DNA from: an uncultured Actinomycetes bacterium
GTDB lineage: Bacteria > Actinomycetota > Actinomycetes > Nanopelagicales > Nanopelagicaceae
Assembly (NCBI GenBank): GCA_903850565.1
Contig: CAINLV010000001.1
Span: 1-64,000, forward strand
DNA length: 64,000 nucleotides
Direction of reading: 5' to 3'
In this document: in pieces, positions 1 to 64,000 of the stretch
How positions within the stretch are numbered: the first letter of the stretch is position 1
How the letters are laid out: every line of letters starts with the position of its first letter
Notes under the pieces: model-generated
What the model was told of the DNA's origin: nothing
Seen by the model: the letters and a program-made list of their open reading frames with translations, nothing else
Database searches by the model: none
Translations under genes and position numbers: made by a program

Positions 1-85
1 ACCAACCTAAATCCTCCATCGAGTGGGCAACCGTGGAACGACCCGCACCGCTCATGCCAGTAATGACAACAACTTCGCTGGACAT
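1..85 (-). CDS. rapZ: RNase adapter / nucleotide-binding protein RapZ, N-terminal part only
   Basis: Only the first 28 codons are inside the window; the rest runs off the left edge. The N-terminus carries a P-loop-like GMSGAGRS at residues 10-17, which matches the RapZ (YvcJ) GTP/ATP-binding family. An SD-like GGAGG lies five bases before the ATG at 85. In actinobacteria rapZ usually follows uvrC, and here it begins 72 bp downstream of uvrC on the same strand. In that neighbourhood it is normally followed by the YvcK-like and WhiA genes, which cannot be seen here. The family is well supported; the exact role in this organism (RNA decay control or metabolite sensing) is unknown. Confidence 0.75.
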   Translation of the reverse strand, partial: MSSEVVVITGMSGAGRSTVAHSMEDLGW

Positions 86-157
86 TAACGCCTCCACTTT
101 ATGCTTTCTGCTCGGTACTCCTTATGTTACTTCGTTTCTTTGGATAATTTATGGCGA

Positions 158-2065
158 TCAAGAATCCAGAATTTCGCCACTCATAAGGTTGACACCTGGA
201 GCGCCCTCTGGAAGATGTGCCAAAATCAACCGAGCGGTCTGTTCGCCAATTCCGGGGATGGCAGATATTGCTTCTACATCGGCCTTTCGAAGCGCCGATA
301 CCGAACCAAAGGCCTGAAGTAACGCAGCGCGGCGTACCTCTCCCAATTGTGGAATTTCATCAAGTAGCGATTCCAGCATTACCTTGGAACGTTTGCTTCG
401 ATGGAAGGTAATCGCAAACCGGTGCGCTTCATCCCGGACTCGCTGGAGGAGGTAGAGGCCTTCACTGTGCCTTGGAAAGATGACCGGGTCCGGATTTCCA
501 GGCAACCAGACTTCTTCAAGGCGTTTGGCCAAGCCACAGAGCGCAATTGTGCTAATCCCTAAATCAGCCAGCGCCGCACGCGCCGCAGCTACTTGCGGCG
601 CTCCGCCATCAACAACGATGAGCTGTGGCGGATAAGCAAAACGAGGTCGTGAGCCACCGGCAATCGCAATGTCATCCAGATTTAAATCTTTCTCGGCGAG
701 GTATCGTTTTAGTCGTCTGGTGAGTACGTGGTACATGGCTCTGGTGTCATCGATCACTTCAGTATCTGTAATAGCGAATCTTCGATATTCACTCTTCTTT
801 GCTTGGCCATCTTCAAAGACAACCATGGATGCGACCATGTTGGTTCCTTGGGTATTGGATATATCGAAACATTCGATGCGCAGTGGCGCTTCGGCCAGAT
901 CTAGATATTCCGCGATTTGCTCCAAGGCTCTACCGCTGACACTGGCATCGTTGGATCTTTTGCTGAGATATTGAATGAGGGATTGATGTGCGTTTCGATC
1001 TACCGTCTTGATGAGTTCGAATTTATCGCCTCGTTGCGGCTCCACGATACTTACCCTGTGTCCAGCTCTATCTTCCAGCCAATCTTGGAGCGGCTTACTA
1101 AATTCGGGCAAGTGATCGACCAGGATCTCTGATGGAGGTTCGGATTCGGCATAAACACGTGGAAGTACCGCTTCGATAACGCTCTCGTTTTCCAGTACTT
1201 CGGAGCGATCGACAATCCAAGAACGCGAGCCAACTATGCGGCCGTGTCTGACCGAGAAGAGCGAAACCGCTGCATGAGTTATCTCTTCGTGAACTGCAAA
1301 AACGTCGGCGTTGAGATTCTCAGAGAGTGTGGCGTCAGAAGATTCCACTGCTTTTCGCAGCGCTTCTAGTTGATCGCGCAACTTGGCAGCTTTTTCGAAT
1401 TCTTCTTGAGCGGCGGCATTCACCATCTCGGCTTCAATTTGAGCGGCGATGTCCTCTGGTTTGGAGTCCAGGAAATGTGCCAAGCCAAGGGCTAACTGCT
1501 GATGTTCGCTGGGACTGACCCAACCCACGCATGGTGCAGCGCATTTACCGATATCGCCGAGTAAGCATTGCCGCTTGGTGCGCACAGCGCGCGCAAAATT
1601 TGAGTCGCTACAACTTCGTACTGGGAAGATCTTGAGCAATACATCAAAGGTTGTTCGAAGTGCCCAGGCGTGGGCAAAGGGCCCAAAATATTTAGTTCCC
1701 GCCCGTTTCTTTGCCCGGGAGATGAAAAGTCGGGGAAATTCTTCTTTAACGCTCAAGGCTAGATAGGGATAGGACTTATCATCGCGAAACTGAATATTAA
1801 ATCTTGGATTCTCACTTTTAATCCAGGTGAATTCCAACTGCAACGCTTCCACTTCGGTGTTGACGATGGTCCAATCTACGCGCACCGCTGTGTGAACCAT
1901 CCGATAAGTTTTCTCGGGGAGATTACTTTGAAAATAGGAATTTAGCCGCGAGTGAAGATTCTTTGCCTTGCCGACATAGATGACGGTGCCCTTTTCATCA
2001 AAGAAGCGGTAGACACCCGGCTCTGAAGGGATGAGCGTCGGTCTGTAGCTCGATGGCTCCGTCAC
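158..2065 (-). CDS. uvrC: Excinuclease ABC subunit C (UvrC)
   Basis: UvrC makes the 3' and 5' incisions around a DNA lesion after UvrA/UvrB have located it. The 635-residue product has the usual order: an N-terminal GIY-YIG nuclease (GVYRF near 17, YVGKAKN near 30), a UVR motif near 210-235 that contacts UvrB, the C-terminal RNase H-like endonuclease with FDISNTQG near 400, and a helix-hairpin-helix pair at the end (SAIPGIGEQTARLIL). The start is GTG, 13 bp after uvrA, with only a weak GAG as ribosome-binding site, so it is probably coupled to uvrA. Length is normal for the family. Confidence 0.97.
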   Translation of the reverse strand: MTEPSSYRPTLIPSEPGVYRFFDEKGTVIYVGKAKNLHSRLNSYFQSNLPEKTYRMVHTAVRVDWTIVNTEVEALQLEFTWIKSENPRFNIQFRDDKSYPYLALSVKEEFPRLFISRAKKRAGTKYFGPFAHAWALRTTFDVLLKIFPVRSCSDSNFARAVRTKRQCLLGDIGKCAAPCVGWVSPSEHQQLALGLAHFLDSKPEDIAAQIEAEMVNAAAQEEFEKAAKLRDQLEALRKAVESSDATLSENLNADVFAVHEEITHAAVSLFSVRHGRIVGSRSWIVDRSEVLENESVIEAVLPRVYAESEPPSEILVDHLPEFSKPLQDWLEDRAGHRVSIVEPQRGDKFELIKTVDRNAHQSLIQYLSKRSNDASVSGRALEQIAEYLDLAEAPLRIECFDISNTQGTNMVASMVVFEDGQAKKSEYRRFAITDTEVIDDTRAMYHVLTRRLKRYLAEKDLNLDDIAIAGGSRPRFAYPPQLIVVDGGAPQVAAARAALADLGISTIALCGLAKRLEEVWLPGNPDPVIFPRHSEGLYLLQRVRDEAHRFAITFHRSKRSKVMLESLLDEIPQLGEVRRAALLQAFGSVSALRKADVEAISAIPGIGEQTARLILAHLPEGAPGVNLMSGEILDS

Positions 2066-2078
2066 GAGTAACTCATCG

Positions 2079-4931
2079 CTAGACCCGCTGTCCCGTCAAC
2101 ACTTCTGCAAGGAATGCCCCGGTATAACTAGCTGGGTTCTTGGCTACCTCTTCCGGGGTTCCTTCGGCGACGAGCAATCCACCCTTGGAGCCACCTTCTG
2201 GACCAAGATCAATTACCCAATCTGCCGACTTAATCACATCTAAGTTATGTTCGATAACGATCACGGTATTTCCGGTATCGACCAAGCGGTTAAGAACTAT
2301 GAGAAGTTTTCGGACATCTTCGAAATGAAGACCGGTTGTGGGCTCATCCAAAACATAAATTGTCCGGCCAGTAGATCTACGCTGAAGTTCCGTTGCTAAC
2401 TTAACGCGTTGTGCTTCGCCACCAGAGAGGGTTGGGGCCGATTGACCGAGTCGAACATACCCAAGCCCAACCTCGTTAAGAGTTTTCAGGTAACGGGCGA
2501 TGGCTGGTACGGATTCAAAGAATCCAAAGGCTTCCTCTATCGGCATATTTAATACATCGGCGATCGTCTTGCCTTTGTAGTGGACCTCTAATGTTTCTCG
2601 GTTGTAGCGAGCACCATGACAGACCTCGCATGGAACATAGACATCGGGAAGGAAGTTCATCTCAATAGTAATAGTTCCATCGCCAGCACAATTTTCGCAC
2701 CGGCCACCTTTGACGTTGAAAGAGAATCTGCCTTGTTGGTAACCCCGGATCTTCGCCTCAGTGGTTTCGGAAAAAAGCGCGCGAACTTTATCGAACAACC
2801 CGGTATAGGTCGCGGGGTTAGAACGTGGAGTCCGACCAATCGGAGATTGATCCACATGGACCACTTTGTCGAGCTGTTCCAAACCGGTCACCGTTCGATG
2901 GCGACCAGGAACAATTCGTGCCCCATTTAATTTATTGGCCAAGGTGGCATAGAGGATGTCATTTACCAAAGTGGATTTTCCCGAGCCACTGACACCAGTG
3001 ACCGCGACAAATGCGCCCAATGGAAAAGTGACATCGATATTTTGCAGGTTGTTCTCCCGAGCTGCCTTAACGGTGATAGCGCGACCTTTCTCCAATGGCC
3101 GGCGAACTTCGGGAATATCGATTTTCATTCGACCCGATAAGTAGGCACCCGTGATGGAATCCGGCGCATCTATTAACGCTTGATAATCGCCGGAAGAAAC
3201 CACATGTCCGCCATGCTCTCCCGCACCTGGGCCAATATCTACGATCCAATCCGCGGTACGAATAGTGTCTTCATCGTGCTCAACGACGATCAAAGTATTT
3301 CCCAGATCTCGCAATCGGGTCAGGGTCTCGATCAATTTTCGATTGTCGCGTTGATGAAGTCCAATACTTGGTTCATCTAAAACATAGAGAACTCCAACGA
3401 GCCCGGAACCGATCTGGGTAGCCAACCGAATTCGTTGCGCTTCACCACCCGAGAGTGTGGCAGCAGGACGATCCAAGGATAAGTAGTCCAAGCCAACATC
3501 GAGAAGAAAACCCATGCGGGCGTGTACCTCTTTGAGGACACGTTCGGCAATCTTCTTTTCTCGAGCGGTTAGGGAGATCTTCTTAAGAAATTGAGCACAC
3601 TCGGAGAGCGAAAGTTCGCAGATCGCCGCAATGCTTTTGCCACCCAGGGTTACCGCCAGAACTTCTGGCTTCAATCGAGTTCCGTTACAGGTCGGACACG
3701 GGATCTGCCTCATGTAGGACTCGTACTTTTCGCGACTATGTTCGCTCTCGGTTTCAGAGTGCTTGCGATGAATGAATGGGATGACACCTTCGAAGCCAGA
3801 GGTGTAATTTCGAACTCGGCCGTAACGATTCTTATATTTGACATGAACTTCGTAATCAGAGCCATGGAGAATGGCGGTCTTTGCTTTTACCGAAAGTTTC
3901 TTCCAAGGATTATCGAGAGAAAAATTTATCTCTGCGCCAAGTCCTTCGAGAAGCCGATTGAAATATTCCGAGGTATGACTACTGGACCATGGCGCGATCG
4001 CACCCTCATTAATTGAAATGGAGTCATCTGGAATTATCAGTTCTTCATCGACTTCCAATTGCGTTCCGATGCCGCTGCACTCTGGACAGGCACCAAATGG
4101 CGAGTTAAATGAAAAAGAACGCGGTTCCAATTCTTCAAAAGATAGACCACAATCATGACAGGCCATGTGCTCGCTATAGGTGCGCTCTTTGCCTTCTTCG
4201 CCCTCTTTGATATCTACAAAATCAAGAACCACCAATCCACTGGCTAGCTTGAGCGCGGTCTCGATCGAATCGGTTAAACGAGTTTTGGAATCGGCCTTTG
4301 CGGTCAGTCGGTCTACTACGACCTCAATGGTGTGTTTCTCTTGCTTCTTTAATTTTGGAACTTCGGCAAGTTGGTAGACGACACCATCGACTCGGGCTCG
4401 GGAAAAACCTTGTACGGTAAATTCTTTGAAAAGATCAAGAAATTCACCTTTACGAGCACGAACCACGGGGGCCAATATTTGAAATCGTGTTGAAGCGGGC
4501 ATTTCTAAGATTTGATCAACAATATTTTGCGGTGTCTGCTTTGAAATAGATTTCCCACAATTGGGGCAGTGCGGCCGACCAGCCCGAGCAAAGAGAAGGC
4601 GAAGGTAATCGTAAACCTCAGTAATAGTTCCTACTGTGGAACGTGGGTTCCGATTGGTCGATTTTTGGTCAATAGAAACGGCCGGAGAGAGACCCTCAAT
4701 GAAATCCACATCGGGCTTATCCATCTGCCCCAAGAATTGACGGGCGTAAGCCGAAAGTGACTCCACGTATCGACGTTGGCCTTCAGCGAAAATGGTGTCG
4801 AAAGCAAGGGACGATTTTCCGGAACCCGAAAGACCCGTGAAAACAATCAGCGAATTTCGAGGTAAATCCAGGGAGACATTCTTTAGGTTATGTTCTCGGG
4901 CACCTCGAATAATTAGTCGATCTGAGTTCAC
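2079..4931 (-). CDS. uvrA: Excinuclease ABC subunit A (UvrA)
   Basis: UvrA is the damage-sensing ATPase that loads UvrB on DNA. The 950-residue protein contains two ABC ATPase modules, with Walker A GLSGSGKS at about 33-40 and GVSGSGKS in the second half. Two LSGGEAQR signatures are visible, and Cys pairs for zinc modules include CPNCG, CHDCG, CPTCNG and CENC. The GTG start overlaps the uvrB stop by four bases (GTGA), so translation is likely coupled. It is the middle gene of a tight uvrB-uvrA-uvrC run. Full length, no anomaly. Confidence 0.98.
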
Positions 4932-7012
4932 GTACCAGCCTCTTCCATTCCTCGAAGTTCCTTTTTTAATTCTCGAATTTCATCGCGGAGCCGGGCTGCC
5001 AACTCGAATTGCAAATCCCCGGCAGCCAATTTCATCTGATCAGTCAACGATTCTATGAGAGCCATGAGCTCTTGTCGCGGCAGAGTAACTAGGTTCTTTG
5101 CATGCACGCCGATTGCTACCGATTTGGATGACCTAGGGCCACGAGCCAAACTGTCAGTCAAAGTCTGGGTATCCGCAACTTCTTTCGTAATCAAATCGGT
5201 TATATCGGCAATTTTCTTTCGAAGTGGGGTCGGATCAATACCGTTAGCAACGTTGTAAGCAATCTGTTTGGCTCTTCTTCGGTTGGTTTCATCTATGGCC
5301 TGTGCCATGGATTTGGTGATGTTGTCGGCGTACATATGCACTTCGCCAGAAACATTTCGAGCCGCTCGCCCGATGGTTTGAATAAGTGAGGTCGCAGAAC
5401 GAAGGAATCCTTCTTTATCGGCATCGAGAATTGCAACTAAAGATACTTCGGGAAGGTCTAAGCCTTCGCGAAGTAAGTTGATTCCGATGAGAACGTCATA
5501 CTCCCCCGAACGTAATTCACGGAGAAGTTCCACCCGTCGGAGCGTATCCACCTCCGAATGAAGATATCGGACTCGGATATCCAAACCGAGCAGATAGTCA
5601 GTCAAATCCTCGGACATCTTTTTAGTAAGAGTTGTCACCAAAATTCTTTCGTTCCGTAACGCTCGGATCCGAATTTCATGAACAAGATCATCGATCTGGC
5701 CTTTTACTGGCTTGAGGATGATTTGTGGATCTATAAGTCCCGTTGGTCGGATGACTTGCTCGACCACATCACCTCTGACTTTCTCCATTTCATACTTTCC
5801 TGGAGTGGCAGAGAGGTAAACCGTCTGTCCCTTACGGGTCAGGAACTCGTCAAAGCGAAGCGGTCTGTTGTCCAAAGCAGAAGGCAGACGAAAGCCATGC
5901 TCTACTAAGGTCTGTTTTCGCGAGGCGTCGCCAGCGTGCATGGCCCCTATCTGGGGAACGGTTACGTGGGATTCATCTATGACAACGAGAAAATCCTCGG
6001 GAAAGTAGTCCATGAGGCAATTAGGAGCTGAGCCGGGGTCTCGGCCATCGATATGGCGAGAGTAATTTTCAATACCCGAACAAAATCCCAGTTGGCGCAT
6101 CATTTCAATATCGAAGGTAGTTCGCATCCGGATTCGCTGCGCTTCCAACAACTTATTTTGGCGTTCAAAGTCGGCGACTTTGGCTTCCATTTCAATTTCT
6201 ATAGCGGCGATCGCACGATTCATTGTTTCAGGCCCAGCCGAATAATGGCTTGCGGGAAAGACATACATTTCGGTTTCATCACGAACTATTTCTCCGGTGA
6301 GTGGATGAAGCGTCATTATCCGTTCAATCTCATCTCCGAACATTTCGATTCGAAGCGCTAATTCTTCATACATGGGAATGATTTCAATCGTGTCCCCGCG
6401 GACGCGAAAGGTACCGCGTTCAAATGCGATGTCATTGCGCTTATATTGAATTTCCACAAACTTTCGAAGCAGATGATTTCTTTCGATCGAGTCGCCGACT
6501 CGAAGTCGGATCATTCGATCCACATACTCCTGTGGCGTACCAAGTCCATAAATACAGGAAACTGTTGCAACTACGATGACATCTCGCCGCGTTAAGAGGG
6601 AATTGGTAGCCGAGTGACGCAGCCGCTCCACCTCGCTGTTGACCGAGCTATCCTTTTCAATAAAGGTATCGGTTTGGGGAACATATGCTTCTGGTTGATA
6701 ATAGTCGTAGTAAGAAACAAAATATTCCACTGCATTGTTGGGCATAAGCTCTTTAAATTCATTAGCCAACTGCGCAGCCAAAGTCTTATTGGGTGCGATT
6801 ACCAGTGTCGGTCGCTGTAACTTCTCAATGAGCCAGGCAGTGGTTGCTGACTTTCCAGTTCCGGTGGCGCCCAAGAGAACTACATCTTGATCGCCGCGTT
6901 CAATTCTTTTTACCATATCGGCAATTGCCGTTGGTTGATCACCCGAGGGGATGTAATCACTAATGACTTGAAAAGGGTTTACCTTTCGCTGTAGCTCAGT
7001 AACCGGTCTCAT
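4928..7012 (-). CDS. uvrB: Excinuclease ABC subunit B (UvrB)
   Basis: UvrB is the helicase-like protein that verifies damage and recruits UvrC. Walker A GATGTGKS is at residues 48-55. The beta-hairpin region that inserts between the strands ([14 protein letters not shown]) follows, helicase motifs such as QTIGRAARN come later, and a UVR motif forms the C-terminus. I place the start at ATG 7012, giving 694 residues, because it overlaps the coaE stop as ATGA and matches the normal N-terminus. The frame stays open a further 13 codons upstream inside coaE. Confidence 0.97.
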
Positions 7013-7611
7013 GCTTTTCCAGAATTTTGTGGAATCAGTTCTGCAAACCACAACTGCTCGATTTGGCGGAGAAGACGGTCGCTATCGCCATCATTTGTAA
7101 TCACGAAATCGGCTTGTGCAATTCGAAGATCATCTGATACTTGAGCCGAAATTCGCTGTGTAATATCGGCACTACCAAGTCCACGCTTAATGAGTCGTTC
7201 GCGACGTAGACTTTCTGGTGCGGTGATGACGATCACGAGATCGAAGCGATATTTTCCTTGAGTTTCTACTAACAAGGGAATCTGATTTATGATGATTGCA
7301 TCGTCAGGGGCAGACTTAACAACTTCTTCGAAAGCTTCACGAATCCGCGGATGTGTTATCGCTTCTAAATCCAACCGGGCTTGAGAATCTGCAAAAACAA
7401 TTTCCGCCAATTTCTTTCGATCGATCTCGCCGTTGCGCAGTATCTGATCGCCAAATCGAAGTACGATTTCATCAAATCCCTCACTGCCTCTTTCAATCAC
7501 GTCTCGGGCCGATTGATCAGAATCAATAACAATCGCCCCCAATGCGCGAAAGTACTCCCCCGCGAGAGATTTTCCGGATCCAATTCCACCGGTAAGAGCG
7601 ATAACGAGCAC
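7009..7611 (-). CDS. coaE: Dephospho-CoA kinase
   Basis: CoaE phosphorylates the 3'-hydroxyl of dephospho-CoA in the last step of coenzyme A synthesis. The 200-residue protein has the P-loop GGIGSGKS at 8-15, DQSARDV in the substrate region, and the typical lid segment RRERLIKRG. It starts with GTG behind a G-rich GGTGGTGGG. It is the first gene of the coaE-uvrB-uvrA-uvrC run and lies downstream of the rpsA terminator, so it probably has its own promoter in 7612-7667. I could not identify that promoter with confidence. Confidence 0.95.
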
Positions 7612-7667
7612 CCCACCACCTTAGTCATTGGTACGGACAGGATGAAACCTCAAATAATGCGACATGG

Positions 7668-7697
7668 AAAAGGGCCCCGACCGTAGCCAGTGCCCTT
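7668..7697 (-). terminator. Intrinsic terminator after rpsA
   Basis: Read on the minus strand, AAGGGC and GCCCTT form a 6-bp stem that continues, after an A-G mismatch, into CTGGC / GTCGG (with two G-U pairs) around a TACG loop. The hairpin ends in a run of four T. The inner stem works only on the minus strand, which fits termination of rpsA transcription. A second small hairpin (GGTTCG / CGAACC, 7709-7724) precedes it. Confidence 0.6.
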
Positions 7698-7731
7698 AAC
7701 TCTAGGTTGGTTCGACTTCGAACCGTTGAAA

Positions 7732-9111
7732 TTAAGCCTCTGGCTCGATCTCAACTACTGATTCTGCAACAGCTTCGGCAGGAAGGAGGTCGGCAGCCGC
7801 ATCAGCAGCCTTGGCTTCTTCCTTCTGCTTCTTATGTGCCAAGAAACGAGATTGGGCTTCAGCGTACTGACGCTCCCAAGCTTCGCGCTCGGATTCAAAT
7901 CCTGGCTTCCACTCCTGGGTATCGGAGTCAAAACCTTCTGGATAGATGAAGTTGCCTTCAGCATCGTAACGAGCTGGCATGCCATATTGGGATGGATCGA
8001 AGGCTTCGATTTCGACTTCATGGCCTTCATTAGCTTGCTTCAAGGAGAGGGAAATTCGACGACGCTCTAGATCGATATCGATAATCTTGACGAACAACTC
8101 ATCGCCAACTTGAACAACCAGCTCTGGAATCTCGACATGCCGTTCGGCAAGCTCGGAGATGTGAACAAGTCCTTCAATTCCTTCAAAGACGCGTACGAAG
8201 GCGCCGAATGGAACCAACTTAGTGACTTCACCAGGAACAACTTGATTGATGGTGTGAGTGCGGGCAAATGCTTGCCAAGGATCTTCTTGGGTGGCCTTCA
8301 ATGAGAGCGAAACGCGCTCGCGCTCAAAATCAACTTCAAGAACTTCAACGGTTACTTCGTCGCCAACTTCAACAACTTCACTTGGGTGATCGATGTGCTT
8401 CCAAGAAAGTTCAGAAACGTGAACCAAACCATCAACGCCACCAAGATCAACAAAGGCACCGAAGTTAACAATGGAGGAAACTACGCCGGTGCGTACTTGA
8501 CCCTTTTGTAGTTGGTTAAGGAAAGTGGTGCGGGATTCTGATTGAGTTTGTTCCAAATAAGCACGACGAGAGAGCACAACGTTGTTGCGGTTCTTGTCGA
8601 GTTCAATGATTCGGGCCTCAACCTGCTTGCCAATGTATGGAGTCAGATCGCGTACTCGACGCATTTCAACGAGAGATGCTGGCAAAAATCCGCGAAGTCC
8701 GATGTCTACGATGAGACCACCCTTAACAACTTCAATAACAATTCCCGTAACGACTTCGTCGCGTTCTTTCTTTCCTTCGATCTCTCCCCAGGCACGCTCG
8801 TACTGTGCGCGCTTCTTGGAAAGAATCAGACGGCCTTCTGTATCTTCTTTTTGTAGGACGAGAGCCTCAACTCGATCGCCAACTTTTACAATTTCCGAAG
8901 GATCAATGTCATGTCGGATGGAAAGTTCACGGGAAGGGATAACGCCTTCGGTTTTATAGCCAATGTCAAGAAGGACCTCTTCGCGGTCAACTTGTACGAC
9001 AATTCCGGAAACTAAATCTCCATCATTAAAATTCTTGATGGTGCCTTCAATAGCGGCGAGAAAATCTTCTGCTGAACCAATGTCATTTACTGCAATTTGT
9101 GAGGGACTCAA
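7732..9111 (-). CDS. rpsA: 30S ribosomal protein S1
   Basis: S1 helps load structured mRNAs on the 30S subunit. The 459-residue product shows four S1 RNA-binding repeats at about 32-101, 118-184, 203-273 and 290-359. An acidic, Ala/Glu-rich tail follows. Four repeats is the actinobacterial arrangement, against six in Escherichia coli. The start is TTG with GGAG four bases upstream; no ATG lies close by in frame. It is transcribed away from the MFS gene and is followed by a terminator, so it is probably a single-gene unit. Confidence 0.96.
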   Translation of the reverse strand: MSPSQIAVNDIGSAEDFLAAIEGTIKNFNDGDLVSGIVVQVDREEVLLDIGYKTEGVIPSRELSIRHDIDPSEIVKVGDRVEALVLQKEDTEGRLILSKKRAQYERAWGEIEGKKERDEVVTGIVIEVVKGGLIVDIGLRGFLPASLVEMRRVRDLTPYIGKQVEARIIELDKNRNNVVLSRRAYLEQTQSESRTTFLNQLQKGQVRTGVVSSIVNFGAFVDLGGVDGLVHVSELSWKHIDHPSEVVEVGDEVTVEVLEVDFERERVSLSLKATQEDPWQAFARTHTINQVVPGEVTKLVPFGAFVRVFEGIEGLVHISELAERHVEIPELVVQVGDELFVKIIDIDLERRRISLSLKQANEGHEVEIEAFDPSQYGMPARYDAEGNFIYPEGFDSDTQEWKPGFESEREAWERQYAEAQSRFLAHKKQKEEAKAADAAADLLPAEAVAESVVEIEPEA

Positions 9112-9235
9112 GGTGCTCCAGTTGGGATAGAAGTAGTAGGGATAGGACGAAGGGCAAGGGTACCTTTACGCGTGAATGAGGGTCAAACTCGGATTAATCT
9201 ACTTAAACTAGAGATATCGCCAATTAACGAACATA

Positions 9236-9241
9236 TAGGAT
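9236..9241 (+). promoter_or_regulatory. -10 element for a leaderless MFS transcript
   Basis: TAGGAT ends six bases before the GTG at 9248, which would put the transcription start on the start codon itself. There is no SD sequence in front of the gene. No good -35 hexamer is visible 17 bp upstream. Confidence 0.45.
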
Positions 9242-9247
9242 TCGTTC

Positions 9248-10474
9248 GTGCACAGTTATTGGTCGGTCTTGCGTCTTCGCGGTGCACAAGCGCTCCTTTT
9301 AAGTGCTTTTCCGGCCCGAATCGCCTATTCCATGGTGGGGTTAGGCATCTACTTCAAAGTCCAGCATGACACCCATTCGATTTCCACTGCTGGGCTGGCG
9401 GTAGGGCTCAATGGCCTAGCGGGCGCAGTAACGGCCGGTCTTCGCGGTTCCATTATGGATAAATGGGGCTTGCAGTGGCCGATTCGAATATTTATCCCAA
9501 CTTATGCCAGTTTAATCCTGCTTTTTAATCATGGTCATGGTGGAACCCAACTGGTGACCTTGGCCTTCATCTTGGGATTTTCAGCTCCCCCGGTAAATCT
9601 CTCGGTTCGGCCAATGTGGAAGATTGTGGTGTCGGCCGATCTCATCAGAACCGCTTATGCGATCGATACCTCCGTGATGAACATTGTCGGAGTATTTGGA
9701 CCGGTAATTGCCACCACCTTAGCTCTCTCAAGTCATCCGGAACGAGCCCTCCAATTAACCGCTGGGCTGATGCTGATTACTGGAGCAACGCTCTCCTTCG
9801 TTCCGGCCGCTAAGGCGTGGATCCCGGAAAAAAAGGTGAAGGGCGAACTTCCCATTTGGAAAGTTGCCGGCATTCGCCTGCTTATGTTGGAAGGCGTATT
9901 TATCGGCTTGGGGATGGGCGCTTTTTTCATAGGAATACCTGCCTTTGCAACTCAAGAAAATTTGCCACACCGGGCTGGAACTATTTTGGCAACTCTTGCT
10001 GCGACAACAGTTGTGGGCGGTCTCTTCGCTGGCTTGATCTCTCGAAAAACTTCGCCACTCAAAGCATTCCGGATTGGGTACTTCTTTTGGTTTATCGCCA
10101 GCATCCCGTTGGCTTTTACCTACCCCGACTGGAGCATGATGCTCGTGGTTGGTGCGATCGGGTTGGCCAATGGCGGACAACAAGTTTTCTATTGGGAAAT
10201 TACTGAAGCCGTTCGTCCACGTGGCACCGCTGTTGCCGCGCTGGGGTGGCTATGGACAGTGGAAGGAACCTGCGCCGCCCTAGGTGAAACCTTAGGTGGC
10301 TACGTCGCTGATCACTACTCCCCTAGATGGTGCCTGGCAGCCACAACCATCGCTGTAGCAATTGGGTTATTCATCATCACGGTCGGCAAAAATTTATTAG
10401 CAGCTGCGGACAAGATCCCCACAAAAGAGGAAGATACCGAAGCTTTAGGGGATGTGCTCTCCTCCGAAAATTAA
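9248..10474 (+). CDS. Major facilitator superfamily transporter, substrate unknown
   Basis: A 408-residue integral membrane protein with about a dozen hydrophobic segments and the loop spacing of the MFS. Examples are the GLNGLAGAVTAGLRG segment after the second helix and a long central loop near 195-205 (EKKVKGELPIW). The C-terminus is short and hydrophilic. I cannot assign a substrate; efflux-type MFS is a guess. It is one of only three plus-strand genes and has no same-strand partner. The start is GTG without SD, consistent with a leaderless message. Its stop overlaps the polA stop by four bases in a tail-to-tail arrangement. Confidence 0.85.
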   Translation: MHSYWSVLRLRGAQALLLSAFPARIAYSMVGLGIYFKVQHDTHSISTAGLAVGLNGLAGAVTAGLRGSIMDKWGLQWPIRIFIPTYASLILLFNHGHGGTQLVTLAFILGFSAPPVNLSVRPMWKIVVSADLIRTAYAIDTSVMNIVGVFGPVIATTLALSSHPERALQLTAGLMLITGATLSFVPAAKAWIPEKKVKGELPIWKVAGIRLLMLEGVFIGLGMGAFFIGIPAFATQENLPHRAGTILATLAATTVVGGLFAGLISRKTSPLKAFRIGYFFWFIASIPLAFTYPDWSMMLVVGAIGLANGGQQVFYWEITEAVRPRGTAVAALGWLWTVEGTCAALGETLGGYVADHYSPRWCLAATTIAVAIGLFIITVGKNLLAAADKIPTKEEDTEALGDVLSSEN

Positions 10475-13059
10475 TGGGCTGCTAAATCCCAGCTCTTTCC
10501 CATTCCAATATTGACATCCAATGGCACCAAGAGAGCAAAAGCGCTTCCCATTTCTCGCCGTACCAATTCAGTGAGTTGTTCTTCTTCTCCCGGGAAGACT
10601 TCAAAGATGAGTTCATCGTGGACCTGGAGCAATAATCGAGATTGTAAATGTGCTTCTCTCATTGCAGCACGCGAATGGATCATTGCAACTTTAATGATGT
10701 CAGCGGCAGATCCTTGGATCGGAGCATTCAGTGCCATGCGTTCGGCTACTTCTCTGCGCGCCCTATTTTCTTGGAGCAAATCGGGGAGATAGCGTCGTCG
10801 GCCCATGATTGTTTCGGTGTATCCGACTTGTCGTGCCGCTTCGACTACGGTCTTGAGGTAATCCCTAATGCCGCCAAAGCGCGAGAAGTATTGATCCATC
10901 AACTCAGCGGCTGCCGTTGGTGAGAGATTGAGTTGCTGCGCCAAACCGTAGGAAGAGAGGCCGTAGGCCAAACCATAGGACATGGCCTTAATCTGTCGGC
11001 GCATCTCCGGATCTACATCGTGGGCTTGAACACCAAAGACCAGAGAGGCGACGGTGGAGTGTAGATCTTCACCGCTTTTAAAGGCTTCGATAAGTTTCTG
11101 ATCATGCGACAAATGGGCCATGATGCGCATTTCAATTTGGCTGTAATCGGCAGTCAGTAGCGTTGAGTAGGGCGAGGCGGCAACAAAACAATCGCGGATT
11201 CTGCGACCTTCCTCAGTCCGAACTGGAATGTTCTGCAAATTCGGATTGGTAGAAGAGAGACGTCCGGTTGCGGCAACGGTCTGCTGAAAATCAGTGTGGA
11301 TCCGGCCATCTTTTCCAATGGCCGATACCAATCCTTCAATTGTTGTGAGTAATTTGCTGGTCTCACGGATTCGTAGCAAATGTTGAAGCAGCGGATGGCT
11401 GGTTTTGGCAAAGAGCCACTCCAGACCTTCGGCGTCGGTGGTATATCCGGTTTTAATTTTCTTAGTCTTGGGAAGTTTCAATTCATCAAAGAGAATTACC
11501 TGCAACTGCTTCGGAGAACCCACATTGAATTCTCGACCTGCTGCAACATGCGCGGCTTGAGTTTCACGATCCACTTCATTGCGAAAGAAGGAGGCCAGCT
11601 CATCCAATTTTTGGCGATCGACACAAATTCCAACTTGTTCCATTTCGGCAAGGTCCATCATTACCGGCAACTCGAGATCTGCCAGAAGTGATGCCATATC
11701 CCGTTCATCTATTAATTTTTCTAGGATAGGAACGAGAGCGAAAATTTTGGCCGCCCCGGCACCATCAAAAGCGGTAAAGAGATCCAATTCCTGTTCGGCA
11801 TTCACTACGCCAAGGAATCGCTCGGTTAAATCAGCAAGAGATAAATTCCTTGTACCTGGGTTGACTAAATATGCTGCCAATTCAGTATCAAAAATGATTC
11901 CAGCACCGCCAATTGAACGAAGAGCTGCTTTGCCTCCATGGGTCCATTTAGGAATCGAATCGTTAAAGAACCACTCCCCGATCCGGCAATCGCGAGCCAC
12001 AATCACTTCCTGGGCGCCGACGGCCACCGCATATTCCAAAATATTTCCATCTGTAATTAGGAAATCGACAGCTACTGGCTCGGTACGGCCTTTCAATAAT
12101 TCGGTAAGAGCTTCAGATGTTAAATCCCGAACCACCACCGGACTAAGGTTTTCAATCTCGACGATTTCTTCATCCGTTTCGGTGGCAGGCAAGAGAACTT
12201 TTACTCGTTCTTTCAACGCTTTTATCTCTAATTGATCCAGAAGTGAGTTGATTTGATTCTTTTGTATACCGCCCCACAGAAGGTCATCTATCTGGGCATT
12301 TAATTCCACTGATCGGTCCAATTGAGTCAGCTCACGATTGAGCAAAACACTGGCCAGATTTTCACGTAACGAATCACCGGCTTTGCCCTTTACTTCATCA
12401 GCACGGGCCACCAATTCCTTGAGTGATCCATATTCTTGAATCCATTTGCTTGCGGTTTTCTCGCCGACACCAGGCACTGAAGGCAAGTTATCGCTGGGGT
12501 CTCCGCGAAGGGCGGCGAAGTCAGGGTATTGAAGTGGGGTGAGGCCATACTTCTCTGCCACAGCCGCCGGAGTCATCCGAGCTAGATCAGTGACGCCACG
12601 CTTTGGATAGAGAACTGTGACTAATGGAGAGACCAATTGGAATGAGTCCCGGTCTCCGGTGCAGATCAAGGTCTCAAATCCCTGTGCTTCTGCCTGGGTA
12701 GCAAATGTGGCGATAATATCGTCGGCTTCAAATCCCTCCAGCGCAAAATGGCGAATGCCCATCGCGTGGACCAATTCGAAGAGATAGGTTGTCTGCGACC
12801 TGAATTCATCTGGGGTTGCGCTGCGATTGGCTTTATATTCTGGAAATTTTTCGCTTCGAAAAGTCTTTCGGGAGACGTCGAAGGCGGTGGCGATGTGGGT
12901 TGGCTTTTCATCCCTAATAAGGTTGATCAACATCGAAGCAAAACCGTAAATCGCATTAGTGGGTTGCCCCGCCGAAGTAGCGAAGTTCTCCACCGGCAAT
13001 GCATAAAAGGCGCGATAAGCCAGCGAATGTCCATCAACTAGCAAGAGTCGCTTGGTCAT
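10471..13059 (-). CDS. polA: DNA polymerase I
   Basis: Gap-filling and Okazaki-processing polymerase, 862 residues. The N-terminal third is the 5' nuclease (VDGHSLAYRAFYALP, GDRDSFQLV, VPGVGEKTA). The middle resembles the proofreading fold, but the DxE metal motif is degraded (VAVDFLITDG), so 3'-5' exonuclease activity is probably absent. The polymerase domain has motif A DYSQIEMR near 640, motif B RRQIKAMSYGLAYG near 686-700 and motif C QVHDELIFE near 810. The Tyr in SYG replaces the Phe of Escherichia coli Pol I, a position known to relax exclusion of dideoxynucleotides. Confidence 0.97.
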   Translation of the reverse strand: MTKRLLLVDGHSLAYRAFYALPVENFATSAGQPTNAIYGFASMLINLIRDEKPTHIATAFDVSRKTFRSEKFPEYKANRSATPDEFRSQTTYLFELVHAMGIRHFALEGFEADDIIATFATQAEAQGFETLICTGDRDSFQLVSPLVTVLYPKRGVTDLARMTPAAVAEKYGLTPLQYPDFAALRGDPSDNLPSVPGVGEKTASKWIQEYGSLKELVARADEVKGKAGDSLRENLASVLLNRELTQLDRSVELNAQIDDLLWGGIQKNQINSLLDQLEIKALKERVKVLLPATETDEEIVEIENLSPVVVRDLTSEALTELLKGRTEPVAVDFLITDGNILEYAVAVGAQEVIVARDCRIGEWFFNDSIPKWTHGGKAALRSIGGAGIIFDTELAAYLVNPGTRNLSLADLTERFLGVVNAEQELDLFTAFDGAGAAKIFALVPILEKLIDERDMASLLADLELPVMMDLAEMEQVGICVDRQKLDELASFFRNEVDRETQAAHVAAGREFNVGSPKQLQVILFDELKLPKTKKIKTGYTTDAEGLEWLFAKTSHPLLQHLLRIRETSKLLTTIEGLVSAIGKDGRIHTDFQQTVAATGRLSSTNPNLQNIPVRTEEGRRIRDCFVAASPYSTLLTADYSQIEMRIMAHLSHDQKLIEAFKSGEDLHSTVASLVFGVQAHDVDPEMRRQIKAMSYGLAYGLSSYGLAQQLNLSPTAAAELMDQYFSRFGGIRDYLKTVVEAARQVGYTETIMGRRRYLPDLLQENRARREVAERMALNAPIQGSAADIIKVAMIHSRAAMREAHLQSRLLLQVHDELIFEVFPGEEEQLTELVRREMGSAFALLVPLDVNIGMGKSWDLAAH

Positions 13060-13107
13060 AGTGGGATTGTAGATGTTTCATCTGGCATTGCTGCAGTTTG
13101 GCTTGGC

Positions 13108-13113
13108 TAGACT
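13108..13113 (+). promoter_or_regulatory. -10 element for a leaderless thioesterase transcript
   Basis: TAGACT lies six bases before the ATG at 13120, so transcription would begin at or next to the start codon. No SD sequence precedes the ATG. A partial TTG-type -35 sits near 13088. Confidence 0.45.
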
Positions 13114-13119
13114 TAAGCC

Positions 13120-13527
13120 ATGCCTGATTACCTAGAAGAGTTGAATAAGCGTGGTTATGCCGAATTAGATACCAAGATGGGAATTAAAATCTTGGAGGCC
13201 AGTCCCCAACGAATGGTGGGCACTATGCCCGTTGAAGGAAATACCCAGCCCATGGGCTATCTGCACGGTGGCGCAAATGTGGTTCTGGCCGAGAGCTTGG
13301 GCTCGATTGGAACTGCGCTACATGCAGGTCCCCATCGCAAAATCGTTGGCGTAGATATCAATGCAACGCACCACAAAATTGCTAGAACTGGTTTAGTAAC
13401 TGGCGTTGCCACGCCGATATCACTAGGTCGCACGCTCTGTTCTTACGAGATTGTCATTACCAATGAAGCGGACGAACGAACCTGTACGGCACGAATCACC
13501 TGTTTAATACTTGCCGAGCGAGCCTGA
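13120..13527 (+). CDS. Hotdog-fold acyl-CoA thioesterase, PaaI/MenI type
   Basis: A 135-residue single hotdog domain with the family signature GYLHGGANVVLAES near 46-60 and GVDINATHHKIA near 84-95. Relatives hydrolyse phenylacetyl-type CoA thioesters or 1,4-dihydroxy-2-naphthoyl-CoA in menaquinone synthesis. Sequence alone does not separate these, and no menaquinone or phenylacetate genes are nearby. It is divergent from polA and convergent with livF, and is expressed alone, apparently from a leaderless promoter. The same thioesterase-next-to-polA arrangement is familiar from other actinobacteria (from memory). Confidence 0.88.
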   Translation: MPDYLEELNKRGYAELDTKMGIKILEASPQRMVGTMPVEGNTQPMGYLHGGANVVLAESLGSIGTALHAGPHRKIVGVDINATHHKIARTGLVTGVATPISLGRTLCSYEIVITNEADERTCTARITCLILAERA

Positions 13528-13536
13528 GACTAATAG

Positions 13537-14265
13537 CTAGTGAGCGGCAGCAGCTCCAGTACCAAGGTAGGCAGCTTTTACATCTGGATCATTAAGTAGG
13601 TCGGAGGCTTTTGCTTCCTTCACAACATGACCAGTTTCTAAAACATATGCTCGGTGCGCGCGTTGGAGCGCCTGTTGAGCGTTCTGCTCGACCAGCAGAA
13701 TTGTGGTTCCGCTTTGGTTGATCTCAGTAATGATTCGGAAAATATTTGCAATCATCATTGGCGCTAATCCCATGGATGGTTCATCCAAAAGCAAGACCTT
13801 AGGCCGAGCCATTAGGGCGCGACCGATTGCAAGCATCTGCTGCTCTCCGCCAGACAAGGTTCCCCCAGCTTGAGTAGCTCGCTCCTTCAACCTGGGAAAT
13901 AGGTGGTAAACCTTTTCCAGATCTTCCGACATCTCGTTCTTACGCTCTTTGCGGAAATATTTACCAATTTCCAGATTCTCTAGCACGGTCATTCCAGGGA
14001 AAATTCCCCGGCCTTCCGGTGCCTGTGATATTCCTAGGCTTACGCGATCGTGAGCAGATACCTTCGAAATATCTTGGCCATCAAACAAAATTTGTCCGCT
14101 TGCAACTGGACGGAGCCCAGAGATGGTTTTGAGCATTGTGGTTTTACCCGCACCATTGGCACCAATCAAAGTAACAATTTCACCCTGATTTACGGTGACG
14201 CTAATTCCCTTGATCGCTTCAATTTTTCCGTAGAAAACGTGGAGATCTTTAATTTCAAGACGCAT
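13537..14265 (-). CDS. livF: Branched-chain amino-acid type ABC transporter, ATPase LivF
   Basis: One of two ATPases that power the HAAT-family importer. The 242 residues show Walker A GANGAGKTT at 35-43, LSGGEQQMLAIGRAL, Walker B VLLLDEPSMGLAP and a switch His in the usual place. It is the last gene of livK-H-M-G-F and overlaps the end of livG by 11 bases. The family handles Leu/Ile/Val but also amides, urea and other amino acids. Nothing in the ATPase decides the substrate. Confidence 0.95.
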   Translation of the reverse strand: MRLEIKDLHVFYGKIEAIKGISVTVNQGEIVTLIGANGAGKTTMLKTISGLRPVASGQILFDGQDISKVSAHDRVSLGISQAPEGRGIFPGMTVLENLEIGKYFRKERKNEMSEDLEKVYHLFPRLKERATQAGGTLSGGEQQMLAIGRALMARPKVLLLDEPSMGLAPMMIANIFRIITEINQSGTTILLVEQNAQQALQRAHRAYVLETGHVVKEAKASDLLNDPDVKAAYLGTGAAAAH

Positions 14266-15031
14266 CAGCTGGCGCTCCTAAATAGGCTTCAATAACCTTT
14301 GGATCATTTTGAACAACGGATGGAATATCGTCAGCGATTTTTACGCCAAAGTCCAAGACCGAAACGCGATCGGATATACCCATAATCAAAGACATATCGT
14401 GCTCGATGAGCAAGACGGTATATCCAGAATCTCTAATCTTTCGGATGGTGATTGCAAGGGCATCTTTTTCGGCAGGATTGAAACCAGCGGCAGGTTCATC
14501 CAAGAGGAGCAACTGTGGTTCGGTTCCAAGCGCTCGGGCGATCTCCAACCGTCGTTGATCTCCGTAAGGCAAATTCTTGCCCAATTGATCGGAACGATGA
14601 TCGATACCCATAAACTTTAAGAGTTCATGCGCTCGCTCTTTGCCTTCTCGCTCTTCGCGACGTGCCCGAGGAGTACCAAACAAAGCACCAACTAACCCGG
14701 TCTTCTTATGCACATCAGATGCGGTCATGACATTTTCTAATGCAGTCATTTCACCGAAAAGACGAACGTTCTGGAAGGTACGAGCAACGCCGGTACGGGT
14801 AATGATATTTCGCTTCTTCCCGATGAGAGATTCCCCGTTAAAAAGGATCTCGCCAGAAGTAGGCGTATACACACCAGTTACTACGTTAAATACCGTTGTC
14901 TTGCCAGCTCCGTTAGGGCCGATGAGTGCACAAATTTCGCCTTTGTTGACGTGGAAGTTAACGCCATCAAGTGCCGATACGCCGCCGAATCGCATCGTGA
15001 CATTTTGCAAATCCAGAATTCGCTCAGACAT
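14255..15031 (-). CDS. livG: Branched-chain amino-acid type ABC transporter, ATPase LivG
   Basis: Second ATPase of the importer, 258 residues. Walker A GPNGAGKTT is at 38-46. The signature region is the LivG variant YGDQRRLEIARAL rather than LSGGQ, and Walker B is LLLLDEPAAGFNP. The C-terminal tail carries the ATP-domain extension typical of LivG (VIEAYLGAP). The gene overlaps livM by eight bases and livF by 11, so it is probably translated in a coupled fashion. Confidence 0.95.
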   Translation of the reverse strand: MSERILDLQNVTMRFGGVSALDGVNFHVNKGEICALIGPNGAGKTTVFNVVTGVYTPTSGEILFNGESLIGKKRNIITRTGVARTFQNVRLFGEMTALENVMTASDVHKKTGLVGALFGTPRARREEREGKERAHELLKFMGIDHRSDQLGKNLPYGDQRRLEIARALGTEPQLLLLDEPAAGFNPAEKDALAITIRKIRDSGYTVLLIEHDMSLIMGISDRVSVLDFGVKIADDIPSVVQNDPKVIEAYLGAPADAS

Positions 15032-16073
15032 TTGAATCTCCTTCTGGCTTTGCAGAAACCTTTGTTATTTTCTCTCGCTTCTTCCGTGGAAGTAAGCCAT
15101 CTGGACGCACATTCATGATGACGACCAAAGCCAATCCAAAGACCAATTGTCGAGCGTTATTGATAAAGCGAATTCGCTCGGGCAAATATGCCAAAATCGT
15201 TCCACCGAGTACTACGCCCCAGATATTTCCCATGCCGCCAAAGACAACGCAGGACAAGATGAGAACCGAGGTGTTGAAGGTGAACATATCTGGCGCTACA
15301 TACATTGACTTTGAGGCGAAAATTACCCCAGCCGCGCCACCAATTGCCGCACCGATACTAAAAGACCAGATCTTGTAACGAAGAATTGGCACGCCCATAA
15401 GCATGGCGACATCCTCATCCTGACGGATTGCTTCCCATGCCCGACCTGGACGACGAATGCTTAAACGTCGAACCATCCAAATCACTAGCAGAATCATCAC
15501 AAAGATAATCCAAAAGAAGCCCTTCATATTATCTAGGGCGAATCTGACGCCAAAGATCGAAGGAGGGTTTGGAACATTTGCAATTCCATTGGGTCCACCG
15601 GTGCTGCGGTTATTTACCGCGACGATGCGAACAATTTCACCGAAGCCGAGAGTAACAATGGCCAAGTAATCACCACGAAGACGCAGTGTTGGTAGACCTA
15701 AAAGTACGCCCGAGATCATGGCCAAGCCCATACCGATGGGGAGAATCTCCCAGATATTGAGGTGGGTCTTGGTTCCTAGGATGGCAGCTGTGTATGCGCC
15801 GATGGCGAAGAAGGCGACATAACCCAAATCTAATAATCCGCTCTTTCCAACAACGATATTTAGGCCAAGGGCCATGAGAACAAACATTCCCACGGGATAG
15901 ACCAACACTGCCTGGTAAGAACTAATAGGGGTATTGAGGATGCTGGTAAAACTAAAATCTCCCGCGTAAGGAAGTAAGCCCACTAGGCCGATTAATACCA
16001 GAACGAAGGTGATTCGTTTTGGCCGATTCCAGGTTTCCCATAGTTCGGCGCCTTTATCTCGAATATTAATCAT
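15024..16073 (-). CDS. livM: Branched-chain amino-acid type ABC transporter, permease LivM
   Basis: A 349-residue permease. A hydrophilic N-terminus is followed by about nine to ten hydrophobic segments, including the family stretch GLNIVVGKSGLLDLGYVAF. The EAA-like cytoplasmic loop (AWEAIRQDEDVAMLMG) contacts the ATPases. GAGGG lies eight bases before the ATG, and the gene starts two bases after livH. It pairs with LivH to form the membrane channel. Confidence 0.95.
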   Translation of the reverse strand: MINIRDKGAELWETWNRPKRITFVLVLIGLVGLLPYAGDFSFTSILNTPISSYQAVLVYPVGMFVLMALGLNIVVGKSGLLDLGYVAFFAIGAYTAAILGTKTHLNIWEILPIGMGLAMISGVLLGLPTLRLRGDYLAIVTLGFGEIVRIVAVNNRSTGGPNGIANVPNPPSIFGVRFALDNMKGFFWIIFVMILLVIWMVRRLSIRRPGRAWEAIRQDEDVAMLMGVPILRYKIWSFSIGAAIGGAAGVIFASKSMYVAPDMFTFNTSVLILSCVVFGGMGNIWGVVLGGTILAYLPERIRFINNARQLVFGLALVVIMNVRPDGLLPRKKREKITKVSAKPEGDSNV

Positions 16074-16075
16074 CG

Positions 16076-17038
16076 CTAGACCCTCGTTTGCTGAACGGCT
16101 TCACCAAAGAGTCCGTTCGGTTTGAATAGAAGAACCATGACTAGCACCAAGAAAACGGTAACCGCTTTCCATTGAGTACCTAAAATTGCTGCAGCGAATT
16201 GCTCCAATAACCCTAAGGACAATCCACCATAAAAAGCACCGCGCAGATTTCCGATTCCACCAAGTACTGCTGCAGTAAATGCCGCTAGCCCGATGGAGAA
16301 ACCAACGTTGTACTTGGTGTTCTCATAAACCGTTTCATATAAGAAAGCTGCCGCACCGGTCATAGAACCACCGATTAAGAAGGTGGCTGAAATAACGCGA
16401 TTGAGGTTGATGCCCATGAGCTTAGAAGTTTCTTCACTCATCGAAACGGCGCGAATGGCTTTGCCCAATAAAGTTTTGTTTACAAAGCGATCGACCGAGA
16501 AAAATAAAACAGCTGCAAAAACTATGACCAGAAGGGTATCGACGCGAATTCCAACATCACCAAAAGTCACCACGCTAAATTTGCGAAGCAGACGAGGGTT
16601 AGACATCGGCACCGAGTGAGTCAAGATACGAACGCCCTCTTGCAAGATGATTGAAACGCCGATAGCCGAGATAAGACTGGCGAGTCGATTAGTACCTTTG
16701 GCGCGCAACCTGCGGTAAGCAACGAGTTCAACGATCACGGCGGTCACTCCGGAGACCAGCATCGAAGCGACAAGACAAGCGCCCATTGCGAAAAATAGTT
16801 TGAAGCCGCTAAGCGGATCCGTATCTTGGTTAAACCCGAAGAAATTTCGAGAAACAATTACTGTGGCGAAAGTGCCGACCATAAATATCTCGGAGTTGGC
16901 AAAGTTGATCAGGCGAAGAACGCCATAGACCATGGTGTAACCCAACGAGATAAGCACATAAATAAAACCAAGGGCCAGACCATTAATAAGCAACGGCCAA
17001 AATTGAGAGACAACAACTGAAAAATTCATTTGACCCAC
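16076..17038 (-). CDS. livH: Branched-chain amino-acid type ABC transporter, permease LivH
   Basis: A 320-residue permease with the LivH hallmark near the N-terminus (GYTMVYGVLRLINFANSE) and a coupling loop AIRAVSMSEETSKLMGIN near 195-212. The start is taken as GTG at 17038; an ATG three codons later (17029) is an equally possible start. It follows livK after 100 bp that contain a strong hairpin, which may let the cell make much more binding protein than permease. Confidence 0.95.
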   Translation of the reverse strand: MGQMNFSVVVSQFWPLLINGLALGFIYVLISLGYTMVYGVLRLINFANSEIFMVGTFATVIVSRNFFGFNQDTDPLSGFKLFFAMGACLVASMLVSGVTAVIVELVAYRRLRAKGTNRLASLISAIGVSIILQEGVRILTHSVPMSNPRLLRKFSVVTFGDVGIRVDTLLVIVFAAVLFFSVDRFVNKTLLGKAIRAVSMSEETSKLMGINLNRVISATFLIGGSMTGAAAFLYETVYENTKYNVGFSIGLAAFTAAVLGGIGNLRGAFYGGLSLGLLEQFAAAILGTQWKAVTVFLVLVMVLLFKPNGLFGEAVQQTRV

Positions 17039-17065
17039 TTTTTGATATTAGGCGTTGACATTTTG

Positions 17066-17099
17066 AAGTGTCCCAGCACCAATAGGTGCTGGGACACTT
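17066..17099 (-). other. Perfect 15-bp hairpin between livK and livH
   Basis: AAGTGTCCCAGCACC (17066-17080) and GGTGCTGGGACACTT (17085-17099) are exact inverse complements separated by four bases. On the minus strand the helix is not followed by a T run, so it is not a classical terminator. Position between the binding-protein gene and the permease genes suggests an mRNA 3'-end stabiliser or partial terminator that raises livK over livHMGF. Confidence 0.8.
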
Positions 17100-17138
17100 A
17101 CTTACAAAGTACTTCTTTAAAGCTCAAATACTAAAGGC

Positions 17139-18305
17139 TTAAACTGCGCCGAAGTACTTGATGATGCCTTTAACAACCTGGAAGCCACCAACTGGAGCTC
17201 CGCCAACAACTTCACCTTGACGGGTGAACTTAAGGATGGTCTTTCCATCAAGTGCAAAGAAGGTTCCGGTAGCGACACAAGACTGGATACCAGCACGAGT
17301 GACCTTACCGAGCTTGATGCAAGAGATGAATACGTTGGTTGCATTGAAGGTTTCAGTGACATAAACGTGACCAGCAGCGGTCTTAAGACCAGTTGCCTTG
17401 GTGAAGGCAGCTTGCTGTGCAGCGCTAGCAGCAGTTTCGAATGGAACTGCAGGAGCGGTGAACTTTGCACCTTCAGCAGCGGCCTTACCAGCTACGTCGA
17501 TGAATGCATCGTTAAGAACGCCATCGCCACCAGCGAATACGCCGTTCCAGCCATTGTCATTAAGTGACTTAGCAAGAGCGCCGCCATCTGGGTAGTAACC
17601 GGTGTAGATAACTACGTTGGCCTTTGAAGCCTTGATCTTAGAAACAGTTGCGCTGTAATCAGAAGTCTTTTGAACGACTGAGTCAGAACCAACCTGGTTG
17701 ATCTTCTTCAACTTGATGTAAGCAACAGCTGCTTGTGCAAGTCCGGTTCCGTATGGAGTTTGGTCATCAATGACGTAAACCTTTGGTGAATCGACACCAT
17801 CAATTGACCAGCGAACAACAGCTGGGCCTTGAAGTGCATCGTTACCAACAACACGGTGGAAGAATGGGTATCCATTATCTGGAGACTTGGTATCGGTCAA
17901 AGTTACACGAGTAGCCGATGGAGAAACCATGGTTAAACGAGTTGCTTTGTACGATGGGAACGAAGCAATACTTGCGCCAGAGTAAGCAGGTCCAACAACA
18001 CCGATTACGGCCTTGTTAGCAGCGATACCAGGAGCCACTGTGCCTGCAACAGCACCGTCACCTTGGTCATCAGCTTGGATCAACTTAACTTTGACGGCAG
18101 GGTTTGTGTCGTTGTACATCTGGACGGCAGTTTGCGCGCCCAAAAATTCATCTTGACCTGTCTGTGCATCGGTACCGGTCAATGGACCTTGGTAGACCAA
18201 TGTCACTGTCTTTGTTGCGGCTTGAGCAGAAGTAACTGCAACAGTTCCCAATACGAGGGTGACTGCTGCTACTGCGCCAAGAACGCGCTTTGAGTTCTTG
18301 TTCAT
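17139..18305 (-). CDS. livK: Branched-chain amino-acid type ABC transporter, substrate-binding protein
   Basis: A 388-residue periplasmic-binding-protein type I domain (Leu/Ile/Val-binding family). The N-terminus is a Sec signal peptide: MNKNSKR, a hydrophobic core, then SAQA-ATK as a signal peptidase I-like site at about 29/30. The mature protein starts with the family beta-strand VTLVYQGPLTG. There is no lipobox Cys, which is unexpected for a binding protein of a single-membrane bacterium. SD AGGAAGG is five bases before the ATG. It is the first gene of the liv operon, under a promoter near 18350-18377. The true ligand is not determined by what I can see. Confidence 0.93.
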   Translation of the reverse strand: MNKNSKRVLGAVAAVTLVLGTVAVTSAQAATKTVTLVYQGPLTGTDAQTGQDEFLGAQTAVQMYNDTNPAVKVKLIQADDQGDGAVAGTVAPGIAANKAVIGVVGPAYSGASIASFPSYKATRLTMVSPSATRVTLTDTKSPDNGYPFFHRVVGNDALQGPAVVRWSIDGVDSPKVYVIDDQTPYGTGLAQAAVAYIKLKKINQVGSDSVVQKTSDYSATVSKIKASKANVVIYTGYYPDGGALAKSLNDNGWNGVFAGGDGVLNDAFIDVAGKAAAEGAKFTAPAVPFETAASAAQQAAFTKATGLKTAAGHVYVTETFNATNVFISCIKLGKVTRAGIQSCVATGTFFALDGKTILKFTRQGEVVGGAPVGGFQVVKGIIKYFGAV

Positions 18306-18310
18306 ATAAA

Positions 18311-18342
18311 CCTTCCTGTTACTTTGTCCCGGGACAGGGAGG
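18311..18342 (-). promoter_or_regulatory. Possible SD-masking helix in the livK 5' leader
   Basis: On the minus strand CCTCCCTGT (18342-18334) can pair with ACAGGAAGG (18319-18311), eight of nine positions. The second segment is the livK Shine-Dalgarno. The loop contains part of the palindrome GTCCCGGGAC (18326-18335). This could hold the ribosome site closed. No ligand-binding core is visible, and the pairing may be chance. Confidence 0.35.
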
Positions 18343-18349
18343 ACTGAAG

Positions 18350-18377
18350 GGTATAGGTGAACGCGAGGTTAATTCAA
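18350..18377 (-). promoter_or_regulatory. Promoter candidate for the liv operon
   Basis: Minus-strand TTGAAT (18377-18372) and TATACC (18355-18350) are separated by 16 bp. The predicted start would give a leader of roughly 40 bases before livK. The surrounding region 18306-18500 holds no gene. Confidence 0.5.
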
Positions 18378-18500
18378 ACAAAAAAGGCGATTTTTGATAA
18401 CGATTTGGGCGCTTTTATGCAAGACATATATGTGAAACAAAGAATTAACCTTATTTATGCGAGGAATTCGCGACTTTCAGTACAAAGTCCCTGAGAAGGG

Positions 18501-19127
18501 CTATTTTTCGGGAACCGAATCCGGAGAAATAACAGCCTGAGCAACTTGTTTCATGGTCATCCGACGATCCATGGCCGCTCGCTGAATCCAGCTAAAGGCT
18601 TCCGGTTCGGAGAGGTTGAGCGCCTTCATCAAAATTCCTTTAGCCCGGTCAATGACCTTCCGAGTTTCCAATCGATCGTGGAGGTCGGCAACTTCATCAG
18701 ATAACGCCTTGAGTTGTTGGTGCCGGCTCATGGCGATCTCAATTGCCGGAACTAAATCGGAAATACTAAATGGCTTGACGACATAAGCCATGGCTCCGGC
18801 ATCTCTGGCCCGCTCTACTAATTCGCGTTGGCTAAAGGCAGTCAGCATCAGGACTGGCGCGATGGCGATGATTTCCGCAGCTGCCGAAATGCCATCGAGT
18901 TCTGGCATCTTGACATCCAGAATCGCTAAATCTGGGAGATGTTCTTGTGCAAGTGCAATCGCTTCAATTCCGTTGCTTGCTTGGGCCACTACCTGGTAAC
19001 CGGCTTCGGTTAGCATTTCTACTAGATCCAGTCGGATAATCGCCTCATCTTCGGCAACCAATATTCGACCACGATTTTTTGCGGCAACTGGCATCGATGG
19101 CTTAGGGGAATTCGTCGAACTGACCAT
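18501..19127 (-). CDS. Response regulator with ANTAR RNA-binding output (AmiR/NasT type, PdtaR-like)
   Basis: The 208-residue protein has a receiver domain (about 20-138) with acidic pocket E25/D26, phospho-acceptor D71 in LAILDVKMP, T96 and K118. A short coiled linker leads to an ANTAR domain (about 145-205; RLETRKVIDRAKGILMKA). ANTAR proteins bind paired hairpins in nascent RNA and prevent termination. The usual partner histidine kinase (PdtaS) is not in this window. The ATG lies two bases past the last nucleotide of a tRNA gene, leaving no room for an SD; a second ATG at 19094 also lacks one. Its neighbours gltBD and liv make nitrogen-linked targets plausible, but this is unproven. Confidence 0.93.
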   Translation of the reverse strand: MVSSTNSPKPSMPVAAKNRGRILVAEDEAIIRLDLVEMLTEAGYQVVAQASNGIEAIALAQEHLPDLAILDVKMPELDGISAAAEIIAIAPVLMLTAFSQRELVERARDAGAMAYVVKPFSISDLVPAIEIAMSRHQQLKALSDEVADLHDRLETRKVIDRAKGILMKALNLSEPEAFSWIQRAAMDRRMTMKQVAQAVISPDSVPEK

Positions 19128-19128
19128 G

Positions 19129-19201
19129 TGCCTCGAGTCGGATTTGAACCGACACTGTGCGGATTTTGAGTCCGCCCTCTCTACCGTTGGAGTACCGAGG
19201 C
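19129..19201 (-). tRNA. tRNA with anticodon CAA (Leu), short variable loop
   Basis: Read from 19201 downward, 73 bases fold as a cloverleaf. The acceptor is GCCTCGG / TCGAGGC with A73. The D stem is CTC/GAG, the anticodon stem GCGGA/TCCGC with loop CTCAAAA, and the T stem GTCGG/CCGAC with loop TTCAAAT. Positions 34-36 read CAA, so it decodes UUG as leucine. The variable loop is only five bases (ACAGT), whereas leucine tRNAs normally have a long arm. U8-A14, A15-U48, G18G19 and A73 agree with known leucine identity features. No CCA is encoded. Confidence 0.9.
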
Positions 19202-19223
19202 AATATAACTAGATAGCCGGGAA

Positions 19224-19229
19224 ATCATA
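19224..19229 (-). promoter_or_regulatory. -10 element upstream of the tRNA
   Basis: TATGAT on the minus strand sits about 22 bases before the mature tRNA 5' end and downstream of pyk. It would drive the tRNA and, by read-through, the ANTAR regulator. The -35 region is not recognisable. Confidence 0.4.
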
Positions 19230-19257
19230 GCGAAAAATCTATGACCTTCAGTTCCAG

Positions 19258-20700
19258 TTATTTTCTGTATGCAACCGCTACTCCTCCGACGGCATCGCCG
19301 ATTCGGTGAACTCGCAAAGCGTTGGTGGAGCCAGGAATTCCTGGTGGTGCACCTGCCACGATCACAACATACTCGCCCAAATTAACTCGATCTGAGGCGA
19401 TCATCATCGAATCCACCTGCTTCACCATTTCATCGGTGTGATCCACGCTCAGCGTGATCATGGACTCAATCCCCCACGAAAGGGCCAATTGGTTATACAC
19501 GGCAATTTCCGGCGTTAAGGCGATGATGGGAATTCGGGAGCGAAGCCGCGACATCCGGCGAGCAGAATCGCCACTTTGAGTGAAGGCAACCAGGAATTTT
19601 GCATCCACAATTTCCGCAACTTCCACGGCGGCCTTTGTAATGGCGCCACCTTTTGTCCGAGGATTGTGCTTTAACGGTGGAATGGCATCCAACATTGCTT
19701 CTTCGGTGCGCTCAATTATTCGCGCCATGGTTTTCACTGCTTCAATTGCGAAATCGCCCACGCTAGTTTCACCAGAGAGCATCAGCGCATCAGCGCCATC
19801 GAGAACGGCATTTGCACAATCTGTGGCCTCTGCTCGCGTTGGCGTGGAATTTGAGATCATGGAATCAAGCATCTGAGTGGCCACGATGACTGGTTTGGCA
19901 TTTTCTCTAGCTAGCACCACGCAGCGCTTTTGAACGAGGGGAACTTCCTCAATCGGAAGTTCTACGCCCAGGTCACCACGGGCAACCATGATTCCATCAA
20001 ATGCGGCAACAATTTCTTCAAGATTTTCAACGGCCTGAGGTTTTTCAATTTTTGCGATGACCGGACGGCGAATGCCTTCTTCATCCATGATCCGATGAAC
20101 ATCGTTAATATCTTTGGCCGAGCGGACGAAAGAGAGCGCAATAAAATCTGCACCAGCATGAAGTCCCCAGCGAAGATCTTCGATATCTTTTTCAGACATA
20201 GCCGGAACTGAGACTGCAACCCCTGGCAAATTGATACCTTTATTATTGGAAACAAAACCGGGTTGGATAACTGTGGTGACGACATCGTTGCCATTGACTT
20301 CAACAACTTCTACCGTGACTTTGCCATCGTCGATAAGAATTCGATCCCCTGGTTTGCAATCTCCAGGCAATCCTTTAAAGGTAGTTCCAACGCGTTCTTT
20401 TGTACCCACTACGTCATCGGTGGTAATTGTAAAAATATCGCCACGGAAAAGTTCATGAGGGCCATCGGCAAAACGAGCCAAACGGATCTTTGGTCCTTGA
20501 AGATCCACCAAGATTGCAACGGGGCGACCCGCTGCCTCGGCGGCAGCGCGAACTAAAGTCAATCGATTGAGATGCTCTTCGTAACCTCCGTGAGAGAGAT
20601 TAAGTCGGGCCATATTCATTCCGGCAGCGATTAGCTCGGTAATCTTTTCGGGAGATTCCACAGCGGGACCCATGGTGCAAACAATTTTTGCTCTACGCAT
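19258..20700 (-). CDS. pyk: Pyruvate kinase
   Basis: Converts phosphoenolpyruvate and ADP to pyruvate and ATP at the end of glycolysis. The 480 residues begin with RRAKIVCTMGPA and contain the ESIxK-type active-site strand (IAKIEKPQAVENL), MVARGDLGVELP, and the ATQMLDSMI-TPTRAE region. The C-terminal regulatory domain is complete. It follows gltD by 11 bp with AGGGG eight bases before the ATG, so it probably shares the gltB-gltD transcript and links carbon flow with glutamate synthesis. Confidence 0.97.
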   Translation of the reverse strand: MRRAKIVCTMGPAVESPEKITELIAAGMNMARLNLSHGGYEEHLNRLTLVRAAAEAAGRPVAILVDLQGPKIRLARFADGPHELFRGDIFTITTDDVVGTKERVGTTFKGLPGDCKPGDRILIDDGKVTVEVVEVNGNDVVTTVIQPGFVSNNKGINLPGVAVSVPAMSEKDIEDLRWGLHAGADFIALSFVRSAKDINDVHRIMDEEGIRRPVIAKIEKPQAVENLEEIVAAFDGIMVARGDLGVELPIEEVPLVQKRCVVLARENAKPVIVATQMLDSMISNSTPTRAEATDCANAVLDGADALMLSGETSVGDFAIEAVKTMARIIERTEEAMLDAIPPLKHNPRTKGGAITKAAVEVAEIVDAKFLVAFTQSGDSARRMSRLRSRIPIIALTPEIAVYNQLALSWGIESMITLSVDHTDEMVKQVDSMMIASDRVNLGEYVVIVAGAPPGIPGSTNALRVHRIGDAVGGVAVAYRK

Positions 20701-20711
20701 TGATAAAACCC

Positions 20712-22169
20712 CTAAACCATCATCGGACGTGCAGTGGGAAGAATTGGAGCAGGCAACTGAGTCTGCCCTTCAAGATAGTGATCAACGGCCGCAGCAGCGC
20801 TTCTGCCTTCAGCGATCGCCCACACAATGAGCGACTGCCCACGTCCAGCGTCACCGCAAACAAAGACTCCTTCTGTGGAACTCTGGAAATTTTTATCGCG
20901 CTTGATATTGCCGCGCTCATCCACTTCGACTTCCAGTTGCGTGAGCAAGGCAGATTTCTCTGGACCGACAAAACCCATTGCAAGGAAAACTAAATCGGCA
21001 CGAAGTTCTTGTTCTGAGCCTTCCACCTTTTCAAACTTTCCATTGACCAAAGAGGTTTCTACAATTTTCAACGCACGTAAATTACCGGCCTCGTCTGCAA
21101 GAAATTCTTCGGTAGAGACTGAAAAAATTCGCTCGCCAGATTCTTCATGTGCGCTACTGACTCGATACAACATCGGATAAGTTGGCCATGGTTGGGATGT
21201 TGGCCGCTTTTCCGTTGGCCTTGGCATAATTTCCAATTGGGTAACGCTAGCGGCGCCTTGTCGAATAGCAGTTCCTAGACAATCTGCGCCAGTGTCGCCG
21301 CCGCCGAGAATGACGACATGTTTTCCCTGTGCATTGATCGGTGGCTCGCCATCGAGTTCGTCCAAGGCTTGCTTATTGCCCCACGGAAGATATTGCATTG
21401 CTTGGTAAATTCCCTTTGAGTCTCTTCCTGGAACCGAAATGTCGCGCCAATCAGTAGCACCTACGGCAAGGACCACTGCATCGTATTTAACCCGTAGTTG
21501 CGAACCCGTTAATTCTTCGCCCACATTAACGCCAGGACGGAATCGAGTCCCTTCAGCTTCCATCTGCGCTAATCGCCGATCCAAAATAGATTTCTCCATC
21601 TTAAATTCTGGAATTCCATAACGCATCAAGCCACCAATTCGCTCGGCTCGCTCGTAGACCGCAACGGTATGACCTGCTCGGGTTAACTGTTGCGCCGCTG
21701 CCAATCCAGCCGGTCCTGATCCAATAACCGCAATGGTTTTGCCGGTGAGTCGATCCGGTGGTTGAGGGAGAACTTTCCCATTGAAAAATGCTTCTTCGAT
21801 GGTCCTCAGTTCTACCTGCTTAATGGTTACTGCATCTGCATTGATCCCAACGACGCACGCTGTTTCGCAGGGCGCTGGACACAAACGTCCGGTGAATTCT
21901 GGAAAGTTATTTGTCGCATGGAGTCGATCAATCGCTTCATTTCGCTCGCCTCGCCAGATGAGGTCATTCCATTCGGGAATCAAGTTGCCTAGCGGGCATC
22001 CTTGGTGGCAGAACGGAATTCCACAATCCATGCATCGCCCGGCTTGCTTTTGGAGCAGAGCAAATTCCTGAGGCTCATAAACTTCCTTCCAATCTTGAAT
22101 TCGCACATCGACGGGACGTCGCTTTGGCAACTCCCTTGCAGTGGTAAGAAATCCGCGTGGATCAGCCAT
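20712..22169 (-). CDS. gltD: Glutamate synthase (NADPH) small subunit
   Basis: The 485-residue subunit passes electrons from NADPH through FAD and iron-sulfur clusters to GltB. Near the N-terminus [17 protein letters not shown] supplies cluster ligands. The FAD Rossmann motif [13 protein letters not shown] is near 150 and the NADPH motif GGGDTGADC near 290. Its start overlaps the end of gltB by eight bases, with GGAGG six bases upstream. Confidence 0.97.
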
Positions 22170-25100
22170 TGATAGCCTCCATAATTACTGAATCGACGGG
22201 CAATCCTTCGCGTTTTGCGCGCTCAATTGCGGAAAGGACTCGAGCATAATCGCGTGGCAAGATCATCGAGATTCGGGACTTTTGATTCTCCCAGTCGGCC
22301 AAGATCGGCGCTGCAGCTAGTGATCCAGTTTCCTGATAGAACTTAGAAATCAAATCGCGAACAACAGTCTCTTGATCTGACGGCAGCGAAGTCACATCTA
22401 CCAGCTCACCATTGACCAGCCGAGGATCCAAGTCCAGAACGAAGGCCCTTCCTCCGGACATGCCAGCGGCAAAGTTGCGACCAATCTTTCCCAAGACCAT
22501 GGCAATTCCACCGGTCATGTATTCACAACCATGATCGCCAACACCTTCAACGATTGCAGTTGCACCAGAGTTACGAACGCAGAATCGTTCACCAACAACT
22601 CCACGGATAAAGATTTCTCCAGAAGTGGCGCCATATCCAATAACGTTTCCGGCGATGACATTCTCTTGCGAATCGAAGGTCGATTGCAGATCAGGTCGAA
22701 CGATTACACGTCCACCCGAAAGTCCTTTGCCGACAAAGTCATTTGCATCGCCAAATAAGCGCAAGGTCAATCCGTTGGGAATGAATGCGCCTAAAGATTG
22801 ACCAGCAGATCCGCGCAAGGAAATATCAATTGTTCCGTCTGGCAAACCTTGACCACCATAAATTCGGGTAATTTCCGCACCCAACATGGTTCCGACAGTT
22901 CTATTAACATTTCGCACCGGCAGATCTATAACAACAGGAGTTCCTTGCTTAAGTGCGTCTTTGGCAAGTTCAATTAACGTGTTATCCAGCGCAGCCGCTA
23001 ACCCATGATCCTGAGCTATTACATTCTTTCGGGCTACATTTTCTGATGCTCTTGGTGAAAGCAGAAGTGGAGAAAGATCTAAACCACTGGCCTTCCAATG
23101 TTCGATTGCCAAGCGGGTATCCAAAACTTCGACTTGGCCAATTGCCTCATCCAACGTGCGAAAACCTAACTTAGCCAACCACTCGCGAACTTCTTCAGCG
23201 ATGTATTCGAAGAAGGTTTCCACGAACTCTGGTTTGCCGGAGAAACGTTTACGCAATTCCGGATTTTGTGTGGCTACACCGACAGGGCAGGTATCTAAAT
23301 GGCAGACGCGCATCATGACGCATCCGGAAACAACCAGTGGCGCCGTTGCGAATCCGAACTCTTCTGCCCCAAGTAGTGCACCGATGATGACGTCTCGACC
23401 AGTCTTCATTTGCCCATCAACTTGAACGACAATACGGTCACGAAGGCCGTTAAGAATCAAGGTCTGCTGAGTTTCGGCTAGTCCCAATTCCCACGGAGCA
23501 CCTGCGTGTTTGAGCGAGGTCAATGGGGATGCGCCGGTTCCGCCATCGTGACCGGAAATGAGAACGACATCGGCATGGGCTTTGCTAACGCCCGCAGCAA
23601 CAGTCCCAACACCAACTTCGGCAACAAGTTTGACGTGAATTCGAGCGTGCTTATTTGCATTCTTAAGATCGTGAATAAGCTGAGCAAGATCTTCGATGGA
23701 GTAAATATCGTGATGTGGCGGCGGTGAAATCAAGCCAACGCCTGGCGTGGAGTATCGAACCTTTGCAATCCACGGATACACCTTGCCGCCTGGAAGTTGT
23801 CCACCTTCGCCAGGCTTTGCACCTTGTGCCATCTTGATTTGAATGTCATCGGCGTTAACTAAATATTCGCTGGTCACACCAAAGCGACCACTGGCTACCT
23901 GCTTAATTGCAGAGCGTTTTGAATCACCATTGGTCTCTGCCAAATAACGAAGTGGGTCCTCCCCACCTTCACCGGTATTGGATTTTCCACCGATGCGGTT
24001 CATGGCGATTGCTAACGTTTCATGCGCTTCTTGCGAAATAGATCCGTAGGACATCGCGCCTGTTGCAAATCGCTTGATGATTTCCGAAATTGGCTCTACT
24101 TCATCCAATGGAATTTCCGGCCGCAACCCATCTTTGAAGGTGAAAAGACCACGAAGGGTCATTAGCGCCTGCGATTGATCATCAATTTTCTGGGTATAGC
24201 GTTTGAATACGTCATAACGCTTCGCGCGAGTTGAATGTTGCAAGGTGAAAACTGTTTCTGGATCAAATAAATGTGGCTCACCTTCGCGGCGCCACTGATA
24301 TTCCCCACCAATAGGAAGTCGACGAGTACCTGGAACTTCCCCACCCGGTGGGTAAGCAATGTGATGTCGCTTGATTGTTTCTTCGGCAATAACATCCAGG
24401 TCAATTCCACCCAGACGAGAAGTAACGCCGGTGAAATATTCGTTAACGACTTCAGTAGATAATCCAATGGCTTCAAAAACCTGAGCTCCGGTGTAGGAAG
24501 CGATCGTTGAGATTCCCATTTTTGACATTACCTTGAGAACGCCTTTGCCCAAAGATTTGATGAGGTTATAGACCGCCTTCTCCGGCGTTATTCCAGTGAT
24601 GACTCCTTGACGAACCAAGTCTTCAGCACTTTCCATGGCGAGGTAGGGATTTATTGCAGCGGCGCCAAAACCAACAAGCAGTGCCACGTGATGGACTTCG
24701 CGAACTTCGCCAGTTTCAACAACCAAGCCCACTTGGGTTCGAGTCTTCTCACGAATTAAATGGTGATGAACGGCGCTGGTGAGAAGAAGTGATGGAATCG
24801 GTGCCAATTCAGAATCACCATCGCGATCAGAGAGAACGATGATTCTTGCTCCATTGGCGATTGCTTCGGAAACTTCACGGCGAATTTCTTCTAGTCGTTC
24901 CCGCAGCGCTTCTCCCCCACCAAGAACTGGGAAAAGTCCTCGAACTACATGAGCGGCAAAACCTGGATGGTCGCCATCGGCGTTAACGTGGATAATTTTT
25001 GCAAGTTCATCATTATCGATAACGGGGAAACTCAATGCGATCTGTCGGCATGAGGCTGGTCCGGGATTGAGCAGGTTGAATTCTGGGCCAATGGTTCCAC

Positions 25101-26682
25101 CCAAACTAGTCACTAACTCTTCCCGAATGGCATCCAAAGGTGGGTTGGTAACCTGGGCAAATAGCTGTGCAAAATAGTCGAAGAGCAAGCGAGGCTTATT
25201 AGAAAGGGCCGCTATTGGGGTATCAGTTCCCATGGATCCCAGTGGTTCGGCGCCACTCTTAGCCATTGGCGAGACGATGATCCGAAGTTCTTCCTCGGTA
25301 TAGCCAAATGCGCGCTGACGTCGAAGTACTGATGAGTGCGGATAAACAATATGTTCCCGAGAGGGAAGGTCGGCTAAATGAACAATTCCGCTGTGCAGCC
25401 ATTCGCCATAAGGAGCTGCATCGGCCAAGGAATCCTTGATTTCAGCATCATCGATAATCCGGCCTTCTTCGATATCAACTAGGAACATTCGCCCCGGCTG
25501 CAATCTGCCCTTGCGGGCAATATTGGATTGTTCGATATCCAAAACGCCTACTTCGCTGGCAAGAACAACAAGTCCATCTTTAGTGACCCAATAACGAGAT
25601 GGACGCAATCCATTTCTATCCAGAACGGCTCCGACTTGGCGACCATCGGTAAAGGTCACGCAAGCAGGACCATCCCATGGCTCCATTAAGGAAGAATGGA
25701 AAGCATAGAAATCTTTTCGATTTTGCGGCATGGTCGCATGGTTTTCCCAAGCTTCAGGAATCATCATCAAGATTGCATGCGGAAGAGAACGACCACCTAG
25801 ATAAAGAAGTTCCAGCACTTCGTCAAAGGATGCGGTATCGCTTCCGGATTGCTCCACAATAGGAAATAGCCGAGTGAGATCGCCAGGGATCAGATCGCTC
25901 TCCAGCAGTGCTTCCCGTGCTCTCATCCAATTGCGATTTCCCTTGACCGTATTAATTTCTCCGTTGTGGGCAATGAATCGATAAGGGTGAGCTAATGGCC
26001 ACGAAGGAAAAGTGTTTGTTGAGAAACGCGAGTGAACCACCGCTAACGGCGAGATAACGCGAGCATCGGATAAATCTGGGAAGAATTCCTGAAGTTGGCC
26101 GGTGGTCAACATTCCCTTATACACAATGGTTCGAGAAGATAAAGATGGGAAGTAGATCGGGAATTGATGTTCTACCTGCTTGCGAAAGGCAAAAGCCTTC
26201 CGATCTAAATCAAGATCGGTCTCGCCAAGATTTCCAGAAACAAAGAGTTGTTCAAAAATCGGCATTACTGAAAGAGCTGTCTTACCCAAAGTGGCTGGGT
26301 CAATCGGAAGGGCGCGCCAACCTAGAATCTTCAAACCTTCCGAATGAGCAATCGCTTCAATGCCAGAGCGATCGGTCAAAGCGGAATCAATAAATGCGAT
26401 TCCAGTCGCGTAATGCCCCAATTCTGGAAGCGGAAAATCTACTTCGTCTCGATAGAACTGATCTGGAATACAGATCAAAATGCCAGCGCCGTCACCACTA
26501 TCTGGTTCGGCCCCGGATGCACCACGGTGATCAAGATTGCGAAGCGCGATTAAACCTTTTGCGACAATGTCATGAGTTGCAATTTTATTGAGCGTGGCAA
26601 CCATCGCCACGCCACAGGAGTCGTGCTCCTGGGAAGGGTCATAGAGCCCTTGGGCTTGGGGCATATTCATGGATAAAGTCAC
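22162..26682 (-). CDS. gltB: Glutamate synthase (NADPH) large subunit
   Basis: Makes two glutamates from glutamine and 2-oxoglutarate. The N-terminal glutaminase uses the Cys in HDSCGVAMV (residue 23 here; the short leader before it is normally removed). The central and FMN-binding synthase domains carry GGEDP and DGGTGASPL, the 3Fe-4S cluster [15 protein letters not shown] follows, and the beta-helix domain closes the protein. I choose GTG 26682 because AGGAG lies exactly five bases upstream; the frame stays open to 26724 without a better site. About 1506 residues, normal length. Confidence 0.96.
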
Positions 26683-26748
26683 GATCGCTCCTATAGAACG
26701 GTCGGGACGACAATGGCCCAACAAATGAATCCGGTCGACTGCTGCGAC

Positions 26749-26754
26749 ATCATA
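26749..26754 (-). promoter_or_regulatory. -10 element candidate for gltB-gltD-pyk
   Basis: TATGAT on the minus strand lies about 67 bases before the gltB start, within the 109-bp gap after the VIT-family gene. No convincing -35 is visible. Confidence 0.35.
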
Positions 26755-26791
26755 CTTTCTATGAGGACGCGTGAGCGCATAAGCCTAGCAA

Positions 26792-27499
26792 CTAGATACC
26801 GGATAAATGAACCAGTGATCCGATCCCAGCGGTGATCGCCATGCCGAAGCTACCGCCAATTAAAATCCGCAAGGTCGTCTTTATCGGCGCCGAGCCAGCC
26901 ATTTTGGCGCTTAACAATCCGGTGCCGATTAATCCAATAATGGTAAAAGCCACGATACTCACAACCTTAGCTCCCATGGTTGGGGCTAGGGCGCCAAGAA
27001 ATGGCACCACGCCACCGGCGGCATAACTCAGGGCTGAGGCGATCGAAGCCTGAACTGGACGAGCCTTGGTATGTTCAAATTGACCCAGTTCATCGCGCAA
27101 ATGTGCTTCTAGTGGATCTTTGGCGTGCATAGTTGCGGCAACTTCTTCAGCAAGTGCCCGAGGAAGACCTCGAGCTTGGTAGATCAAGACCAACTCTTCC
27201 AGTTCACCTTCAGGGTCTATGGCCAAATGCTCAATTTCCATCAATCGATCAGATTCTTCAATATCATTCTGCGAGCGCACCGAGATGTACTCGCCTACCG
27301 CCATAGACATAGCGCCAGCCACGATTCCCGCAGCTCCGGCGGTAATTAAGAAACTACTTCCCACTTGAGCGGCGGAAACGCCAATCATTAAGCTGGCAGT
27401 AGCTACCAAGCCATCATTGGCACCTAAAACTGCCGCTCGCAGCCACCCGGCTTTATGTACTCGGTGGTCTTCATTTCGGCGGTACACATCTTCAATCAT
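26792..27499 (-). CDS. VIT1/CCC1-family membrane protein
   Basis: The 235-residue protein has the family N-terminus (LRAAVLGANDGLVATASLMIGV near 21-42), a second helix GIVAGAMSMAVGEYISVRSQ, a cytoplasmic acidic helical region, and three C-terminal hydrophobic segments. Eukaryotic relatives move Fe2+ or Mn2+; the bacterial role is often assumed to be metal handling but is not shown by sequence. The start overlaps the lgt stop as ATGA, so it is the last gene of the dsbA-like-lgt-VIT unit. Confidence 0.9.
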   Translation of the reverse strand: MIEDVYRRNEDHRVHKAGWLRAAVLGANDGLVATASLMIGVSAAQVGSSFLITAGAAGIVAGAMSMAVGEYISVRSQNDIEESDRLMEIEHLAIDPEGELEELVLIYQARGLPRALAEEVAATMHAKDPLEAHLRDELGQFEHTKARPVQASIASALSYAAGGVVPFLGALAPTMGAKVVSIVAFTIIGLIGTGLLSAKMAGSAPIKTTLRILIGGSFGMAITAGIGSLVHLSGI

Positions 27500-28314
27500 G
27501 GGGAAATTCTAGCGATTTTCCGCAATAGGAACGTCAGCGCACCTGTAAAACAGATCACGCTCACCCAGATATTCAGGCGCAACCCCAAAATATGGTGGGC
27601 ATCGTCAATCCGCAAGAATTCGATCCAAGTTCGACCCACGGTATAAATAATGAGGTACAGACAGAAACTGGCGCCGGGCCAAGCGCATTTCGACCGCCAC
27701 CAGGAACTTTTTTCAATGGCGATAAGGAGGAAGGCGCCCAAGGCGCACCAGATGGATTCGTAGAGAAAAGTGGGGTGAAAGGTAGCGAAGGTTTCGTAAC
27801 CGATGGGCCGATTAGCTGGAGGAATCGAAAGGCCCCAAGGCAAGGTGGTGGGGCTGCCAAATAGTTCGCCGTTAAACCAATTTCCCCACCGCCCGATCGC
27901 CTGGGCAATAAGGAGCGCGGGAGCAAAGGAATCTGCCGCCACCCAGAAGGAGACTGAACTTGAAGCAAAAGTGAATCGCCATTTGGCAACAGCCAAACCT
28001 AAAGCTATGGCGCCCCAAATCCCCATTCCCCCTTCCCAAATCTTGAAGGCGTTGAGCGGATGGCCACCAGATCCGAAATATGCATCGGGAGAAGTAATCA
28101 CGTGATACATCCGGCCGCCAATGACACCAGCGGGTACGGTCCATAACGCGATATCGGAGATGTGTTCGGAGTCACCGCCGCGAGCTACAAAACGTTCTCG
28201 GCCAATAGCAATCGCGACAACAACACCAACCAAGATTATTAGCGCATAAAAGTGGATGGTTAGACCACCCAACTCCAGAAATGACTTGGTTGGAGTTGGG
28301 ATAAATTCAGGCAT
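27496..28314 (-). CDS. lgt: Prolipoprotein diacylglyceryl transferase
   Basis: Lgt attaches diacylglycerol to the lipobox Cys of preprolipoproteins. The 272-residue protein has seven likely transmembrane segments and the signature AIGRWGNWFNGELFGSPT near 135-152. With lspA at 43926 it gives the two core steps of lipoprotein maturation in this window. It begins four bases after the DsbA-like gene. Confidence 0.96.
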   Translation of the reverse strand: MPEFIPTPTKSFLELGGLTIHFYALIILVGVVVAIAIGRERFVARGGDSEHISDIALWTVPAGVIGGRMYHVITSPDAYFGSGGHPLNAFKIWEGGMGIWGAIALGLAVAKWRFTFASSSVSFWVAADSFAPALLIAQAIGRWGNWFNGELFGSPTTLPWGLSIPPANRPIGYETFATFHPTFLYESIWCALGAFLLIAIEKSSWWRSKCAWPGASFCLYLIIYTVGRTWIEFLRIDDAHHILGLRLNIWVSVICFTGALTFLLRKIARISP

Positions 28315-28318
28315 TTTC

Positions 28319-29053
28319 TTAAAGAACGCCGCCAGCCTTTAGCGCCTTCTTAAATGCAGCGGCATCAAAGATATTGACATAGTTCTTCGCGGTCTTGGTC
28401 TGGTAATTGAGAACTTTTCCATTGAGGAAAATTGTTGGAGTTCCAGTCACCTTGTTTTTCGCCATGGTGGCCGTGATTGCTTGGGTCCATCCCAAATACT
28501 TTCCAGAAGAAACACATTGGGCGAAGGCAGGAGTACTGATTCCAACATTTGCAGCAAGAAGTACTAGGTGGCCATCAGTCCACTTGCCGCTATTTTCTGT
28601 TGTGGCTTGATCCATATAAAGCGCTTTGTGCATCTCAATAAATTTTCCAGAATCCGCCGCACAGGCAGCCACCGCAGCGGCATGAGCTGATTCATCGCTG
28701 CTTAATGGTTGACCACCATTGGTTCCAATGAAGGAAACTGGATGGAAGACAACCTTCGTCTTTTTGCCCTTAACTAATTCGTTTACATAAGCGTTATTGG
28801 ATGCTTCAAAGGCATTGCAAATTGGGCATTGGAAATCTTCCCAAATATCAAGGCGTGGTGTGGCCTTTGCATTAAAGACGATTCCGTAGTCATCGGCCTT
28901 GGATACCTGCGAAGGTGTGGTGACATGATTTTTCTGATTATTGCTAATTACTGAAAAAATGACACCTACTGCAACTACAAAGATAACCATGCCAATTACC
29001 AGAATCTTGGTACCTTTTTCGGCATTAGCCTTTTCAACTTTTCGCTGAGCCAC
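28319..29053 (-). CDS. Membrane-anchored DsbA-like thiol-disulfide protein
   Basis: An N-terminal charged stretch is followed by one transmembrane helix (about 16-37) and an extracytoplasmic thioredoxin fold of the DsbA/DSBA-like (Thioredoxin_4) type. The active site is CPIC at 76-79 in WEDFQCPICNAF, and the cis-Pro loop is TGTPTIFLNG. I set the start at GTG 29053 because AAGGAG sits about seven bases upstream; this gives 244 residues. The likely role is disulfide formation in exported proteins. It is first in a unit with lgt and the VIT-family gene. Confidence 0.9.
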   Translation of the reverse strand: MAQRKVEKANAEKGTKILVIGMVIFVVAVGVIFSVISNNQKNHVTTPSQVSKADDYGIVFNAKATPRLDIWEDFQCPICNAFEASNNAYVNELVKGKKTKVVFHPVSFIGTNGGQPLSSDESAHAAAVAACAADSGKFIEMHKALYMDQATTENSGKWTDGHLVLLAANVGISTPAFAQCVSSGKYLGWTQAITATMAKNKVTGTPTIFLNGKVLNYQTKTAKNYVNIFDAAAFKKALKAGGVL

Positions 29054-29123
29054 TGTTATCTCCTTTATTCGCATTCTTGCTGAGTTCGTGAACTAAGGTT
29101 CGTAATTTATCGCACTCCGCCGC

Positions 29124-29918
29124 TTATCGACGCACTCCGTCAGCCAAAGCCGCCGCTAGTTCCTGAACTCGCAGCAAACCGGTTTCGAAATTTTCGCTCT
29201 CCTGAATCAGGCGAATAAAGGCTGAACCCACAATAACCCCGTCTGCATAGGCGGCCACTTCCTGGGCTTGGGCTTTAGTGGAAACTCCCAGACCAACTGC
29301 CACTGGAGTTGCCGAGGTCTGCCTAATCCGGGCAACAAGCTCGGAAGCGCCATTGGAGACGGAATTTCGGGTTCCAGTAACCCCCATCAAACTGGCAGCA
29401 TAAATAAAGCCAGAGCACTGGCTGGTTACTAACGGCATCCGCGCTGTAGAAGTGCTTGGGGCCACGACATAAATGCGATTAATCTGCGCTGCTTCCGCCG
29501 CGCTCTTCCACAGTCCAGATTCTTCGATCGTGAGATCTGGGGTGATTACTCCGGAACCACCAGCTGCTTGCAGGCTTTGGGCGAATTTCTCTACCCCATA
29601 TTTTTCAATCGGATTCCAATAAGTCATGACTAAACCTGGAACGCCCAAATCAGTAGTTGCCTTAAGAACATCAAAGACATCTTCGGCGCCAGTGCCTGCG
29701 CTCAAACTTTGCTCTGCAGCTGCTTGGATAACTGGCCCATCCATCACCGGGTCGCTATATGGGAAACCAATTTCAACTGCATCGACTCCACCAGCGACCA
29801 TCGCCTTAATGACTTCAATACAGGCAGCCTTTGAGGGAAATCCTGCTGGAATGTAGCCAATCAACGCGGCACGATTTTCCGCTTTAGTTCTGATAAAAAG
29901 TTCTTCCATTGCGGTCAT
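29124..29918 (-). CDS. trpA: Tryptophan synthase alpha chain
   Basis: Cleaves indole-3-glycerol phosphate to indole, which is channelled to TrpB. The catalytic acids appear at E49 ([11 protein letters not shown]) and D60 (VMDGP), the same numbers as in well-studied homologues, and the phosphate-binding GVIVGSAFI region is near the end. The start overlaps the trpB stop as ATGA. 264 residues, normal. Confidence 0.97.
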
Positions 29919-31141
29919 AGTGTGATCCCAAAATATTCAGCGGCCGTTTGAACATCTTTATCCCCGCGACCAGAAAGGTTTAACAAGAGCACTGCATCTG
30001 AATGACCAGCACTTGCCAATTCCTTACCGATGTCGATTGCCCCCGCCAGCGCATGTGCACTCTCAATGGCCGGAATGATTCCTTCAGTCTTGCTCAGCAA
30101 CGAGAAAGCGTTCATCGCTTCGGCATCGGTGATGGCTCGATATTCAGCTCGACCAATTTCATGAAGATAGGCATGCTCCGGACCAACTCCGGGATAATCC
30201 AAACCTGCCGAAATCGAATGTGATTCCACGGTTTGTCCATTGCCGTCTTGTAAAACAAAGGAACGAGTTCCGTGCAAGACGCCGACTGAACCACCTGTGA
30301 TTGTGGCCGCGTGGAATCCAGATTGCACCCCACGACCGCCCGCTTCAAGACCTATGAGTCGTACCGAATGGTCATCAATAAAGCGATGGAAAATTCCAAT
30401 GGCATTTGAGCCGCCACCGATACAGGCTAAAACTGCATCGGGCAATTTCCCGGTAAGTTCCAAGACTTGTTCGCGCGCTTCTTCGCCAATAATTTTCTGA
30501 AAATCTCGAACCATGGTGGGAAATGGATGCGGACCGGCAACCGTTCCCATTAAATAGTGGGTGGAATCGACATTGGTTACCCAATCTCGCATTGCTTCGT
30601 TAATAGCATCTTTGAGAGTTCGCGAACCTTGAGTAACCGGAATAACTTCGGCTCCTAGTAATTTCATTCGCGCCACATTCAGTGACTGACGGCGGGTATC
30701 TTCTTCGCCCATATAAACAACGCATTCCAACCCCATCAGCGCTGCTGCTGTTGCCGAAGCGACTCCATGTTGACCAGCGCCAGTCTCGGCAATGATTCGC
30801 TTCTTGCCCATTCGTTTTGTCAGAAGCGCTTGGCCTAAAACATTATTTATTTTGTGGCTACCGGTGTGGTTGAGATCTTCTCGCTTGAGCAGAATTCGGA
30901 CTCCACCAGCATGTTCGGCAAACCTAGGGGCCTCGGTGATAATGCTCGGGCGCCCGGTATATGTTCTATGAAGATAGGCAAGTTCTCTTTGAAATTCTGG
31001 ATCATTCTGGGCCGATAGGTGTGCAGCAGTGAGATCATCTAGTGCGGAGATGAGCGCCTCTGGAACAAAGCGACCACCAAATCGACCAAAGTGGCCCAAT
31101 ATCTGGGAAGCAGCTTCGGAATCTACGTTGTTACTAACCAA
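29915..31141 (-). CDS. trpB: Tryptophan synthase beta chain
   Basis: PLP enzyme that condenses indole with serine. The Schiff-base Lys is K97 in [11 protein letters not shown], the phosphate cup is GGGSNAIG, and the N-terminal [15 protein letters not shown] is typical. The start is TTG, with GGTGGGG eight bases upstream; no ATG is available before the conserved sequence. 408 residues. It lies about 60 bp after trpC and is coupled to trpA. Confidence 0.97.
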
Positions 31142-31201
31142 TCTCGTACCCCACCAATTTCGCTAGTTGTAATCAAGAATCTTACGCGACCACGCCAACC
31201 G

Positions 31202-31975
31202 TTACCTGCCCAAAAGTGTGGCAATTCCGATACGAGGATTCTTGGCTTTGACCAAGGTCTCCCCCACCAAAATTCCGCGTCCACCTAGATTTTCAATCTC
31301 TTCCACTTGGCGCCGATCTGAGATGCCGGATTCGGCAATTCGAAGCACGGTGCTTGGGATTTCTGGAAGAAGCTCGGCGAAGGCATTGCTATTGATCTCA
31401 AGAGTCTTCAGATTTCTGGAATTGACGCCAATTATCTTTGGATTGATATTCATAGCTCGTTCTATTTCTAATAAATCATGAACTTCCACTAAAACATTTA
31501 ATCCGATTTCAGTTGCGATCTGATAAAAATCTGTAAGTTGAGAATCCGACAAACTGGCGACTATTAGCAACAGTAAATCGGCGCCAATCGCCCGCGTTTC
31601 CAATACTTGATATTCAGTTACTATGAAATCTTTTCTTAGCACTGGTAGGTCAATCGCGCTACGGACCTGTTTCAAATCGGCGATCGAACCACCGAACCTT
31701 CGGGCTTCGGTGAGAACACTTATTACATTGGCGCCACCTTCTTGATATTCCTCTGCCAACGCAGAAGGGTCAACGATTGCGGCAAGCTCACCTTTGCTTG
31801 GAGAGGCGCGCTTGACTTCGGCGATAAGAGAAAGTTCTTTTTGATCAAGGGCTGCGAATGCATCACGTGGGGGTGGCGCTGCCAACAGCTCTTCCTGCAA
31901 TTGGGCAGGCGACAATTTGCGAATTTGCAAATCTTCCAAAACACCTTCGACGATCGATTCCAATACGGTGGTCAT
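31202..31975 (-). CDS. trpC: Indole-3-glycerol phosphate synthase
   Basis: Closes the indole ring from CdRP. The 257-residue TIM barrel shows EVKRASPSKGELA, VLRKDFIV, NVLVEVHD, IGVNSRNL and RIAESGI in the expected order. It overlaps the preceding small membrane-protein gene as ATGA. No TrpF domain is fused, so that step must come from another enzyme, probably the HisA/PriA homologue in this window. Confidence 0.97.
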   Translation of the reverse strand: MTTVLESIVEGVLEDLQIRKLSPAQLQEELLAAPPPRDAFAALDQKELSLIAEVKRASPSKGELAAIVDPSALAEEYQEGGANVISVLTEARRFGGSIADLKQVRSAIDLPVLRKDFIVTEYQVLETRAIGADLLLLIVASLSDSQLTDFYQIATEIGLNVLVEVHDLLEIERAMNINPKIIGVNSRNLKTLEINSNAFAELLPEIPSTVLRIAESGISDRRQVEEIENLGGRGILVGETLVKAKNPRIGIATLLGR

Positions 31976-32211
31976 AGCGAAGGATCGATCCCATCATTTA
32001 ACGCACTCCACGGAGAGGCAGGCTTTCGCTGATACTTTGGATGCAGTTGGCCTTTTACTAATGGCCGAAGAACGAGAATAACTAAAAGCAAAAAAGAGAG
32101 CCCAAAAATAGCCAAGGCAATAATCGAGAAATGATCTTTGAGAAGCCGGCCACTCCCCACCATTATGAAGAAAAGAAATATTGCTGGCGCAAAACGTCGT
32201 AGGGACTTCAT
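31972..32211 (-). CDS. Short Trp-operon membrane protein, shortened TIGR02234-like
   Basis: A 79-residue protein between trpE and trpC, overlapping both by four bases (ATGA). It has two hydrophobic helices (about 9-18 and 27-48) and ends in SPWSALNDGIDPS. That tail resembles the W-x-AL-x-x-G-x-DP-(S/T) ending I recall for the actinobacterial Trp_oprn_chp (TIGR02234) membrane protein, which occupies the same position elsewhere but is much longer. I infer a reduced form of that family. Function is unknown. Confidence 0.7.
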   Translation of the reverse strand: MKSLRRFAPAIFLFFIMVGSGRLLKDHFSIIALAIFGLSFLLLVILVLRPLVKGQLHPKYQRKPASPWSALNDGIDPSL

Positions 32212-33692
32212 AGCGCTCGAAGCGAATTCGCTGCAGCGATGGCACCTAGGACTGCTGCGGCCTTATTGACGCATTCTTGATTTTCCAAATGTGCAACCGA
32301 GTCAGCAACAATTCCGGCTCCTGCCTGGACGTAGGCTTTACCATCTTTTAATACTGCAGTTCGGATCGCAATGCAGGTATCGATATTGCCAGTGAAATCC
32401 AAGTAGCCAATGGTTCCGCCATAAATTCCGCGGCGGGTAGGTTCAGAATTTTCAATGATTTCCATGGCACGCGGTTTTGGTGCTCCGGAGAGTGTTCCTG
32501 CTGGAAATACTGCAAAGAGGGCATCAGTAGGAGTTTTATCCGCGGCCAATCGACCGGTGACGGTGGAAACAATATGCATGACATGTGAAAAGCGCTCCAC
32601 ATGCATAAATTCAACAACTTCTACGGTTCCCGATTCACATACTCTGCCCAGGTCATTTCGACCAAGATCGACCAACATTAAATGCTCGGCGCGCTCTTTG
32701 GGATCTTGAAGTAAATCTAGTTCAAGTGCCAAATCGACTTCCGGATCGGAAGAACGTTTTCGCGTTCCTGCCAATGGATGGATCATTACCTCACCTGATG
32801 CGATCTTGACCAATGCTTCCGGGCTTGAGCCAACGATCTCTAGACCATCAGAGAATCGGAACAAGTACATATACGGGCTCGGATTATTGAGGCGAAGCAT
32901 TCGGTACACATCTAGCGCTTGAGCAGAACACTCCATGGTGAACCGTTGCGATAAGACTACTTGGAATGCTTCTCCCGATCGGATTTCTTCTTTGATCTTC
33001 TCTACTTGGTTTTCATATTCTTCATCACTGAGATTTCTGGAGTAACTTGGCGAAGGTTTGTTCTCTAAGTGCGAGATGTGGGCTTCGACAGAAGTCTTGA
33101 GTAAAAGTTCCATTGCATCTAGGCGCGCCAAGCAACCTTCATAGGCTTCATCAATTCTTTCGCTGCTGCCATCCCAGTTGATGGCATTGGCGATCAAAGT
33201 CAGCGTGCCTTCTTGATGGTCAAAGACGGCTAAATCCGAGGTCAACATAAAGGCAATTTCTGGAACCGGAACATCGTTGACTGAGAGATTGGAAATCTTT
33301 TCCAATCTGCGAACTATGTCGTATCCCATATATCCAACTAAGCCACCAGTTAGTGGAGGCAGATGTGGGATCTTGGGAGATTTCAAATGTTGCGTGGAAA
33401 TTCGCAACGCTTCTAAAGGATCAATGCCGCTGGGAGAGCCGGCCGGTTGAACGCCTTCCCAGATCGCCAACCCATTTTCTTCGGTCAAGGTTGCTGCACT
33501 GTTAACCCCAATAAATGAATATCTCGACCATGCACCACCATGTTCGGCCGACTCCAGAAGAAAGGTTCCGGAGCGATCTCCTGCCAATTTTCTAAAAAGG
33601 GTTAGTGGGGTTTCGCTATCGGCTAAAAATTTGCGCCACACCGGAATGACATTAAAGCTTTTGGCATACTCTCTAAATTCTTCAAGAATCAT
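32208..33692 (-). CDS. trpE: Anthranilate synthase component I
   Basis: Makes anthranilate from chorismate using ammonia supplied by TrpG. The 494-residue protein has the feedback-inhibition motif LLESAEHGG near 46-54 and the chorismate-binding core ([55 protein letters not shown]). TrpG and TrpD are not in the window. It is coupled to hisI upstream (ATGA) and to the small membrane protein downstream. Confidence 0.97.
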
Positions 33693-34078
33693 TCGGATGC
33701 ACTCCCCTTCGAAGCTGAGATTTCAGTGAATGGGATTGAGCGATAGAAACAACTCCGTGCTCCCGTGTGACAGGCCGCTCCAGTTTGCTCTACTTCCATA
33801 AGAATGGCGTCACCATCGCAGTCATACCTGAGTGAATGAACTTGTTGAAAATGACCGGATGTTTCACCCTTACGCCAAATACTTTGCCGACTTCGGCTCC
33901 AGTAGGTGGCTTGTCCGCTGGTGATGGTTTCTCGAAGCGCAGATTCATTCATCCACGCCACCATCAAGACCTGGCCATCGCTTACATCTTGGGCAATAGC
34001 GGCAACAAGATCGCCCTGGCGAAAGTGGTGTAACACTTCCTCAGGTATCTCAAGATTGGTGACTTCGGCTCCGGACAT
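33689..34078 (-). CDS. hisI: Phosphoribosyl-AMP cyclohydrolase
   Basis: Opens the adenine ring of PR-AMP in histidine synthesis. The 129 residues contain [11 protein letters not shown], the metal-binding DCDGDAILM, and [12 protein letters not shown]. It is the cyclohydrolase only; the pyrophosphohydrolase (HisE) is not fused and not nearby. It joins the his genes to trpE with an ATGA overlap. Confidence 0.96.
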
Positions 34079-34102
34079 GCTCGTATTCTGCCGTATTGAG
34101 GA

Positions 34103-34864
34103 CTATCGGCGAACGGGATAACCCTGCTGCGCCAGATAACCCTTCACATCGGCGATTCGATGGACTCCGAAGTGGAAAACGCTGGCAGCAAGGAGCGCAT
34201 CGGCGCCTGCCCCCAAAGCCTGAGCAAAATCGGAGATCGAACCTGCGCCACCGCTGGCAATTATTGGCACACTAGAAATCTTGCGAACCGCAGCGATCAT
34301 TTCTAGGTCATAACCAGCTCGGGTTCCATCTGCATCCATAGAGTTGAGCAAGATTTCGCCAACACCTCTGCTGATTGCCGCTTCAACCCAAGCAAGAGCA
34401 TCGATATCGGTTCCCTGTCGACCTCCATGGGTCGTTACTTCAAATCCAGAGCTGGTCCGACCTCGACGTGCATCCACGGATAAGACCAAGACCTGATTGC
34501 CAAACCGGTCAGAAATTTCATTTATTAATTCTGGTCTCATAATGGCGGCAGTATTTATAGAAACTTTATCCGCGCCATTTCGCAGCAAGACATTCACATC
34601 ATCTGCCGAACGGATTCCCCCACCGACTGTTAAAGGGATAAATACTTGTTCTGCAGTTCTTCGGACAATGTCTATTGTCGTCTTTCGATCTTCAACGCTA
34701 GCGGAGATATCCAGGAAGGTGAGCTCGTCGGCTCCCTCTTGGTCATAACGCTTGGCCAACTCCACCGGATCGCCGGCATCAACAAGGTTGACGAAATTAA
34801 CGCCTTTAACAACTCTTCCACCGGAGACATCCAAACAAGGAATTATCCGTTTAACCAAGGTCAT
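34103..34864 (-). CDS. hisF: Imidazole glycerol phosphate synthase cyclase subunit
   Basis: The 253-residue TIM barrel uses ammonia from HisH to form IGP and [20 protein letters not shown] at the N-terminus and the second-half repeat [16 protein letters not shown] carry the two catalytic Asp residues. It overlaps hisA as ATGA. The small gap to hisI (24 bp) is featureless. Confidence 0.97.
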
Positions 34865-35604
34865 GATGGGAAATCTTGCGTAGAAGTTATTCGAATCGCA
34901 TCTTCCAAAGTAAAGGCTCCGGAGTAAAGAGCCTTACCAACGATGGCACCTTCTACACCGATTGAAGTCAAGGCCCGTAAATCAGCTAAGTCTTGGAGTT
35001 GGGCAACTCCACCACTGGCCACTACCGGACGATCGGTTGCCGCACAGACTAATTTTAAGAGTTCAACATTTGCTCCGGTCAGAGTTCCATCGCGTGCCAC
35101 ATCGGTCACGATATATCGAGCACATCCATCACGATCTAACCGCGCCAATGTTTCAAAAAGGTCGCCACCCTCTTTAGTCCAACCGCGCGCCGCCAAAGTA
35201 TGGCCACGGACATCTAATCCCACTGCAATCCGATCTCCGAATTCACCAATGACTCTTGCGGTCCACTCGGGGTCCTCCAGTGCCGCAGTTCCTAAATTCA
35301 CTCGTCGGCAACCTGTTGCTAGCGCGCGACGTAACGATTCATCATCTCGAATGCCACCCGAAAGTTCTACTTGGATATCAACTGATGCGATTACCTCTGC
35401 CAATAATTCGGCGTTGCTTCCCAGACCAAAGGCGGCATCCAAATCCACTAGATGTATCCATTCGGCGCCAGCGTCGACAAACTCTTTAGCAACATCCAGT
35501 GGGGCGCCATAGATACTCTCGTGCGCAAGGTCGCCTTGTACCAGGCGCACGGCGCGACCATCTTTGACATCGATCGCAGGTAAGAGTTCCAGTTTTTTCA
35601 TCAT
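34861..35604 (-). CDS. priA: HisA/PriA phosphoribosyl isomerase
   Basis: Isomerises ProFAR in histidine synthesis. In actinobacteria lacking trpF the same enzyme (PriA) also isomerises phosphoribosyl anthranilate. [18 protein letters not shown], the ARGWTKEGG loop (the Arg and Trp used for dual substrates in PriA) and [12 protein letters not shown] are all present. I take the ATG at 35604, which overlaps the hisH stop; 35601 is the next codon and also ATG. About 247 residues. The dual role is inferred. Confidence 0.92.
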
Positions 35605-36197
35605 AATGATTTTGCCCAATTCCTAATTAGCACCGCTCCTGCCGAACCGCTCTTCTCTGGATGGAATTGTGTGGCAACGACAGATCCAGCTTCAACTGCT
35701 GCGATAAAAGTTTCGCCATATTCGCAGGTGCTATTCAACGCATTGGGAACCGGCACCTTAGCTGCAAAGGAATGTACGAAGTAGAAAGTTTGCGATTCAA
35801 TTCCTTCAAAGAGTTGTGATCCTTCTGCTACCTGTACCGAATTCCAGCCGATGTGCGGAAGGATCGGCGCAGAAATTTCACTTACTGAGCCGGGCCAAAT
35901 ACCTAAACCCAAACTTCCATTTTTCTCTTCACCCAAAGTGAAGAGGATTTGCATACCTACGCAGATTCCAAATATCGGTTGTTGGCGCGCGACCCGCTTC
36001 GAAATGATGAGATCGCCACCTACTTCTTTGAGCTGGTCCATGCAAGCTTCAAATGCACCTACGCCAGGAACGATAAGACCATGGGCATCGGCACATATTT
36101 GTGGGTCTGATGTAACAATGACTTCTTGGCCAGTAAGCGCGAAGGCTCGCTCGGCAGATCGGAGATTTCCCGATCCGTAATCCAAAATTGCTATCAA
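35601..36197 (-). CDS. hisH: Imidazole glycerol phosphate synthase glutaminase subunit
   Basis: Class I glutamine amidotransferase, 198 residues. The nucleophile is the Cys in [10 protein letters not shown], and the His and Glu are in TQFHPEKSG. It supplies ammonia to HisF. Overlaps hisB upstream and hisA downstream, four bases each. Confidence 0.96.
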
Positions 36198-36793
36198 AGA
36201 ACACCCTTTGTCGAAGGAATTCCAGCTACACGATTATCCAGCGCAACTGCCATGTGAAGTGCACGTGCGACCGCCTTGAATTGGGCTTCGAAAACGTGAT
36301 GTGCATTCCGTCCTTCTAAGACGCGAATGTGCAGCGCGATTCGCGCTTCAGCAACAATGGACTCCCAGATGTGGCGACCAAGTGTGGTGTCAAAAGTTCC
36401 GATCAATTCCACGATTTCAGGTTGGCGGTGAACCAGATATGGTCGACCAGAGAGGTCGACTGCGGCTTGGACCAAGACCTCATCCAGAGGAACCACGGCA
36501 TCGCCGAAGCGACGAATCCCGGCTTTATCGCCGAGCGCTTCACGAAGTGCTTGTCCAAAAGCTAGCGAGGTATCTTCTACGGTGTGATGTGAGTCGACAT
36601 CCACATCCCCTTTTGTAATTACTTTCAAATCGAAACCACTGTGCTTACCTAATTGCGAGAGCATGTGATCGAAAAAGGGAACTCCGGTCTCTACCGAAAT
36701 CTGTCCGGTTCCATCCAAATTGAGTTCAACGTGTACCGAAGATTCCTTGGTCTGACGACTGACTATCGCCGTCCGTGCCACCGTTGCGCTCAT
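36194..36793 (-). CDS. hisB: Imidazoleglycerol-phosphate dehydratase
   Basis: The 199-residue single-function enzyme has the two metal-binding repeats DSHHTVEDT and NAHHVFEAQFKA plus FDHML near the start. There is no N-terminal phosphatase domain, so the histidinol-phosphatase must be elsewhere. AGGGG lies six bases before the ATG. A 50-bp gap without obvious signals separates it from hisC. Confidence 0.96.
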   Translation of the reverse strand: MSATVARTAIVSRQTKESSVHVELNLDGTGQISVETGVPFFDHMLSQLGKHSGFDLKVITKGDVDVDSHHTVEDTSLAFGQALREALGDKAGIRRFGDAVVPLDEVLVQAAVDLSGRPYLVHRQPEIVELIGTFDTTLGRHIWESIVAEARIALHIRVLEGRNAHHVFEAQFKAVARALHMAVALDNRVAGIPSTKGVL

Positions 36794-36843
36794 AGTATTC
36801 CCCTCACTTGCTACGTTGAATTGATCCAGAATTCATTGACTTA

Positions 36844-37953
36844 TTATGGTCGAAGTTTGAGAAGCTCCGTTAAAAAGCTTTCGTTTTCGGCGACAGTGCC
36901 GATTGTTACTCGCAAAAAGCCAGCAAGCCCAACATCCCGAATCAGAATTCCCCGATCCAAGAAATATTTCCAGGTGTCTGATGATGAATCAGGAAATCCA
37001 GCGAAGAGCAGGAAGTTTGCTTGGCTGTCCACAACGGAAAATCCGGCCTTCGTCATGACCGAACTCATTCGTTGGCGTTCTGAAACTAGAAATTGAACTT
37101 CAGCCTGAAGCAATTCCTGATTATCCAGCGCAGCCTCGGCTGCTGCCTGAGTCAATGAACTGAGGTGATAAGGAAGTCTGGTGATAAACATGGCGTCGAT
37201 AACTTCTGGACTTGCGACTAAGTACCCGACGCGGGCTCCGGCAAAGGCAAAGGCCTTGGACATTGTGCGAGTCACTACCAGGTTGGGAAATTGACCAATC
37301 AATGTGACTGCTGAATCTTCCTGAGAAAATTCTTGATAAGCCTCGTCAACCACAAGTAAGGCGCTGATCGACGCTGCTGCTTCTGCAATCCTAAAGATGT
37401 CGGCCAAAGGCAAGACGTTCCCCGTCGGGTTATTGGGAGTTGTGATGAAAACTAAGCGAGGGTTTGCCGTCAGAATCTTTTCAACCGCAGCGTCAATATC
37501 TAGGGAAAAAGTTGGCTCGCGAAAACCTGCGATCCAAGGAGTAGCCGTGATTTGTGCAATGAGCGGATGAACCGAATACGAAGGTGTGAAGCCCAGAGCT
37601 AAACTCGTTGGACCGCCACATGCAAGGAGAAGAGTTTGCAAAACTTCGTTGCTGCCATTTGCAGCCCACACATTCTCCTTCGAAAAGGAAGTCTGTGAAA
37701 GCAAATTGATGTAATTGGCCAATTTCTCGCGCAAAAGCACTGCGTCTCGATCTGGATATCGATTGAGATCGGCAATTCGTTGATTGATTCGTGTGGAGAT
37801 CGCTTCCACTACTGGCTGAGGCAAAGGGAATGGGTTCTCGTTGGTATTGAGATGTAATACGCCGGAAATTTGCGGCGCGCCATATGGCGAAAGGTTCTTG
37901 AGATCTTCTCGCAGTGGTAGCCACGTCGGCCACATTGATTGCGGGCTGGTCAT
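36844..37953 (-). CDS. hisC: Histidinol-phosphate aminotransferase
   Basis: Fold-type I PLP aminotransferase, 369 residues. [15 protein letters not shown] near the N-terminus, [20 protein letters not shown] and the PLP-Lys motif [15 protein letters not shown] are in order. The start overlaps the hisD stop as ATGA. Actinobacterial HisC enzymes sometimes accept aromatic substrates; that is not decided here. Confidence 0.96.
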
Positions 37954-39278
37954 CGAATAGACCCATCTTCGAACCGGGCGCTAATGGCCTGGCCGTGGGC
38001 AGGTAAATCTTCGGCATTTGCCAAAGTTATGACGTTGGCGGCGATGTCATTAAATGCCTGTTCCGAATATTTGATGAAGGAAACACCTTTGAGGAAACTT
38101 TGAACTGAGAGCCCACTGGAGTGGCAGGCGCAACCACCAGTTGGAAGCACGTGATTGGAACCGGCGGAATAATCACCTAGGGAAACTGGCGAAAACCTTC
38201 CCAAAAAGACCGCTCCAGCATTTCGAATTTGCTTTGCAACTTCTTCAGTATTACTTACCAAAAGTTCAAGGTGCTCGGCGGCGTAGGCATTTACAACATC
38301 AATCCCTTGAGCAATTGAGTCAACAATCACGATCGCAGATTGCTTTCCCGAAAGGGCAGTAAAGATTCGATCCGAGTGCTTGGTGGCGGCGGTCTGTCGA
38401 TTCAATTCAGTTTCGACTGCGCTAGCCAAATCCAATGAGGTAGTTACTAAGACCGCTGCGGCAATGGTGTCATGTTCGGCTTGGCTAATTAGATCTGCGG
38501 CAACTTCGCCAGCGACAGCCTGCTCGTCTGCCAAAATTGCCACTTCGGTTGGACCGGCCTCTGAATCAATTCCAATCTTTCCACGAAGAGCGCGCTTGGC
38601 TGCTGCGACATAAATATTTCCTGGACCAGTGACCATGTCGGCTGGCTCGCATACTCCTTCAACTCCGTAGGCGAACATAGCCACAGCCTGTGCCCCGCCA
38701 ATTGCGTACACCTCAGTAATTCCCAAGAGGGCGCATGTTGCCAAAATGGTTTGATTGGGCAATCCGCCATTGTTCAATTGCGGTGGCGATGCAACTGCGA
38801 TGCTAGCTACCTTTGCAATTTGGGCAGGAACCACATTCATAATTACTGAACTGGGATAAACCGCTTTGCCGCCAGGAACATAGAGGCCGACTCGGTCAAC
38901 TGGAATCCACCGTTGCACAACCGTCCCGCCCGGAACCACCTCGGTAAAAATCTCACTCCGAACCTGATCCAGATGGGCTTTGGTAATTCTTCGAATGGCC
39001 TCTTCCAGGGCGCTTCGTATTTCTGGAGCTAAATTGTTCAGGGCCGCCGTGATTGCACTTTCAGATACTCGAATCTGGGCTGGCCGGATTCCATCAAATT
39101 CCTCGCAAAGATCGAGCAGGTCAACTTCACTTCCGGTTTCAACCCGAGCAAGGATCGGTGCGATTGCGATAAGGGCGGCATCGATATCTAGTTCGGCGCG
39201 CGGCAACAGCCGGGCGTAGCCGACTTTGGTCTGCCTTTCTCCCCGAAGGTCTACTCGACGAATGGGTACGGTGCGCAT
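37950..39278 (-). CDS. hisD: Histidinol dehydrogenase
   Basis: Catalyses the last two oxidations to histidine with NAD and zinc. The 442-residue protein contains [18 protein letters not shown], the [12 protein letters not shown] loop, [10 protein letters not shown] and the C-terminal [15 protein letters not shown]. It is the first gene of the his-trp cluster, 66 bp downstream of dnaE. That 66-bp gap holds no promoter I can defend. Confidence 0.97.
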
Positions 39279-39344
39279 TGGCCAATTCTAGAGGCTGAAG
39301 GTAGTGGCTCGTATCGCCATTGAAAGACGGAAGATCAGGGCAAG

Positions 39345-42300
39345 TTAGACCAGACACTCCGAGCCCAGCAGCGCCTTGAGATCAGCGCTCAGACTTGGCG
39401 ATGCCGTCACCTTTAATTCATCATCTAGCTTCAAAACCATGCTCTTTGGTCCATCATCTAACTTGAGATGGACTTCGCGGGAACCAGGATGAGAGCGAAG
39501 AATTTCCTTCATCCGATCCACAACTGGCGGAGTGCACCGGACGGTATCCATGGTGATAACCAAAGGACCCGTTGGTGCTCCGGAAATATCTGGAATCGAC
39601 ATTTCCAGGACGGTGAGCCGCGGCTGCTCTTCCCGTTTATCAACTTTGCAGCGAACTACGACGACTCGGTCCTCAATTAAATTCATCGCGTATTGCTCGT
39701 AGATCTTGGAATAAAACATGAGATCCACTGAGCCTTCCAGGTCCTCAATGGTAATGATTGCCCAAGAGGTTCCTTGCTTGGAGAGTTTTCGTTGGACCTG
39801 TGTGATTAAGCCGCCGATGGTCACCATTTGATCATGCCCAATGCCATCGTCGGAGATGTGGCTCAAGGGCACATCCGTAGCGGCTCGAAGAATATGTTCC
39901 ACACCAAATAAGGGATGATCGGAAACATACAAGCCCAACATTTCGCGCTCGTATCCCAGAAGCAACATCTTCTCCCATTCACCGGCGGGAATATCGAGTT
40001 CAACGCCAGTTACCGTTGTCGTCATCTGTCCAGGATCGGATCCGAAGAGATCAAATTGGCCGATGGCTTCGGCTCGCTTCGTCTCGCTAATTGAGTCAAT
40101 CGCTTCTAGGTAAACCATCATCAACCCGCGGCGAGAATGATTGAGCGAATCAAATGCCCCCGCCTTGATGAGAGATTCGATGGTCTTTTTATTGCAGACC
40201 TGGGCATCAACTTTTGCCAGGAAATCGCCGAAGGATGTATATCGGCCTTTGGCAGCTCTTTGGTTGGTGATGGATGCAACTACATTTTCACCTACGTTGC
40301 GAATAGCAGTTAATCCAAAGCGAATGTCAGTTCCAAGTGGGGTGTAGTCAGAATGTGACTCGTTAACATCCGGCGGTAAAACCTTAATTCCCATTCGCCG
40401 ACATTCATTCAAGTAAAGCGCGCTCTTATCTTTGTCATCTCTGACACTGGTGAGAAGGGCTGCCATATATTCAGTTGGGAAATTGGCCTTTAAATAAGCG
40501 GTCCAATAAGAAACCACACCGTAGCCGGCGCTATGTGCTCTGTTGAAGGCGTAGTCCGAGAAGGGAATGAGCGTTTCCCATAATTTATCGATGGCGGCTT
40601 TGGAAAAATTATTTTCGCGCATGCCCGCTTCAAAATTTACATATTCCTTATCCAGAATATCTTTGTTCTTTTTACCCATGGCTTTACGCAATAAATCTGC
40701 GCGCCCTAACGAAAATCCCGCCACCTTTTGGGCAATTGCCATTACCTGCTCTTGGTAAACAATTAATCCGTAGGTATCGCCCAAAATTTCGGCCAACGGC
40801 TCTTCCAGTTGTGGGTGGATCGGCTCAACTTTTTGACGCCTATTCTTTCGATCAGCGTAATCATTGTGCGCGTTAACGCCCATGGGACCAGGTCGATACA
40901 AGGCGATTACGGCGGAGATATCTTCGAATGAATCTGGCGCCATTTGTCGTAGCAGCGCTCTCATAGGACCACCGTCTAGCTGAAAGACTCCCAAAGTATC
41001 GCCCTGAGCCAGAAGGGAAAATGTAACTGGGTCATCTAAAGTCAGATCCGATAAATCCAAATCAATGCCTTTGTTGGCCTTTATATTTAAAAGGCAATCA
41101 TCCAAGACCGAAAGATTGCGAAGGCCCAGAAAGTCCATTTTCAACAACCCGATAGCTTCGCAAGCGCCCATATCAAACTGGGTAATGATTGCACCGTCGG
41201 CATCGCGTCGATGTATCGGAATTACATCCAACAGTGGTTCCCGGCTCAGAATTACACCCGCGGCATGAACGCCCCATTGACGTTTTAGACCTTCAAGTCC
41301 CAATGCCGTATCTACGATTGTTTTTACATCGGAATCGGATTCATAGAGCGCCCGAAATTCTCCGGCTTCGGAATATCGATCGTGTTCCACATCAAAGACT
41401 CCAGCCAATGGAATGTCTTTGCCCATTACCGTTGGTGGCAGCGCTTTTGTTAATTTATCCCCCATGGCAAATGGGTAGCCAAGGACTCGCGAAGAATCTT
41501 TCAGCGCTTGTTTGGTTTTGATGGTTCCGTAGGTGATGATTTGGGCAACGCGATCTTCGCCATATTTATTTGTCGCATATTGAATCATTTCGTTTCGGCG
41601 ACGCTCATCAAAATCCAGATCAATATCTGGCATGGAAATACGCTCTGGATTGAGGAAACGTTCGAAGAGCAATCCGTGGTGGATTGGGTCCAGGGCAGTG
41701 ATGCCCAGTGAATATGACACCAGCGATCCGGCAGCTGAACCACGTCCAGGCCCTACCCGAATGCCTACATCTCGCGCATGGCTACATAGGTCGGCAACGA
41801 CCAAGAAGTATCCAGGAAAGCCCATCCGAATCATTACATCGAGTTCATAATCTAACCGCGCTTGATAATTGGCGGGCACATCTCCGTGGAGCCGGGCTTC
41901 TAGGCCAATCTGGGATGTTTTGCGAAGCCAAGAATCTTCAGTTTCGCCAGAAGGTACTGGGAATTGCGGCATAAGGTTTTCACCTTCGCGCATAGTGATG
42001 TTGCATCGTTCGGCGATAAGAAGTGTGTTGTCACAACTTTCCGGCATATCTGCGAAAAGCTGCCGCATTTGGGCTGCAGTCTTTACATAGAACTCAGAGT
42101 TTTCAAATTTAAAACGTTTCGGATCTGCCATTGTGGAACCAGATTGAACGCACAGCAGTGCTTCATGAAAACGTGAATCTGCATGTTGGGTGTAGTGCAA
42201 GTCATTAGTCGCAAGTAGCGGCAAACCCAACTCTTTGCCAAGTTTCAACAAATCTGCTTTCGCACGTTTCTCAATTTCAATACCGTGATCCATTATCTCC

Positions 42301-42860
42301 AGATAGAAATTCTCTTTTCCAAAAATATCTCGGAGTTCACTTGCCGCTTGTTTGGCTTCTTTATATGCACCCATGCGAAGTCGGGTTTGGATCTCGCCAC
42401 CAGGACATCCCGTAGTCGCAATTATTCCGCCGGCGTATTTGGAAAGAAGTTCGCGATCCATTCGAGGTTTGTAGTAATAACCTTCCAGTGATGCCAGCGA
42501 TGAGAGTCTGAAAAGATTGGATAATCCATCGTTATTTTCGGCCAACAATGTCATGTGGGTATACGCCCCGCCACCAGATACATCGTCTTCCCCGCCGGCT
42601 GCCCACTTCACGCGTCGTTTATCGAAACGAGATTCTGGCGCCACATAGGCTTCAATTCCAATGATGGGTTTGACGCCAGCCCTGATCGCTTGTTTATTAA
42701 ATTCGAAGGCGCCGAAAACATTTCCGTGATCGGTTATTGCTACCGCGGGCATCTCCTGGCGGGCGACTTCCTTGACCAACTCTTCAACGCGCGCGGCACC
42801 ATCGAGCATTGAATACTCGGTATGGACATGCAGATGAACGAAATTGGCGGAGTTGGACAC
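39345..42860 (-). CDS. dnaE: DNA polymerase III alpha subunit (DnaE1 type)
   Basis: Main replicative polymerase, 1171 residues. The N-terminal PHP domain keeps its metal ligands (HLHVHTEYS at 9-18, TDHGN), consistent with the active PHP proofreading reported for actinobacterial DnaE1. The polymerase core shows PDIDLDFDERRR and GPGRGSAAGS, then helix-hairpin-helix and OB-fold regions. The start is GTG. It lies between rluD and hisD, an order shared by other actinobacteria. Confidence 0.97.
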   Translation of the reverse strand: MSNSANFVHLHVHTEYSMLDGAARVEELVKEVARQEMPAVAITDHGNVFGAFEFNKQAIRAGVKPIIGIEAYVAPESRFDKRRVKWAAGGEDDVSGGGAYTHMTLLAENNDGLSNLFRLSSLASLEGYYYKPRMDRELLSKYAGGIIATTGCPGGEIQTRLRMGAYKEAKQAASELRDIFGKENFYLEIMDHGIEIEKRAKADLLKLGKELGLPLLATNDLHYTQHADSRFHEALLCVQSGSTMADPKRFKFENSEFYVKTAAQMRQLFADMPESCDNTLLIAERCNITMREGENLMPQFPVPSGETEDSWLRKTSQIGLEARLHGDVPANYQARLDYELDVMIRMGFPGYFLVVADLCSHARDVGIRVGPGRGSAAGSLVSYSLGITALDPIHHGLLFERFLNPERISMPDIDLDFDERRRNEMIQYATNKYGEDRVAQIITYGTIKTKQALKDSSRVLGYPFAMGDKLTKALPPTVMGKDIPLAGVFDVEHDRYSEAGEFRALYESDSDVKTIVDTALGLEGLKRQWGVHAAGVILSREPLLDVIPIHRRDADGAIITQFDMGACEAIGLLKMDFLGLRNLSVLDDCLLNIKANKGIDLDLSDLTLDDPVTFSLLAQGDTLGVFQLDGGPMRALLRQMAPDSFEDISAVIALYRPGPMGVNAHNDYADRKNRRQKVEPIHPQLEEPLAEILGDTYGLIVYQEQVMAIAQKVAGFSLGRADLLRKAMGKKNKDILDKEYVNFEAGMRENNFSKAAIDKLWETLIPFSDYAFNRAHSAGYGVVSYWTAYLKANFPTEYMAALLTSVRDDKDKSALYLNECRRMGIKVLPPDVNESHSDYTPLGTDIRFGLTAIRNVGENVVASITNQRAAKGRYTSFGDFLAKVDAQVCNKKTIESLIKAGAFDSLNHSRRGLMMVYLEAIDSISETKRAEAIGQFDLFGSDPGQMTTTVTGVELDIPAGEWEKMLLLGYEREMLGLYVSDHPLFGVEHILRAATDVPLSHISDDGIGHDQMVTIGGLITQVQRKLSKQGTSWAIITIEDLEGSVDLMFYSKIYEQYAMNLIEDRVVVVRCKVDKREEQPRLTVLEMSIPDISGAPTGPLVITMDTVRCTPPVVDRMKEILRSHPGSREVHLKLDDGPKSMVLKLDDELKVTASPSLSADLKALLGSECLV

Positions 42861-42884
42861 GGTTAGTGAGATTACTACTGGGAA

Positions 42885-43844
42885 CTAGGAGCGGTCTTGA
42901 TTGCCCGAAAGAATGGCCAACGAGCGTGTCAGATCTTCTGGGTAATCGGAGAAAAACTCCAACAATTCCCCGGTCACTGGGTGCTGAAAGCTCAATTTCC
43001 GAGCGTGGAGCCACGGGCGAGAGATCTGCAGCCGCTCGGCAATGGTGTGGTCGGCTCCGTAGGTGATATCTCCCGCCAAGGGGTGGTGTAGCGCCGAGAA
43101 GTGAACCCTAATTTGGTGGGTTCGCCCCGTTTCCAACTCAATTTCCAGAAGTGAGACGGCCGGAAAGAGTTCCAGGGCTTTGTAATGTGTGACGCTGGGC
43201 TTACCTTCGGCCACAACGGCAAAACGATAATCTTCCCGAGGATGACGATCAATGGGAGCGTCGATCGTGCCTTCGGTGGGGTCCATATGACCTTGAACCA
43301 AGGCGTGATAAACCTTAGTCACAGTTCGATCCCGAAATTGATCCTTTAGATTGCTATAAGAAATTTCGTCTTTGGCTACCACCATGAGCCCAGTAGTTCC
43401 GACATCGAGACGGTGAACTACACCCTGTCGTTCGGCAGCGCCACTAGTTGCAACATTAAAGCCAGCTGCCAGAATTCCGCCGATAACAGTTGGACCTTGC
43501 CAACCCGGACTTGGATGAGCCGCGACACCAGCCGGCTTATCGATCACGATAATGTGATCGTCATTGTAAACAATGCCCATTCCAATAATTGGCGTGGGTT
43601 TGAGCGACGGCGCCACTTTGGCTTGTGGCATAAGAATTTCAAGAATCTCCCCGCTTCGGACCTTATCTGATTTCATTTTGGTCGCCCCGTCAGAGGTGAC
43701 TTCGCCAGAATCAATCAAGGTGACGACTGTGGATCTGGAAAGCCCTAAGACTCTGGCCAATGCGGCGTCGAGGCGCTCCTGATCTAGTCCATCAGGAATT
43801 GCGATGACCTTAACTTCCCGCTTGGGCAAATTACTTGAGTCCAT
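42885..43844 (-). CDS. rluD: 23S rRNA pseudouridine synthase, RluA/RluD family
   Basis: An N-terminal S4-like domain (QERLDAALARVLGLSRSTVVTLI) precedes the catalytic domain with the Asp in VVHRLDVGTTGLMVVAK and the ending RTHQIRVH-HPLAGD. I set the start at ATG 43844, with GGTGGGAAG just upstream, giving about 319 residues; the frame is open 16 codons further. Target uridines in helix 69 are known for RluD; the precise target here is inferred. Confidence 0.92.
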   Translation of the reverse strand: MDSSNLPKREVKVIAIPDGLDQERLDAALARVLGLSRSTVVTLIDSGEVTSDGATKMKSDKVRSGEILEILMPQAKVAPSLKPTPIIGMGIVYNDDHIIVIDKPAGVAAHPSPGWQGPTVIGGILAAGFNVATSGAAERQGVVHRLDVGTTGLMVVAKDEISYSNLKDQFRDRTVTKVYHALVQGHMDPTEGTIDAPIDRHPREDYRFAVVAEGKPSVTHYKALELFPAVSLLEIELETGRTHQIRVHFSALHHPLAGDITYGADHTIAERLQISRPWLHARKLSFQHPVTGELLEFFSDYPEDLTRSLAILSGNQDRS

Positions 43845-43925
43845 TACTTCCCACCTTCTTAACAACAAAGAGATTAAATCTGGTAGACACATTAGAAATT
43901 AAAGTGCCCTAACGCTGAACTAGCT

Positions 43926-44420
43926 TCAATCAGTGGGTTTTATATTCCTGGCTGATAAGAGAACGACCAATACCGCTGCCCCAACAATAGAGGAATCGGC
44001 GACATTAAATGTCGGCCAATGCGGCAATTCTATCCAATCGACGACTTGCCCCTGGAGAAATCCAGGAGGCCTGAAAATCCGATCCGATAAATTTCCCAAT
44101 ACCCCACCCAAAATTAAACCAAGAGCCAGCGCCCACCACGCATTGGTAACTCGCTTTGCATAAGCCAACAACCCAGCGACTGCTGCGATAGCGATCGAGG
44201 AAAAAACCAGAGTTCGAGAAGTTCCCAAACTAAAGGCCGCACCTGAATTGAAGCGCAGGTGCAGGGTAAGAAATCTCCCCAAAATTTGAACTGGTTGGTC
44301 GTGCAGAAATTTTATTGCTAAGGATTTCGAGACATTATCAAGTGCAAATACGAGAAAAACGGTTATAGCAATCCGCTTGCGAGCGGGGCTAGTTAGCGTC
44401 GTTCTTCTTTTTGCTTGCAT
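43926..44420 (-). CDS. lspA: Lipoprotein signal peptidase
   Basis: Cleaves the signal peptide from diacylated prolipoproteins. Four transmembrane helices and the two catalytic Asp motifs, NLSDRIFRPPG and FNVADSSIVGA, are present; LDNVSKSLAI marks the first helix. The start is uncertain. ATG 44420 is the best placed, but it overlaps the DksA-like gene by 28 bases and has no clear SD. About 164 residues from there. Confidence 0.93.
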   Translation of the reverse strand: MQAKRRTTLTSPARKRIAITVFLVFALDNVSKSLAIKFLHDQPVQILGRFLTLHLRFNSGAAFSLGTSRTLVFSSIAIAAVAGLLAYAKRVTNAWWALALGLILGGVLGNLSDRIFRPPGFLQGQVVDWIELPHWPTFNVADSSIVGAAVLVVLLSARNIKPTD

Positions 44421-45334
44421 GACATACATAAAGTGGCGCGTGGAAAAACTTTCAGCCGTTCTTTGCCGACGGAATTGCCACACTCTTCACAACGTCCATA
44501 AGTTTTGCCATCAATACGTTCCAGGGCTCGCTCCGTTTGCAGGACCATATCTCTGGCGTTGTAGACCAAGGACATCTCATGCTCACGCTCGAAAGTCTTA
44601 GTTCCGGCATCGGCTTGATCATCACCGGCACCTACTCCCGCTGAGCTAATAAGCTCATCCATCTCGCTTTCGGCTTCGGCTAACTCCTTTTGTAGTCGGC
44701 TCAAATCCTTTGCAAGTTCAGCGCGAATTGCTTTCAACTCCGCAGCGCTCCATGGATCTTCGCCTACTTCAACAACTAGTGGTGCAGGTGCCAACTTGAT
44801 CGGCTTCAAGAGAGATTTCTTCGTGGACTTAGATGGGCGAGGAGGCGGTGGCATTACCAATCGACGCTCTTCCACCACCGGCTCTGGACCAACATTGGCT
44901 TCGTGCTGAGTTACCGTAATCGTGGTGGAATCCCCAGTGGTGGTGCTCAACAATTTTGCAGGATAAGTCTTCGGCGCGGCCTTCTTTGCTGGCTTAGCCA
45001 AGGTGGGCTTAACGATATTTGGTGACCGGGCCGGTTTTGCTTCGGCAATTTTCTTTACTGCCGGCTTTGGCGCGGCGACAGCTTTCTTCACAGGAGCGCT
45101 TTTTACTGGTGTTGCTTTTTTCACTGGGTTCACCTTCTTAGAATCGCTCTTTGTGACAGGTTTTTTTGACGTTGGAATCTTCGTGACAATCTTCTTCGCG
45201 GGCTTGGTGGCAGCAGGCGCCTTGGTCGCAACGGCTTTCTTCTTGCTCGGAGCCGGCGCAGTGCTCGACTTCTTCACAGCCCCGCCTTTGGGGGCAGATT
45301 TGCCCGCTGGGGCTTGTGCCTTTTTACTCACCAT
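44393..45334 (-). CDS. DksA/TraR-type zinc-finger protein with long basic N-terminal region
   Basis: The last ~110 residues match DksA: an antiparallel coiled coil with an acidic tip (GDDQADAG) and a zinc finger formed by C282, C285, C303 and C306. The first ~130 residues are low-complexity Lys/Ala/Pro (repeats such as PAKKA and KKAVA), similar in character to histone H1-like tails. DksA proteins enter the RNA polymerase secondary channel; the basic tail may add nucleic-acid binding. The start is ATG 45334 with AGGGA upstream. Coiled-coil and zinc-finger calls are firm, regulation of rRNA is inference. Confidence 0.88.
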   Translation of the reverse strand: MVSKKAQAPAGKSAPKGGAVKKSSTAPAPSKKKAVATKAPAATKPAKKIVTKIPTSKKPVTKSDSKKVNPVKKATPVKSAPVKKAVAAPKPAVKKIAEAKPARSPNIVKPTLAKPAKKAAPKTYPAKLLSTTTGDSTTITVTQHEANVGPEPVVEERRLVMPPPPRPSKSTKKSLLKPIKLAPAPLVVEVGEDPWSAAELKAIRAELAKDLSRLQKELAEAESEMDELISSAGVGAGDDQADAGTKTFEREHEMSLVYNARDMVLQTERALERIDGKTYGRCEECGNSVGKERLKVFPRATLCMSCKQKEERR

Positions 45335-45355
45335 TGGTCCCTTTCGAAGCCGCAC

Positions 45356-45385
45356 AGGTTAGAACGATCGTTGGACAAACGCCAA
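45356..45385 (-). promoter_or_regulatory. Promoter candidate for the DksA-like gene, lspA and rluD
   Basis: Minus-strand TTGGCG (45385-45380) and TAACCT (45361-45356) are 18 bp apart and would start transcription just upstream of the DksA-like gene. The region 45335-45682 otherwise holds this promoter and the divergent ileS leader. Confidence 0.35.
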
Positions 45386-45442
45386 CTCGGGCAAGTATCC
45401 CCTACCAGCGCAAAATGACCACTACCGACTTCCGCATCTTGC

Positions 45443-45448
45443 TAGACT
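45443..45448 (+). promoter_or_regulatory. -10 element candidate for ileS
   Basis: TAGACT, the same hexamer as before the thioesterase gene, would start transcription near 45455, giving a leader of about 228 bases. The -35 is weak (ACCGAC region). Confidence 0.35.
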
Positions 45449-45454
45449 TTGTTC

Positions 45455-45682
45455 TGTTCAGAGTAGTTGGCGTGGAAAGGGTTATCCCCCTGGAGTCGCT
45501 GGAAGAGCCAAATCCTTGGGGATTTGGGGTAGAACCAGCCCTGAATGATCGACAAGAAAGCGGATCCGGGCAGCCTAGCTCTCGGATTAAGGCGGGTGGT
45601 ACCGCGGTTGCTACTTCTAGAGCCGTCCCTCCAGTTTCACGACAGGCCGAATTCACGCCGAAGAAACTAGAAGAGGGAACCA
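45455..45682 (+). promoter_or_regulatory. T-box leader of ileS, translational type
   Basis: The conserved T-box AAGGCGGGTGGTACCGCGG is at 45589-45607, including TGGT that would pair with the uncharged tRNA 3' end, followed by GCCGTCCCT at 45622-45630. TCCCTC (45626-45631) is an exact complement of GAGGGA (45674-45679), the ileS ribosome site. No terminator with a T run is present, so control is probably at translation, as described for actinobacterial ileS. Upstream lie a small hairpin AGGG/CCCT with TTATCC in the loop (45478-45491; ATC at 45484-45486 is a candidate isoleucine specifier) and a perfect CCAAATCC/GGATTTGG hairpin (45508-45527). The 5' end is approximate. Confidence 0.85.
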
Positions 45683-48600
45683 TGACGAATTCTTTTAAAG
45701 CGCTCGCGCCCCAGATCGATCTGCCGGCGACCGAGCATCAAATCCTCTCATTTTGGGAGAAGAATTCGATTTTTGATAAATCGGTAGCAAATCGCGAAGG
45801 CGCCTCTCGGTGGACCTTCTTCGAGGGACCGCCAACTGCCAATGGGATGCCGGGAACCCACCATATTGAGGCTCGCGTCTTCAAAGACCTCTTTCCTCGC
45901 TTCCAGACGATGAAAGGTCACCAAGTCATCCGAAAAGCTGGCTGGGACTGTCACGGTCTGCCGGTGGAAATTGCAGTGGAGAAAGAGTTGGGCTTTGCGG
46001 GTAAGGGCGATATCGAGAGCTATGGAATTGCCGCCTTCAATGAGAAGTGCCGCGAATCGGTACAACGCCATGTCAGCGCCTTTACTGGAATGACCCGCAG
46101 AATGGGATTTTGGGTCGACTTCGACCAGGCCTACTGGACTATGTCCGGAGAGTACGTGGAGAGCGTCTGGTGGTCGCTTCAACAAATTTGGAAAAAGGGG
46201 CTGCTGGTCCAAGACCATCGCGTTGCTCCCTACTGCCCGCGATGCGGCACCGGCCTGTCCGACCATGAATTAGCGCAAGGCTACGAAACTGTTACCGATC
46301 CATCGGTCTTCGTTCGCTTCCCAGCAACATCTGGTCTCGTCGCCGAACTTGGCGCTTCCTTCTTGGTCTGGACAACCACCCCATGGACCTTGGTATCCAA
46401 CACCGCCATCGCGGTCAACCCAAAGGTGACCTACCAAGTTGTTGAGGTTCGAACCAATTCCGGGACCGCCGAAGAAACCAGTGAAAGAGTTGTAGTTGCC
46501 GAAAACTTAGTCGGGATCCTGGGTAAGGATGTCACTGTTCTGGCATCGGTGCTGGGAAGTGAATTAGAGCGAATCTCCTATCAACGCCCCTTCGATTTAA
46601 TCGAGATCCCCGATTCACACTTTATTGTTCTAGCCGATTATGTAACGGTCGAAGATGGAACTGGGTTAGTCCATCAAGCGCCAGCTTTCGGTGCTGATGA
46701 CCTCAACATCTGCCGCTCCTACGGATTGCCAGTTGTGAATCCTGTGGCACCGGACGGAACTTTCTTGGCCGAGATCGAGTTAATCGGATCGATGTTTTTT
46801 AAAGATGCGGACAAAGTATTAATTCGCGATCTCAAGGCTCGTGGGCTGATGTTTCGACATGATCAGATTGAACACTCGTATCCTCATTGTTGGCGCTGTC
46901 ACACCGTGTTGATCTATTACGCGCAACCCTCTTGGTATATCCGAACCACCGCGATCAAAGAAGCGTTACTCCGAGAAAATGCCAAGACTGACTGGCATCC
47001 AGAAACGATCAAGAATGGTCGCTATGGCGATTGGCTCAACAACAATATCGATTGGGCAGTCTCCCGAAATCGCTACTGGGGTACTCCCCTGCCTATTTGG
47101 AAATGCGAAAATGGGCATGAATTTTGTGTGGGATCTTTGGCCGAACTTGGTCAATTGGCTGGGAAGGAATTAGCAAACACGGATCCGCATCGCCCTTTTG
47201 TTGATGATATTACTTTTGCCTGTAGCGAATGCGATAGCACTATGGTGCGCGTCAATGAGGTTATCGATTGTTGGTATGACTCCGGCGCGATGCCATTTGC
47301 ACAATGGGGTTACCCACATAAAGAGGGTTCCGAATCCGCCTTCGCCGCTGCATATCCGGCCGATTTCATCTGCGAAGCAATTGATCAAACCCGAGGTTGG
47401 TTTTACACATTAATGACAATTGGAACGCTGGTCTTTGACCAGAGCTCTTATGAAACAGTTCTCTGTCTTGGCCATATCTTGGATAAAGATGGCAGAAAAA
47501 TGAGCAAGCACCTGGGCAATGTCTTGGAGCCGGTAGCACTGATGGATCAACACGGAGCCGATGCGGTTCGCTGGTACATGTTGGCGGCAGGTTCGCCGTG
47601 GAGCGCTCGAAGAGTCGGCCACGATGCAATTTCCGATGTGGTACGAAAGACACTTCTTACATATTGGAATACCGTCTCATTCTTTACTTTATATGCCCAA
47701 GCATCGGATTATTCATTTGAAGGTCTTACAACCGAACCAACGACATTGGACAAATGGATTCTTTCAGAATTGAATTTGCTGATCGCAGGAGTGGATAAGG
47801 CTTATCAAGGGTACGACTCACAAGAAGCCGGAAAATTGCTAGCCGCTTTCATTGATGATCTCTCTAACTGGTACGTGCGACGATCCCGACGACGTTTTTG
47901 GGATGGCGAAAGCGCAGCTCTTTCCACGCTTTACACCTGCCTCAAAGAATTAACACTCCTTTTGGCACCGATGGTTCCGTTCATTACCGAACATGTATGG
48001 CAGGTATTGGTTCGAGTCGCAGAACCAGAGGAGCAAGAGTCAGTTCACCTTATGGATTTTCCAATCAGCAATCCGGCACAGATTGAACTTGATTTATCTC
48101 ACTCCGTTGCACTCTCTCGTCGCTTGGTTGAGCTTGGCCGTTCTGCTCGCGCGGAATCGAAGGTCAAGATCAGACAGCCTCTCGCCCGAGCGTTGGTATC
48201 AGCAACTGGGTGGGACGTTATGAACCCGGAAATTCGGGCACATATCGCCGACGAACTTAATGTGCTCTCGCTGGAGGAACTTTCTAGCGCCGATTCCAAT
48301 CTGGTGGATATATCTATCAAAGCGAATTTTCGATCCATTGGTTTGAGGTACGGCGGAGAAGTTCAGCCAATTGCCGCTGCCATCACCGGGCTTGGAACAA
48401 CACCAGCCTTAGTTCAAAGTCTGGTCGAAGAGCTCAGAGCAAAGGGATCGGCAGATCTTGAGTTTGCTGCAGATGGTGAGAATAAAGTTGCAAACCTAAC
48501 TTTGGCGGACTTGGTGATTACCGAGACACCTAAAGAAGGATGGTCGGTCTCATCACATGCCGGTGAAAGTTTGGCTCTGGATTTAACCTTAACTCCAGAA

Positions 48601-48858
48601 CTGATTGCTGCTGGTCTGGTGAGAGAAGTTATCCGAACGATTCAAGAACTTCGAAAGACCTCTGGATTTGATATCAGCGATCGGATTGGTGTCACCTGGA
48701 ATGCACCAGAAGAATTGGCGCAAGCAATTGAATCACAGCTCTGGCTAATTTCTGAGGAAGTCTTGGCGACATCGATTCTTCGAGATAGCAGTAAAACCAA
48801 TCCTGAATCAGAGATCGGACTGTGGCTGGCGCTTACGAAGGAATCTATTACGGAATAA
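45683..48858 (+). CDS. ileS: Isoleucyl-tRNA synthetase, long (type 2-like) form
   Basis: Charges tRNA-Ile. The start is ATG 45683 behind GAGGGA; the frame is open upstream but that is the T-box leader. About 1058 residues, longer than the 938 of Escherichia coli. The HIGH-type motif is GTHH at 58-61 (PTANGMPGTHHIEAR), and the KMSKS loop is KMSKHLGN near 606. The large CP1 editing domain, the anticodon-binding domain and a C-terminal extension are present. Length and KMSKH suggest the eukaryote-like class associated with low mupirocin sensitivity; this is inference. It converges with yggT, overlapping by 11 bases. Confidence 0.97.
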
Positions 48859-49135
48859 GCGCGATTACGCGAGACAACAATTGAATCGCGAAAAAGACCA
48901 CGATAAAAGAGAGATCCAAATTTACCGCTCCGAGACGAAGGGGCGGTACAAATCTGCGAACAAATTTCAGAGGTGGATCTGTAACGGCAAATATGAGTTC
49001 CACGATTGCCAAGACGATGCCGCGTGGTCGCCAATTCCGAGAGAACATTCGAATGTAATCCAAAATGAGTCGCCCAAAAAGTGCAAGCAAGAAGAGTTGA
49101 ACTACTGCAGCGAGAATCCGACCAATGCTAAACAT
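48848..49135 (-). CDS. YggT-family membrane protein
   Basis: A 95-residue protein with two hydrophobic helices and the YggT arrangement (FGRLILDYIRMFS, then DPPLKFVRRFVPPLRLG). It lies downstream of sepF in the division cluster, its usual place in actinobacteria and cyanobacteria, where relatives have been linked to division or nucleoid placement. Its last 11 bases overlap the end of ileS. Molecular role unknown. Confidence 0.9.
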   Translation of the reverse strand: MFSIGRILAAVVQLFLLALFGRLILDYIRMFSRNWRPRGIVLAIVELIFAVTDPPLKFVRRFVPPLRLGAVNLDLSFIVVFFAIQLLSRVIALIP

Positions 49136-49159
49136 ATCGGGAAGAGTACTTGGTTAACT

Positions 49160-49648
49160 TCAGCTTTGATTGAAGAAACTGGCTTCGGCCGCTGCCGTCT
49201 TCGCTTCAACGCTGACCTTGAGATTTGGCGGGGTCAGAAGGAAGACCTTCGAAGTTACCCGCTCAATGCTGCCGTGGTGACCAAAGACCAATCCAGAAGC
49301 GAAATCAACCAAGCGCTTTCGCTCAGAATCTTCCATATCGCTCAAATTCATGATCACTGGCTGGCCTTCACGATAATGCTCGCCAATTGTTCTGGCCTCG
49401 TTATAGAAGCGAGGGTGAATGGTAATAATTCGATCCATGACCGGAAGTTCTCGTTCTTCCAAGACTGGAGTAGGTCGACTCTGCGGCGTTGGAGTCACTG
49501 GAGTGCTCTTTGCCCATGAAGGAGTTCCCGATGGAACCGAACGCACGCTTCGTGGTGATTCCTCCGCGACCGCGACCCGAGCCAACTCCAGATCGCCTTC
49601 TTCAATAAGACCGAGGAAACTTCCAATTTTCTTCAATGCATGAGCCAT
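49160..49648 (-). CDS. sepF: Cell-division protein SepF
   Basis: SepF tethers FtsZ to the membrane. A short amphipathic N-terminal helix (AHALKKIGSFLGL) fits membrane binding. After a disordered Ser/Pro linker, the conserved domain (about 75-155) runs from RIITIHPRFYNEARTIGEHYREG to FLLTPPNLKV. 162 residues. Without FtsA in this cluster SepF is probably the main FtsZ anchor, as in other actinobacteria. Confidence 0.95.
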   Translation of the reverse strand: MAHALKKIGSFLGLIEEGDLELARVAVAEESPRSVRSVPSGTPSWAKSTPVTPTPQSRPTPVLEERELPVMDRIITIHPRFYNEARTIGEHYREGQPVIMNLSDMEDSERKRLVDFASGLVFGHHGSIERVTSKVFLLTPPNLKVSVEAKTAAAEASFFNQS

Positions 49649-49657
49649 GGGTCAATC

Positions 49658-50368
49658 TTAGATGACAGGTGTTCTGGCCCCGAGGATTGAACTACCCAGA
49701 CGGATATGTGTCGCACCGGTGGCAATTGCCGCTTCAAAGTCACCACTCATGCCACTGGAGAGATACTTGGCCCTGGGAAATTGAGCCTGTAGTTGACGTG
49801 AAAGGCTAAATACCTGCTCAAAGAACGGGCTCGGATTTACCCCGAGTGGCGCCACCGCCATAACTCCCAAGAGCTCCAAATTCTTAAATTCCGTCAATGA
49901 GCTCGCAAAATCAATGATGGAACTCGGAGCAATGCCACCTCTATGAGCAGCAACTTCACTTTCAGCGCCCGTTAACTCCAGATTGGCCTGAATAAATAGT
50001 TGACGGGTCTGCCCTTCTGGAGTGGCCTGGCTGATTTTGCGCGCATGGAGCACGTTGTCCAAAGAGTGGATAGTTCTGGCCCAGCTCACTATCGATCTAA
50101 TTTTGTTACTTTGAATCTGGCCTTGAAAATGCCAGTGCACATCCTTTGGCATAGCTGGTGATTTAACCGAGCCTTCTTGATCGCGATTCTCCCCGAACTG
50201 ACGCTCCCCTGCTTCGTAGAGAATCTCGATGTCGGAAATTGGATAAGTCTTTGTAACTACCACCAGAGTAATTTCCGCAGCTGATCTGCCGGAGTTAACT
50301 GCAGCGTTCTGAATTCGTTCCCGTACTTGTGCCAAATTTTCCAAGATCTGGCGACTCCTGGTGCTCAT
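49658..50368 (-). CDS. PLP homeostasis protein, YggS/PLPBP family
   Basis: Single-domain alanine-racemase-like barrel that holds PLP without a known reaction. The PLP Lys is in TLVVVTKTYP, and the phosphate cup is near the end (GMSGDFEAAIATGATHIRLGSSILG). The start is ATG 50368, overlapping the pgeF stop as ATGA; the frame is open 58 codons more inside pgeF but that part is not YggS-like. 236 residues. Confidence 0.93.
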   Translation of the reverse strand: MSTRSRQILENLAQVRERIQNAAVNSGRSAAEITLVVVTKTYPISDIEILYEAGERQFGENRDQEGSVKSPAMPKDVHWHFQGQIQSNKIRSIVSWARTIHSLDNVLHARKISQATPEGQTRQLFIQANLELTGAESEVAAHRGGIAPSSIIDFASSLTEFKNLELLGVMAVAPLGVNPSPFFEQVFSLSRQLQAQFPRAKYLSSGMSGDFEAAIATGATHIRLGSSILGARTPVI

Positions 50369-51042
50369 AGCGCCACAACTCCTACTTGACGACCGGTCAC
50401 GGGATTCTTTCGATAAGAGAAATAGCCTTCGTTGCATCGAGTACACACGTGCCAGTTCCGGACTTGAACCCCGACACGCGATAAGAGCGCGGTGCTGCCT
50501 GCCACCAAATCCAACCTGTGTTCCTTTGCTGACGTTGCACATTGCGGAATTTTCTCCACGACCGCGAGATAAGTTTCCAGATCTACTTCATAGCAGTCGC
50601 CACAAATGGCTGGCCCGATCTCGGCAACTAGATCTTGCAGATCGCAATAGTTTGAGAGTTGATCCAGAACTTTCCCAATGATGCCGTTCAGTAATCCACG
50701 CCGACCGACGTGTACCGCCGCAACAACCTGAGGAGAATGGAGAAGTAATGGAATGCAATCGGCTACCTGAACGGCTAACCCCACATTTTTCTGAGTGGTA
50801 AAAATCGCATCTGCGTCAACAGAGTGGGTTAAAGAATTTAGCGTTTCAGAAATCTCCATGACAGTGGTGCTATGAGTTTGATTCATAAACACAATCTTCT
50901 CCAACGAGAATTGGTGCGCTAATAATCCACGATTGCGCAGCACTGCTTCCCGATCATCCCCCACATGTAAACCAAGGTTATTGGAGTGAAAATCTCCAGC
51001 ACTGACACCTCCGTCTCTGGAGGTGAAGAGCACCCGCGCCAC
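50365..51042 (-). CDS. pgeF: Purine nucleoside phosphorylase LACC1/PgeF family (YfiH)
   Basis: The 225-residue laccase-domain protein contains the zinc/active-site elements NQTHSTTV, QVADCIPLLL and AVHVGRRGLLNGI, plus EIGPAICGDCYEV. Relatives act as purine nucleoside phosphorylases or correct misincorporated amino acids in peptidoglycan precursors (PgeF in Escherichia coli). Position between ftsZ and yggS is typical. Start GTG, six bases after the ftsZ stop. Confidence 0.92.
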   Translation of the reverse strand: MARVLFTSRDGGVSAGDFHSNNLGLHVGDDREAVLRNRGLLAHQFSLEKIVFMNQTHSTTVMEISETLNSLTHSVDADAIFTTQKNVGLAVQVADCIPLLLHSPQVVAAVHVGRRGLLNGIIGKVLDQLSNYCDLQDLVAEIGPAICGDCYEVDLETYLAVVEKIPQCATSAKEHRLDLVAGSTALLSRVGVQVRNWHVCTRCNEGYFSYRKNPVTGRQVGVVAL

Positions 51043-51048
51043 GTGGAG

Positions 51049-52200
51049 TTATCTCATAAAATCAGGAATATCGACTTCATCTTCAACAATGAGCTCTTCG
51101 AAGGTAATTGTTCGTCGATGAGGGCTGGCAGTTGGGGAAGATTGTGTCACTGGAAGCTCCAGTGCCACCGAGATCGGATCATTCTCTGCGATTGGATCAG
51201 CGTTGCCAGAAAGTGCGGCCACACTTATAACCGGAACTGCAACCCATTTAGGTGCACCGCCATCGAAACCAGCTGCGATAACGGTGACTCGAACTTCATC
51301 ACCAAGCGCATCGTCAATGACAGTTCCAAAAATAATATTTGCATCCGGATGGGCCGAGGCAGCAACAAGTTCAGCGGCTTCACTTAACTCGAATAGCCCT
51401 AGATCAGAACCACCAGCGATAGAAAGCAATACCCCATGGGCGCCATCGATAGAGGCCTCCAATAATGGGCTTGCAATAGCCAGTTCCGCCGCACGGGTTG
51501 CTCGAGCTTCTCCGCGAGCCGAACCAATTCCCATAAGTGCAGAACCCGCTCCTGACATAACGCTCTTCACATCGGCAAAGTCGAGGTTGATTAATCCTGG
51601 GGTTGTTATTAGATCTGTAATTCCTTGGACTCCCGAGAGTAGAACTTGGTCCGCACTTCTAAAAGCTTCCAACTGGCTAATGGAACGATCTGAAATCGCC
51701 AGCAAACGATCATTAGGAATTACGATCAAGGTATCTACTTGCTCACGCAATAGCGCAATGCCTTCGTCGGCTTGACTCGATCGACGCTTACCTTCGAAAG
51801 TAAATGGACGAGTGACTACACCAACAGTTAATGCACCAAGATCTTTGGAAATTTTCGCCACGATGGGAGCACCACCTGTGCCTGTGCCACCGCCTTCGCC
51901 AGCGGTAACAAAAACCATATCAGCGCCACGCAAAACTTCTTCAATCTCTTCAGTGTGATCGAGTGCAGCTTGACGACCAATTTCTGGCGCGGCACCGGCA
52001 CCTAATCCGCGAGTAAGTTTTCGCCCAATATCTAATTTCACATCGGCATCGCTCATGATCAATTGCTGCGCATCGGTATTAATAGCAATAAACTCAACAC
52101 CTTTTAAGCCGGCTTCGATCATTCGATTTACGGCATTCACTCCGCCGCCACCTATGCCGACTACTTTGATTACTGCCAAATAATTCTGCGGTGTTGCCAC
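51049..52200 (-). CDS. ftsZ: Cell-division GTPase FtsZ
   Basis: Tubulin-like protein that forms the Z-ring. The nucleotide-binding signature GGGTGTGG is at 103-110, the T7 loop is [11 protein letters not shown], and the C-terminal peptide is [10 protein letters not shown], the usual docking site for SepF/FtsW. The 383-residue length is typical of lineages with a short linker. Start GTG with AGAGG six bases upstream. A 176-bp AT-rich gap separates it from ftsQ, so it probably also has its own promoter. Confidence 0.98.
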
Positions 52201-52266
52201 GGCCTGCCTCTTCCCTTACTCTAAGTCTCAACTTGAGATTTAAAGTTAATATTTCTATCTGCCGCA

Positions 52267-52295
52267 AAACTATGGCGCATAATGTTTTTGAGCAA
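52267..52295 (-). promoter_or_regulatory. Promoter candidate for ftsZ
   Basis: Minus-strand TTGCTC (52295-52290), a 17-bp spacer and TAGTTT (52272-52267) in the 176-bp gap between ftsQ and ftsZ, one of the largest gene-free gaps here. No coding potential or terminator is visible in the rest of the gap (52201-52376). Confidence 0.4.
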
Positions 52296-52376
52296 ATACC
52301 GACACGAAATATATTGGCTTTATTTATTACACCCCAAATTGCGCAAAAGATTTTCTCAAATAAATAAGCGATGAAC

Positions 52377-53087
52377 TCATTTAACTATTGGAGCCGTTGG
52401 ATCGGTGAGATCAAAGACTCTTGCCGTTGCATTTTCAGGAAGCCCCACAAGTATGCGTAAAACCTTCACTTTGAGCGCAAAGTTCACCGGCTCACCCCAA
52501 CGGATTACAAAATTCTTACCACCGAAATGTTCTGTGCTTTCAATAAATTTCGCAGATGCAACTTTCATGCTCACCAAACCATCAAGTACATCTTTAGGCA
52601 TCTGCTTCAAGGTAGCCGCGGCAGCTAATCGCAATTCCTTGGCATCTGAGGCAAAGGAAATAATCGGCAGGCCCACTATGGGTAACGGGGTAGCGAATTG
52701 ATTTCCTTCACTATCGAAATAATTGGTGACATTGTGAAGGATCAAGAAACTGGCGATAGGTTTTCTCGCTTCGATTTTTACCACGACATTACCTTTAAGC
52801 CAATTTCGGGAAATCGACGCACGTTTCACCCATGAAATACTCTCCACCGACTTCTTAATGATACGCAGATTCACCCGTGCCAATGGCTGACCGATATGTG
52901 TATGCGAGTCGGCGAAGATAGATTTTGAAATAACTGAACTTTGTTGGGTGCCAGTAATGGATAAAGATTTGAAAGTTACTAAATGCGAATAACCCAATGT
53001 GTAACTAAGACCAGAAAGAATCGCAATCGCCAAAACAATAGTAATAGATTTTCTTAGCAGCGCCCTCTTCTTAGTTCGTCGTTTCAT
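52377..53087 (-). CDS. ftsQ: Cell-division protein FtsQ/DivIB
   Basis: A basic N-terminal tail (KRRTKKRALLRKS), one transmembrane helix (about 15-32), a POTRA domain (TFKSLSITGTQQSS onward) and a beta domain make up 236 residues. Order and length fit FtsQ, which links early and late divisome proteins. Starts as ATGA overlap with murC. Confidence 0.93.
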   Translation of the reverse strand: MKRRTKKRALLRKSITIVLAIAILSGLSYTLGYSHLVTFKSLSITGTQQSSVISKSIFADSHTHIGQPLARVNLRIIKKSVESISWVKRASISRNWLKGNVVVKIEARKPIASFLILHNVTNYFDSEGNQFATPLPIVGLPIISFASDAKELRLAAAATLKQMPKDVLDGLVSMKVASAKFIESTEHFGGKNFVIRWGEPVNFALKVKVLRILVGLPENATARVFDLTDPTAPIVK

Positions 53088-54469
53088 TGCGGCAATGTTT
53101 GCACAATTACCGATGCCAATGAATTCACATCGCCAGCTCCAAGAGTAAGAATGACATCTCCCGGTTTCGCCGCGTTTACGACATCTTCAACAATCGTGAT
53201 CATTGAGGGTTCCACTGTAACTTTGCTGGGGTCCATCTCTTTGGAGATAAGCGTTGAATCAACACCAGGGATTGGATCTTCGCTGGCCGGATATATTTCC
53301 AAGAGAAAAACTTGGTCGGCTAAAGAGAGCGCTTTGGCAAAATCAGCGGCAAATGCTTGAGTTCGGCTATATCGATGCGGTTGGAAAATGACCAATAACC
53401 GTCCGCCTTCGGCGTAACGGCGAGCGGCGGTTAAAGTCACTTCTATTTCTGTGGGGTGATGGCCATAATCATCAATCACCCGAACCCCGCCAGGGCTTCC
53501 CTTTAATTCAAATCTACGTCGGGCGCCTGTGAAACTCGACAGTCCCTTGATCAAGTCTGGTGCGGAATGAGTAGTAAGGCACACCCCTGCCGATAGAGCC
53601 GCTAGGGCATTTAACATATTGTGTTCGCCGGGTACTTGTAGTTGAAGTTCTCCCAACACTTTTCCGTTATGCGTTATTCGAGCCGCGCTTCCACCCGGAG
53701 ATAGAAAGAGTCGTGAATAGGTAAGTTCTCCCGCTGTGCCGTAAGTGAGGATGGATATATCCGAACGGGTAATTCCTTGAAGCAATTGAGTGACACCTTC
53801 ATCATCATGGCAAGCGATCAGGAATCCCCCGCTCTTAATATTTGCAACAAAGGCTGCAAATATCTTCATTAAGGAATCGAGATCGGGGAAATGATCAACA
53901 TGGTCAAGTTCAATATTGGTGATAATCGCGCAGGTTGGCGAATAAGCCAAAAAGGATCCATCTGATTCATCGGCTTCGGCGACAAAAATCTCACCAGTCC
54001 CTAAATGTGCATTGGTTCCGGATGAATTGATTGTTCCGCCGATTGCAAATGATGGATCTAGACCTGCATGTTGAAGTGCAACGGTCAGCATAGAAGTAGT
54101 CGTCGTTTTCCCATGAGTACCCGCAACTGCAATTGCGATTGACTCCGACATCAAGATCGCCAAAGCCTCTGCGCGAGGCAAGATAACTTTTCCTTGTTTC
54201 TGTGCCGCTACTAGCTCTGGGTTGCCCTGGCTAATCGCACTAGAGACCACAACGACATCGACTTCATCAACATGCTCTCCGCTATGGCCTACGTATACTT
54301 CAGCTCCCATGATGCGCAGGGATTGCACCGTAGGTGAATCTTTCGCATCAGAACCGGAAACGCAGATTCCTTGATCCAACATGATTCTGGCTATACCGCT
54401 CATGCCAGCGCCGCCAATACCTATGAAATGGACTTTCATATTTCGTAGGGAGGCTAATGAAATCTTCAT
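53084..54469 (-). CDS. murC: UDP-N-acetylmuramate-L-alanine ligase
   Basis: Adds L-Ala to UDP-MurNAc. GIGGAGMSGIARIM is at 17-30, the ATP loop AGTHGKTTT at 116-124, and the C-terminal domain has DDYGHHPTEI and FQPHRYSRT. 461 residues from the ATG that overlaps murG; MKVHFIGIGG ten codons later is another possible start. Confidence 0.97.
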   Translation of the reverse strand: MKISLASLRNMKVHFIGIGGAGMSGIARIMLDQGICVSGSDAKDSPTVQSLRIMGAEVYVGHSGEHVDEVDVVVVSSAISQGNPELVAAQKQGKVILPRAEALAILMSESIAIAVAGTHGKTTTTSMLTVALQHAGLDPSFAIGGTINSSGTNAHLGTGEIFVAEADESDGSFLAYSPTCAIITNIELDHVDHFPDLDSLMKIFAAFVANIKSGGFLIACHDDEGVTQLLQGITRSDISILTYGTAGELTYSRLFLSPGGSAARITHNGKVLGELQLQVPGEHNMLNALAALSAGVCLTTHSAPDLIKGLSSFTGARRRFELKGSPGGVRVIDDYGHHPTEIEVTLTAARRYAEGGRLLVIFQPHRYSRTQAFAADFAKALSLADQVFLLEIYPASEDPIPGVDSTLISKEMDPSKVTVEPSMITIVEDVVNAAKPGDVILTLGAGDVNSLASVIVQTLPQ

Positions 54470-55566
54470 GAGTCCACCTGATCTAGTTTCAGCAGTGCTG
54501 CTTTCATAACTGATATCGCTGCATCTGGAATAGCTTTAGGAAGAAGATTTCTTTTCACTTGCATGGCCTTTACTAATAATTCATCAATATTCGCGATTAA
54601 CCAATCATTTGTAATATGGGAATTATCAATTATTTCGGCGATTCCAGATTCGAGGAGATCTTGGGCATTTGCTCGCTGTTCGCCATTCCCAATAGGAAGA
54701 GGGATCAAGAGTGAAAAGACTTGTGCGGCAGAAAGTTCAGAGCAAGTAACGGCGCCACTACGTGCAATAACTAGATCTGCAGCTGCATAAAGTTCTGGCA
54801 TATTGTCCAAGTAAGGATATGGAAGGTAGTACTCGGTGGCATCAGGAAACGCGTTGCCCTTTCCGACTCCATGAATTATTTGTATTTTCTTTTCTCCCAG
54901 CGCTTCAAGCGAAGTGAAAATAGTGTCATTTATGCGCTTAGCCCCTTGAGAACCTCCGAAGACAACTACCAATGGAAGATCTGGATTTAGGCCATTTCGA
55001 GCACAGAGAGATTTGCGAATATCCATCCTCATCTCTGGCTCCATCCGTGCCACTTCCAATAAGGATTCTCGCAAGGGCATGCCCACAAGTTGAGCGTTCT
55101 TCCAACGCCTTCCCGTTTTCCGCGCTCCAGAAAAGGCGAGAAGAATCGAATCACTCATATAAGCACCAAACCGATTGGCCCAACCGGGTTTTGCATTTTG
55201 TTCGTGGATCACGATTGGAATTCTCATCAGTCTGCCAATGAAGTAACACGGTGCCGATACATAGCCACCGAAGCCAATAATTAAATCCGTCCTTCGGAGA
55301 ACTCGGAATGTTTCCACCATTGCGATACCCATTTCAAAAGGCCAGGTTAGGATCTTGAGCGAGATCTTGCGCGGCATTGGAACCTTTCGAATTGTTCGCA
55401 GCACAAAACCGGCTTCAGGTATCAGGGATGTCTCGAGTCCCCGTTTGGTCCCGACGAATTCACAGGTTATTTCTTCATGATCTATCCGAAACCGCCGAGC
55501 CACTGCCAATGCAGGTTCGATATGTCCAGCTGTTCCCCCAGCGATCAATGAAATTACAGTCGTCAT
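54466..55566 (-). CDS. murG: UDP-N-acetylglucosamine transferase MurG (lipid II synthase)
   Basis: GT-B glycosyltransferase that turns lipid I into lipid II at the cytoplasmic face. IAGGTAGHIEPALAVA at the N-terminus, the HEQNAKPGWANR loop and GGSQGAKRIN in the C-terminal half are diagnostic. 366 residues; overlaps ftsW and murC by four bases each. Confidence 0.97.
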   Translation of the reverse strand: MTTVISLIAGGTAGHIEPALAVARRFRIDHEEITCEFVGTKRGLETSLIPEAGFVLRTIRKVPMPRKISLKILTWPFEMGIAMVETFRVLRRTDLIIGFGGYVSAPCYFIGRLMRIPIVIHEQNAKPGWANRFGAYMSDSILLAFSGARKTGRRWKNAQLVGMPLRESLLEVARMEPEMRMDIRKSLCARNGLNPDLPLVVVFGGSQGAKRINDTIFTSLEALGEKKIQIIHGVGKGNAFPDATEYYLPYPYLDNMPELYAAADLVIARSGAVTCSELSAAQVFSLLIPLPIGNGEQRANAQDLLESGIAEIIDNSHITNDWLIANIDELLVKAMQVKRNLLPKAIPDAAISVMKAALLKLDQVDS

Positions 55567-56789
55567 GAGGCAGTTCCGGACGACTTCGATTTGGAAGAAA
55601 GTTTCTGATCCTGAAGATACTTGCGCACCTCGGGCTCGCGTCTGGCAACGTTGGCAACAAATCCAATGCCGATGAAGTTTGCCACCAGTGCCGAACCACC
55701 ATACGAGATGAATGGCAAGGTCACGCCAATTACTGGGAAGACGCCAATATCGGAACCAAGATTCACAGCCACTTGGACCATCAACCAGCAGGCGATGCCA
55801 GCACAGACATAGCGGGAGAAGATATCTTTTGTCTGCACCGAAATTCTAAAGATGGCATAAATGAGGATTGCATAGAGAGCCAGGACTAAAAGAGTTCCAA
55901 CTAATCCCATCTCTTCGCCAATAACTGAAAAAATAAAGTCGGTATTTGCTTCAGAGAGATTTCCCCACTTTTGCCGACTGGCCCCTAGTCCAACTCCGAA
56001 TAATCCACCGCTAGCTAAACCCATGATGCTATGTGCGGTCTGCCACCCTGCATCCTTATAAAAATGTTGCGAGAATGGATCGAGAAAGGCCACGAATCGG
56101 GTTCTACGATTGGGATGTGTAATTGCAAGAGCGGTAACAGCCACGCCACTTATCAATGCAATCAAAATGAAGTGTCGAAAGCGCAGCCCACAGATAAATA
56201 GCATGGATCCTGCAATAGCCATGACAATCAATGCGGTTCCAAGATCTCTACCGAGCATAATAAGAATGAGCACTGTGAGAACTCCAGGAAGAAGCAGCCC
56301 TATGGGATTCAATGGTCTTTCTCCGTCGGCTCGTTCTTCGTACCTCTTTAATTGCAAGGAGCAGTACAAAATCAAACCAAACTTTGCGAAATCGCTGGGC
56401 TGGATCGTGAACGGACCAAATCCAATCCAGTTGGTATTGCCATTAATTGTCTTTCCAATGCCATGAATTTGCGGAAGAATTAAAAAGGCAGCGCTAGCAA
56501 AAATGGCGACTTTCGCAATGGCTAACCAAGATTGCGGTGGCATCCTGGACGCGATAAAAGCAAATAACGAGGCAACGACAAGAAAGAGCAGCTGCTTGAG
56601 GAATACGGCGTAACTATTACCACTCTGCTCCAGCGATTTCACCGATGATGCTGAAAGCACCATAACTAAGCCCAGTCCAGTGAGGAAAAAGACGGAGAAT
56701 AAGAGTAGATAATATGGAACCGTCGGCCGGTTGAGCAGATGCACCGTCTCGGCTCTGCGAGAAGAAATTTTCTTATTATTATTGTTCAT
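55563..56789 (-). CDS. ftsW: SEDS peptidoglycan glycosyltransferase FtsW
   Basis: Polytopic protein (about ten helices, 408 residues) that polymerises septal glycan with its partner FtsI. SEDS features include GLVMVLSASS in helix 1, QPSDFAKFGLIL, GRDLGTALIV, NTDFIFSVIGEEMG and VNLGSDIGVFPVIGVTLPFISYGGSA. A hydrophilic tail (DQKLSSKSKSSG) could be a contact site. Overlaps murD by 11 bases. Confidence 0.96.
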   Translation of the reverse strand: MNNNNKKISSRRAETVHLLNRPTVPYYLLLFSVFFLTGLGLVMVLSASSVKSLEQSGNSYAVFLKQLLFLVVASLFAFIASRMPPQSWLAIAKVAIFASAAFLILPQIHGIGKTINGNTNWIGFGPFTIQPSDFAKFGLILYCSLQLKRYEERADGERPLNPIGLLLPGVLTVLILIMLGRDLGTALIVMAIAGSMLFICGLRFRHFILIALISGVAVTALAITHPNRRTRFVAFLDPFSQHFYKDAGWQTAHSIMGLASGGLFGVGLGASRQKWGNLSEANTDFIFSVIGEEMGLVGTLLVLALYAILIYAIFRISVQTKDIFSRYVCAGIACWLMVQVAVNLGSDIGVFPVIGVTLPFISYGGSALVANFIGIGFVANVARREPEVRKYLQDQKLSSKSKSSGTAS

Positions 56790-58158
56790 CCGGCACTCCT
56801 TGGAGAACTGCCGTTTTGAATGAATCGCCTCGCTGCGAATAATTTCGGAACTGATCCATGGAAGCGCAAGCTGGTGCTAATAGAACCGTATCTCCTGGTT
56901 GGGCCAGCGCTAAGGCTTGGTCAACGATGGCCGACATAAAACCAGAAACCGAACCGGTTTTATCAATTCGATATATAGGAACATGAGGTGCATATCTAGC
57001 AAGCGCCTGTGCAATCAATTCACGATCCTGGCCAATAAGGATTGCCGCTTTGAGCCGCTTTGCCGATTGTTCTACGAGTGCATCCATGCTCGCACCTTTG
57101 GCTAAACCGCCGGCTATCCAAATAACGCTCAAGAACGACTTAAGTGCTGCCGCTGCCGCGTGCGGGTTGGTCGCCTTTGAATCATCAACCCAGCCAATTT
57201 CTTGGTGATGAAGCACTAGCTCCAATCGGTGATGATCTACTTCGAATTTTTGAAGTCCAGATTGAATATCGCCGTGAGAAATTCCTAGCGCCAGAGCTAA
57301 CCCAGCCGCACTCATGGCGTTGGAAATATTGTGCGGAACGGTGGGTTTGATATCGGCAAGTTCAGCGAAGAAATCGGCTTGATTTGGATCTGGCGAAAAT
57401 GCTCGATCTATTAATAGATCCTCCACCAAACCCAACTCCCCCGGTTGCGGAGTGCTGAGCGTGAAAAAAACTTTTTTGCCTGAGAAACTGGAGCTTCGAG
57501 TTGCGATTTCCGGGTCATCTAGATTGAGCACCGCGCAAGAAGTTCGTTCCAGCAATTTGATCTTTGCATTTGCATATTCATCAAAACTTCCATGCCAATC
57601 GATGTGGTCCGGTGCGATATTCAAGATAGCAACCGCATCAAATACTGGTAGGTCATTCCATTCACTCTGGAAGGAAGATAGTTCTAGCGCCAATATTTCA
57701 TAATGCTCACTTCGATCCAACATGGAAATAACCGAGTCACCAACATTCCCACATGCTTTTCCGTGGACTCCAGCTGCCACCATGATGGACTCGAGCATTT
57801 GGATTGCAGTCGTTTTGCCATTTGTACCCGTAAGCGCCACCCATCGTTGCGAAGGTGCTGACTCTTGCTTAATCTTCCATGAGAAATCCAACTCGCCCAT
57901 GATCTGAATTTTCTTCGCAAGGAAATCTTGAAGCAGAGGGTGAGTTCGTTTCCAACCAGGCGAGACAATAGCAAAATCAAAGTGCGCTTTAGAGTCCAGG
58001 AATTGCTGACTTTTTAGCTCTCCAAAAGAAATTTCGGTCTCGTCGAAGAATGTGACTTCACTTCCTTTTCCCAAGAGAAACTGGATAAGAGCCGTTCCAG
58101 TCACTCCTCCCCCAATTACTGCAATCTTCTTTGTGGGAAGGTCGGCAAGGAAAGACAT
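56779..58158 (-). CDS. murD: UDP-N-acetylmuramoylalanine-D-glutamate ligase
   Basis: Adds D-Glu. The UDP-binding N-terminal domain (IAVIGGGVTG), ATP loop GTNGKTT at 111-117, and WVDDSKATNPHAAAAAL in the C-terminal half are in the normal order. 459 residues, starting two bases before the mraY stop region ends. Confidence 0.96.
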   Translation of the reverse strand: MSFLADLPTKKIAVIGGGVTGTALIQFLLGKGSEVTFFDETEISFGELKSQQFLDSKAHFDFAIVSPGWKRTHPLLQDFLAKKIQIMGELDFSWKIKQESAPSQRWVALTGTNGKTTAIQMLESIMVAAGVHGKACGNVGDSVISMLDRSEHYEILALELSSFQSEWNDLPVFDAVAILNIAPDHIDWHGSFDEYANAKIKLLERTSCAVLNLDDPEIATRSSSFSGKKVFFTLSTPQPGELGLVEDLLIDRAFSPDPNQADFFAELADIKPTVPHNISNAMSAAGLALALGISHGDIQSGLQKFEVDHHRLELVLHHQEIGWVDDSKATNPHAAAAALKSFLSVIWIAGGLAKGASMDALVEQSAKRLKAAILIGQDRELIAQALARYAPHVPIYRIDKTGSVSGFMSAIVDQALALAQPGDTVLLAPACASMDQFRNYSQRGDSFKTAVLQGVPDEQ

Positions 58159-58159
58159 G

Positions 58160-59218
58160 TTAGGAAACTACCCACTGAGCATAGAAAAGTCCCAGTCCAG
58201 TTGCAACGCTAAGGCCAGCCAAAATCCAAAACCTAATGACAATCGTTACTTCGCCCCACCCGATGATTTCGAAATGGTGTTGCAACGGCGCCATTTTAAA
58301 AATTCGTTTACCGCCAGAGATCTTGAAATAACCAATCTGAATTATTACCGACATAGTGATGAGGACAAATAAACCGCCTAAGGCGATAAGCAATAATTCA
58401 GTTCGCAAAGTGATTGCAATTCCAGCTATGGCCCCACCTAAAGCAAGTGATCCTACATCGCCCATAAATATTTTTGCAGGTGAAGCGTTCCACCAAAGAA
58501 AACCGGCGCACGAGCCCGCCAATGCAGCAGCCACAACCGCGACATCCAAAGGATCTCTTACTTGATAACACTTAGAAACATCAGTCACGCCACAACTTTG
58601 TCCAAACTCCCATACACCAATGAGCACAAAGGCAAGGAATGTCATGATTGACGCACCGGTTGCCAAGCCATCCAATCCGTCAGTCAGATTCACGCCGTTG
58701 CTGGTTCCCAGCACCATAAAGATGACCCAAATGACAACAAAGATAGACCCGAGCGCAAAAGAGGTATCGCGAACTCCGGAAAGATGAAGCGAAATTGGCG
58801 AAAGGCCGTCGTGGTCTTTGAAGTGGATACCGGCAAATGCGAATAAGCCAGCAGCGATCGCTTGCCCTGTTAATTTTTGCCGAGCATGTAAGCCGAGTGA
58901 ACGCTGCTTGGAAACTTTCAGCCAATCATCTAAGAAGCCAACAAGTCCTAAGGTGAATACCAGGGCCAGCACCAGCACTGCCGAAATACTCAGTGGAATT
59001 CTGGTAACGATATGACTAACGAGGTAGGCGACAATGCTGGAACCAATGAGGACGATTCCCCCCATAGTTGGAGTTCCATGTTTTACATGATGGGTGGTTG
59101 GTCCATCTTCACGAATAAATTGACCGTAACCGCGTTTACCCAGAAGTCGGATCAACATCGGAGTAGAGAAAATACTTAAGAAGGCGGCCAGTGCTCCCGC
59201 TACCAGAATGCCCTTCAT
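58160..59218 (-). CDS. mraY: Phospho-MurNAc-pentapeptide transferase MraY
   Basis: Transfers phospho-MurNAc-pentapeptide to undecaprenyl phosphate to give lipid I. Ten likely helices, 352 residues. The family motifs [29 protein letters not shown] and the terminal MAPLQHHFE are present, with the catalytic Asp residues retained. Overlaps murF as ATGA. Confidence 0.97.
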
Positions 59219-60618
59219 TCGCTAGTCACCTGCCAAGCCCCCAAGAGTTGATCAGCAAGCAGGTCTAGATGTACTGATCGCGATGCCTTCACCAGAACAA
59301 CATCGCCAGAAGTTATATGGGAGGCAAGAACCGCGGCGTCAGCTATCGAATCGCAATAATGCACTGTTGTTTCATCCCCATATTCTCGGCTCATGAAATT
59401 TTGCACCTCTTCTGGCGGTGCATAGGCCTTTGTGCCAACGCAAACCAAATGATCGATGCCCACTTCATAGATGAGTCTGCCAATTTCAGCGTGCTCTTGC
59501 GCCTCTGACGCGCCGAGTTCGGCCATCTTGCCCAGGAATGCCCAGGAAAGTCCGCCCCGTTCCTGTGAAAGCAGGGCTAAGGTCCTGATGGCTGCTACCA
59601 TGCTCTCTGGATTGGCATTGTAGGCATCGTTTATTAAGAGGATTCCTTGCTGATCATGAAGTTCCATCCGCCACTTACTGCTGGGCTCGGCGGTGGATAA
59701 GGCCGATGCGATCACGTCAATTGGAACTGAAAGTTCAGTCGCGATGGCTGCCGCAGCCAGAGCGTTAGAAATTTGATGAAGTCCCAAAAGTTGCAAACCT
59801 ACGGCAGCTCGTCCGGCAGGGGTAACTAAATCAAAGTGGGCCCGACCTTCGCGAAGTTCAATATCGGCCGCTCTAACGGCGCAAGAACTTTTCTCGCCAA
59901 ATTGAACCGAACGCAGCCCAAGACCTTGGGACATCAATGGAGTGAACTCATCGTAATTGCCCAATACCGCCACCGAGTTTGGACCAAGATGTGAAATCAA
60001 TTCCGATTTTGCCGCTGCGATATTTTCCCTGGAACCAAACTCCCCTATGTGGGCTCGGCCAACAACCAAAACACAGCCGATGTTAGGGTTCGCAATTTCT
60101 ACCAATTGAGCAATATCCCCAATGTGGCGAGCTCCCATTTCGACAATGCAGAATCTTGTCGATTCAGTGCATCTCAACAAAGTGAGCGGTAACCCGATCT
60201 CATTATTGAGACTTGCTTGCGTGGCAACAGTCGGGCCAACAATTTCCAATATGTGTTTGAGTAAGTCTTTCGCCGTAGTTTTTCCTTGAGATCCGGTTAT
60301 CGCTATCACGGATAAATTAGTCAGTCGATCTCTCACCGCTTTGCTTAGTTTCATTAAAGCAATTCCCGCATTTGGAACGACTATGCAAGGACCGTCACAG
60401 GCTCGTTCCACTAAAGCAAATCTTGCACCGTTTGCAATGGCGGATTCGGCATAGTCATTTCCATCAACATTCTCGCCCTTAAATGCGACAAAAAAAGTTT
60501 GGTCAGTGGCTTGCCTGGAATCGATTATCGGAATCTGCGAAATAATCGCGTGTGCGTCGAGTTGGTGAAGCGTGCCACCTGTGATCTTTGCGATTTCTTC
60601 TGCGGTCAAGGAAATCAT
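59215..60618 (-). CDS. murF: UDP-MurNAc-tripeptide-D-alanyl-D-alanine ligase
   Basis: Adds the D-Ala-D-Ala dipeptide. The ATP loop ITGSQGKTT lies at about 107-115, and [13 protein letters not shown] is the typical C-terminal motif. 467 residues. Overlaps murE and mraY by four bases each. Confidence 0.96.
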
Positions 60619-62096
60619 TTAAGTTTTTCAATCGCTAGCGCCAATTCTTTTCGGTCATCAAATGGATATTTCACTCCCTCTATCTCTTGACCTTGTTCAT
60701 GTCCTTTTCCAAGTACCACGACAACATCATCGGCAGATGCCAGGGAAATTGCATAGGAAATCGCTTTTCTGCGGTCCTCCTCGACAATGTCGTCGGGACG
60801 TAGATTCAAACCTTGGGTCATTTGGGAAAGTATTTCGCCAGGCACTTCAGTACGAGGATTATCACTAGTAAATATCGCGACGTCGGAGAGTTCCACTAGA
60901 GCTTGGCCCATGATGGGCCGCTTGGCCTTGTCTCGGTCTCCCCCACAACCCAGAACTGCGATAAGCCGGCCTTTTGTGGTGGATTTCAAAGTATTCAAAG
61001 TTCGGATAACGGCATCGGGAGTGTGTGCAAAATCTACAATCGCTTGAAAGGTCTGTCCAAGATTTACTGATTCAAGTCGGCCCGGTACGCCTACAAGCTT
61101 GGAAAGATTTGATTGAATTGAAATTGGGTCTGAACCGCTTTCGACTGCGATAGCTATTGCCATCAGGGCATTATCGAGATTGTGATCTCCAACAAGTGGC
61201 AGGCGACTTTCAATAAGAACTCCGCCGACGCCACGGATGGCAATTTGATATCCATGCAAAATAGGTTCGCATTCGATGAAATGCCAATTTGAAGAGCGAT
61301 TTGATCGCGAAGTTGTGACCATCGGAATTTCCGCATTTTCTACCAGTTGAAGTCCATATGGATCATCAATGTTTATTACGCCTTTATCGGAATACTCATT
61401 GGTGAACAACTTGGATTTTGCGGCAAAGTAATTTGCCATGGTTTCGTGGTAGTCCAAATGATCTTGAGTCAAATTCGTAAATGCACTTATGTTGAAGTGT
61501 GACCCAGAAATTCGGGATTGATGTAGCGCATGACTGCTAACTTCCATAGCCATATGGCTGACGTGGCGTTCGCGCATTGCGGCGACAGTGGATTGCACTT
61601 CGCTAGCCTCTGGTGTGGTGAAATTAGTAGGTAAATGATCTCCGGCAATCTCAATTCCAATAGTGCCAATCAATCCAGTCGTGCGACCTTCTAGATTCCA
61701 CAGCTGATTAAGAAGTGAGGTCGTTGTGGTCTTTCCATTGGTTCCAGTTACTCCGACTGAAAAAAGTGACTTAAACGCAAATTCGTATACCCATGAGGAA
61801 ATATCCCCAGCACGCAAGCGAGGATTGGCGATTACCAGCGTGGGCAAGAGCATGTGATTTATGCCCGCTCCTTCAAGGTCGGTGATCACTGCAACCGCAC
61901 CGCGAAGATAAGCCATGTCGATGAACTCTGCGCCATGGAATCGACTACCCGGTAAAGCCAAAAAGAGATCTCCAGGATTTACTTCCAAAGAATTGCTGGT
62001 CACTCCCGAAATGGGGGTATTGGCAATCATGTCCTGAGAGCCAAGAAATCGCGCAAGCGCCGAAAAGGTCTTTACCTGAGGTTCCAAAGGGCGCAT
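60615..62096 (-). CDS. murE: UDP-MurNAc-L-Ala-D-Glu:meso-diaminopimelate ligase
   Basis: Adds the third stem-peptide residue. The ATP loop is VTGTNGKTT near 118-125. The DNPR motif (FTSDNPRTE, near 411) marks meso-diaminopimelate specificity, which predicts a DAP-type peptidoglycan. I choose the ATG at 62096, five bases after the ftsI stop, giving 493 residues. A longer frame from a TTG at 62114 overlaps ftsI by 14 bases. Neither has a strong SD, so coupling to ftsI is likely. Confidence 0.95.
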   Translation of the reverse strand: MRPLEPQVKTFSALARFLGSQDMIANTPISGVTSNSLEVNPGDLFLALPGSRFHGAEFIDMAYLRGAVAVITDLEGAGINHMLLPTLVIANPRLRAGDISSWVYEFAFKSLFSVGVTGTNGKTTTTSLLNQLWNLEGRTTGLIGTIGIEIAGDHLPTNFTTPEASEVQSTVAAMRERHVSHMAMEVSSHALHQSRISGSHFNISAFTNLTQDHLDYHETMANYFAAKSKLFTNEYSDKGVINIDDPYGLQLVENAEIPMVTTSRSNRSSNWHFIECEPILHGYQIAIRGVGGVLIESRLPLVGDHNLDNALMAIAIAVESGSDPISIQSNLSKLVGVPGRLESVNLGQTFQAIVDFAHTPDAVIRTLNTLKSTTKGRLIAVLGCGGDRDKAKRPIMGQALVELSDVAIFTSDNPRTEVPGEILSQMTQGLNLRPDDIVEEDRRKAISYAISLASADDVVVVLGKGHEQGQEIEGVKYPFDDRKELALAIEKLK

Positions 62097-62100
62097 GGAG

Positions 62101-63939
62101 TTATCTAACCGCAACTGTCGTTACTAACTTCCGGGCGGCGGACAAGGTGCGGGCTAATGTCGCCTTCTTGAGCGCAGCTTCAGTTAATGGAAATGCTTTT
62201 GCGGCCCCAACCGTAGGTGGAATGTGCTTTGACTGAAGCACAAAACTCATAACTTTCTTGAAAACTGGACCGCCCAAGTACCCGCCCCAGTGAACTCCCT
62301 GAGGTTCTTGAATAACGACGCTGACCACATATTTAGGAGCGTCGGCTGGTGCAAATCCAATGAATGAGGCGGTATAGCCCTTGTAGCAACCGCACTTCTC
62401 ATCAATCCTCATCGCCGTACCCGTTTTGCCCGCTACTCGATATCCAGGTATCGCTGCTGAAGGTGCAGTTCCATTTTCAGAGACAACACTTTCCATCATG
62501 GTTCGGATTTGCTTGGCGGTATTAACGCTAATCACGCGTTCGGATGTTTGCATCTTCGTCGGCGAATAATGACCTTGAGGGTCGATTGTCCCAGCAACAA
62601 CATTCGGGGTGACTCTCACGCCATCGTTGGCCAGTGTGGCAAAAACACTAGTGGCCTGCATAGCGGTCACGGCATAACCTTGCCCAAATGCAATAGTCGG
62701 AGCGGAAGTTTGCGACCACTGACTGACGGGATGGAGAATTCCCGCAGATTCACCTAAGAGATGCGAATTTGTGGATTGACCCATTCCGAATTTGGAGAGG
62801 TATGAATACAAAGTGGAATTCGAAAGGAGTTCACCCACCTGAATGGCACCGGTATTACTGGATTCGGCCAAGAGCCCAGTCGTGGTCAATCGTTCGGTGG
62901 CATGTTTTTGGTGATCGTGGAAAACCTGACCGCCGACTTTTAGCGCATAAGGAATAGTGAAAACTGTCTCTGGGGAAACCTTCTTTTCTTCCATTGCCGC
63001 AGCGATAGTAATCACTTTGCCAGTTGAACCAGGTTCGTAAACATCTTGAACAGCTGGATTGCGAAGGCTAGCGGCGGTAATTGACTTACTAATTGCTGGG
63101 TCGAAATTTGGTGAACTTGCCTGAGCCAGAATCGCTCCCGTAGTGGGGTCCATAACTATGACAGTTCCAGATTTTGCATGTGATGCAGCAACAGCAGCAG
63201 AGATTGCATCCTGTGCCACCCACTGGATATCGCGATCAATAGTCAATTGCAGACTGGTGCCCGATTTTGCCTCGGTCATAATTTGTTGAGATCCTGGGAT
63301 TATTGTCCCTGCGCCATTTGCATAAACATAGCGCCCGTTAACACCAGATAAGAGTGAATTTAAACTTGCTTCGATTCCCGACGCTCCAACGCCTTGATCG
63401 TTGGTAATACCAATGATTGAAGAAGAAAGTGCACCGGTTGGATAACTCCGAATAAATCCTCGCTCCGAGAAGAATCCTACGATTCGTTTCGCTACTCCAC
63501 CTTTTTCCTTCATGACTTTGGTGTTATAACTTTGAATTCGTCTTGAGACTTCTTGCCAAATTGCCGGCGCGACATTCTTAACAATTTTCTTATATCGAGA
63601 AGTTCCCGTTAATAAAATTTGCAAAGCTGGCGCCTTGATTCCGAATGCAGTGGCCAGTACTTCTGCCGTGGTTTTAGGATCGACAATCATCGTTGGGTCT
63701 ACAACTATATTGACCGCCGCGATGCTCTTTGCCAACTCCACGCCATTTATGTCGGTGATGGTTCCGCGCGGAGCCAAAAGTTCGGAAGAGGCCGAAAGTT
63801 CGGACTGCGCTCTTTGGGTGTAGCTATCTGCTTGAACCGCTTGAACTTGGATAAGTCGCAGCGCAAAAAGAAAAAGGAGAGTAAAAGAGAGAAAGGTTAG
63901 TTTTCTGATTCTTCCCGTGACCAAGGAACGATGAGTCAT
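62101..63939 (-). CDS. ftsI: Septal transpeptidase FtsI (PBP3 / PBP2b family)
   Basis: Class B penicillin-binding protein that cross-links septal peptidoglycan. A short cytoplasmic tail and one transmembrane helix (about 13-33) are followed by a PBP-dimer domain. The transpeptidase domain has the nucleophile in YEPGSTGK (near 302), the second motif SSN (AESSNTGA) and KTGTA near 503. A CGC pair sits just after the KTG strand (DEKCGCYKG). 612 residues. The ATG overlaps the stop of the upstream gene. Confidence 0.96.
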   Translation of the reverse strand: MTHRSLVTGRIRKLTFLSFTLLFLFALRLIQVQAVQADSYTQRAQSELSASSELLAPRGTITDINGVELAKSIAAVNIVVDPTMIVDPKTTAEVLATAFGIKAPALQILLTGTSRYKKIVKNVAPAIWQEVSRRIQSYNTKVMKEKGGVAKRIVGFFSERGFIRSYPTGALSSSIIGITNDQGVGASGIEASLNSLLSGVNGRYVYANGAGTIIPGSQQIMTEAKSGTSLQLTIDRDIQWVAQDAISAAVAASHAKSGTVIVMDPTTGAILAQASSPNFDPAISKSITAASLRNPAVQDVYEPGSTGKVITIAAAMEEKKVSPETVFTIPYALKVGGQVFHDHQKHATERLTTTGLLAESSNTGAIQVGELLSNSTLYSYLSKFGMGQSTNSHLLGESAGILHPVSQWSQTSAPTIAFGQGYAVTAMQATSVFATLANDGVRVTPNVVAGTIDPQGHYSPTKMQTSERVISVNTAKQIRTMMESVVSENGTAPSAAIPGYRVAGKTGTAMRIDEKCGCYKGYTASFIGFAPADAPKYVVSVVIQEPQGVHWGGYLGGPVFKKVMSFVLQSKHIPPTVGAAKAFPLTEAALKKATLARTLSAARKLVTTVAVR

Positions 63940-64000
63940 CCATTGCCCCCGCTTCGCCGGGCGGTACCGTTCGTTCCAATTCCACTATTTAGATCAATAA
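63936..64000 (-). CDS. C-terminal end of the gene upstream of ftsI, possibly ftsL
   Basis: The minus strand is open for about 20 codons from the right edge and ends in a TGA that overlaps the ftsI ATG (ATGA), the same junction style used across this cluster. The visible tail is Gly/Asn/Arg-rich (NSGIGTNGTARRSGGNG). In actinobacteria the gene before ftsI is usually a small FtsL-like protein or rsmH. The tail is too short to decide. Confidence 0.45.
   Translation of the reverse strand, partial: IDLNSGIGTNGTARRSGGNG

Follow-up and report, generated by a model that had tools for sequence, protein, structure and literature searches.

In textbook accounts, leucine tRNAs outside animal mitochondria are long-armed. 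A 2023 review places a long extra arm in every leucine tRNA outside animal mitochondria, and two papers from 2008 include a tree in which leucine tRNAs with short arms are coloured. In E. coli, the leucine synthetase LeuRS needs A73, A15-U48, G18G19, A20a and the contacts between the D and T loops (PMC9976931). The sequence and folding of the variable arm are uncorrelated with leucylation, and tRNA-Leu variants that have lost both the anticodon arm and the variable arm remain active (PMC9976931).

The window analysed here, a stretch of 64,000 nucleotides from an uncultured member of the Actinomycetes (family Nanopelagicaceae), carries on its minus strand a tRNA gene with a leucine anticodon and a short variable loop, flanked by two protein-coding genes on the same strand:

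19129 to 19201, minus strand: tRNA-Leu(CAA) gene of 73 nt with a 5-nt variable loop (ARAGORN, Rfam RF00005, fold, covariation among relatives)
19187 to 19194, minus strand: core U8 A9 C10 U11 C12 C13 A14 A15 (position table)
19180 to 19185, minus strand: leucine-type D loop G18 G19 U20 A20a G21 A22 (sequence, alignment)
19166 to 19168, minus strand: anticodon CAA, positions 34-36, which reads UUG (ARAGORN)
19154 to 19158, minus strand: short variable loop ACAGU, positions 44-48 (alignment, position table)
19129 to 19129, minus strand: discriminator base A73, chief determinant for leucine (present in all 61 short and all 36 long forms)
18501 to 19127, minus strand: PdtaR-like ANTAR response regulator, the downstream flank (ORF, response-regulator matches, synteny)
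19258 to 20700, minus strand: pyruvate kinase, the upstream flank (TIGR01064, 546 bits; synteny)

ARAGORN places a tRNA-Leu(caa) on the minus strand at 19128-19201, and the Rfam tRNA family (RF00005) matches 19129-19201(-) with 55.7 bits (E 2.8e-9, gathering threshold 29). The RNA is predicted to fold into a cloverleaf of -26.6 kcal/mol (z -2.5 against shuffles), with the conserved T loop and the 7/5 acceptor-T stems of a tRNA. The acceptor stem of 7 bp is followed by U8 and A9, and the D stem comprises 3 bp (10-12/23-25) with C13 and A22 unpaired. The tRNA also has A14 A15, G18 G19 and A20a, the anticodon loop is CUCAAAA, and no 3' CCA is encoded. Within the core, A9, C12 (paired with G23) and C13 are the marks of the short form, and the variable loop follows the pattern NNAGU usual in that class. 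The complete set known from E. coli (A73, A14, A15-U48, G18G19 and A20a) is present. In an alignment with 13 relatives, 99.6% of stem cells are paired compared with 87.8% in shuffles, and nine stem pairs carry changes on both sides compared with 4.4 in shuffles, which confirms a real tRNA gene with stem conservation beyond chance. The sequence-only reading had described a CAA tRNA of 73 bases with a five-base variable loop, giving no strand, and had listed U8-A14, A15-U48, G18G19 and A73; ARAGORN, Rfam and the fold agree with this description on the minus strand, and each of the listed features is present.

The molecule has the CAA anticodon of a leucine isoacceptor, although its 5-nt loop falls short of the variable arm of at least 10 nt that defines a type II (class II) tRNA. 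It also has neither the long arm nor the G73 of a serine tRNA, carrying A73 instead. SerRS needs both a long arm and G73, and should be excluded from the short form more strongly than from a long-arm tRNA-Leu.

A genome-wide scan of the assembly, which is 94.7% complete, gave 44 candidate tRNA matches, and the 73-nt short form is the sole CAA tRNA found there. The other leucine tRNAs found (CAG, GAG and UAG) are long-armed, all 84-85 nt. No Leu-UAA tRNA was found by the scan of this 94.7%-complete draft, which leaves part of the UUR decoding unaccounted for; a short Leu-UAA occurs in relatives. Two degenerate tRNA-like sequences also occur in the genome (L042 103-174 and L041, on contigs C40 and C85), one with a two-base anticodon call and close to tRNA-Lys(UUU), the other a partial match. 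When the core of the window tRNA is compared with the genome's other tRNAs by structural columns, Leu-UAG ranks first by one position only, the columns being barely informative. Overall, the body of the tRNA resembles Leu-UAG only marginally more than it does other isotypes, and similarity alone assigns no isotype; A15-U48 is present in the Trp, Arg and Asn tRNAs as well. Rankings by plain gapped identity to the other tRNAs proved meaningless and were discarded.

Only 1 nt separates A73 from the first ATG of the PdtaR-like gene (window 19125-19129); the true start of this gene may lie further downstream, and the tRNA and the PdtaR-like gene may be co-transcribed. This neighbourhood is shared among relatives, with 84 of 99 short CAA loci lying at most 700 bases from a PdtaR homologue (some genomes counted twice). 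In class members with the long form (L114, L116, L120, L138-L140), the CAA gene is found at this same place by PdtaR and in the same orientation. Thus, short and long CAA genes are positional counterparts at the slot between the ANTAR response regulator and pyruvate kinase.

The two forms are distinguished by their cores as well as by their arms. All 61 distinct short forms have U8, A9, C12-G23, C13, A14, A22 and A73 in the structural columns, with a variable loop of 5 nt in 59 and of 6 nt in 2, whereas all 36 distinct long forms have G9, G12-C23, A14, A15-U48 and A73, with a variable arm of 13-17 nt. Because positions 9, 12, 13, 15, 46-48 and 73 were outside the search pattern, this result was not built in. 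The core switch (A9/C12-G23 versus G9/G12-C23) tracks arm length, and both forms retain A14, A73 and a pair at 15-48. A15-U48 is found in 59 of the 61 short forms, and in the other two a double change to G15-C48 preserves the pairing. We note that this variant of the leucine identity pair is borne by the short Leu-CAA of L460 and L461, both from genomes of genus g34.

By BLAST, the short CAA tRNA is present in all sampled family members but one; it is identical in five other family genomes and 89-99% identical in the rest. Among 98 genomes of the class, a pattern scan found only the short Leu-CAA in 52 and only the long in 26, with 20 giving no match, the pattern missing genes that lack G52. 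No genome has both, compared with about 17 expected if the two forms were independent. For Leu-UAA the corresponding numbers in the 98 genomes are 52 short, 7 long and none with both. The short form is therefore the commonest CAA form in the sampled class, and the short forms include UAA besides CAA. Within genus g34 (genomes of 7-10 Mb), the short and long CAA states occur in different species.

These counts bear on the possibility that the window gene is a pseudogene, or a decayed or wrongly annotated tRNA, and that the genuine Leu-CAA lies elsewhere. A draft that is 94.7% complete could lack such a second gene. However, the identical copies in five family genomes, the compensatory stem changes and the absence of both forms from any one class genome argue against decay, as do complete genomes, that of Planktophila versatilis among them, in which no CAA tRNA other than the short form occurs; we consider a pseudogene hardly conceivable.

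Extension across the phylum by covariance model and pattern scans gave, in named genomes, at least 80 loci, all called tRNA-Leu with CAA or UAA and all but a few from Actinomycetota. Among the matches listed are the genera Mycobacterium, Streptomyces, Corynebacterium, Rhodococcus, Nocardia, Bifidobacterium and Planktophila, and, outside Actinomycetota, metagenome-assembled genomes labelled Rokubacteria, Deltaproteobacteria and Christensenellaceae together with one unclassified bacterium. The Rokubacteria genome has a Gly-Cys-Leu tRNA cluster with the short Leu-UAA at its end, and a short UAA is found in 5 of 60 genomes of its phylum. The short class is also found on at least 120 viral contig stretches and in named Streptomyces and Synechococcus phages; a BLAST search of plasmids with the tRNA gave no match. 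In Streptomyces phage Alone3 (L263 1610-1684), a tRNA-Leu(tag) of 75 nt adjoins a short Leu(caa), and short-arm leucine tRNAs for CUN codons thus exist in phages too.

Among the window's 1996 leucine codons, UUG is the most frequent, with 514. The window's UvrA and DnaE were aligned to orthologues from 23 genomes that have a long Leu-CAA, and of the 34 conserved columns in which the window has UUG, 32 hold leucine, with the other leucine codons behaving alike. UUG is still read as leucine, and a changed genetic code at this codon is rejected. The Codetta survey found arginine codons to be the only reassigned sense codons in bacteria (PMC8629427). The sequence-only reading had raised the alternative that another synthetase charges the tRNA and alters the meaning of UUG. 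Such charging would suit a short variable loop, which is typical of other isotypes, and a body no less similar to the genome's other tRNAs than to its leucine tRNAs. Against it stand the conserved leucine columns, the Codetta screen with no change of a leucine codon in bacteria (PMC8629427), and the short gene having taken both the slot and the role of the long Leu-CAA; in addition, anticodon-reading synthetases such as MetRS and ValRS would meet a CAA anticodon that lacks their determinants. We regard this alternative as highly improbable.

Phages that integrate at the host gene provide a further line of evidence. Cluster J phages use the tRNA-Leu-CAA gene of M. smegmatis as their attachment site, with a 44-bp core common to host and phage, and the mycobacterial tRNA-Leu is drawn in the phage paper (PMC3706429). 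An uninterrupted 46 nt of the short Mycobacterium Leu-CAA, lacking any long arm, is present in the cluster J attP, and from this and from other mycobacteria we infer that the M. smegmatis host gene is short-armed. Phage Gaia integrates at the host tRNA-Leu-CAA without restoring the host tRNA and brings its own tRNA-Leu(caa), which that paper itself reads as rescuing the cell (PMC10865867). The Gaia tRNA is long-armed, at 83 nt. With the probably short host gene disrupted, a long Leu-CAA thus seems to fulfil the function of a short one in M. smegmatis. A related observation comes from the Mycobacterium abscessus prophage prophiGD02-2 (L261 1-47), whose record opens with 47 nt similar to the 3' portion of a short Leu-CAA, the arrangement that integration into such a gene should produce.

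Taken together, these data make it very probable that the window tRNA is a true LeuRS substrate, which serves as the cell's only CAA leucine tRNA and reads UUG as leucine. The sequence-only reading had considered that the tRNA may genuinely accept leucine despite having no long arm, and this view is supported by the sole CAA isoacceptor found, the phylum-wide conservation, the one-for-one replacement at the same locus, UUG at leucine positions and the Gaia tRNA standing in for the apparently short host tRNA. Its vague memory of a similar short Leu(CAA) in other actinobacteria was correct and understated the case. The inventory of leucine tRNAs that it proposed for the genome and its relatives gave short CAA tRNAs in both, and the normal long-arm Leu-CAA that would have spoken against its view was found neither in the 94.7%-complete genome nor beside a short one in any of the 98 class genomes.

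One LeuRS was found in the genome, split across two contigs of the assembly, and the LeuRS of a family member aligns with a solved bacterial LeuRS as far as the C-terminal domain. This single bacterial LeuRS would recognise the tRNA through A73 together with the leucine-type D arm and elbow (A14, A15-U48, G18G19 and A20a), and none of these elements would require the long variable arm. Upon loss of the arm, the core may have been rebuilt towards the type-I form (A9, C12-G23, C13 and NNAGU), changes which we suggest make up for the lost arm. Short and long tRNAs would then be interchangeable alternatives for one gene. Arm loss might, on the other hand, have left a mixed identity, in which LeuRS charges most of the tRNA and a second synthetase mischarges a fraction, making UUG slightly ambiguous. 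The short body does take away an element that type-I synthetases would not ordinarily encounter, and its core and acceptor positions resemble those of several type-I tRNAs; long persistence across the phylum, however, argues against much ambiguity, as does UUG being the most frequent leucine codon at conserved sites, and we consider a mixed identity very unlikely.

In most sampled class members, the LeuRS profile (TIGR00396) skips about 35 positions (569-605) before KMSKS, a stretch that we take to lie around the leucine-specific domain of LeuRS. As a LeuRS difference tied to the short form this candidate was rejected, the skip being present also in G026, which has a long Leu-CAA. The LeuRS loci examined include L384 and L398 (G000:C41:55511-57781), and the skip does not follow the CAA arm type.

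A broader proposal, which we put forward tentatively and consider possible though doubtful, is that the short-arm Leu(UUR) tRNAs form a distinct, transferable class with its own core, that the long form was replaced in place more than once, and that the class moves among Actinomycetota, some other phyla and phages. The arm loss could also be selectively advantageous, for example by evading nucleases or integrases directed at long-arm leucine tRNAs. The majority of the genomes sampled in a major bacterial class, those of Mycobacterium, Streptomyces, Corynebacterium and Bifidobacterium among them, decode UUG and/or UUA by leucine tRNAs devoid of a long arm, a natural experiment on the E. coli finding that the arm is dispensable for leucine identity. 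The annotation of tRNAs is affected, because the long arm is taken as a sign of leucine identity both by software and in papers, and the short forms also bear on the origin of type-I tRNAs from type-II, on phage-encoded tRNAs and on integration sites. Individual members are known through database annotation as tRNA-Leu; our literature search turned up no paper that treats the short-arm tRNA-Leu(UUR) of actinobacteria as a class, and the statement of the 2023 review is contradicted.

Among known systems, the animal mitochondrial tRNA-Leu(UUR) is likewise a leucine acceptor without a long arm, with A73 and A14 as determinants (PMC9976931), but it is organellar and served by a mitochondrial LeuRS, whereas the tRNA described here is encoded on a bacterial chromosome that keeps long-arm leucine tRNAs for CUN codons. 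The short-arm Leu-UAG of a mycobacterial tRNA gene cluster (PMC6582537) shares the short variable loop and the actinobacterial host, but has another anticodon and is a surplus copy that belongs to an HNH-linked accessory cluster, the normal host copy being long-armed. A tRNA-Met copy with its anticodon changed to CAA also combines CAA with the lack of a long arm, yet is probably inactive, in contrast to the window tRNA, which is old, conserved and the sole CAA tRNA. The bacterial long-arm (type II) tRNA-Leu shares with the short form the anticodon, A73, A14, A15-U48, G18G19, A20a and the 3-bp D stem with A22, as well as the same genomic slot in actinobacteria, and differs in its arm of 13-17 nt, G9 and G12-C23, where the short form has 5 nt, A9 and C12-G23.
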